In this document: positions 1 through 33,932 of the stretch, in pieces
How positions within the stretch are numbered: the first letter of the stretch is position 1
Layout of the letters: every line of letters starts with the position of its first letter
IMG/VR virus record: IMGVR_UViG_3300042892_004538
Location: 1 to 33,932 of that record
Source: a virus
Reading direction: 5' to 3' (one strand)
DNA: 33,932 bases
Position numbers and translations under genes: made by a program
Notes under the pieces: generated by a model
The model's input: the letters and a program-made list of their open reading frames with translations, nothing else
Told to the model about the DNA's origin: nothing
Databases searched by the model: none

Positions 1-3000
1 CTGTTTGAACAGCAAAAGGATAATCGCTGGAGCGGCGCCAAGCAGTTTCCACAGGGCCCTCTTGTCCAACTTTGTAATTGTTACCGCCGGCAGTTAAATT
101 ATATTGTTTGATCAGATTGATATCTGTAGGCGGCAACAAATTACCGGCACTGTCTACTGGAATAAAGTCAGTCAAACCGGGTCTGGCAAATTTTTCATCA
201 GTGTAAGAGTCACCATTGTTCCATACATAACCGGTTTCTAGGTCTTCCCACAGGGTAAAGTTACCACGTGTGTAAGGGGCAGGACCATATCGAGTTTCCC
301 ACCAGGTAGGTTTAAAACCAAATCCCAACATTTGCCATGGTGCCAAGTTGGGCTGGTCGGTGTCGTACCAATAGTTGTAAATTGCTCTCCATGACCCTTG
401 CAAGGGTTTATCATCCACAACGTCTGTGAATTTTTCATAATTCCAGGTCCAAGGATTGTTGGCGTCATACCAACTGTTGGTGGTATAATCTACATTATTG
501 GTTCCTGACCACTGTAAAAAGTTTCTACTGAGAATTTGTACGAATTCATCTCTCGTGTACTCTGTGGTTCTAAAACGTCCAGGAATAATATCGTATAGGT
601 TGATAATATTTTTGGTGTAGTCTGCCTTGATGTTGTTGTAGATACGTTTTTCAAGTTCTAAAATAAAATCGTCGCGGAAATCGCCAAAGGCTGGCATCAG
701 ACTACCATCATGACCTCTGATTACATCAGTTGGCGTTTGATAAGTGGTATCTTCAAATATCAGTGGTTCGCTTTTGGGATATAAACCCAACTTGGTTGGG
801 GTTTCCGGAATAAAATTTCCATCGGTATCAAAATAATCTCTAATTAATATGGTGTCGCCAACTAGCAAATCAATTGAAAAGATCACCGCCGGTATGGTGT
901 CGCTGAACACATAATCTCGACCTAGCACCAATTGTGTACCGTTGTGCCAGATCAGTACCGCACGATTACTCAATTGTGTGATGTCAAAAATGTTGTCAAT
1001 TTCGTAGTTGGTTTGTCTGGCGTTGAGCACTGTGTAGGTGATAGTGGTATAATTACCACCCTGTGGCACCATGTCCGAATAGTACCAAGGAAAACTGCTG
1101 TTCTTTACGCTGTTGATATTTTGTAAAATTGCATCTACACCAGCAATAGGATCATTATAATTCAGACCAGACAAGTTTGAACACAGGCTAATAAATTTAT
1201 TTTTAAATCTGGTGTATTCTTTTTTGGCCAGATCGATACCGTTGACAAAATTGACCATGGGATCATTTAAGAATGTCATAGCATAAATCAGCGAGGCGCT
1301 GTGTTGATTCAAGGTACCATTTTGTTGTTTTAAATAAGTGTCCTGTGTTGGACGACCACTGGTTGCTGTGTTTTCTAACAGTTTATTGTAGTGTGTTCTA
1401 ATCTGTCCCAGGGCAATGGTTGAAAAACTTTCGTTGAGTGGATTTTGACTGAGATTTTTTGGAATTTCGTAGTAGGCTACTTTGCTGACATCACTGCTGT
1501 ATATGGCCACATCCAATTTGTCGCCGACAGCAGGATCTGTCAGGAAAATCACAATGTCATACTCGCCATATGTGGTCAGTTCATAGTCGGTGTTTTCGGT
1601 CAATAAAATATTATTTTTATAAACTTTGAGATGAGGAATTGAATCGGTGGCGGCTGGCAACACGTCGATCTGCACAAAAGCACGATTGGTTCCATTGATA
1701 TCGATCACTCGACCGTCAAAAAATTTGGTAAAAATTTGATATTGACTGCTGTCTTCGGCTCCCACTACCCAGGAATTTAATTTGGCTTTTGTGGTCAGAC
1801 TTAAATTTTTAGTCAGATAACCAGTTTTGCAATCAATCGATCCGGTTGTACCTGTGGCCGTATTTGTTTCGTAAGTAAATGTTTCTGTGTCGTAATAATT
1901 CCTGAACACAATGTCGCCAATGTTGTTGAAATTTTGATAACGTAACGGAAACCCCAGTACTGGATCATTGTTTGCTCCTGTGCCTGGATCGTATCCAAAG
2001 ATTTTGTTTCCGACAAAGGTCGATTCAGGATATACTGTGGCGTCATTGAAACTGTAGCCGTCAGCATCTACTAGGTCAAACAGCGGTGCTTGATTTAGTC
2101 CTGTTTTGGCCTGTGCTTCGAACCAATCACTGCCATCAAAATAGTAGGTTTTGCCCGCATTAGCACCTTCTGTGACCAAGACATTTTCGCCAGGCAACAC
2201 AGGGTTGTCGTCGGTGGCAACTAGATTGATGTAATTTTGTCCGGCCAGGCCTTCAATGACTGTGATTTCCCAAATTTTGTTTTTGACATTGATGTCATAG
2301 TCATTGGCAAATACGACTCTGTGTCCGGGAGCCAGGGTGACACCGCTTACTATGGCTGTGACTTGTCCTTCAACTCGGGTAGCCGGTATGGTTATACCAA
2401 ATGCATCTGTTTCTTCAAACGATACCAGGTCCACGCTGTTTTTTGCTTGACGTCCGAAATCAAGCAGCTGCAGGTCTGGTTCAAACTCAATAATGGGTCT
2501 GCGACCTGGCAAGTTGGGACCGTAGTTGGCTGGCTCGTTGTTGTAGGTGGCCGTGACTGTGATTACATCTTTATGAAACCAGCGATTGCTACGTGCCCAG
2601 GGATTGCGGTCACGACTGCCACGATTGATTGTGATATAATCTGCTGTGGTGTCCAACAAGTATCCATAACTTTCAGGCACTGTGGTTTGACCCACTGGAA
2701 CCAGATTGATTGCTGTGCCCACACCTTCCACATACCACTCTCTGATTCTGTAGCCTGTGGTGCCATTCCACTCGCCAACCAGTTTCTCGTTTTTGTAAGC
2801 AACCGCTGTACCGCTGGTGCCTGTCACTGTGGCCTCCATGGCTGCCATGGCTGTCAACCAGGTATTGTAGTTTACATATTCAAATTTGTGATAGCTGATT
2901 GGGGAAACCAGGCTATCAAATTGAATCTTTAATCCGTTGGTAAACACCACACCATTGGGACTGGCATAACCAACTTGACCAATGATTTGTTCATCAATCA

Positions 3001-4282
3001 GGATTGGATCTGACGTATTGTTGATTATTCTGATTTCACCAACGAATCCTGGATTGGCGCTGTCTTGATAATACAAGATATTTTTGTTTGCCGTGATAGC
3101 AGGCACCGAGTTGTAACGTAGATTATCATTCAACCAAAATTGATTGGATGCGTAGGTTTTTCCTGAGCTGATGAAAACTTTTTGTCTCGGAGATACGGGT
3201 GTTTCTGCAGAAAGTTGTATGATGTAGTCTGTACCGGCGCTGTCGATGGCCACCAAGTTAATTTTCCAAGCAGAGACACGAGTGGCATCAGCAATCACAT
3301 CTCCGGGGCGGATGCTGGACACATCTAGACTGGTGTATGCTGGATCTACACTAGGAGTAGTCCAATGCACATCATCCTCATCGTTGCCAATGAATATTAA
3401 AGTTTTATTTTGTAGCTGATTATTAATGCCATCTATGCCGTCGTTGTATGCGTTTAAAAAATCACTGAGCAAACGGTTTTGTATGTCGGTATATTTAAAT
3501 GTGACTGCCGCATCCACGCTGGCAACAATGGGCATTAAAATATAAAAATCTTGAGCATTGTACAAAGGAACACGGAAAGTAACTGTGCCTGTGGCGGCAC
3601 CGTTATCGGTGACCCCAAACACATCTCTGGTACTCAGCGTGGGTACGTTGGGATTAACACCGGTCACACCTGGCGCACTTTGGATCCAAAAATTACTACC
3701 GGGTTGATCTACTGTAAATGTGTAGGTTCCACCACGCACCAAGGTCAATTGTGTGTTGGGCTGATAACCAGCACCGGTAAATGTGTATCCGCCCACGGCC
3801 GAGTTTCTGACCACTGTGTAGTCTGCATTGTACGGTGCTTGATTTCCGTATATGGATATGGTGTCTGGCCCATCTGGCAACCAATAGTAGTTGAAATAGT
3901 TTACAAACTTGTCATAATCAAAATGTCCATCCCAGTTGTACATTTCACTGCCAAACAGGCGTTGCTGATTTTCTATTAAACCGCCATAGTTTTGTATGTT
4001 TTTTAATAGGTCAATGTAACCGGTGTTGAATTCTATGTCGCCAGCTTGATTGGTCACTACTACACTGGGCTCCAATTGATAATTTTTTCTTAACTCATCT
4101 GACTCGGGCACGTAATTGTCACCAATCTTATAAGTAGGTGCAAAGGTGCGTCCTATATAACCGTTGACCGGTGTATTGATAGCGTCTGACACCAATTGGT
4201 CCATGGTGGCACCAAGGAAGCGGCGATTGGTTGGTGTACGAAATACTCTAGGTAAAAAATTGAGTGTATTGACTATGGCCAT
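1..4282 (-). CDS. Very large virion structural protein, C-terminus beyond window
   Basis: An open frame starts at ATG 4282 and runs off the left edge. I read the whole frame and found no stop, so at least 1427 codons are present. The ATG shares its A with the gp6 stop (TAATG), suggesting translational coupling. The N-terminus (MAIVNTLNFLPRVF, then RRFLGATMDQL, NGYIGRTFAPTYKIGDNYVPE) resembles the large protein that follows gp6 in marine T4-like cyanophages; this comes from memory, not a search. Near residue 1310 there is a Trp/Tyr/Pro-rich stretch (PWQMLGFGFKPTWWE, YGPAPYT) also typical of that family. The likely role is a baseplate-peripheral or tail-fibre-associated protein, possibly in the place of T4 gp7, which has no clear sequence match here. 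No enzymatic motif was recognised. The phage structural assignment is fairly sure; the exact role is not. Confidence 0.75.
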   Translation of the reverse strand, partial: MAIVNTLNFLPRVFRTPTNRRFLGATMDQLVSDAINTPVNGYIGRTFAPTYKIGDNYVPESDELRKNYQLEPSVVVTNQAGDIEFNTGYIDLLKNIQNYGGLIENQQRLFGSEMYNWDGHFDYDKFVNYFNYYWLPDGPDTISIYGNQAPYNADYTVVRNSAVGGYTFTGAGYQPNTQLTLVRGGTYTFTVDQPGSNFWIQSAPGVTGVNPNVPTLSTRDVFGVTDNGAATGTVTFRVPLYNAQDFYILMPIVASVDAAVTFKYTDIQNRLLSDFLNAYNDGIDGINNQLQNKTLIFIGNDEDDVHWTTPSVDPAYTSLDVSSIRPGDVIADATRVSAWKINLVAIDSAGTDYIIQLSAETPVSPRQKVFISSGKTYASNQFWLNDNLRYNSVPAITANKNILYYQDSANPGFVGEIRIINNTSDPILIDEQIIGQVGYASPNGVVFTNGLKIQFDSLVSPISYHKFEYVNYNTWLTAMAAMEATVTGTSGTAVAYKNEKLVGEWNGTTGYRIREWYVEGVGTAINLVPVGQTTVPESYGYLLDTTADYITINRGSRDRNPWARSNRWFHKDVITVTATYNNEPANYGPNLPGRRPIIEFEPDLQLLDFGRQAKNSVDLVSFEETDAFGITIPATRVEGQVTAIVSGVTLAPGHRVVFANDYDINVKNKIWEITVIEGLAGQNYINLVATDDNPVLPGENVLVTEGANAGKTYYFDGSDWFEAQAKTGLNQAPLFDLVDADGYSFNDATVYPESTFVGNKIFGYDPGTGANNDPVLGFPLRYQNFNNIGDIVFRNYYDTETFTYETNTATGTTGSIDCKTGYLTKNLSLTTKAKLNSWVVGAEDSSQYQIFTKFFDGRVIDINGTNRAFVQIDVLPAATDSIPHLKVYKNNILLTENTDYELTTYGEYDIVIFLTDPAVGDKLDVAIYSSDVSKVAYYEIPKNLSQNPLNESFSTIALGQIRTHYNKLLENTATSGRPTQDTYLKQQNGTLNQHSASLIYAMTFLNDPMVNFVNGIDLAKKEYTRFKNKFISLCSNLSGLNYNDPIAGVDAILQNINSVKNSSFPWYYSDMVPQGGNYTTITYTVLNARQTNYEIDNIFDITQLSNRAVLIWHNGTQLVLGRDYVFSDTIPAVIFSIDLLVGDTILIRDYFDTDGNFIPETPTKLGLYPKSEPLIFEDTTYQTPTDVIRGHDGSLMPAFGDFRDDFILELEKRIYNNIKADYTKNIINLYDIIPGRFRTTEYTRDEFVQILSRNFLQWSGTNNVDYTTNSWYDANNPWTWNYEKFTDVVDDKPLQGSWRAIYNYWYDTDQPNLAPWQMLGFGFKPTWWETRYGPAPYTRGNFTLWEDLETGYVWNNGDSYTDEKFARPGLTDFIPVDSAGNLLPPTDINLIKQYNLTAGGNNYKVGQEGPVETAWRRSSDYPFAVQT

Positions 4283-7200
4283 TAATACGTTCCAATTAGT
4301 GTATTGCCCAGATTTAACTGAGCAGCTGTGATAGATGAAATTATTTCAACATCGTTTACTGTGGCAGCACTGGTAATTATTTCCCAGGGTTCACAGTTGA
4401 TTTGGAAATAATTACCAAACACCAAATTGTTGCTGGCTGGTACGATCACCACGCTGGAAATATTTGGTGCCAGAGTTGAGTGCAAGTAAGCAGCCAGTTC
4501 ACTGAAATAAAATGTTTCACCAAAGTCCCAGTTAGTCACATCAAAATATCGATTCACAGCACTGATGACTTGACTCTTGATTTCGTTGTCTGTGACATTG
4601 ACCGCAGGATTTTTTACTACCTGGAATCTGGCTCTGAGATTCACATCGGCTTTGGTTCCAAACAAGGGTTTGAATTTGGCAGGATTGTAAACTAGAGTAT
4701 CACTGACTGTTTTGTAGTTGTCTAGATCATTGTAGGCTGTTTCCAAGCTGGTACTGGTTGGTAAGTCTGGTTCCAGCACCGTTCCTGTGAGATCTCTGAG
4801 ATAATTTGTGTAATCTGTAGCATAGGTTGAGGTCAGCACATAGATATCAATAATGTTGACTGGTGTGGGATTGATTCTACTACGACCAGGAACATTGTGT
4901 TTGTATTGAAAATACAAATCTGCTCGTGTGGCATTATTGCCGGCTGTTTGCTTGTACAAATCTGGATTGTCTGGTATCATTTCTGCTTGTGTAGTAGGCA
5001 CACGCACCAATACCTTGGTTTTGTCCACATAGCCATCGGTAGCTGTGATTGTGTTGTAAATTTGCCATAACAGTTCATTATCCAAGGCTTGTGCAGAATC
5101 AGGCTTGTTGTTGATTTTTAAAATTTTAACAGTGTCATTGACGTTGATGCCGGTGGATGAATTGTACACACGTACCGTAGAATCAAAGTAAAACTTGGTG
5201 TTGCCGGCACTGGCAAACGTGTACTCTATGGTCTTATAGTTAATTACATACAGCCCTTGATTGTATGTGAATTTTAACACCCAATCAGCACTGGATCCAA
5301 TGTCGGCTGGTCCGATGTTTTGCCATACTCCGTACGGACCGTAGGATCCGTCTTCATATTGTATTCTGACCGCGGTATTGTATTTTAATCCAAAATTCAA
5401 CAAGGCCTTGATCTGCGTGATCATGGTTGTGATCAAACTGGTACTGAAATCATTCTTGTAGGCCGGCACTATGGCTTCTGCTCCGGCCAGGCTCACGTTA
5501 CTCAAAATTGCTCCAGTGGGAACTACTGTGCCCAGAGAGATTCTGTTAGGCACAGTTGGATCCGAATCGGGTGCAACATCAGTGACCACTGCATAAAAAT
5601 TTAAAGTATCGCCGGGATTAGTCAGTGTGTTTCCAGACTGTAACTGGTGCTCGCTGTTAAATCTAAATCCCGCAGGTGCACTGAATTGTAACACAGCACC
5701 AGTGTCTACATAACGCAGGTAGTGGCTGACATTGGATCCCACCTGTAGTGTGACATTACTGACGGTGTTGGCCAAGAAGCCAGTGCTGATGCTGGTGCTG
5801 ACTGTGTTTTGATTGAATTTTATGTTGCCACCGGCCACGGTGTTGGTGTTACCACTGAGTCTTGGATACACTGATACATTGCCGTAGTAATAATTTCTTA
5901 CTTCAGTGCTGTTGACCAATGGAATAATTTGATCAAAAACTGCTGAATAGATGTCGTTGTCGGTCAAAAAGTCAAACTGTGCTGATCCAATTTTGTTGTT
6001 GGCAGAAATGGTACCATCGTCGCCAAATATGTTGGTGCTGGAGAAACTGCCAGTGGGATCCAGGGCATCTAAATATAAACTCACACCAGAGCTGGTACGG
6101 TTGACTGCTTTGATCTTTTGAATACTACCGTAGTTGGTCTGTGGGAAGATGTTGTAGTCTTCGGCTGTGATCATTCTATTTTGTGTGTAGTATTGCTGTG
6201 GGGCCGATGCCTTAATACTGTTCAGACTGGGTGCTGCATTGGCATTGGTCACTGTGTAATTTAAACTGGCTGTGATGGTCAGTGTTTCTACACGATTGTT
6301 TTTGCTAACATAACTAAATGCCACGCTGACCGATGCCATGTCATCGGGGGTAATGCTATAGGTGGTGCCGTTGCTGGTGCGATAATAAAAACGGAAACTA
6401 CCCTGGGGAACATTAGAAAATGCCCCATCACCAAATACCAGATCAACTTGATCATTGGTACGGGTGTTGATCTGATACAGATTTTTCTGTGACAATTGAT
6501 TGTAAATCACGTTGATACCACTAAGAGCCGGAACCTTGGTCCATTGCTGGTTGATGTTTCTGTTGACATCCAGGCTGTATAACCAACAGTCTGTGTTGTT
6601 GATGTTATTAGAAGCCACTGTCACGTAATTGTTGGGGATAGCATTGGTAATATTAAATTCTGTAGAATTTAATTTGCCTTGTTTGAAATACAAGAAAAAT
6701 CCTGTGTTGTTAGATCCGTTGCCGTTGTTGTCGTTGCGATACAGAATATTAAATCCGCCAATGGCAGTTGGCGGAGCTTCGTAGATATAACTTTCTCCCA
6801 CGCTGGTGGCGCTTACTGCTTCAAATGCCACTGTGCTACCTTGTATGGTTGTACTAAACGGCGCTATTGGCAAAGTGTTTGTGTTCAAATTGATTGTGTA
6901 TTCATCAGTTTTGATATTGTTGATGTATTGACTGTTGGCTGGTTTGCCTACCGCCTGACTGCTGACCAGGGCAGCATTGATCACAGTGGTAAATTGTTCT
7001 AAAAAGTTTTCGTTGGTTAGATCGTTCCAGTGTATGGTAGCATTGCTGAGATTGATACCTGAACTATCAGTCAATGATTCTGTGGTACGCACACTTTCTA
7101 CCTTGAGTAGGCCGCTGGCTCCGGTATTTCGCTGTGGGTTGTAACTGAGCATTCTGGCCAGTTTTAAAATACTATCTCTGCGTTGTGCTGTGTCAATGAA

Positions 7201-7458
7201 GTTTTCACGAGCATTTAAATCTGCACGGAACGCTAGACTCTGGCCCAGGAACGCAATCATGTCAATCAGCGCCAGGTATTCTGAACTTTCCAAGAAATCA
7301 TTGAATGTTTCGGGGTAGTAGGTTTTGAGATAGGTGATCATGCTGTTACGCAGTGTCTCAAAATCGTAACTGGTAAAATCAGCGTTGGTAAACGTTTGAT
7401 AGATCTTGGTCCAGTCCTGCTGAACTAAGAGATTGGTTTGACGTGTGGTTTGTGCCAT
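4282..7458 (-). CDS. 6: Baseplate wedge protein gp6
   Basis: The 1058-residue product is a T4 gp6-type baseplate wedge protein, one of the proteins forming the inner ring of the contractile-tail baseplate. The N-terminus carries the usual family pattern: a DWTKIYQTF start, DFETLRNSMITYLKTYYPE, then ESSEYLALIDMIAFLGQSLAFRADLNARE and RRDSILKLARMLSYNP. The C-terminus has the expected FDVTNWDFGETFYFSEL and INCEPWEI segments. It is clearly longer than T4 gp6 (about 660 residues); the extra length lies in a Ser/Thr/Asn-rich, beta-type middle. Start ATG 7458 lies downstream of a late-promoter-like motif (7478-7487), and the 48-base gap to gp25 contains that promoter. Its stop overlaps the start of the next gene by one base. 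Confidence 0.93.
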   Translation of the reverse strand: MAQTTRQTNLLVQQDWTKIYQTFTNADFTSYDFETLRNSMITYLKTYYPETFNDFLESSEYLALIDMIAFLGQSLAFRADLNARENFIDTAQRRDSILKLARMLSYNPQRNTGASGLLKVESVRTTESLTDSSGINLSNATIHWNDLTNENFLEQFTTVINAALVSSQAVGKPANSQYINNIKTDEYTINLNTNTLPIAPFSTTIQGSTVAFEAVSATSVGESYIYEAPPTAIGGFNILYRNDNNGNGSNNTGFFLYFKQGKLNSTEFNITNAIPNNYVTVASNNINNTDCWLYSLDVNRNINQQWTKVPALSGINVIYNQLSQKNLYQINTRTNDQVDLVFGDGAFSNVPQGSFRFYYRTSNGTTYSITPDDMASVSVAFSYVSKNNRVETLTITASLNYTVTNANAAPSLNSIKASAPQQYYTQNRMITAEDYNIFPQTNYGSIQKIKAVNRTSSGVSLYLDALDPTGSFSSTNIFGDDGTISANNKIGSAQFDFLTDNDIYSAVFDQIIPLVNSTEVRNYYYGNVSVYPRLSGNTNTVAGGNIKFNQNTVSTSISTGFLANTVSNVTLQVGSNVSHYLRYVDTGAVLQFSAPAGFRFNSEHQLQSGNTLTNPGDTLNFYAVVTDVAPDSDPTVPNRISLGTVVPTGAILSNVSLAGAEAIVPAYKNDFSTSLITTMITQIKALLNFGLKYNTAVRIQYEDGSYGPYGVWQNIGPADIGSSADWVLKFTYNQGLYVINYKTIEYTFASAGNTKFYFDSTVRVYNSSTGINVNDTVKILKINNKPDSAQALDNELLWQIYNTITATDGYVDKTKVLVRVPTTQAEMIPDNPDLYKQTAGNNATRADLYFQYKHNVPGRSRINPTPVNIIDIYVLTSTYATDYTNYLRDLTGTVLEPDLPTSTSLETAYNDLDNYKTVSDTLVYNPAKFKPLFGTKADVNLRARFQVVKNPAVNVTDNEIKSQVISAVNRYFDVTNWDFGETFYFSELAAYLHSTLAPNISSVVIVPASNNLVFGNYFQINCEPWEIITSAATVNDVEIISSITAAQLNLGNTLIGTY

Positions 7459-7477
7459 GTTATTTTATCCGTATCAA

Positions 7478-7487
7478 GTATTTATCG
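7478..7487 (-). promoter_or_regulatory. Late promoter-like motif upstream of gp6
   Basis: The minus strand reads CGATAAATAC, close to the T4 late promoter TATAAATA. By T4 geometry transcription would start near 7473, about 15 bases ahead of the gp6 ATG at 7458. It lies in the short gap between gp25 and gp6. The phage encodes gp55, the factor that recognises such sites. Confidence 0.6.
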
Positions 7488-7506
7488 TACGGAATAATAT
7501 GGTCTG

Positions 7507-7881
7507 TTAATTAGCAACTAATCTGTTGTTGGCACGATCAAAGTTCAATGCAATGGTTTCTGTTTGATCTGTGGGAATGTAAGAAACAATAATTTCTATG
7601 AGAAATCCGTTGTCCTGCTCGATCACTGCCACTTGTTGTACTGCAAGTCTGGGGTCGTAGCCCACAATACGAGTGATGTCATTGGTGATAATTTGCTTGG
7701 TATCCTCAGTCAAGGGTTCAAACAACATGTCCCAGATTATGCTGCCAAATGTAGGATTCATGAGTTTTTCACCCCGGCGTATTTCAAAGTGATTGATCAT
7801 GTCTTGCTTGGCCAAAGCAAAGTCGGTCACGCTGTATTTTTTGGCATTGAGCCTGGTGCTGAATCCACGATATATTGTCAT
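7507..7881 (-). CDS. 25: Baseplate wedge protein gp25
   Basis: The 124-residue protein matches the gp25/TssE-type baseplate component that joins the wedge to the sheath initiation site. Recognisable segments are the MTIYRGFSTR start, the FEIRRGEKLMNPTFGSIIWDMLFEP block characteristic of this family, and IVGYDPRLAV followed by a beta-rich tail. Length is normal (T4 gp25 has about 132 residues). A longer open frame extends to 8226, but it overlaps the upstream gene and its N-terminal extension looks non-coding, so ATG 7881 is preferred. The gap to the preceding gene is 8 bases. A late-promoter motif sits immediately ahead of the ATG (7886-7895), so the message may be leaderless if initiated there. 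Confidence 0.93.
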   Translation of the reverse strand: MTIYRGFSTRLNAKKYSVTDFALAKQDMINHFEIRRGEKLMNPTFGSIIWDMLFEPLTEDTKQIITNDITRIVGYDPRLAVQQVAVIEQDNGFLIEIIVSYIPTDQTETIALNFDRANNRLVAN

Positions 7882-7885
7882 AATA

Positions 7886-7895
7886 GTATTTATTT
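7886..7895 (-). promoter_or_regulatory. Late promoter-like motif abutting gp25 start
   Basis: The minus strand reads AAATAAATAC, ending four bases before the gp25 ATG at 7881. With T4 late-promoter spacing (start six bases after the last A) the predicted transcription start is the A of the gp25 ATG itself. The stop codon of the upstream gene (7892-7890) lies inside the motif. Confidence 0.5.
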
Positions 7896-8537
7896 GCTCA
7901 AGACCGTCACAGTATATCTGCCCGACGCATAGAGACTGGCACCTGCACCCACGCCAAAATAACGCCAGGCATAGGCTCCCGAGCCTGAAGAATTGTTTAT
8001 GTTGGATGGTGTGCCAACTCCCAATTCCCAGGCCACGTACAACATGCCAGCCACCACGTCGGCTGTGTCGTTGGTTTTGATGGAGCCAATTTTGACACAG
8101 CCGTTGTATAGGTCTGTTAGCCGTTGATATGATAAAAATTCTTGTGCTGTGGCATTGTTTAAAAACTCTGTCAGGCTGCCTATTTCGATCAAGTAGTCTG
8201 CATAGTTGCTGAAAAATGCACGCCAAACATGCTGATAGTTTGCCGAATCTGTGCCGTAGCTGGCTGTGGAGCCAGCAGTGAGATATCCATAGGTTTCCAG
8301 CGTTAGGGGTGATACTTGATATCTGCCCAATTCGTTGTTGTTGCCAATTTTTTTATAATCCCAAGCACTGGCGGTGTAAGCAATTTGTGCCAGTAGATTT
8401 CTCAATTGTGTGGCCGACAACTGTGCTATCACTGCCCAGTCTGGACAAGACACCGGAGCATCAGCACGACCCAACCAGGCCACTGGCAGTGGGTCTCGAG
8501 GTGCTGTGCGAGCGGCTTGAGCTATTCCTGCATCCAT
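7890..8537 (-). CDS. Lysozyme/transglycosylase-like baseplate-associated protein
   Basis: The product is 215 residues. The middle resembles phage peptidoglycan-hydrolase domains of the goose-lysozyme/transglycosylase type: a helix QLRNLLAQIAYTASAWDY, then NNNELGRYQVSPLTLETYGYL, then a helical region ending in TADVVAGMLYVAWELG and a GAYAWRYFGVG...GRY tail. The GRYQ motif and the ordering are typical. Where relatives, as I recall them, carry a catalytic Glu after the Y-T pair, this protein has Ala56 (YTAS), so the enzyme may be inactive or the alignment may be off. It starts on a TAATG overlap with gp5, whose T4 homologue carries its own lysozyme domain; here gp5 lacks one, so this gene may be the detached equivalent. 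The fold assignment is from motif recognition only. Confidence 0.5.
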   Translation of the reverse strand: MDAGIAQAARTAPRDPLPVAWLGRADAPVSCPDWAVIAQLSATQLRNLLAQIAYTASAWDYKKIGNNNELGRYQVSPLTLETYGYLTAGSTASYGTDSANYQHVWRAFFSNYADYLIEIGSLTEFLNNATAQEFLSYQRLTDLYNGCVKIGSIKTNDTADVVAGMLYVAWELGVGTPSNINNSSGSGAYAWRYFGVGAGASLYASGRYTVTVLSK

Positions 8538-9940
8538 TATTTTTTAGGTCTCTTTCCGCTGGCATCGGTCCAGGGCTCGTGGGCCGGAGCCACAGTACAG
8601 CCGGTCACAATAGTTCCGCCCGATTGCCATAGTCCGCCCGAGAGTTTGGTATCTGTTTTTGGCGTGGTTGTGGGTGGGGTCACTGGTGTTGGAATTCCGG
8701 GTTTGCCGGTGTTTAACAACAACATGCCGCCAAACACAGTGGTCTTGATCAAACTAGACACGTCGAGTAAACCGCCGGCTGTCAGACTGGCTTTGCCTAG
8801 AGCACTCAAGGTCAACATACCGTTGCATTTGAGGCTGGCAAGTCCCACTGCCGAAGCACTGAAGTTTCCTGATGTGGCCATGCTGATGGAGCCCAGGGGA
8901 GATTTATCATTGCCCACCGCGGTCATTTTGATATTTGGTGCACTAAGGTTCAACAACACATCACTGTGAAGATTTAGCACACCTTGTGTGCGTAGATTAA
9001 ATCCAGCTCCAGCATACACATTGATCTGACCATTGTTGCTGAATTCCATCCATTGATTGCCTGATGCAGATGCAATATATAGTACCTGCTCGGAATCGTT
9101 CATGAGTATTTGATGCCCACCGGAGGTGCGTAGTCGCATGAGTTGGTCTTTGCCGTCAGCATCGCCGTCATCCATGACAAACTGATGTCCACCTGTTCTG
9201 GCAATTACAATCTGTGGAGCACCAGCAATTTGATCGCCTTTGGTTATTTTTCTACCGGGTGTGCTGATGCCGTACACGTTGCTGGGTGCTTCTCGAAGGC
9301 TGCTGCTGCTGATAGCACCACGTATGGGATCTCTGTCTAGCCCTTGTCTGACCAACAACTGGCTTTGGAACTCGTGTGGGTATCGAGGTGTGTTGGTGAG
9401 TCCGTCGGCATCAAAGGCCGTGGGTTCTTTGGTACTGTATTCTACCACCGGCAACACGCTGCTGCCAGTGGCCGTGATAGATGTGGGAGTTCTTGTGAAG
9501 TTCTTGCCGCCAATGGCTCGACCAAGGCCGGGAACCATGTGATGGCTGCTGGAGTCATAGATGCAACCAATCCAGTACCAGGCACCGCTGGGTGTGCAAA
9601 TAACCAAGACCTTGTTGCCAATATCGGGCGGTACCATCCACATGCCATAACTTTGTCCCACTGTAAATGGTCCGTCAGGCAACTGTTGATTTTGTGCATC
9701 GGTGCCGTAGGTAGTACCATAAAATGGGCTGCAATAGCTGGCTACCACTGTGTCGTCGGCTGTAGCCGGCGTGACCCGACCAGTGTCTTCGGTGATCTTG
9801 ACTCGCAGTTGTCCCATCCTGTTGCCTTCCACATGCGATACCACTATGGCTTCGAATGGGCCAGGCGAGTATGACGATGTCTTGCTGTCTAGGACCGAGG
9901 TTGGATCGGGTCCTGATTTTCTTATTTGATCTGTGGCCAT
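8537..9940 (-). CDS. 5: Baseplate hub/tail-spike protein gp5 (no lysozyme domain)
   Basis: The 467-residue protein matches the gp5/VgrG-like puncturing spike. Residues about 28-130 form an OB-fold type domain (FEAIVVSHVEGNRMGQLRV to NKVLVICTPSGAWYWIG). The middle has the characteristic GGHQFVMDDGD and GGHQILMNDSEQ repeats, and the later part has short beta repeats (GNFSASAVGLASLKCNG) expected of a triple-stranded beta-helix. The C-terminus is Pro/Thr-rich and ends with an AHEPWTDASGKRPKK segment like that of marine T4-like gp5 proteins. The T4 lysozyme domain that normally sits between OB-fold and helix is absent. ATG 9940 follows the upstream gene by 16 bases, and the stop overlaps the next start (TAATG). 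Confidence 0.87.
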   Translation of the reverse strand: MATDQIRKSGPDPTSVLDSKTSSYSPGPFEAIVVSHVEGNRMGQLRVKITEDTGRVTPATADDTVVASYCSPFYGTTYGTDAQNQQLPDGPFTVGQSYGMWMVPPDIGNKVLVICTPSGAWYWIGCIYDSSSHHMVPGLGRAIGGKNFTRTPTSITATGSSVLPVVEYSTKEPTAFDADGLTNTPRYPHEFQSQLLVRQGLDRDPIRGAISSSSLREAPSNVYGISTPGRKITKGDQIAGAPQIVIARTGGHQFVMDDGDADGKDQLMRLRTSGGHQILMNDSEQVLYIASASGNQWMEFSNNGQINVYAGAGFNLRTQGVLNLHSDVLLNLSAPNIKMTAVGNDKSPLGSISMATSGNFSASAVGLASLKCNGMLTLSALGKASLTAGGLLDVSSLIKTTVFGGMLLLNTGKPGIPTPVTPPTTTPKTDTKLSGGLWQSGGTIVTGCTVAPAHEPWTDASGKRPKK

Positions 9941-9956
9941 GTTTTAATTGATTCCT

Positions 9957-12116
9957 CTATTGTCTTGAATCGCCATTGACTTGTATTGCCCAGGGCAACA
10001 AAGACTCCCTGTCTATTGGAATGTTTGTGTCAAGAATAGGAATAGGTTCGTTGCTGACATTGTCGGGGTCATAATTGTCCCCAAGTGGAAGATTTGGGTT
10101 GGTTGGCACCAGATCCTGATCGTTGTTATAGCCCACTTCAACTGGTCCATCTGTTCTGCGATTTCCGGTGTTGGTAGCCTGATTGTAGAAGTTAGGGGCT
10201 TCGTCATTCATGATTCTCACCAGACTCAACACCTGTTCAAATTTACCATTGGCAAATCGATTGTTCACAGTCAGTATCTTGTATTGTCCACTGAACAGGC
10301 TTGGGCTGTATTGTGGTTGTGGATATGCCAGTCCTTGATTTTCTAGGTCTATGTCCATGTCCACTGGAGAATTTATGTTGACTTTCACAATTACCTCACC
10401 GCGATCCATGGGATAATGTCCATTGCGCCGAGCATAAGCCGAAGCAGAAATGCTCCAGTTGTTGAAGTCTGATGCTGATTCAGGGTCAGGTATGTACAAC
10501 CAATCGTCTTGTTTGATCAAGGTAGGGTCGCCCACTATGGTCAATTGCAAGGCCAGCATTTCTTGATTTTGTGCAGTATATATACTTTTTAACACATCAG
10601 CAGCCGACTGTGCAGCCGGTCTGTCAATCACGTTCATGCCCGAAGTGACAGATCTGTCGCCCACTATGAATCTGTATTTCACAGGAGTGATGGTGGGTAT
10701 GCTGGCCAGTTGTGGATGTATCTTGGAAATAATTGCCGGATTCAGGCTCACAACATTTCGACCTGTAGTTTGTAGTTGCTCGTATTCTGTGTCCTCGGTG
10801 CTGTCTTCGGCGGCCTTGGCTGCTGTAAATGCCATGATTGCAGTATAGTAGGTGCTGTCAAAATTTATTTTGAGATCAATGATGTCGGTGTTCAACCCGG
10901 TGTACAGATAATTGTAATATTTTGATGTGTAAGGAATGGTATCGGTGTACAAGGTAGGCACCTCTGGGCGTCGTACCGACCACATGGCGTATTGTTGGAT
11001 ATTGTAAGTGACTAGTTTGGGATAGCGATTGGTCCGCACATCTATTTCTGGTCCTTGTCGGTTACCATCAATATCAATTCCACCGTATTCAATCTTGGTT
11101 GTGGTCTTGATGGCGTTAAAGATACCAGTTTGATCCACGCTGGCAGGATTTTCGTATGCATTGGCTTCTAGCCGCAACTGTTCTTTTATGAGAAAATCAC
11201 TGTGTGCCATGACCTTGGTTATGATATCCAATATGGGCGTGCCACGAGGTATGGTAAAATTAGATTTGTCTAGTTGTATGTCTTTGACCTTGGGATTGGC
11301 CTTGGCCAAGGATACCTTGGTTTCGTTTACTATCTTGCTGTCACGAATTCCGGGATCTATCTTAAAAAAGAATCCGTCGCCATGAGTGGCCTTGTTTTTA
11401 GCTATCAACCCGACTTGAAAATTCAAAAACTTTTCTTCTAGCTCTTTGAAAAATTCTCCCACTGTACCAGCAGTGATGTTGAACAATTCGGGCGTGGTAG
11501 ATAGCTCCGTGGACTGTAACACATGTCCTCCGGCAGGCACAAAATCTATCTTGTATTCGGTGCCTCTTGTGGTCACTTCCACTTTCATGGTCAGCAACCT
11601 GATGGGGAATCGCTTGGTGTACGTGGTCACGTCACTTTCGCCCTTGGGGATTTCTTCTCCGTTGTCGTCGTATCCTTTGAATTCCAACTGCAACATGTAG
11701 GGATTTTCACAGTAGTTTTGGTAGGTTTTGCCGTCCCAGGAGGCAGCAATCAGTGTGTCAATCAAGGTCACACCATAGGGTTCCAGTATGGTCATTGATC
11801 CTTTGATCATGTTGCTGCTTTTACTGGTTTTGTTGGGTGCTATCACTGAATCAAATTGCACAGTTTGTATGTGATAATTCAATCCCAGGGTACCCGGTTG
11901 CCTGCGTTCAGGATACACTCCACCGTCTTGGGCCACAACAAAACTGCGAGAATTGGTTGGCATCCATGTCATGGCGTCTGTGGCACTTTTGGAATCCATG
12001 AGCCTGTTGAAATCGGACACATTCAGCCACCACAGACTCCACGAGTAGGTGTATGACGCATACTGGTGGAGAGGATTTGGGTTTACCTCATTTGGTGCTG
12101 GATACTTGATGGTCAT
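9957..12116 (-). CDS. Large baseplate hub-like structural protein
   Basis: The 719-residue protein was not matched to a named T4 gene with confidence. It starts MTIKYPAPNEVNPNPLHQYASYTYSWSL; the ASYTY...L pattern recalls a structural protein next to gp5 in marine T4-like phages. Mid-protein segments (FPIRLLTMKVEVTTRGTEYKIDFVPAGG; GDPTLIKQDDWLYIPDP; GQYKILTVNNRFANGKFEQVLSLVRI) resemble gp27/gpD-type hub proteins, whose C-terminal domains end with a similar beta motif. Position next to gp5 fits a hub that binds the spike. The frame can begin at TTG 12122, but ATG 12116 is preferred; it lies two bases beyond the gp53 stop. The structural role is confident; the gp27-like role is inferred. Confidence 0.65.
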   Translation of the reverse strand: MTIKYPAPNEVNPNPLHQYASYTYSWSLWWLNVSDFNRLMDSKSATDAMTWMPTNSRSFVVAQDGGVYPERRQPGTLGLNYHIQTVQFDSVIAPNKTSKSSNMIKGSMTILEPYGVTLIDTLIAASWDGKTYQNYCENPYMLQLEFKGYDDNGEEIPKGESDVTTYTKRFPIRLLTMKVEVTTRGTEYKIDFVPAGGHVLQSTELSTTPELFNITAGTVGEFFKELEEKFLNFQVGLIAKNKATHGDGFFFKIDPGIRDSKIVNETKVSLAKANPKVKDIQLDKSNFTIPRGTPILDIITKVMAHSDFLIKEQLRLEANAYENPASVDQTGIFNAIKTTTKIEYGGIDIDGNRQGPEIDVRTNRYPKLVTYNIQQYAMWSVRRPEVPTLYTDTIPYTSKYYNYLYTGLNTDIIDLKINFDSTYYTAIMAFTAAKAAEDSTEDTEYEQLQTTGRNVVSLNPAIISKIHPQLASIPTITPVKYRFIVGDRSVTSGMNVIDRPAAQSAADVLKSIYTAQNQEMLALQLTIVGDPTLIKQDDWLYIPDPESASDFNNWSISASAYARRNGHYPMDRGEVIVKVNINSPVDMDIDLENQGLAYPQPQYSPSLFSGQYKILTVNNRFANGKFEQVLSLVRIMNDEAPNFYNQATNTGNRRTDGPVEVGYNNDQDLVPTNPNLPLGDNYDPDNVSNEPIPILDTNIPIDRESLLPWAIQVNGDSRQ

Positions 12117-12118
12117 TG

Positions 12119-12421
12119 TCAAATGCCTAGTTGTTGTTGAACCACTGCCTTGGTAGGAACGTATATTATGGTGCCGGTGACGAAATTCAGCAAAGGATCT
12201 CGTAACACATCGGGATTACGCACAGCAAACACCCACCACAGACTGCTGTCCTGATACAGGTCGTTGGCCAGGAGGTCGGGACGGAATTGATAAATCTGAT
12301 CAATTTGATATATGGCATCTGTTACATGGCCAGCGATGGTTTTTCCTGGCCATACGTCTAGAAACTTGCCCCAGGTCTGTGTGCCCGAATATGGACTGGT
12401 ACGTGAATATGCGTATGCCAT
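12119..12421 (-). CDS. 53: Baseplate wedge protein gp53-like
   Basis: The 100-residue protein carries the gp53 core: YQIDQIYQFRPDLLANDLYQDSSLWWVFAVRNPDVLRDPL followed by a LysM-like FVTGTIIYVPTKAVV end. In T4-like phages this family clips adjacent baseplate wedges together. It is shorter than T4 gp53 (about 196 residues), as is usual in environmental T4-like phages. Its ATG shares an A with the stop of the upstream gene (TAATG), implying coupled translation. Confidence 0.75.
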   Translation of the reverse strand: MAYAYSRTSPYSGTQTWGKFLDVWPGKTIAGHVTDAIYQIDQIYQFRPDLLANDLYQDSSLWWVFAVRNPDVLRDPLLNFVTGTIIYVPTKAVVQQQLGI

Positions 12422-13437
12422 TATAGGAATCCACCGTTCTTGATGTTGTTGTTCACGTACTTGGTGGGTTGGGTGGCACCAAAGCCCGAAGCTTGACCTG
12501 CGGCACCCACACGATTGATTAGGCTACCACGAGCAAAATCTTCCAGGCTGAATCCTTGGCTTTGCGCCAGTCTGCTGTAGACCGGTTGCAGTGAAAGGCT
12601 CATCTGGCTGGTGGTTGGTAGTCTGGTGCTGTTGAGTCTGGGATTGAGTCCTTGGCTGCCTCTAGTGACACTGGGCTCAGGAATATCTACATAGTCTACA
12701 TCTGCAGGCATGGTATGACTGAAACTGGTGACCACACAAGGCACATTGGGCAGATAGTATTGACCATAACCATTGAGGTACACAATGGGTGGAGGGTTAC
12801 CAGCGGCTGGACCATAACCAAAAAACATCTTGGTACAACTGCGAAAGAAATATATTGCAGCCAACAGATACTGACCTTCATTGACGTTTTGTACTGTAAA
12901 GTCTGTGTTCAGGGTTATCGCTGACACTTCACTGTTGTCATAAAAATACTGAGTATAATTGCTGTGTGTTAGTTTCTGCGGAGTGTAACTGGCTGTGTGT
13001 GCCACTGTGATTGTGGGCGTGTAAGGAAATACCACACCTATGCGTTTGGTTCCACCTAGACCGGTTATTTGTCCCAGAGCCGCACCAATTGGGTTGTCTG
13101 AACCACCACCGCTTTCAGTGACCAACGGACTCATGAGTGCATTTCCCTGTGGGTCATTGTAAAAATACTTGCTGTTGGGAGCCAGGCTTACTCGCACACG
13201 CCAATCTGAGCTGGCATTGGGAAATGATGGAAAAACAAATCTGGGTGCAGGACCCACGGTTCTTGAACTGTATCTAAACATGTCTGCAGTATTTTGACGT
13301 GTGCTCATGCCATTGGGCGCCAGACCCACAGCACCGGTCAAACCATTGCTGATGTTTTGCCCCAGTTGTGAACCAAACGACTGCTGTGAGCCATTGAGTG
13401 GACTTCCTGGTAATTGTGCGTTGGACAAGACTGGCAT
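12421..13437 (-). CDS. Baseplate tube-cap/initiator-like protein (gp48/gp54 position)
   Basis: The 338-residue protein is the first gene of the minus-strand block. It contains WRVRVSLAPNSKYFY, GVVFPYTPTITVAHTASYTP and LPNVPCVVTSFSHTMPADVDYV, a pattern of beta strands like tail-tube or tube-initiator folds. The N- and C-terminal segments are Gly/Ser/Gln-rich. Its place beside gp53 suggests the baseplate tube-initiating gp48/gp54 role, but sequence identity to those T4 proteins cannot be seen by eye. It is preceded by a late-promoter-like motif (13458-13466) and a good Shine-Dalgarno (CAGGAAA) before ATG 13437. Confidence 0.55.
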   Translation of the reverse strand: MPVLSNAQLPGSPLNGSQQSFGSQLGQNISNGLTGAVGLAPNGMSTRQNTADMFRYSSRTVGPAPRFVFPSFPNASSDWRVRVSLAPNSKYFYNDPQGNALMSPLVTESGGGSDNPIGAALGQITGLGGTKRIGVVFPYTPTITVAHTASYTPQKLTHSNYTQYFYDNSEVSAITLNTDFTVQNVNEGQYLLAAIYFFRSCTKMFFGYGPAAGNPPPIVYLNGYGQYYLPNVPCVVTSFSHTMPADVDYVDIPEPSVTRGSQGLNPRLNSTRLPTTSQMSLSLQPVYSRLAQSQGFSLEDFARGSLINRVGAAGQASGFGATQPTKYVNNNIKNGGFL

Positions 13438-13457
13438 GTGATTTCCTGTGTTATACA

Positions 13458-13466
13458 GTATTTATT
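13458..13466 (-). promoter_or_regulatory. Late promoter-like motif for the baseplate operon
   Basis: The minus strand reads AATAAATAC. T4-type geometry puts the start near 13453, leaving a leader of about 16 bases that contains CAGGAAA before ATG 13437. This would be the head promoter of the whole minus-strand structural block. Confidence 0.6.
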
Positions 13467-13513
13467 GACATCATTAACGGCGCAGATAATGTTTTTAGTT
13501 TTTCAAAATTAGG

Positions 13514-13543
13514 TTGACACAGACAAATTAAATATGTTAGTAT
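13514..13543 (+). promoter_or_regulatory. Sigma70-type promoter for gp55
   Basis: TTGACA (13514-13519) is followed after 18 bases by TAGTAT (13538-13543). The -35 box is perfect; the -10 box matches four of six. The predicted start near 13550 falls after the GTG at 13544 and before the GTG at 13568, which helps choose the gp55 start. It is back to back with the late promoter for the minus-strand block. Confidence 0.6.
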
Positions 13544-13567
13544 GTGCTAACTTTAAAGGAACTAAAG

Positions 13568-14452
13568 GTGCGCCATAATTATCTCAACAACAAAGACATT
13601 CTCAAAGAAATACACAAAAGCAAGACAACCTACTGTTCATATCCCAATCCACAGGATGCAGACTATGACATTATCTTGCCCGATGTGAGCAAAATAAACA
13701 AAAAGAATATCATGCAGGGACGGCGCAATCGAGCTGAACGCCTGGCCAAATTGGCGCATGAAGCAGCCACTGTGGATGGCGTCAAACGCCGATTAGATGA
13801 ATTTGAGATCAAACTCAAAGATGTCAAAGATTCTGACGTGGTATTTAGAGTCATGACCTGGGATCATATTCCCATTGACGATGTCAAAAGTCGCAAGGCT
13901 GCTATCAAGGCCTTGGAAGAGGAAGAAGGTACTATTCCGCATTCGGAATACGACGACGATGAATTGGACTTGGCTGGTAATACCAAATATGTAAAATGCA
14001 ACTTTCCGCCGTTTCAACACTTCCGAGTCAACGAAGCTGTAGAACCGGTGTGTGTGGGCAAGAGTCACTGGAAAGGTGATTTAGAAAAAGGCGCATTCAC
14101 TCGCGAACATGGAAAAATGACCCCCAAGTTGGCCAACATGTTTATCAAGTTGTGCGAACGCTATGCCACAAGATCAAACTGGCGTGGCTACACCTACAAC
14201 GATGAAATGCGTAGCCAAGCATTACTACAGTTAAGTCAAATTGGTCTACAGTTTGATGAAGCCAAGAGTCAAAATCCCTTTGCTTATTACACTGCTGCCA
14301 TAACCAATTCGTTTACTCGGGTGCTCAACATTGAAAAACGCAATCAGAATCTGCGTGATGACATACTAGAAATGAACAACCTGACTCCCAGTTACACACG
14401 TCAAGGCATGAAAATCAGCACCGGAGGTAGTGATGGCGGCTACGACGATTGA
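13568..14452 (+). CDS. 55: Late-transcription sigma factor gp55
   Basis: The 294-residue protein matches T4 gp55, the small sigma-like factor that directs host RNA polymerase to late promoters. The N-terminus RHNYLNNKDILKEI is typical (gp55 proteins start with a YVNNK-like block). The C-terminal half has KMTPKLANMFIKLCERYATRSNW, YNDEMRSQALLQLSQIGLQFD and NPFAYYTAAITNSFTRVLNIEKR, equivalent to sigma region 2, which recognises the -10 element. GTG 13568 is chosen over GTG 13544 because AAAGGA lies seven bases ahead of it and the predicted promoter would start transcription after 13544. An acidic stretch (about residues 117-140) separates the halves. The protein is longer than T4 gp55 (about 185 residues). 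Confidence 0.9.
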   Translation: MRHNYLNNKDILKEIHKSKTTYCSYPNPQDADYDIILPDVSKINKKNIMQGRRNRAERLAKLAHEAATVDGVKRRLDEFEIKLKDVKDSDVVFRVMTWDHIPIDDVKSRKAAIKALEEEEGTIPHSEYDDDELDLAGNTKYVKCNFPPFQHFRVNEAVEPVCVGKSHWKGDLEKGAFTREHGKMTPKLANMFIKLCERYATRSNWRGYTYNDEMRSQALLQLSQIGLQFDEAKSQNPFAYYTAAITNSFTRVLNIEKRNQNLRDDILEMNNLTPSYTRQGMKISTGGSDGGYDD

Positions 14453-14464
14453 GCAAATCCTCAG

Positions 14465-14493
14465 TTGATATTAACCACATAATCCTGTATACT
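14465..14493 (+). promoter_or_regulatory. Sigma70-type promoter abutting gp47
   Basis: TTGATA (14465-14470) and TATACT (14488-14493) are separated by 17 bases. The predicted transcription start is about 14500, one base before the gp47 ATG at 14501, and no Shine-Dalgarno is visible. The message may be leaderless or nearly so. Confidence 0.6.
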
Positions 14494-14500
14494 TGAAACT

Positions 14501-15520
14501 ATGACCAACCTTTTCAAAAAGGCTGCGGTGTTCACAGACATACACTTTGGACTCAAAAGCAACAGCCAACTACACAACGAAGACTGTCTTAATTTTGTAA
14601 AATGGGCCACTGCCCGGGCAAAAGAAAACGGTTGCGAAACCGCCATGTTCCTGGGTGACTGGCACAACAATCGTGCGTCCATCAACATTGTCACGCTCAA
14701 CTACAGCCTCCGAGCCCTGGAGCATCTAAATGAAAACTTTGAGCAGACTTTCTTTATTCCTGGAAATCATGATTTGTATTATCGCGACAAGCGAGATGTA
14801 CAGAGTGTGGAATGGGCCAAGCACCTTAGTAGAATACATATCTGTAACGACTGGACCACTCATGGCGACGTTACTATTGCGCCGTGGTTGGTGGGAGACG
14901 ACTTTAAGCGTCTAAAGAAACTCAAAGGCAAGTACATGTTTGGACACTTCGAGTTGCCCGGATATTTGATGAATGCCATGGTGGCCATGCCCGATCATGG
15001 TGAAGTAGATCCCAAAAACGATTTGAAAGGGTTTGAGCATGTGTTCTCTGGGCACTTCCACAAGCGCCAGACCAAGGGCAACATCACTTACCTGGGCAAC
15101 TGTTTCCCGCACAACTATGCCGATGCCGGCGACGATGATCGCGGACTCATGATCCTGGAGTGGGGCAAAGATCCTGTGTATCATGCCTGGCCCGACCAAC
15201 CTATATATCGTGTGTTCCAACTTAGTGATGTGCTCAAACACACCGAAGTCATGCTTCGACCCAACATGCATGTGCGTGTAAATCTGGACATTGACATCAG
15301 CTACGAAGAAGCCACATTTATCAAAGAAACATTTATTGACACATACAAACTAAGAGAAATTACCTTGATTCCGGCCAAGGTAACCGACCTTACCGAATAC
15401 GAAATACAAGGCAACATAGCATTTGAGTCAGTGGATCAAATTGTGTTTGGTCAATTGAATTCGATTGAAAGCGAACAGTTTAATAAAAATCTCCTGTTGG
15501 ATATTTATAGAAATCTATGA
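14501..15520 (+). CDS. 47: Recombination endonuclease subunit gp47 (Mre11/SbcD-like)
   Basis: The 339-residue protein is the nuclease subunit that pairs with the gp46 ATPase to resect DNA ends for recombination-dependent replication. All metallophosphoesterase motifs are present: FTDIHFG (Asp13, His15), FLGDWHNNR, IPGNHDLYY, MFGHFELPG and FSGHFHKRQ, which together bind the two metal ions. Length matches T4 gp47 (about 340). The stop overlaps the next ATG by four bases (ATGA). Between gp47 and gp46, adjacent partners in function, two other genes are inserted. Confidence 0.95.
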   Translation: MTNLFKKAAVFTDIHFGLKSNSQLHNEDCLNFVKWATARAKENGCETAMFLGDWHNNRASINIVTLNYSLRALEHLNENFEQTFFIPGNHDLYYRDKRDVQSVEWAKHLSRIHICNDWTTHGDVTIAPWLVGDDFKRLKKLKGKYMFGHFELPGYLMNAMVAMPDHGEVDPKNDLKGFEHVFSGHFHKRQTKGNITYLGNCFPHNYADAGDDDRGLMILEWGKDPVYHAWPDQPIYRVFQLSDVLKHTEVMLRPNMHVRVNLDIDISYEEATFIKETFIDTYKLREITLIPAKVTDLTEYEIQGNIAFESVDQIVFGQLNSIESEQFNKNLLLDIYRNL

Positions 15521-15888
15521 CCCTGGATGAAGCCAAATCAAGTCTACTGCTACAATACCAAATCGATCATTTCATTGATTTAAAACAATTTGAGCCAGAT
15601 CTCAAAGGGCAGTTATACAACTGTTTGCGTAAGATTCGCAAGGAATCTTTTACCGATCAGGAACGTATAGTGTTTGTTGCACAACGACCCTTGATCAAAT
15701 CTTATGCCGACCAACCACACGATGTTATTTCCATGCTGGAGCAAAACATACAGCACCACGATATTGCACATTTTTTTCTCATAGTGTTGTCCAACATAGA
15801 TACCATTGCGGAAGAATTAGAATATGTGCGTGCCAAATACAATCCGCAGGAAAATATACCAATGGCACACATATTGGCGCATGAATAA
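15517..15888 (+). CDS. Small protein of unknown function in gp47-gp46 operon
   Basis: The 123-residue protein was not recognised. It looks mostly helical and soluble, with no signal peptide, membrane segment or cysteine motif. It begins MTLDEAKSSLLLQYQIDHF and ends with a charged helix (EELEYVRAKYN). It overlaps gp47 by four bases upstream and the radical SAM gene by eight bases downstream, so the three are probably translated together. The tight packing suggests a role linked to one of the neighbours, but nothing in the sequence says which. Confidence 0.75.
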   Translation: MTLDEAKSSLLLQYQIDHFIDLKQFEPDLKGQLYNCLRKIRKESFTDQERIVFVAQRPLIKSYADQPHDVISMLEQNIQHHDIAHFFLIVLSNIDTIAEELEYVRAKYNPQENIPMAHILAHE

Positions 15889-17170
15889 AGTATTTCCCAT
15901 ACACAACCAATCTGCTTGTTTGTTAAAATGGGCCTGGAGTACCATCTACTTTAATAGTGGAACCACAGCCAGCTGTCATCGCACACAAAAATATGCTATT
16001 GCCCCGAATAACTTTGATCTGTTTCATAATTTACCGGACAAAATTGCGGCCAGGAATCACATGCAACATGGAATATGGCCTGGTGCCGGGTGCGAATATT
16101 GTAAAAAAGTCGAAGATGCGGACGGACTAAGTGATAGACAAAGCACTTTACAGCAAGACAATGGGTGGCTGGTTCCGCCTGAGCTTGTCACAGACTCAAC
16201 TGCCACTGCTGTTACTCCTACCATACTAGAAGTTTATTTTAAAAATACCTGCAACATGAAGTGTGTTTACTGTGGCCCACATCATAGTAGCCTGTGGGAA
16301 GAAGAAAATAGAAAATTTGACAGTTCATTTCACAATAGAACATTTGATATCAAACAGGCGCAACACAATGATCATTATGATCAAATGGTTGCAGATTTAT
16401 GGAAGTACCTGGACAAAAATGATCGATACAAAAATATCAAACGATATCATATCTTGGGTGGCGAACCATTCTTAATGAGTGAGTTAGACGACAGCATCGA
16501 GTTTTGGCGCACTCATCCCAACCCTGATTTAATTTTTAGCATAATAACCAACTTGAACATACCTACCATAAGATTTGAACGGTATCTCTCACAGTTTAGA
16601 AAATTGGTGCTGTCCAACAAGATTTGGAAATTGCAAATCACCGCAAGCCTGGATTGCTGGGACAGTGAACAAGAATATGTACGATACGGGTTAGATTTAC
16701 AACAGTGGCAACAAAACTTTGAGCTTTTGTTGAATCAGCCCTGGATTTCTGTCAGCATCAATAGTGCCGTATCTGCGTTGACCATCAAATCCTTGCCCAA
16801 GTTGTTGCAACGTATCAATGAGTGGAACACTCAACAAACAGCAACAGCCACGTGGTTTCAACGTGAGTGGGTGGCCGAACCTATTGTTCACAGTTTTAAC
16901 ACATCAGCCGAGTTTGATAATCCATATTTCTTTGATGGTGCTGTATTTGCCAAAGACTTTGAGCGTATACTGGCGTTGATGCCGCAAGACAACACAGTGC
17001 AACAAGCTCAACATCGAGCCATGCAAGGAATTGCGACCACAAGTTTGTCATCCAAGAACAACACAGATCAAATCAATAAATTAAAACAATATCTCACAAT
17101 GCTGGACCAACGACGCAACACACATTGGCCTAGCCATTTTGCTTGGCTTGATCAAGACTTTAGTGTATAA
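15881..17170 (+). CDS. Radical SAM protein, twitch-type, between gp47 and gp46
   Basis: The 429-residue protein has the radical SAM cluster motif CNMKCVYC (Cys124, Cys128, Cys131), which binds the 4Fe-4S cluster that cleaves S-adenosylmethionine, and a downstream ILGGEPFL block (the GGEP SAM-binding motif). The N-terminus holds further cysteines (SCHRTQ, GAGCEYCKKVE) that may form an additional metal site. This arrangement resembles the 'twitch domain' radical SAM proteins common in environmental T4-like phages, whose substrate is unknown. ATG 15881 is preferred over an upstream start at 15824, which would overlap the preceding gene by 65 bases; the N-terminus MNKVFPIHNQSAC is family-like. 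The last bases contain the probable gp46 promoter. Confidence 0.82.
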   Translation: MNKVFPIHNQSACLLKWAWSTIYFNSGTTASCHRTQKYAIAPNNFDLFHNLPDKIAARNHMQHGIWPGAGCEYCKKVEDADGLSDRQSTLQQDNGWLVPPELVTDSTATAVTPTILEVYFKNTCNMKCVYCGPHHSSLWEEENRKFDSSFHNRTFDIKQAQHNDHYDQMVADLWKYLDKNDRYKNIKRYHILGGEPFLMSELDDSIEFWRTHPNPDLIFSIITNLNIPTIRFERYLSQFRKLVLSNKIWKLQITASLDCWDSEQEYVRYGLDLQQWQQNFELLLNQPWISVSINSAVSALTIKSLPKLLQRINEWNTQQTATATWFQREWVAEPIVHSFNTSAEFDNPYFFDGAVFAKDFERILALMPQDNTVQQAQHRAMQGIATTSLSSKNNTDQINKLKQYLTMLDQRRNTHWPSHFAWLDQDFSV

Positions 17171-17171
17171 T
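17143..17171 (+). promoter_or_regulatory. Sigma70-type promoter abutting gp46
   Basis: A perfect TATAAT (17166-17171) follows TTGGCT (17143-17148, four of six) after 17 bases. The predicted start near 17178 lies two bases before the gp46 ATG at 17180, with no Shine-Dalgarno. It overlaps the end of the preceding radical SAM gene. Confidence 0.5.
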
Positions 17172-17179
17172 AAGAACCT

Positions 17180-18949
17180 ATGTTTAAAATAAAAGACCTT
17201 ACTGTTAAAAACTTCATGAGTGTGGGCAACACCACACAAGCCGTGGACTTTGATCGCAAGGACCTGACCTTGGTCCTGGGCGAAAACTTGGATCTGGGTG
17301 GTGACGACTCGGGTGCCAGAAACGGCACAGGCAAAACCACCATAATCAATGCTCTCAGTTATGCTTTATACGGCACGGCCTTGACCAACATCAAGAAAGA
17401 CAACCTGATCAACAAGGCCAATCAAAAGAACATGATGACCACCATTGACTTTGAAAAAGATGGTATCACTTATCGCATTGAACGCGGTCGTAAACCCAAT
17501 GTGATGAAATTTTTTGTGGGTGATGCCGAGCAGGAAATCACCGATGACGCCCAAGGTGATTCAAGAGAAACACAGGCCGAAATAGAACGCATGCTGGGCA
17601 TGACGCACGACATGTTCAAACACATCGTAGCTCTCAACACCTATACTGAACCATTCCTGGCACTCAAGGCCAATGACCAGCGTAGCATCATTGAACAACT
17701 GCTGGGCATTACCTTGCTGAGCGAAAAAGCAGATCGACTAAAAGAAGCAAATAAAAACACCAAAGATGCCATAACCAAAGAAGAGTTCAGGATCAAGGCT
17801 GTGGGTGATGCCAACCGGCGAATCGAAGAACAAATAGAAAGTCTCAAACGCAGACAAACACTCTGGAATACCAAACATGAAGAAGAGATTGCAAAAATAC
17901 AGGCGGGACTCCAAGAACTACAGAGAATCGACATCGAGGCCGAGATTCAGGCACACCAAGCACTCAAGAATTGGGATCAGCTCCGCAAGGACCTCAATGA
18001 GCTTTCGTCGGCGATTGGTCGCACGAAACTGGACCTGGGTCGCGAAGAAAAAGCCGTTGAACGCTTATCAAAGGATATCGTGGCGTTGGAAAATCATACG
18101 TGCTCCACTTGCGGGCAAGAGTTCCATGACTCGAAGCACCAACAGGTCTTGGGATCAAAGCAGAGAGAATTGGCGGGAGCAAAATCGAATCAGGAATCGC
18201 ATGCTGCCCTCTTGGCTGAACTACAGTCGGCTCAGCTGGGGCTGGGCGACCTGGGCCTAAAACCCCAGACATTTTATCCTACAGAATCCGATGCCATACA
18301 CCATCAGGCCACTGTGACCAATTTGGAAAAACAGCTGGTATCGAAACAGGCCGAACAAGATCCTTACACTGAACAAATAGCAGAAATGCAGGAAAAAGGT
18401 GTGGAAGAAATCAGCTACGATGTCATGAACGAACTGACCAATCTTAGAGAGCACCAAGAGTTTTTGTTAAAGCTACTAACAAATAAAGATAGTTTTATTC
18501 GTAAACGCATCATCGATCAGAACCTAAGTTATTTAAATGCCCGCTTGGGACAGTACCTGGACCGTATTGGCTTACCACACACCGTTAAGTTCAACAATGA
18601 TCTTAGCGTAAGCATCACGGAACTGGGAAGAGATTTAGACTTTGACAACTTATCTCGTGGAGAACGCAACCGCTTAATTTTGTCCTTGAGCTGGAGCTTT
18701 AGAGATGTTTGGGAAAGTTTATATCAGCCTATCAACTTGTTGTTTATCGACGAGTTAGTTGACAGTGGTATGGATAGTTCAGGAGTGGAAAACGCCCTGG
18801 CTATCCTGAAAAAGATGAGTCGCGAAAGCAACAAGAGTATTTGGTTGGTTTCACACAAGGATGAACTGGCAGGACGGGTGAACAATACCTTGCACGTGGT
18901 CAAAGAAAATGGCTTTACCAGTTACAACACAGATGTTGAAATCGTATAA
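17180..18949 (+). CDS. 46: Recombination endonuclease ATPase gp46 (Rad50/SbcC-like)
   Basis: The 589-residue protein is the SMC-like ATPase partner of gp47. Walker A is GARNGTGKTT (Lys52). Two coiled-coil arms flank a zinc-hook motif CSTCGQ (Cys308, Cys311). The C-terminal part carries the ABC signature LSRGERNRL, Walker B LLFIDELVD, and a WLVSHKDEL switch-type His. Length matches T4 gp46 (about 560). ATG 17180 follows a promoter by two bases. The last 17 bases overlap the next gene in another frame. The segment from about 17880 to 18260 uses more G/C-ending codons than its surroundings, mildly suggesting a different history for the coiled-coil part. Confidence 0.95.
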   Translation: MFKIKDLTVKNFMSVGNTTQAVDFDRKDLTLVLGENLDLGGDDSGARNGTGKTTIINALSYALYGTALTNIKKDNLINKANQKNMMTTIDFEKDGITYRIERGRKPNVMKFFVGDAEQEITDDAQGDSRETQAEIERMLGMTHDMFKHIVALNTYTEPFLALKANDQRSIIEQLLGITLLSEKADRLKEANKNTKDAITKEEFRIKAVGDANRRIEEQIESLKRRQTLWNTKHEEEIAKIQAGLQELQRIDIEAEIQAHQALKNWDQLRKDLNELSSAIGRTKLDLGREEKAVERLSKDIVALENHTCSTCGQEFHDSKHQQVLGSKQRELAGAKSNQESHAALLAELQSAQLGLGDLGLKPQTFYPTESDAIHHQATVTNLEKQLVSKQAEQDPYTEQIAEMQEKGVEEISYDVMNELTNLREHQEFLLKLLTNKDSFIRKRIIDQNLSYLNARLGQYLDRIGLPHTVKFNNDLSVSITELGRDLDFDNLSRGERNRLILSLSWSFRDVWESLYQPINLLFIDELVDSGMDSSGVENALAILKKMSRESNKSIWLVSHKDELAGRVNNTLHVVKENGFTSYNTDVEIV

Positions 18950-19787
18950 AGTCCTACATATCGAACCCACAGATGTGTGTCAGGCCGCGTGTCCGTTGTG
19001 TGCTCGAGAAACTGATGTTGCATTTAATAAGAGCCGGCAACATCATTTGACTGTGGAACAAATCAAAGATTGTTTTTCAGAAGATGTTATTCACAGTCTA
19101 GACAAAATGTTCATGTGTGGCAACTACGGTGACCCTGCTGCCGGGCGCCATACTTTAGAAATATACAGATACTTTAGGTCTATCAATCCTGGCGTAGTGT
19201 TGGGCATGAATACCAACGGTGCGGTACAAGGTGCCCATTGGTGGAGTGAACTAGCTGGCATACTCAATCAGCCTCGAGACTATGTGGTGTTTAGCATAGA
19301 CGGATTAGAAGATACCAATCATATATACAGAAAAAATGTAAATTGGAATAGTATTATGGTTAATACTCAAGCGTTCATTGATGCAGGCGGGAGTGCCCAC
19401 TGGGATATGCTGGTGTATAAACATAACCAACATCAAGTTGATGCCTGCGAACAAATAGCACGTGACATGGGCTTTAAATGGTTTCGTGCCAAGGTCAGCA
19501 AGCGACCATATATTAACGGATTAGAGTTTCCTGTGGGCTGGCAAAATCCTGTGCAAGAGTCTGGTGATATTCAATGTATTGCCATAAAAGATTCAAGTGT
19601 TTATATAGATGCACAAGGCCGAGTAAGTGCGTGTTGCTGGTTGGGCAGTACGCAAACAGACTTTATTACCTTAGAGCAAGCACAGGCAACCTGGGCAACT
19701 GATCCACATCCTACTTGCCGTGCCACCTGTTCCGGCGTTAATAACAGTTTCACCAATCAGTGGCAACGTGAGGTAGAGTTATGTTAG
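18933..19787 (+). CDS. Radical SAM/SPASM-like protein, first of tandem pair
   Basis: The 284-residue protein has an N-terminal cluster motif CQAACPLC (Cys16, Cys20, Cys23). It continues with a CGNYGDPAAG segment in the place where radical SAM enzymes bind SAM, a MNTNGAV strand, and a VFSIDGL strand. The C-terminus has a SPASM-like auxiliary cluster pattern: Cys before YIDAQGRVSACCW, then CRATC. SPASM proteins often modify peptides or act in cofactor maturation; the substrate here is unknown. ATG 18933 overlaps the end of gp46 by 17 bases; a longer frame from 18909 would lengthen the overlap and adds nothing conserved. The stop overlaps the next gene by seven bases. It is a clear paralogue of its downstream neighbour. 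Confidence 0.85.
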   Translation: MLKSYKVLHIEPTDVCQAACPLCARETDVAFNKSRQHHLTVEQIKDCFSEDVIHSLDKMFMCGNYGDPAAGRHTLEIYRYFRSINPGVVLGMNTNGAVQGAHWWSELAGILNQPRDYVVFSIDGLEDTNHIYRKNVNWNSIMVNTQAFIDAGGSAHWDMLVYKHNQHQVDACEQIARDMGFKWFRAKVSKRPYINGLEFPVGWQNPVQESGDIQCIAIKDSSVYIDAQGRVSACCWLGSTQTDFITLEQAQATWATDPHPTCRATCSGVNNSFTNQWQREVELC

Positions 19788-20788
19788 CTACCTGGCACTT
19801 TCACATTGAAATAAGCTCAAAGTGTACCTTGCGTTGCCCTCGTTGTGCTAGACAAGAGGTCCCCGACACGTTGGTAAACACCGAACTAGACTTGGTGTTT
19901 TTTAAAAGAAACTTTACCGCAGAGTTTATTCTTGCAAATGTAGAAAAAATTACATTTTGTGGCGACGATGGTGATCCCATATATGCACACGATCTTATTC
20001 CCGTGATACAATATATCAAAAGTGTTAAACCTGTAGAAATTGTCGTTATCACCAATGGATCGCACAAACGAGAAACGTGGTGGTCAGAGCTGGGTAGTGT
20101 GCTAGACGACACTGACTCTGTACATTTTAGTATAGACGGTTGGGACAATGCCAGCAATAACTTGTATCGTGTCAACAGCGACTTTGACAGTATCATTAAA
20201 GGTATTGTGGGATTACGTCGCACAAGTACATGCCGGCTGGTTTGGGCCGCTATTGCATTTAAGTTCAATGAAGATCGACTTGACCACATGCAGTCAATGG
20301 CTCAACAGTTAAACATGGATACATTCCAGGTAACTCGTAGCACCAAGTTTGGTAGTGTGTATCCGGGATATGGTATCAATGATGCCCTAGAGCCCAGTGC
20401 TAAGTATGTTAGCAAGACACAGCGATTTGAACGAGAAGTCGTTGCTCTTACACAGAGAAAAGTGTACACTGAGCACAAGATTAATATCGACCTGTACAAT
20501 CAAGTCCGAAGCAACGCAGAGATTGTGCCATTATGTGAAATAGGCAATAAAGGTTTGTATATAGATGCACAGGGAAGATTATTTCCGTGTTGCTGGGTAG
20601 CCAACAGATACAGCCACAATACCGAATGGCAGGAGTTGGCCAATAAATTTAATTTAACACAACGTACACTGACAGAAGTAGTAGCAGATCCTTTTTGGGA
20701 AGCAGAGTTTAAACAGTTTCAATGGCAAGAGTGTAGGACCAAATGTGCAAAAGCCGTGGTAAATCAAGACTACGCCACAAGTTGGTAA
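19781..20788 (+). CDS. Radical SAM/SPASM-like protein, second of tandem pair
   Basis: The 335-residue protein has CTLRCPRC (Cys15, Cys19, Cys22) for the SAM-cleaving cluster, a CGDDGDPIYA segment, VVITNGSH and VHFSIDGWD strands, and a C-terminal SPASM-like set: Cys before YIDAQGRLFPCCW and then CRTKC. These elements line up in the same order as in the gene before it, and the DNA around YIDAQGR is still recognisably similar, pointing to tandem duplication. About 50 extra residues lie in the second half. It overlaps its predecessor by seven bases (ATGTTAG), so the two are probably made together and may act as a pair. The substrate is unknown. Confidence 0.85.
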   Translation: MLATWHFHIEISSKCTLRCPRCARQEVPDTLVNTELDLVFFKRNFTAEFILANVEKITFCGDDGDPIYAHDLIPVIQYIKSVKPVEIVVITNGSHKRETWWSELGSVLDDTDSVHFSIDGWDNASNNLYRVNSDFDSIIKGIVGLRRTSTCRLVWAAIAFKFNEDRLDHMQSMAQQLNMDTFQVTRSTKFGSVYPGYGINDALEPSAKYVSKTQRFEREVVALTQRKVYTEHKINIDLYNQVRSNAEIVPLCEIGNKGLYIDAQGRLFPCCWVANRYSHNTEWQELANKFNLTQRTLTEVVADPFWEAEFKQFQWQECRTKCAKAVVNQDYATSW

Positions 20789-20808
20789 CAAAGAGATAAC
20801 TACTATGC

Positions 20809-21237
20809 ATGTCATGGATTCACGAACAATCACTAGTAGAAACACTACCCGAAGACTGTGTTGGTTTTGTGTATTTGATAACAAACAAACTGACCGGTAG
20901 GAAGTATATTGGCAAAAAATTAGCAAAGTTTAGCCGGACCACTTACCGAATGGTCAAACTAAAAAATGGTAAAAAGAAACGCAAAAAGATTCGTGGTAAA
21001 ATAAATTCAGATTGGCAAACATATTATGGTTCCAGTCCAGAGTTGACAAAGGATGTGGTTGCATTGGGTATTGACAACTTTACACGTGAGATATTATATT
21101 ACTGTAAAAGCAAATCAGAATGCAGTTACATTGAAGCGAGAGAACAATTTGCTCGCAGAGTTTTAGAAACTGAAGATTATTATAACGGACACATACAGGT
21201 CCGTGTACATGGCTCACACATTATCAACAAGATTTAG
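20809..21237 (+). CDS. GIY-YIG-type endonuclease-like protein
   Basis: The 142-residue protein has a GFVYLITNKLTGRKYIGKK segment, matching the GIY...YIG core of this nuclease fold, followed by a Lys/Arg-rich insert (KNGKKKRKKIRGK), DWQTYYGSS, and a helix IEAREQFARRVL that would supply the catalytic Glu. Similar proteins are frequent in environmental T4-like phages and are often annotated as Seg-like or putative endonucleases; they may act as homing enzymes or structure-specific nucleases. ATG 20809 gives MSWIHEQSL; another ATG at 20805 is in a different frame. It closes the plus-strand block and is followed by a long gene-free, hairpin-rich stretch. Confidence 0.75.
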   Translation: MSWIHEQSLVETLPEDCVGFVYLITNKLTGRKYIGKKLAKFSRTTYRMVKLKNGKKKRKKIRGKINSDWQTYYGSSPELTKDVVALGIDNFTREILYYCKSKSECSYIEAREQFARRVLETEDYYNGHIQVRVHGSHIINKI

Positions 21238-21640
21238 CATACCCGACTCAAAGTCATTCTGCAATAAACACAAAGTTATACTCTTATTATGGAATCGCAC
21301 TCTGTTTGGTCGAGGTAGCTCGACTCCCGTTGCGTAATGGTGAGATACCCATTGTAGATGTTCTCGGGTGTGCAAGGCAAATGCTAACTTAAGGCAAAAA
21401 ATGGTCGGGGCCATGTGAAAAAGATACAACCCCAGCTTATAGGACTTGGATTTATCGTCGGGTCACTAGGGTTCCGTTGATATGTGAAGCTAGAGTAAGG
21501 GGTACCGGTCAACCGCCTCTGCGTAGGAAACTACAATCTCTTTATGATAAATGACTGCTGTCACTCAGATGATGCTCTCAAACTTTCACCGTTTATACGG
21601 TGAATTGTGACCACATAATCTAGATGATACGAAAAACAAA
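21238..21640 (+). other. Gene-free, hairpin-rich region; possible structured RNA
   Basis: About 400 bases hold no convincing protein gene on either strand. Several short perfect hairpins can be read: GTCGAG-GTAG-CTCGAC (21309-21324); AATGG...CCATT (21336-21353); GTAG-GAAA-CTAC with a GNRA tetraloop (21523-21534); TTCACCG-TTTATA-CGGTGAA (21585-21604). Longer-range pairs such as CCCG 21326-21329 with CGGG 21365-21368 are possible. The composition is richer in G than nearby genes. No tRNA, tmRNA, RNase P or known riboswitch was recognised. The strand is uncertain; the hairpins exist on both. It sits next to a GIY-YIG nuclease gene, so an intron or homing-associated remnant is one option. Confidence 0.4.
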
Positions 21641-21643
21641 CAA

Positions 21644-21679
21644 ATAAAAAAATGTTGTTGAGCGATAGCGAAAACAACA
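21644..21679 (-). terminator. Rho-independent terminator after gp51/gp26
   Basis: On the minus strand a TGTTGTT/AACAACA stem (21679-21673 with 21659-21653) is followed by a run of seven T. A second hairpin, AGACTAAC-GAA-GTTAGTCT (21679-21697), immediately precedes it and overlaps the end of the gp51-like gene. Together they would end the minus-strand gp26-gp51 transcript. Confidence 0.75.
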
Positions 21680-21696
21680 GACTAACGAAGTTAGTC

Positions 21697-21915
21697 TTAG
21701 AAGAATGGCATTCCAGACTCTTTGGTAGTTTCCATGTTGTCTTTGATTATGTCACCAATAATCTGTCTTTCAGTTTGGCTCAGCATGATGGCTTCTTCGT
21801 AGCTGAGTCCACCACGCATGTACCAACAAAATCTTAGAGCCTCTCTTTTTACGGCTTTTGTCTCTTTGTCCAAACTTTCCAAGTATTGAACCACCTGCTC
21901 ACGGTCTAGAGCCAA
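21697..21915 (-). CDS. 51: gp51-like baseplate hub assembly protein
   Basis: The 72-residue protein has the pattern KREALRFCWYMRGGLSYEEAIMLSQTERQIIGDIIKDNMETTKESGMPFF, seen in the short proteins annotated as gp51 (baseplate hub assembly catalyst) in marine T4-like phages; it is much shorter than T4 gp51. The WYMRGG core and PFF end are the recognisable features. No ATG is available. TTG 21915 is the longest choice, with AAGG only three bases ahead, and an internal GTG is also possible, so the start is uncertain. It lies five bases after the gp26 stop and is followed by a strong terminator. Confidence 0.6.
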   Translation of the reverse strand: MALDREQVVQYLESLDKETKAVKREALRFCWYMRGGLSYEEAIMLSQTERQIIGDIIKDNMETTKESGMPFF

Positions 21916-21920
21916 AAGCC

Positions 21921-22760
21921 TTAGGCGAAAAAATTAGCGTAGTCAAACGTGACCGGCACGTCGTATTCTTTCTGACAACCACGGCAAGCAAACTTGATGG
22001 GTCGGAGTTCGGCTGCAGTGCCCAGTTCTTTGAGTCGGTCTTGTATCTGCCGCATGATTTTGAAATCAGCTTGATTGTAAAATTCTGCGATAAATGCATT
22101 TTCTGCAACCTGTGTGCCGTCTTCGGTGGTGATGCTTTCGGTGCTGTTGACACAGATTTCAATGTTGAGATTGATTAGGCGTTGCAGATATGCATCTGTG
22201 GTGACTTTTTTGTCGTCATCAGAGATGTTGTCGTCGTTGACTGTGCGTAAGATCTGCTGTTCAGTAAAAGTGATCTGATTGGCATGATTGACCTGTTGAT
22301 AACTCTGTGGGCGTATTTTGATGCTAAGACCATCTACCTCAATTGTTGTGTTGTAGTCCGGACAGGTCAAGGAGCCTACCAGATTTCCCAGATCCATGGC
22401 AAAACTGCTTTCTTCCCGACACTCGGGGCAAACAGTATCGAGGTCCATTTGGTTTCCGTAGCTGGCTATCCTGATGTTGAGCAATACTGCATCAGCATCT
22501 ATGCTGGGCATGCGCCAGGCATCTTTGATGTTGGGGCAACAACTGTGGATCACATCAACCACGCCTTGCCCGTTGAGCAAGGCATCGGGTGTGCGTATGG
22601 TAATTTCGTCTCGAGCCGTCATTGGGTACACAGGTATTTCTCCGGATGCAGGTAATTCTAGCGTGCCTTCGGGCCAAAATTTGCCTTCGCTGGGCAATTT
22701 CATGTAAATTGCTGGCTGTCTGAAATGTTTGGACAACGGGTTTGCTGGTTTTTGATCCAT
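21921..22760 (-). CDS. 26: gp26-like baseplate hub protein
   Basis: The 279-residue protein starts MDQKPANPLSKHFRQPAIYMKLPSEGKFWPEG, the characteristic N-terminus of the protein annotated as baseplate hub subunit gp26 in marine T4-like phages. It continues with a beta segment and ITIRTPDALLNGQGVVDVI. Two CxxC pairs, CPECREE near the middle and CRGCQKEY close to the C-terminus, could together bind one zinc ion. The frame extends upstream to 22796, but ATG 22760 gives the conserved start, so it is preferred. A late-promoter-like site on the minus strand (22796-22803) would give a leader of about 30 bases. Confidence 0.72.
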   Translation of the reverse strand: MDQKPANPLSKHFRQPAIYMKLPSEGKFWPEGTLELPASGEIPVYPMTARDEITIRTPDALLNGQGVVDVIHSCCPNIKDAWRMPSIDADAVLLNIRIASYGNQMDLDTVCPECREESSFAMDLGNLVGSLTCPDYNTTIEVDGLSIKIRPQSYQQVNHANQITFTEQQILRTVNDDNISDDDKKVTTDAYLQRLINLNIEICVNSTESITTEDGTQVAENAFIAEFYNQADFKIMRQIQDRLKELGTAAELRPIKFACRGCQKEYDVPVTFDYANFFA

Positions 22761-22771
22761 GTTTTTTATCC

Positions 22772-22780
22772 CATAAATAT
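22772..22780 (+). promoter_or_regulatory. Late promoter-like motif for tape measure gene
   Basis: The plus strand reads CATAAATAT. With T4-type spacing the start is near 22785, about 30 bases ahead of ATG 22815. It lies in the short divergent gap between gp26 and the tape measure gene and is nested with a minus-strand motif. Confidence 0.45.
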
Positions 22781-22795
22781 AGTTGAATGTACACA

Positions 22796-22803
22796 TATTT
22801 ACC
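22796..22803 (-). promoter_or_regulatory. Late promoter-like motif for gp26-gp51
   Basis: The minus strand reads GGTAAATA. The predicted start is near 22790, about 30 bases ahead of the gp26 ATG at 22760. Its transcript would run across the plus-strand late motif at 22772-22780. Confidence 0.4.
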
Positions 22804-22814
22804 GGTAGAAAACC

Positions 22815-25220
22815 ATGGCAGATAATAACGAAGAAAGCATACGTCGCGAAACTGAAGCACGCGAAGCTGCGACCAAAAGCACTGTAAACACTACCAAGCA
22901 GTTGGCTGATGCTTTTGAAGATCTGATTGATCGTAATAAAAGCGCCAAGGAAAAATTTGACAGACTCAACCGAGAACTAGATACCGGTAAAAAACGTCTG
23001 GTGGACATTGGCCCTGCCCTAGAAGATCTGCAGGAAAGCATTGAAAAAACTGCAGATGCTGGAGAACGAGCTCAACTGCAAGCTCAACTTGAACAGAAAC
23101 AACAAGCAGCCAGCCGTGAACAGTATAGACGCATGGTAGTTGACAGCGGTGCTGCTATATTAGCAGCAGCTGGTAACTTTGGTGTTAATCTTACCAAGAG
23201 TGTGCTGACCAGTTATCAAAGTAACGCCAGTGCATTTCAAACTGCTGGTGATCTTGTCAATGTTGGCATAGACAGCGCCTCACAGGGATTCAAGGGCATA
23301 GCCAATGCTGCGTCGGTGGCCGGTGGCGGTCTCATGTTCCTGGGACCTAAGGGTGTGGCAGCCGGCTTGGCCCTGCAGGGCCTGGCAGTTGGTATCAATT
23401 TCCTTACTGATAAATTCTCAGATCTGGCCAAGTTTGGTATCAACGTTGCAGTCAAAGAATTAGAAACACAGACCAAGGCCTTTGCAGCTGCCAGTGCAGT
23501 GGGAGCCTTGTTCAGTCAAGGCATGGGCGAAATGCGTCGCACCGCAACTCTAGCGGGACTCACACAAGAACAGTTTGCTAAAGTCACATCAGAAAATGCT
23601 GAAACTTTTGCTCGATTTGGTGGCACAGTGGGTCTTGGTGCACAGAGGTTTGCTCAAATTAGCAAAGAGATGGGCAAATATCAAACTGGTCTGATCAAAC
23701 TGGGTTACAGCATAGAAGAAATTGCCGACGGCACAGCACAGTTCATGTCCCTGCAGGCCGCATCCGGGCGAGGTCAACGCACAGATTATGCTAATCTTGC
23801 CAAAGAGACCGAAGCGTACCTAACCAATCTAAGAGTTATCTCGGCCTTTACTGGTGAAGACGCCAAAAAAGCACAGGCCAGAGCTAGAGAGGCCAGCACA
23901 CAATTGGCCATTGATCAGCGAATAAGAACCATGGAAGCCCAGGGAGACACTGAAGCAAGACAGCGTTTTGAAGATCAAGTCAAGTTGTTGCCCGAGCCAC
24001 TGAAAAAAGCATTCCAGCAAATGTTTGAATTTGGTACCATAACAGATCCAGCTCTGGCTGCTGCCGTGATGAACAATCGTGAAGCCATGGAACTGTTGAC
24101 TTTATCAGTTCAAAATGCCAAAGATAAAAATGTCAGCGCCGCTGAAGCAGTGGCCAGATTCCAACAAAATCAAAACAGGCTACAAGAATCTGCTTTTAAA
24201 AACAATAAAGATTTTAATACAGCATTGGGTCAAAGTACATTAGGTATTGGTGCCAATGCAGAAATTACAGCGGTTGCTGCTGCATCTAACGAGTTGTTTA
24301 AGAAACGTATGGATTTGAGTGCCAGAACTGCCACAGAAACAGCCGACGATCAAAAGAAGACTTCTGATACACTCAGTGTAGCCACAGCAGATGCTGTAAA
24401 ATCCATGCAGGATCTGAGAATACAGATACAAGAAAAACTCACCGGCGCTATCACAAATTTTGCGAACTTTATTCCAGATATTATCAAGGGCATAGATGAT
24501 GCACTACGAAAAGCTGGAATTTTTCTCACAAAATCGGGCACAGGTGATACAAATACAGGCATTCCAGGAACCAATATAGAATTTGGCGGCGGAGGCGAGA
24601 CAGGTGCCAAAGCCACCCCGGGAACTGATACTGAAATCATGGCCGCTCGTAGATCAGTGGCTAAACAACAAGTAGCTGATCTTGGAACTAAAGGACTCAA
24701 GCTCAAAAGTGAAGAAGCCGTAGCCGGTGGACCAGTTACCACGCCACTGATGGAACTGGCCTATCTGATTCAAAACAACTTAGGCGCTAATCTCAAATAT
24801 TTCAGTGGTCTCAATGACACCGGAAGAGATGCTAATTCCAAGCACAAATCTGGTACAGCACTGGATGTGGTTCTGACCGATCCTCTCAAGTATGAAAGCA
24901 CTTTGGCAATGATCAAAGATTTGCCTGGAGTTTCTTTTGCACAGTTTGAGCAAAAAGGGCAAAAGAATGCCAATGGTAGTGTGGCCACAGGCGATCACAT
25001 ACACGCCGAAGTCAAAGCTGCACAAGGTGCCATCATATCGGCCAGCACAGGTGGCACCAATGTAACAGTAGGCGAAGGTGGCGCCAGCGAAGTGATTGCA
25101 CCACTCAAAAACGGACGCTTGCCCGGCATGGATGAAATGATCGAACGACTAGATCAAATGATTTTGGTTATGAAAGATCACAGAGACACTTCGGAAAAGA
25201 TCTTCAACGCTACAGCCTAA
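22815..25220 (+). CDS. Tape measure protein with M15-like peptidase domain
   Basis: The 801-residue protein looks like a tail tape measure protein. Residues about 1-110 are charged coiled coil, about 110-240 are Ala/Gly-rich and hydrophobic (AAILAAAGNFGVNL, AASVAGGGLMFLGPKGVAAGLAL), and the middle is long helical repeat-like sequence. Near the C-terminus a peptidase pattern appears: SKHKSGTALD (His677, Asp684) followed by GDHIHAEV (His728, His730), the zinc-ligand signature SxHxxGxAxD...HxH of M15/VanY-type peptidoglycan peptidases. The last part (GGASEVIAPLKNGRLPGM, ERLDQMILVMKDH) resembles tape-measure C-termini. It replaces T4 gp29 in this position. The peptidase would act on cell-wall peptides during DNA entry. 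It is read from ATG 22815 after a late-promoter-like motif. Confidence 0.8.
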   Translation: MADNNEESIRRETEAREAATKSTVNTTKQLADAFEDLIDRNKSAKEKFDRLNRELDTGKKRLVDIGPALEDLQESIEKTADAGERAQLQAQLEQKQQAASREQYRRMVVDSGAAILAAAGNFGVNLTKSVLTSYQSNASAFQTAGDLVNVGIDSASQGFKGIANAASVAGGGLMFLGPKGVAAGLALQGLAVGINFLTDKFSDLAKFGINVAVKELETQTKAFAAASAVGALFSQGMGEMRRTATLAGLTQEQFAKVTSENAETFARFGGTVGLGAQRFAQISKEMGKYQTGLIKLGYSIEEIADGTAQFMSLQAASGRGQRTDYANLAKETEAYLTNLRVISAFTGEDAKKAQARAREASTQLAIDQRIRTMEAQGDTEARQRFEDQVKLLPEPLKKAFQQMFEFGTITDPALAAAVMNNREAMELLTLSVQNAKDKNVSAAEAVARFQQNQNRLQESAFKNNKDFNTALGQSTLGIGANAEITAVAAASNELFKKRMDLSARTATETADDQKKTSDTLSVATADAVKSMQDLRIQIQEKLTGAITNFANFIPDIIKGIDDALRKAGIFLTKSGTGDTNTGIPGTNIEFGGGGETGAKATPGTDTEIMAARRSVAKQQVADLGTKGLKLKSEEAVAGGPVTTPLMELAYLIQNNLGANLKYFSGLNDTGRDANSKHKSGTALDVVLTDPLKYESTLAMIKDLPGVSFAQFEQKGQKNANGSVATGDHIHAEVKAAQGAIISASTGGTNVTVGEGGASEVIAPLKNGRLPGMDEMIERLDQMILVMKDHRDTSEKIFNATA

Positions 25221-25225
25221 CAGGC

Positions 25226-25234
25226 TATAAATAC
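25226..25234 (+). promoter_or_regulatory. Late promoter ahead of portal gene
   Basis: TATAAATAC is an exact match to the T4 late promoter TATAAATA. The predicted start at about 25239 leaves a 15-base leader with a GAGAG ribosome-binding stretch before ATG 25254. Confidence 0.8.
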
Positions 25235-25253
25235 AGCATACGAGAGAAAACAT

Positions 25254-26957
25254 ATGGCCGGTTGGAAAAAGTATTTCAAGACAAGTAACTTACCCAGTAA
25301 CGTAAGCCCTCTAGGCGGCGGTCGTGCCCCAGATCCGGGTTTCCGCAACTATCAAAGCCAGTTGCCCGAAGTCTATACCGGCCAACCCAATCGTGTTGAA
25401 CGCTACAATCAGTATGAGCAAATGGACATGGACTCAGAAGTCAATGCGGCCTTGGATATCCTAGCTGAGTTTTGCACTCAAAAGAATGCAGAAAATCACA
25501 CATCATTCACCATCAAGTTCAAAGAATCTCCGTCGGACAACGAAGTAAAAATCATCAAAGAGCAACTACAACAGTGGGTGGCTCTCAACGACTTCAATCA
25601 ACGCATGTTCAAAATAGTACGCAACGTGCTCAAATACGGAGACCAGGTTTTTATCCGTGACCCAGAAAACTTCAAGTTGTACTGGACAGAAATGAGCAAG
25701 GTCACCAAGGTCATTGTCAACGAAGGCGAAGGCAAAAAGCCCGAGCAGTACCTGATCAAAGATATCAATCCCAACTTCCAAAATTTAACTGTGACCGCAG
25801 TGGCCACATCGGACACCTACATGAATCACCCACAGGTGGGCGGACCGTCGGGCAGTTACACACAACCACAGAGTCCGTTTGGTGGTGGTAGTCGTTTTAG
25901 TCACGCTCAAAACGAAGCTGCTGTCAATGCTGAACATGTCATGCACATCAGTCTAACCGAGGGCCTGGATGTGTATTGGCCATTCGGCAACTCAGTGCTG
26001 GAAAACATTTTTAAAGTGTTCAAGCAAAAAGAACTGCTCGAGGACTCAATCATTATCTATCGTGTACAACGTGCTCCGGAACGTAGAATTTTCAAGATTG
26101 ACGTGGGCAACATGCCCACACACATGGCCATGGCCTTTGTGGAACGTATCAAAAACGAAATACATCAGCGCCGTATTCCCACACAATCGGGTGGCGGCAA
26201 CAACATGATGGATGCCACCTACAATCCACTCAGCACCAACGAAGACTACTTTTTCCCAACCACAGCAGATGGTCGCGGAAGCAGCGTGGACGTGTTGCCC
26301 GGCGGTCAAAACCTAGGCGAAATCACCGACCTACGTTTCTTTACCAACAAACTATTCCGAGGACTGCGTATTCCCAGCAGTTACTTGCCTACCACTGCTG
26401 AAGATGGCAGCCAATCTTACAACGATGGTCGCGTGGGCACAGCCTTGATCCAAGAATGGCGGTTTAACCAGTACTGTCAACGTTTGCAGGGCATGATTGC
26501 TGACAAAATGGATTCGGAGTTTAAATTATTCATGCGTTGGAGAGGTTTCAACATCGACGGCAGTCTGTTTGATCTGGCATTCAACGAGCCACAAAACTTT
26601 GCACAGTATCGTCAAGCCGACATTGATGCGGCTCGCATTGCCACATTCACGCAACTGGAACAGTATCCATATCTCAGCAAACGATATCTGATGAAACGAT
26701 ATCTGGGCATGACCGAAGCAGAGATTGCTGAAAATGAAAGTGCCTGGGCTGAAGAACGCGGCGACACCGAATTGGCACAGGCCGAAGCACCTGGTTTGCG
26801 TGGCGTGGGCATCAGTCCTGGCGGTTTGGCTTCTGACTTAGAGGGGCTAGGACCCGAACCCACAGCTGGAGCACCCGCGGGTGGCCCAGAAATGGCCGGC
26901 AGTGCTGCAGGTCCTGGGGCCGCTCCGGTACCCGGTACTGCTGCTCCAGCACTTTGA
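25254..26957 (+). CDS. 20: Portal vertex protein gp20
   Basis: The 567-residue protein is the T4-type portal, the ring at the head vertex through which DNA is packaged. Recognisable family segments are YNQYEQMDMDSEVNAALDILAEF, NVLKYGDQVFIRDPE, YRVQRAPERRIFKIDVGNMP, EDYFFPTTADGRGSSVDVLPGG and FFTNKLFRGLRIPSSYL. Length is close to T4 gp20 (524). The C-terminal 60 residues are Gly/Pro/Ala-rich and probably disordered. A strong late promoter lies directly upstream, and the head genes that follow run in T4 order. Confidence 0.96.
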   Translation: MAGWKKYFKTSNLPSNVSPLGGGRAPDPGFRNYQSQLPEVYTGQPNRVERYNQYEQMDMDSEVNAALDILAEFCTQKNAENHTSFTIKFKESPSDNEVKIIKEQLQQWVALNDFNQRMFKIVRNVLKYGDQVFIRDPENFKLYWTEMSKVTKVIVNEGEGKKPEQYLIKDINPNFQNLTVTAVATSDTYMNHPQVGGPSGSYTQPQSPFGGGSRFSHAQNEAAVNAEHVMHISLTEGLDVYWPFGNSVLENIFKVFKQKELLEDSIIIYRVQRAPERRIFKIDVGNMPTHMAMAFVERIKNEIHQRRIPTQSGGGNNMMDATYNPLSTNEDYFFPTTADGRGSSVDVLPGGQNLGEITDLRFFTNKLFRGLRIPSSYLPTTAEDGSQSYNDGRVGTALIQEWRFNQYCQRLQGMIADKMDSEFKLFMRWRGFNIDGSLFDLAFNEPQNFAQYRQADIDAARIATFTQLEQYPYLSKRYLMKRYLGMTEAEIAENESAWAEERGDTELAQAEAPGLRGVGISPGGLASDLEGLGPEPTAGAPAGGPEMAGSAAGPGAAPVPGTAAPAL

Positions 26958-26968
26958 TCTCATAAAGG

Positions 26969-26976
26969 TTAAATAC
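26969..26976 (+). promoter_or_regulatory. Late promoter-like motif abutting small core gene
   Basis: TTAAATAC ends four bases before ATG 26981. T4-type spacing places the transcription start on the A of the ATG, so a message from here would be leaderless. An AAAGG upstream of the motif could serve read-through transcripts. Confidence 0.4.
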
Positions 26977-26980
26977 TAGC

Positions 26981-27214
26981 ATGATCATCACAGAATTATT
27001 TGACCCAGCACCGCATGGATATCAGGACCAAAAGAGCGATAATAGCACTCTTAAAATGTCTGATAGTCGTAAAACTCGCTTGACTTTGGCACACTTGAAT
27101 CAGCTGAGACAGGCACATGATGTGCGTAAATTAGAGCATGAAAAGAAATTAAAAGCAGTAAGCAAACAATATCAACCTGCGCCTGAAGCCGGTGCTGCCC
27201 CGCTTGGCCTATAA
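26981..27214 (+). CDS. Small prohead core-like protein (gp67 position)
   Basis: The 77-residue protein sits between portal and the acidic core protein, where T4 has the prohead core gene 67. It is rich in Lys, Arg and His in the middle (KTRLTLAHLNQLRQAHDVRKLEHEKKLKAV) and has a Pro/Ala-rich tail. Similar short proteins with SDSRKTRLTLxHL occur at this place in marine T4-like phages. No enzymatic motif is seen. The core role is inferred from position. Confidence 0.65.
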   Translation: MIITELFDPAPHGYQDQKSDNSTLKMSDSRKTRLTLAHLNQLRQAHDVRKLEHEKKLKAVSKQYQPAPEAGAAPLGL

Positions 27215-27271
27215 TTATCAGGTCAAAATCCTTCAAAAACTACCCATTTAACCCTGAAAACTGCGTATATT

Positions 27272-27280
27272 TGTAAATAC
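27272..27280 (+). promoter_or_regulatory. Late promoter-like motif for head genes
   Basis: TGTAAATAC matches the TAAATAC core shared by the other late sites here. The predicted start near 27285 leaves a 26-base leader holding AAGGAG (27299-27304) seven bases before ATG 27311. Confidence 0.6.
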
Positions 27281-27310
27281 TCTTACAAAGCCACTTTTTA
27301 AGGAGTTCTT

Positions 27311-28258
27311 ATGAACAAGTTTGAGAAATTAATTGAGTACATCATCAATGATGAAGACCAAAAAGCACGTGAGTTGTTTCACGACATCGTAGTAGAAAAA
27401 AGCCGCGACATTTACGAAAGTATCATGGACGAAGAGCAGGTTGAAGAAACCATGCAGGGTCCTGTTGAAGGCGAGCAAGTAGAAGCCATGGTTGACGAAA
27501 TCAGCCAGGAAGAAGCTGTTGGCGAAGGCGACGAAGAAGGTGATCAAGAGTTTGATCTTGACCCAGACAGCGATCAAGACGACGGCGAAATGACCGGAGA
27601 TTTGCCAGCTGATGACATGGTGCCGATGGGCGGCGAAGAATCCGACGAAGAAAAGATTATGAGCATAGACGCCAAATTGGACGAGTTATTGGCCAAGTTT
27701 GATGAAATCATGGGCGACAAGGCCGGTGATGACATGGGCGGTGATGACATGGGTGCCAAACTGCCAGAAATGGGCATGATGGAAGCAGCCGACGAAGATG
27801 AAGAAGACTGCGATGACGAAGAAGACAAGGAAAAAGAAGAGAAGAAAGATGAGCCAAAAAGCGAATCCAAAGCTCCTCGCAAATCCACATCTACTTCTGA
27901 ACTGATGCGTGAATATGTAGACCGCATTGGCGACATCTACGGTGGTGCAGGTGATGCCGCTGAAGGTGACGCTGTAGGTGCAACAGGCAAAAAGACCGGT
28001 GTAAATGCCAAGTCTATCACAGGTCCTGGTGCTGATTTTGGTGGCAGTACTGCCAGTAGCAAAGGTGGCGAGCAAAACCAAGACGGTAACTCTGCTCCAA
28101 GCACAGACAAACCACAAGATATCAAATCTGGTAACATCAATGTACCAGGCGGCAAAGCAGGTAATGCATTCAAGACCAAAGAAGCCGCAAAAACAGGCGA
28201 AGGTTCGACTACAGACGGTTCAGTGCCTGTAAGCGACAAGAGCCCAGTTCGTAAATAA
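27311..28258 (+). CDS. Acidic prohead core-like protein (gp68 position)
   Basis: The 315-residue protein starts with KLIEYIINDEDQKARELFHDIVVEKSRDIYE, an N-terminus I associate with a conserved head-core protein between portal and gp21 in marine T4-like phages. Residues about 40-190 are extremely acidic (Asp/Glu/Gly-rich, with runs such as ADEDEEDCDDEEDKEKEEKK), and the C-terminal third is Gly/Ser/Lys-rich and likely disordered. A 15-base tandem repeat at 27725-27754 encodes GDDMG twice. Acidic, low-complexity character suits an internal scaffold removed by the gp21 protease. AAGGAG precedes the start. The function is inferred from position and composition. Confidence 0.65.
   Translation: MNKFEKLIEYIINDEDQKARELFHDIVVEKSRDIYESIMDEEQVEETMQGPVEGEQVEAMVDEISQEEAVGEGDEEGDQEFDLDPDSDQDDGEMTGDLPADDMVPMGGEESDEEKIMSIDAKLDELLAKFDEIMGDKAGDDMGGDDMGAKLPEMGMMEAADEDEEDCDDEEDKEKEEKKDEPKSESKAPRKSTSTSELMREYVDRIGDIYGGAGDAAEGDAVGATGKKTGVNAKSITGPGADFGGSTASSKGGEQNQDGNSAPSTDKPQDIKSGNINVPGGKAGNAFKTKEAAKTGEGSTTDGSVPVSDKSPVRK
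27725..27754 (+). repeat. 15-base tandem repeat in acidic core gene
   Basis: Two adjacent copies of GGTGATGACATGGGC (last base T in the second) encode GDDMG-GDDMG in frame. It probably arose by slippage and can vary without breaking the frame. Confidence 0.8.
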
Positions 28259-28271
28259 TTAGGAACTACAA

Positions 28272-28904
28272 ATGGCTTTGTACCTAAAAGAGAATCTTAC
28301 GTTTGATCGGGCAGGTATCATTGTTGAAACTGTTGACGAAGGCGGTAACAAGACTCTCAAAATGGAGGGTATATTCATAGAAGGCGGAGTAAAGAACGCC
28401 AACGAACGAGTATACCCTGTCCATGAAATTGAAAAAGCCGTTGGTACCATCAACAAACAAATCAATGAAGGTTATTCTGTGTTGGGCGAAGTTGACCATC
28501 CAGATGACTTGAAAATTAATCTAGACCGCGTAAGCCACATGATTGAAAAAATGTGGATGGATGGACCTACCGGACGTGGAAAATTAAAGGTATTACCAAC
28601 CCCAATGGGCAAACTAGTGGAAGCCATGATCACATCAGGCGTCAAACTGGGTGTAAGCTCACGTGGAAGCGGTAATGTCAACGAAGGAAGTGGACACGTT
28701 AGTGAATTTGAAATCATTACCGTAGACATTGTAGCACAACCTAGTGCACCTCATGCATATCCCAAGGCCATCTATGAAGGTCTTATGAACATGCGTGGTG
28801 GTATGCAGGTATTTGAAACGGCACGTGAAGCCGCTCAAGATCAAAAAGTACAGAAGTACCTTGAAGAAGGCATTAAACGCCTGATCAAAGATTTGAAACT
28901 ATAG
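28272..28904 (+). CDS. 21: Prohead core protease gp21
   Basis: The 210-residue serine protease matures the prohead by cutting core and capsid proteins. The family pattern is clear: LGEVDHPDD supplies the catalytic His76, GVKLGVSSRGSG supplies the nucleophile (Ser129 or Ser130), and ITVDIVAQPSAP follows with a conserved Asp152. The EGIFIEGGVKNANERVYP start is typical, and length matches T4 gp21 (about 212). It lies 13 bases after the acidic core gene with an AGGA ribosome-binding site, and 12 bases before the scaffold gene. Confidence 0.95.
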   Translation: MALYLKENLTFDRAGIIVETVDEGGNKTLKMEGIFIEGGVKNANERVYPVHEIEKAVGTINKQINEGYSVLGEVDHPDDLKINLDRVSHMIEKMWMDGPTGRGKLKVLPTPMGKLVEAMITSGVKLGVSSRGSGNVNEGSGHVSEFEIITVDIVAQPSAPHAYPKAIYEGLMNMRGGMQVFETAREAAQDQKVQKYLEEGIKRLIKDLKL

Positions 28905-28916
28905 GAGAAATATCCA

Positions 28917-30038
28917 ATGTTAGATGCTATCAAACCATTGTTGGATAACGGAATCATCAATGAAGAAACCAAGACAGCTATTGCTGAAGCTTGGGAATCA
29001 CGCATTGTTGAAGCCAAAGAACAAGTTCGTGCAGAATTACGCGAGGAATTTGCTCAACGTTATCAACATGATAAGGCAGTAATGGTTGAAGCTCTAGACA
29101 AAATGGTAACAGAGTCTCTCACTGCTGAACTCTCTGAGTTTGCAGACGAAAAACGACAATTAGCAGAAGACCGTGTTGCATTCAAGCAACAGATGGTCGA
29201 AAGTGCAGGCAAGTTCAACGATTTCATGGTTACTAAACTAGCCGAAGAAATCAAAGAACTGCGCCAAGATCGTAAAACATACGAGTCGGCAATTGCCAAA
29301 CTCGAACAGTTTACAATCCATGCATTGGCAGAAGAAATCAAAGAATTTGAACAAGACAAACAAGCGGTTGTTGAAACCAAAGTTCGTTTAGTTACTGAAG
29401 GCAAAGCCAAACTGGCCGAGCTACAGAAGAAATTTGTTGAGCAATCAGCCGCTGCAGTAAAAGAGGCCGTAACCAGTTCGTTAGAGTCAGAATTGACTCA
29501 ACTAAAAGAAGACATCCAAGTTGCTCGCGAGAACATGTTTGGTCGTCGTCTGTATGAAGCATTCGCCAGCGAGTTTGCTGTTACTCACCTCAATGAGAAC
29601 AAGCAGATCCGTGAGTTACAATCCACAGTGGACATGGTAACTGAGAAGTTGTCTGAAGCAGTCCAGGCAATTGAAAACAAGAAGGCTTTGGTTGAATCAA
29701 AGGAAAAAGAAATTCGTATTATCAAAGAAACAGCAGAACGCAAAGAACGTGTTGCAGAAATGTTGAAACCTTTGAACAAAGAGAAGGCCGCAATCATGCG
29801 TGACCTACTTGAAAGTGTGCAGACTGATAAGCTACAGTCCGCATATGAAAAGTATCTACCAGCTGTACTAAATAACACACCAGTGGCCAAGCCAGCAACC
29901 GAAAAAGTTGCTCTAACCGAGAGTCGTGTTGTTGAAGTAACTGGTGATAAAACTGCTAAAACTGCCGTTGAGTCTCAACAAGCAAAAGATGTAATGTCTA
30001 ATGTTTTTGAAATGAAACGTTTAGCAGGGCTTAATTAA
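28917..30038 (+). CDS. 22: Prohead scaffold protein gp22
   Basis: The 373-residue protein is almost entirely charged helix (many Glu, Lys, Ala and Gln), as expected of the T4 gp22 internal scaffold around which the capsid forms. The N-terminus MLDAIKPLLDNGIINEETKTAI and the mid segment NMFGRRLYEAFASEFAVTHLNE are family-like, as is the C-terminal KDVMSNVFEMKRLAGLN. It is longer than T4 gp22 (269 residues). AGGAG precedes ATG 28917. It is placed between protease and capsid gene, the T4 order. Confidence 0.92.
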   Translation: MLDAIKPLLDNGIINEETKTAIAEAWESRIVEAKEQVRAELREEFAQRYQHDKAVMVEALDKMVTESLTAELSEFADEKRQLAEDRVAFKQQMVESAGKFNDFMVTKLAEEIKELRQDRKTYESAIAKLEQFTIHALAEEIKEFEQDKQAVVETKVRLVTEGKAKLAELQKKFVEQSAAAVKEAVTSSLESELTQLKEDIQVARENMFGRRLYEAFASEFAVTHLNENKQIRELQSTVDMVTEKLSEAVQAIENKKALVESKEKEIRIIKETAERKERVAEMLKPLNKEKAAIMRDLLESVQTDKLQSAYEKYLPAVLNNTPVAKPATEKVALTESRVVEVTGDKTAKTAVESQQAKDVMSNVFEMKRLAGLN

Positions 30039-30063
30039 ACCCTAAAAGGAAAGAGGAAATATT

Positions 30064-31242
30064 ATGACACAAGCATTATTAGAAAGCCGTTGGGGCGAGA
30101 CCAAAGATGCCCTGCTAGAAGGCCTACAAGGTTCCAAGCGAACCACAATGGGTGTAATCCTTGAGAATACACGCAAAATGTTGGCAGAAAGTGCAACCGC
30201 TGGTGCAACACAAGCTGGTAACGTAGCAACACTTAACCGTGTGATTCTACCTGTTATCCGTCGTGTTATGCCAACAGTTATTGCTAACGAAATCGTTGGT
30301 GTACAACCAATGACAGGTCCTGTTGCTCAGATCCATACACTACGTGTTCGCTATGCTGACACAGTAAGTGATAGTTCTAGCTATAGTACCAGCACAACAG
30401 CAGGTGATGAGGCTCTAAGCCCATTCAAGATTGCTGTTGCATATTCTGGTAGCAACACAACAGGTCAAGGTAACGCAACATCATCTGCTGAAGGTACAGC
30501 AGGTAACAAGATCAACGTACAGATCTTGAAGCAAGTTGTTGAAGCCAAAACACGTAAGTTAAGTGCTCGTTGGACATTTGAAGCTGCACAAGACGCACAG
30601 TCTATGCATGGTTTGGATGTTGAGGCAGAAATTATGGCTGCCCTGGCACAAGAAATCACTGTAGAGATCGATCAAGAAATTCTTGGTAGTCTACGTGCTC
30701 TTGCCGCTACTGACGCTGCATACGACCAAGCTGCCGTTTCTGGTACAGCCACATTCGTTGGTGACGAGCATGCCGCTTTGGCAGTTCAGATCAACCGTGT
30801 TGCTAACTTGATCGCTCAGCGTACACGTCGTGGTGCTGGTAACTGGGCTGTTGTAAGTCCAGCTGCATTGACAGTGCTACAAAGTGCTACAACTTCTGCA
30901 TTTGCTCGTACAACAGAAGGCACATTTGAAGCTCCTACAAACACCAAGTTTGTTGGTACATTGAATGGCGCAATGAAAGTGTATGTTGATTCATATGCAA
31001 GCGACAGCCAAGCTGTTTTAGTTGGTTATAAGGGTTCAAGCGAGGCAGATGCTGCCGCGTTCTATTGCCCATATATCCCCCTAATGAGTTCTGGTGTTGT
31101 TCTAGATCCATCTACATTTGAACCAGTCGTATCGTTTATGACACGTTATGGTTATGTAGAGTTAACAAACACAGCGTCTTCGCTAGGTAATGCTGGTGAC
31201 TATGTTGGTGAGATCTCTGTAGCAAACCTATCGTTCCAATAA
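30064..31242 (+). CDS. 23: Major capsid protein gp23
   Basis: The 392-residue protein matches T4-type gp23. The segment NVATLNRVILPVIRRVMPTVIANEIVGVQPMTGPVAQIHTLRVRY is highly characteristic, as are KTRKLSARWTFEAAQDAQSMHGLDVEAEI and the FYCPYIPLMSSGVVLDPSTFEPVVSFMTRYGY region. It is shorter than T4 gp23 (521), as in many environmental relatives. Possible gp21 cut sites near the N-terminus are LLE-G (residues 17-20) and LAE-S (residues 40-43). GAGG precedes ATG 30064, and codons here favour common forms (GCT, GTT, CGT), fitting high expression. A strong terminator follows. Confidence 0.97.
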   Translation: MTQALLESRWGETKDALLEGLQGSKRTTMGVILENTRKMLAESATAGATQAGNVATLNRVILPVIRRVMPTVIANEIVGVQPMTGPVAQIHTLRVRYADTVSDSSSYSTSTTAGDEALSPFKIAVAYSGSNTTGQGNATSSAEGTAGNKINVQILKQVVEAKTRKLSARWTFEAAQDAQSMHGLDVEAEIMAALAQEITVEIDQEILGSLRALAATDAAYDQAAVSGTATFVGDEHAALAVQINRVANLIAQRTRRGAGNWAVVSPAALTVLQSATTSAFARTTEGTFEAPTNTKFVGTLNGAMKVYVDSYASDSQAVLVGYKGSSEADAAAFYCPYIPLMSSGVVLDPSTFEPVVSFMTRYGYVELTNTASSLGNAGDYVGEISVANLSFQ

Positions 31243-31280
31243 AAAGGAACAAATCAACCCAGGGATGGGAAGGTTCAGAA

Positions 31281-31304
31281 AAGCACACTCCGGTGTGCTT
31301 TTTT
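31281..31304 (+). terminator. Rho-independent terminator after major capsid gene
   Basis: An eight-base-pair stem AAGCACAC/GTGTGCTT with a TCCG loop is followed by a run of T. It lies 38 bases after the gp23 stop and would end the head-gene transcript. Confidence 0.9.
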
Positions 31305-31390
31305 GTTGGCTGACGTTTCTGCGTGATAAGTAAATGTGTAGCAACAGCTACAGCTCGTGTTTAACACACATACACACAAAGGAGGAAACC

Positions 31391-31618
31391 ATGAGCAAAA
31401 CACCTTACGAGATCCGTCTCGAACTTCTCAAAATGGCCAATGAAATCTTGATCACACCAGTGTTCCAGACACGTGAAGCCAAATTACAAGAATATCACAG
31501 CAAATTAACAGATGCCAATCGCGAAAGCCAGGCATTTCCAACCTTGCCAGATTTTCCGTCTAGTACAGACATTATAGCCAAGGCCGAAGAACTTAAACGG
31601 TTTGTAGACCAAGCATAA
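31391..31618 (+). CDS. Small conserved phage protein of unknown function
   Basis: The 75-residue protein begins MSKTPYEIRLELLKMANEIL and ends TDIIAKAEELKRFVDQA. Similar short helical proteins with YEIRLEVLKMA and AEELYxFV occur in many marine T4-like phages; no function is known to me. A strong GGAGG precedes ATG 31391, so the start is firm; the frame extends upstream without support. It lies between two terminators, so it probably has its own transcript or read-through expression. Confidence 0.8.
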   Translation: MSKTPYEIRLELLKMANEILITPVFQTREAKLQEYHSKLTDANRESQAFPTLPDFPSSTDIIAKAEELKRFVDQA

Positions 31619-31621
31619 TGG

Positions 31622-31644
31622 AAAGGCTCTTCGGAGCCTTTTTT
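31622..31644 (+). terminator. Rho-independent terminator with TTCG loop
   Basis: The stem AAGGCTC/GAGCCTT with a TTCG tetraloop is followed by a run of T. It starts four bases after the stop of the small gene and separates it from the SGNH/glycosyltransferase cassette. Confidence 0.92.
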
Positions 31645-31661
31645 GTTTAATAAGTAATAGT

Positions 31662-32366
31662 ATGAAACAATTATTAGTGGCCTTTGGTGATTCGTGGACC
31701 TTTGGTAGTGAGTTAGACATTCCCAGAGAAGATCCTTGGCCAAAACATTTGGCAGATCAACTTGGTACAGAATACGTAAACATGGGAGTACCAGCCAGCA
31801 GCATTGGGCACACCACTGTGCAACTATTTGATTTTATAAAACAGTATCCTGATTTTAAATCACACAAACTTATTTTCATGGTTGGGCTTACTGCTCCATC
31901 TAGATATCTCAGTTATAACAATCAGGGCAAAGAATTTATAAACATAACATCGGAAGCACCATACAGCACCAGCAACATACATTTTTCAGGTCGTCCACCC
32001 GAATGTGTGATGCACATGCAAGACTACGCTCAGCTGACTTACAAGTATGTGGAAGACGGCTTATACAACGAATTTTTAGGAGTGCAGACAGTTTTTCAAT
32101 TTCAACAATTTTGTTTTAACAACAACATAGATTGTCTGTTCTTCAGTTATTTTGGTAAATTGATCACAGACACGTACGGATACATGTTACGCAAAGATTT
32201 GATTTATCCAAACACAATCACTCATGCACTGACTGGACAAGAATATGACCTGCCGGGCATACGTGAACACAAATATTTTGTTGGCAAATTGTTTCATCCT
32301 AACATAGCAGGACATCAACAGATAGCACAAATACTCCATGACCAATACATACAAACCTACGGTTAA
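31662..32366 (+). CDS. SGNH-hydrolase-like protein
   Basis: The 234-residue protein starts KQLLVAFGDSWTFGSEL, matching block I (GDS) of SGNH/GDSL hydrolases, with Ser11 as the candidate nucleophile. Block II-like YVNMGVPASS follows, and near the C-terminus KLFHPNIAGHQQIA gives the block V His. The usual Asp three residues before that His is Lys here, and no clear GxND block III is seen, so activity is not assured. Members of this superfamily often remove or transfer acyl groups on sugars. No signal peptide is seen. No Shine-Dalgarno precedes ATG 31662. It overlaps the next gene by 29 bases and resembles the partial gene after it. Confidence 0.7.
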   Translation: MKQLLVAFGDSWTFGSELDIPREDPWPKHLADQLGTEYVNMGVPASSIGHTTVQLFDFIKQYPDFKSHKLIFMVGLTAPSRYLSYNNQGKEFINITSEAPYSTSNIHFSGRPPECVMHMQDYAQLTYKYVEDGLYNEFLGVQTVFQFQQFCFNNNIDCLFFSYFGKLITDTYGYMLRKDLIYPNTITHALTGQEYDLPGIREHKYFVGKLFHPNIAGHQQIAQILHDQYIQTYG

Positions 32367-33342
32367 CACTGTGGGCATTGAGGGAGATGACATACCCTAT
32401 CATTTGAGTTTATTAGATCACGATGCTAACAGTTTTGACACTGACGTTTGTTTTTGGCCCTTGGTTGACCATTACAACGCACATGGACCTGATTGGCACA
32501 ACACATACCTGAACCGTGCCAAATCCAGCCGTGCTGTGATTTTTTATGATCTAGTCAACACAGGAGATTACGAACACACCAAGTTCTGTGAATTTGTCAG
32601 CAACTTTGACCATCCACGCAAGATATATCTTACAGCAAATCAAAGTACGGAGTTAAAATTGGCCAATGTAGAAATTGTACCCTGGGATTTTATGTGGAAC
32701 CGATACCGCAGTTATTATACAGAAACTGTTCCGTCTAATAGTCTGTATCTGCATCACTATGCCGGGCCCAAGGCCTATCAAATTCCCCAATTGGATTTTG
32801 ACAAACAACGTGCCAGAAAGTTTTTGAGCATGACCGGACGAGAGTTTGGCTACAGAACCAATCTCTATGAAGCAGTCAAGGATTACAGCGAAGGATACGT
32901 GAGCAATCGCAACCGCGGCATTACCCTGGAAGGTCATCCTGTAACAGGAGCCTTTGAACCTGTGCCCAACACGTTTTACGAGGACAGCTATGTCAGCATT
33001 TACTGTGAAAGTAATTTTTTACGCACAGATCTTGTACACATCACAGAAAAAACCTATGAGCCCTTGACCAAAGGCCATGTGATCTTGCCGTTCAGCAATC
33101 CGGGAACCATACGTAGACTAAAGGCCATGGGATTTCAAATGCCTGACTTTGTGGACTACAGTTTTGACAGCATTAGTGATCCACACACAAGATTTAAGGC
33201 TGTGCTAGAACAATTCAAAAACCTCATGATGCAAAATTTGCCCAAATTGTACAAACAAAATCAATCGTTGTTTGAGCACAATCAGGCCTGTGTTAACAAG
33301 ATTGGTTACGACCAAAGAATATTAAAACTGTATGACATTTAA
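32338..33342 (+). CDS. Glycosyltransferase-like protein
   Basis: The 334-residue protein has a C-terminal segment DLVHITEKTYEPLTKGHVILPFSNPGTIRRLKAMGF, which resembles the nucleotide-sugar-binding half of GT10/exostosin-like glycosyltransferases (the TEK...P...G.V motif), and is followed by a PDFVDYSFDSI acidic stretch. The N-terminal half has no clear motif. It starts inside the end of the SGNH gene (ATG 32338; GTG 32371 would also work) and its stop overlaps the start of a second SGNH-like gene. Together these suggest a sugar-modification cassette acting on virion or host-surface glycans. Assignment rests on the motif only. Confidence 0.55.
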   Translation: MTNTYKPTVNTVGIEGDDIPYHLSLLDHDANSFDTDVCFWPLVDHYNAHGPDWHNTYLNRAKSSRAVIFYDLVNTGDYEHTKFCEFVSNFDHPRKIYLTANQSTELKLANVEIVPWDFMWNRYRSYYTETVPSNSLYLHHYAGPKAYQIPQLDFDKQRARKFLSMTGREFGYRTNLYEAVKDYSEGYVSNRNRGITLEGHPVTGAFEPVPNTFYEDSYVSIYCESNFLRTDLVHITEKTYEPLTKGHVILPFSNPGTIRRLKAMGFQMPDFVDYSFDSISDPHTRFKAVLEQFKNLMMQNLPKLYKQNQSLFEHNQACVNKIGYDQRILKLYDI

Positions 33343-33932
33343 ATTTTATTCTGGCTTGACCTTTGAAGACAGCATTGATCACCGTCAAGCAGACTGGACA
33401 CCAGACAATGTGTATACCTATAGACAGTGGTATGAAGAAGACATACAAGGACGTGATACTCTACTGATCATGGTAGGTGATAGCTGGACCTGGGGAGATC
33501 ATTTGGGCTGTATAGACTGGAATGTGGCATCAAACGATCCGTGCCGACAGCAACAAATAGCCGGCCGCCACTTGTCTAACCTGTTGGGTGCTGACTGGGT
33601 GAACTTGGCCCGTCCGGGCTGTAGCAACTACTGGATGCTGGAAAAGTTACAAGACCTGGCACCGTACATTCAACAAGCTAACTACGAAAAGATTCATGTG
33701 GTAGTTACCTTGACTGAAGATCTCCGTGAAGCCGAATACACTCGTAGAATTAGAGTGGAAGAGCCTTATCAACAGATGTGGTCAGGCAGTGATACCATTG
33801 AAACATTTTTACGTCAGGTTGAAAACTATTTGTTTTTGAATTTGGAAACCTATTTCAAACAGCTACCTCGGGTGTCGGCACATATCAGTCGGGCATTTAC
33901 AGATGTATGGCCCAGTAACTCGAGCCCTTTGT
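33332..33932 (+). CDS. Second SGNH-hydrolase-like protein, truncated by window edge
   Basis: The frame starts at ATG 33332, overlapping the end of the glycosyltransferase-like gene, and stays open for 200 codons to the right edge. It has LLIMVGDSWTWGDHLG (GDS block I), then LLGADWVNLARPGCSN (block II-like), the same order and spacing as in the first SGNH gene, plus about 45 extra N-terminal residues. The two look like paralogues on either side of the glycosyltransferase-like gene. The C-terminus with its expected catalytic His is outside the window. Confidence 0.7.
   Translation, partial: MTFKFYSGLTFEDSIDHRQADWTPDNVYTYRQWYEEDIQGRDTLLIMVGDSWTWGDHLGCIDWNVASNDPCRQQQIAGRHLSNLLGADWVNLARPGCSNYWMLEKLQDLAPYIQQANYEKIHVVVTLTEDLREAEYTRRIRVEEPYQQMWSGSDTIETFLRQVENYLFLNLETYFKQLPRVSAHISRAFTDVWPSNSSPL

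Follow-up and report, generated by a model that had tools for sequence, protein, structure and literature searches.

Radical SAM genes of the gp47-gp46 recombination operon in an uncultured giant phage form exchangeable cassettes in two cargo slots

Why should the recombination operon of a phage carry three radical SAM genes, and do the three act together? We addressed this question in the window, that is, the whole stretch of 33,932 nt analysed from record IMGVR_UViG_3300042892_004538, which represents an uncultured giant phage. The initial annotation had placed one twitch-type and two SPASM-like radical SAM genes (the latter two here called rS2 and rS3) in the operon of the Mre11/Rad50-like nuclease, and had read them as one multi-step modification pathway. 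The features of this block are as follows:

13544..14452, + strand: late sigma factor (gp55-like), left edge of the conserved block (phrog_12791, E 7.5e-78)
14501..15520, + strand: gp47, SbcD/Mre11-like nuclease subunit (phrog_100, E 2e-61; PF00149 above cut-off)
15517..15888, + strand: 123-aa protein, orthologues in the relatives G001 and G011
15881..17170, + strand: twitch-type radical SAM enzyme, cassette 1, slot gp47-gp46 (NF033640; invariant cysteines)
17180..18949, + strand: gp46, SbcC/Rad50-like ATPase (phrog_77, E 1.2e-101)
18933..19787, + strand: rS2, short radical SAM enzyme, cassette 2, slot gp46-segE (PF04055 above cut-off; invariant cysteines)
19781..20788, + strand: rS3, SPASM/twitch-like radical SAM enzyme, cassette 2 (PF13186 above cut-off; fold model)
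20809..21237, + strand: SegE-type GIY-YIG protein, right edge of slot 2 (PF19835, E 1.7e-32)

The three open reading frames lie within the gp47-gp46 operon where the annotation had put them, its overlap lengths are exact, the cysteines are intact and the genes are under purifying selection; they are not chance reading frames. Start and stop overlap by 4 bases between gp47 and the 123-aa gene, 8 between the latter and the twitch gene, 17 between gp46 and rS2 (ATG at 18933) and 7 between rS2 and rS3, while 9 bases separate the twitch stop from the gp46 start; rS2 also has an alternative longer start at 18909. A profile search found PF04055 three times in the record, and profile searches gave no notable family match for the 123-aa protein. 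No tRNA or known RNA was found in the window, where the neighbours of the radical SAM genes are gp47, gp46, segE and the 123-aa protein only; no amidinotransferase occurs in that operon, and no sugar- or small-molecule-specific enzyme adjoins the three genes.

Conservation of the cluster ligands is complete among the aligned relatives, with the CX3CX2C cysteines invariant in 22 twitch, 53 rS2 and 41 rS3 sequences. The auxiliary cysteines are likewise invariant: C13, C32, C71 and C74 in the twitch protein, which would form an N-terminal four-cysteine cluster site ahead of the radical SAM motif CNMKCVYC (residues 124-131); C223, C242, C243, C270 and C274 in rS2 (numbered from start 18909), which carries the motifs CQAACPLC and CG..GDP and a C-terminal cluster site of four to five cysteines; and C252, C270, C318 and C322 in rS3, with the motifs CTLRCPRC and CG..GDP. 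Values of dN/dS against the nearest relative range from 0.05 to 0.14, compared with 0.08 for gp46. Full SPASM proteins hold two auxiliary clusters and a seven-cysteine C-terminal signature, which neither member of the pair matches, as the invariant C-terminal cysteines number four in rS3 and five in rS2; judged from these residues, a single auxiliary cluster is the likelier state for both.

Subgroup profiles, the check that the annotation had proposed, were applied to each protein. The twitch protein matches NF033640, "twitch domain-containing radical SAM protein", with 199.7 bits over residues 10-422 (cut-off 170), a curated model that covers the gene, although the subfamily name carries no function; against the same model rS2 reaches 24.7 bits, under the cut-off, and rS3 is not among the matches listed. 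rS2 passes PF04055 (30.1 bits, cut-off 29.5), whereas rS3 falls under it (22.0 bits) and just passes the SPASM model PF13186 (21.9 bits, cut-off 21.5); the two are distant homologues, 25% identical over 275 alignment columns. All three enzymes score far under the cut-offs of the MoaA, QueE, NrdG and peptide-maturase equivalogs, and a search for PDB relatives by sequence gave only weak viperin matches for rS3 and none for rS2. Two of the three enzymes were modelled, and both models show a radical SAM fold. The rS3 model, with a clear radical SAM/SPASM fold (pLDDT 91), matches SuiB best (Z 18.9, 262 residues at 3.3 A), and the twitch model matches SkfB (Z 12.2, 225 residues at 4.1 A). Since the fold neighbours of rS3 tie at similar Z between peptide modifiers (SuiB, SkfB, anSME) and small-molecule enzymes (BlsE, DesII, MoaA), structure does not pick a substrate class. 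Assignment of function by fold was thus rejected, the rS3 neighbours being peptide, sugar and nucleotide enzymes alike and the twitch model equally unspecific.

Comparison with relatives shows that the gaps gp47-gp46 and gp46-segE are cargo slots holding two separate exchangeable cassettes and not one pathway. The gene order sig55-gp47-gp46-segE is kept in most relatives. In G001, where most neighbouring genes are 85-95% identical to the window, the pair is present and the twitch gene absent; in G011 the twitch gene is present and the pair absent, and the cassette junctions are clean in both. The 123-aa protein stays in G001 without the twitch gene (47% identical) and accompanies that gene in G011 (57%). 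Among 48 distinct contigs retrieved through gp47, and not through the radical SAM genes, 20 carry neither member of the pair, 24 carry one, four carry both and none holds all three genes, a combination found in 5 of 139 contigs overall; the presence of rS2 is independent of that of rS3 in the 48 contigs (Fisher odds ratio 0.57, p = 0.52). On the gp46 tree the pair members have a dispersed distribution, requiring 39 and 38 changes where shuffling gave means of 43.9 and 42.7, and congruence of sequence distances with gp46 is 0.42 for rS2, 0.46 for rS3 and 0.53 for gp47. From these sequence comparisons, the presence of rS2 and rS3 turns over although their sequences broadly follow the lineage.

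The slots of relatives hold mostly radical SAM genes and other enzymes, among them sequences that by eye are reductase-, ligase- and GDSL-like. One other orthogroup, of 233 aa and GDSL-like by eye, matches the presence pattern of rS2 and rS3, though seven genomes are too few for this to count. We also considered a bacterial origin of the pair and rejected it, as scanning some 85,000 species returned only five contigs; one of these, from a Pacearchaeota bin (45%), may itself be a phage contig, its adjoining genes matching jumbo phages.

These results bear on the idea, put forward with the initial annotation, that the trio is a single early pathway linked to recombination and performs three consecutive steps on one substrate. 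The genes are indeed adjacent, overlapping and on the same strand in the window. Yet natural genomes hold either cassette alone, the members of the pair occur independently of each other, and the trio is missing from every gp47-retrieved contig, so that one conserved three-enzyme set does not exist and the three-step pathway, already largely refuted, is very improbable. The annotation had named independent carriage at unrelated loci, or loss of cluster residues in relatives, as signs against a conserved set; this is borne out in part, in that the genes vary independently. A multi-step pathway in these phages is still plausible, though its conserved core would be a five-radical-SAM array elsewhere in the genome. 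This array, near a carbamoyltransferase, is present in 7 of 7 whole genomes of relatives; jumbo-phage relatives of 288-357 kb (genomes of at least 288 kb) carry 12-21 radical SAM genes each. IscU and two A-type Fe-S carriers are phage-encoded in each of the seven. An amidinotransferase-like orthologue accompanies the radical SAM genes in all seven, and a second such group, found in four of the seven, lies within four genes of a radical SAM gene in 4 of 4. Similar ensembles occur in Campylobacter phage CP220, pelagiphage Mosig and a Bdellovibrionia contig. Sequence matches also link the CP220 amidinotransferase to the amidinotransferase-like proteins encoded by the jumbo phages and in the Bdellovibrionia cluster.

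We tentatively favour, with slightly less than even confidence, the reading that the three are working enzymes whose genes form two independent cargo cassettes in operon slots, as part of a kit that tailors a glycan or other small molecule. The cassette part follows from clean presence and absence on near-identical backbones together with the independent, scattered pair members. The overlaps suggest co-transcription and coupling, in which case the cassettes would be expressed whenever gp47 and gp46 are. The CX3CX2C-bound [4Fe-4S] cluster would cleave SAM to give methionine plus a 5'-deoxyadenosyl radical, which would abstract hydrogen from the substrate, and a second cluster, in the N-terminal cysteine-bearing domain of the twitch enzyme and C-terminal in rS2 and rS3, may bind substrate or accept an electron. 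The trio would belong to the genome-wide kit served by the phage's own IscU and A-type carriers, whose likeliest task would be tailoring together with carbamoyl-, amidino- and aminotransferases, GDSL-type proteins and Fe(II) oxygenases. For the class of substrate, the most inferential part, we rely on the array near the carbamoyltransferase and on the islands that contain the closest rS3 relatives among cultured phages and that hold amidinotransferase and nucleotide-sugar-transferase genes in CP220 and amino- and carbamoyltransferase genes in Mosig. Counting against a small molecule, at least one radical SAM enzyme of these phages resembles a peptide maturase accompanied by a cysteine-rich partner.

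That enzyme, a SPASM protein encoded elsewhere in these genomes, is paired in 42 of 42 contigs having upstream DNA with a protein of about 300 aa that has a cysteine/asparagine-rich core (NCNCGNIQCTNC...NCNCACNCSKIIC); in G001 the enzyme is encoded at 73908-75362 and the neighbouring cysteine-rich protein has 302 aa. The pair strengthens the view that the window enzymes modify phage or host proteins or peptides, for example a virion protein, a serious though rather unlikely contender that also draws on SuiB as the best fold match of rS3, with SkfB, anSME and ChlB close behind; small-molecule enzymes match that fold equally well, however, all three proteins miss every peptide-maturase cut-off by far, and no precursor peptide or cysteine-rich gene is seen adjoining them. 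That the lineage modifies its own proteins through the maturase and its partner as an obligate, RiPP-like pair, with rS2, rS3 and the twitch enzyme in the same kit, is plausible but unlikely. Modification of nucleic acid, either phage DNA bases or tRNA, would suit the placement among recombination genes, the nucleotide and tRNA enzymes among the fold neighbours (viperin, TYW1) and the QueD- and QueE-like genes seen by eye elsewhere in G001. As unrelated cargo fills these slots in relatives, the location says little, and with all QueE, NrdG, MoaA and viperin equivalog cut-offs missed we regard this alternative as improbable. Hardly credible is a viperin-like production of chain-terminating nucleotides for attack or counter-defence: viperin is among the fold neighbours and the twitch enzyme and rS3 weakly resemble pVip profiles, but those matches span mainly the common radical SAM core, and the NF038283 scores (27.2 bits for twitch, 25.5 for rS3) lie so far under the cut-off of 180 that a viperin identity was rejected.

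Phages with a dozen radical SAM genes have been in print since 2010 without a functional explanation. Our analysis shows the multi-gene habit to be widespread in uncultured giant phages that also encode an Fe-S cluster scaffold and carriers, names a conserved core array, and tells exchangeable cassettes apart from that core. The SPASM enzyme and its cysteine-rich protein provide a concrete candidate enzyme/substrate pair, so that the use phages make of radical SAM chemistry can now be tested directly.

The remark in the annotation that single phage radical SAM genes are known understates earlier reports. CP220 and CPt10 carry 11 and 12 (PMC2853527) and resemble the present case as T4-like phages with several radical SAM genes and an amidinotransferase in one exchangeable module; one radical SAM protein of that island ranks, at 22% identity, with the closest relatives that rS3 has in cultured phages. 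They differ in that the window has two small cassettes within the gp47-gp46 operon, the sequences are very distant, and genomes of the window lineage reach twice the size and up to 21 radical SAM genes. The marine T4-like genome TARA_ERS488813_N000010 likewise combines 12 radical SAM genes with a phage-encoded A-type Fe-S carrier, and IscU occurs in some other T4-like genomes of the same study; it is 183 kb in size, and the section considered here mentions no recombination-operon cassettes (PMC5332604). Pelagimyophages offer a parallel in cassettes of radical SAM genes that differ among related genomes in a variable region (PMC7029224). In Mosig EXVC030M, MoaA-like genes stand with carbamoyltransferase, aminotransferase, Asp hydroxylase and desaturase genes, but in a single island near a tail-fibre gene, and the match to rS2 and rS3 is distant (25-26% identity). 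Aeromonas phage 332-Vera, likened by gene content, is a giant phage with eight radical SAM genes; it differs in belonging to Chimallinviridae and in carrying these genes in its structural cluster (PMC12390700).

The initial annotation had placed three radical SAM (rSAM) genes in the gp47-gp46 operon, an observation confirmed here by the layout of the block, the family matches and the kept cysteines; the proposed overlaps of 4, 8, 17 and 7 bases are likewise borne out in the 33,932-base IMG/VR record.

13544-21237, + strand: whole block, in the order late sigma factor, gp47 (SbcD/Mre11-like nuclease subunit), 123-aa protein, twitch-type rSAM, gp46 (SbcC/Rad50-like ATPase), rS2, rS3 and SegE-type GIY-YIG protein (segE)
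15881-17170, + strand: twitch-type rSAM gene
18933-19787, + strand: rSAM gene rS2
19781-20788, + strand: rSAM gene rS3

The gp46 start follows the twitch stop codon by 9 bases. An upstream ATG at 18909 is a second possible start for rS2, which would extend its overlap with gp46 to 41 bases; 18933 is the better start because the frame of the nearest relative begins with TTG at the gp46 stop. The roughly 450 bases from segE to the next minus-strand gene of note (21238-21696) hold no Rfam or tRNA match.

The twitch protein scores above the NF033640 (NCBIfam) cut-off, rS2 above that of PF04055, and rS3 above that of SPASM PF13186 and below that of PF04055. The CX3CX2C cysteines of all three are kept without exception in alignments of relatives. 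Auxiliary cysteines are conserved as well, four of them N-terminal in the twitch protein and four to five C-terminal in rS2 and in rS3. At 25% identity across 275 alignment columns, rS2 and rS3 are remotely homologous, with a common CG..GDP stretch where the twitch protein has GGEP. Alignment-based AlphaFold2 models were confident, with a pLDDT of 91 in rS3 and 86 in the twitch protein. As modelled, rS3 is an rSAM enzyme whose tail is SPASM/twitch-like, a fold that implies no substrate: SuiB was its best match (Z 18.9), with BlsE, DesII, anSME, MoaA and SkfB nearly equal (Z 17-18). The dN/dS values against the nearest relative (rS2 0.14, rS3 0.08, twitch 0.05; gp46 for comparison 0.08) show that the function of all three genes has been maintained.

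The suggestion that the three enzymes form one multi-step pathway was not supported. The whole window is collinear in two giant relatives, G001 (288,815 bases), which has the 123-aa gene, gp46, rS2 and rS3 without the twitch gene, and G011 (356,865 bases), in which the twitch gene stands between the 123-aa gene and gp46, and gp46 is followed directly by segE, without rS2 and rS3. Junctions are clean, in that the segE leader (...ATAACTACTATGCATGTCATGGATTCACGAA) reads identically whether the pair is there or not, as does the gp46 start whether the twitch gene is there or not. Searches with rS2, rS3 and gp47 found relatives in hundreds of viral contigs; the twitch gene gave 16 matches. Across 139 distinct gp46 loci where the stretch from gp46 to segE could be read, both rS2 and rS3 occurred in 53, rS2 alone in 29, rS3 alone in 33 and neither in 24. 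A subset of 48 was selected by gp47 rather than by rSAM and, as best matches to the window's gp47, is valid for this lineage only; here the counts were 4, 14, 10 and 20, so that the neighbourhood survey gave a co-occurrence odds ratio of 0.57 (p = 0.52), and none of the 48 carried all three genes. On the gp46 tree, rS2 and rS3 are scattered almost as with shuffled labels.

Because they hold varied foreign genes between conserved phage genes, the gp47-gp46 gap, with zero to four such genes in relatives, and the gap between gp46 and segE, with zero to five, are cargo slots. Their contents are chiefly rSAMs; further sequences resemble, by eye rather than by profile, short-chain reductases, adenylate-forming ligases and GDSL hydrolases, and there are single ones like a sulfotransferase, a Rieske oxygenase and an amidinotransferase. 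Slots of this kind are consistent with exchange by homologous recombination. Beside segE, the 291-aa and 801-aa genes (21921-25220) show 79% and 63% identity to G001 and only 49% and 34% to G011; since most other flanking genes differ little in their closeness to the two genomes, a recombination break likely adjoins the slot there, judging from these identities.

Twenty-two records of 107-357 kb carried 1-21 PF04055 genes each, and the seven of at least 288 kb, covered in overlapping pieces, carried 12-21, which sort into roughly eighteen shared groups and a number of singletons. All seven encode an array of five twitch-type rSAMs, two of which are paralogous to the window's twitch gene; it adjoins a core 361-aa protein of an uncharacterised family and lies near a carbamoyltransferase of the NodU type, which scores far above the PF02543 and PF16861 cut-offs. 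Genes for IscU and for two A-type Fe-S carriers are likewise present in all seven, which therefore supply their own Fe-S scaffold and carrier genes; no clear cysteine desulfurase was seen in any of them. Nishimura et al. (PMC5332604) describe such genes in other multi-rSAM phages as well.

G001 186077-194444 and G011 318202-324752: five-rSAM array, with matching places in G003, G005, G007, G009 and G016
G001 12844-13495 and 96871-97173: IscU and A-type carrier genes, with equivalents in the six other giant genomes; the G016 IscU match is divided over two adjacent stretches (258224-258602)

By eye, QueD- and QueE-like genes lie at about 154255-155810 of G001 (L252, L253), and a 7-deazaguanine pathway is possible in that phage.

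Outside the window, G001 and G011 encode a 484-aa SPASM rSAM upstream of a 302-aa protein whose 18 cysteines lie mostly in NC-rich runs.

G001 73908-76283 (L248:16908-19280): SPASM rSAM and cysteine-rich protein; relatives at L374-L416
G001 76280-80476 (L249:280-4476): two PF13759 oxygenases of the 2OG-Fe(II) type and one PF05118 Asp/Arg hydroxylase, closely following the cysteine-rich protein

The enzyme is above the SPASM TIGR04085 cut-off and resembles PapB/ranthipeptide maturases (E 4.7e-24), yet lies far below that equivalog's cut-off. The cysteine-rich protein is encoded at 43 viral loci, not all on independent contigs (280-334 aa in relatives, 16-25 cysteines in an NC-rich core), and the cognate rSAM precedes it in all 42 having upstream DNA, within 67 bases in 34 and within 1.5 kb in eight; the 43rd begins at a contig end. 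Proteins with the C-terminal domain only lack the NC-rich core and have no detectable rSAM in the fetched flanks. This gene pairing makes the couple a candidate for RiPP-like modification of a phage protein, and it may be the most interesting result, with the cysteine-rich protein as the most testable rSAM substrate of this lineage.

Among 50,697 phage records, rS3 found matches only in two Campylobacter phages, CP220 and F379 (rSAM genes, 22% identity), and in pelagiphage Mosig (one gene, 26%). The CP220 island comprises five rSAMs, a pentein-fold amidinotransferase and two nucleotide-diphospho-sugar-transferase-like proteins; the Mosig surroundings include MoaA-like genes, an ArnB-like aminotransferase, a carbamoyltransferase, Asp hydroxylases and a desaturase. 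Amidinotransferase-like proteins of jumbo phages are homologous to that of CP220 (pairwise E 2e-12 and 6e-18), as is one (E 6e-27) on a 916-kb Bdellovibrionia contig that also encodes an rS3-like protein, three twitch-like rSAMs and an Asp hydroxylase.

L283:6207-15931, also L284: Bdellovibrionia cluster, with further proteins also present in the jumbo phages

From these matching contents, similar ensembles appear repeatedly, in three groups of phages and in a bacterium. As judged from family knowledge, the enzymes would use standard rSAM chemistry. The recurrence of partner genes favours a glycan or small molecule as substrate, which we rank first while holding it at slightly under an even chance. 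A protein substrate is rather unlikely; in its favour are the SPASM rSAM and cysteine-rich pair elsewhere in these genomes and the near-tie of the rS3 fold, with SuiB, SkfB and anSME on one side and BlsE, DesII and MoaA on the other. Little speaks for a nucleic acid.

The phage is a variant of a multi-rSAM phage type already known but unexplained. rSAM cassettes in a hypervariable region vary from one related genome to another (PMC7029224), and the CP220-type rSAM module was considered exchangeable and probably non-essential by its authors (PMC2853527), a view that fits the cassette behaviour seen here.
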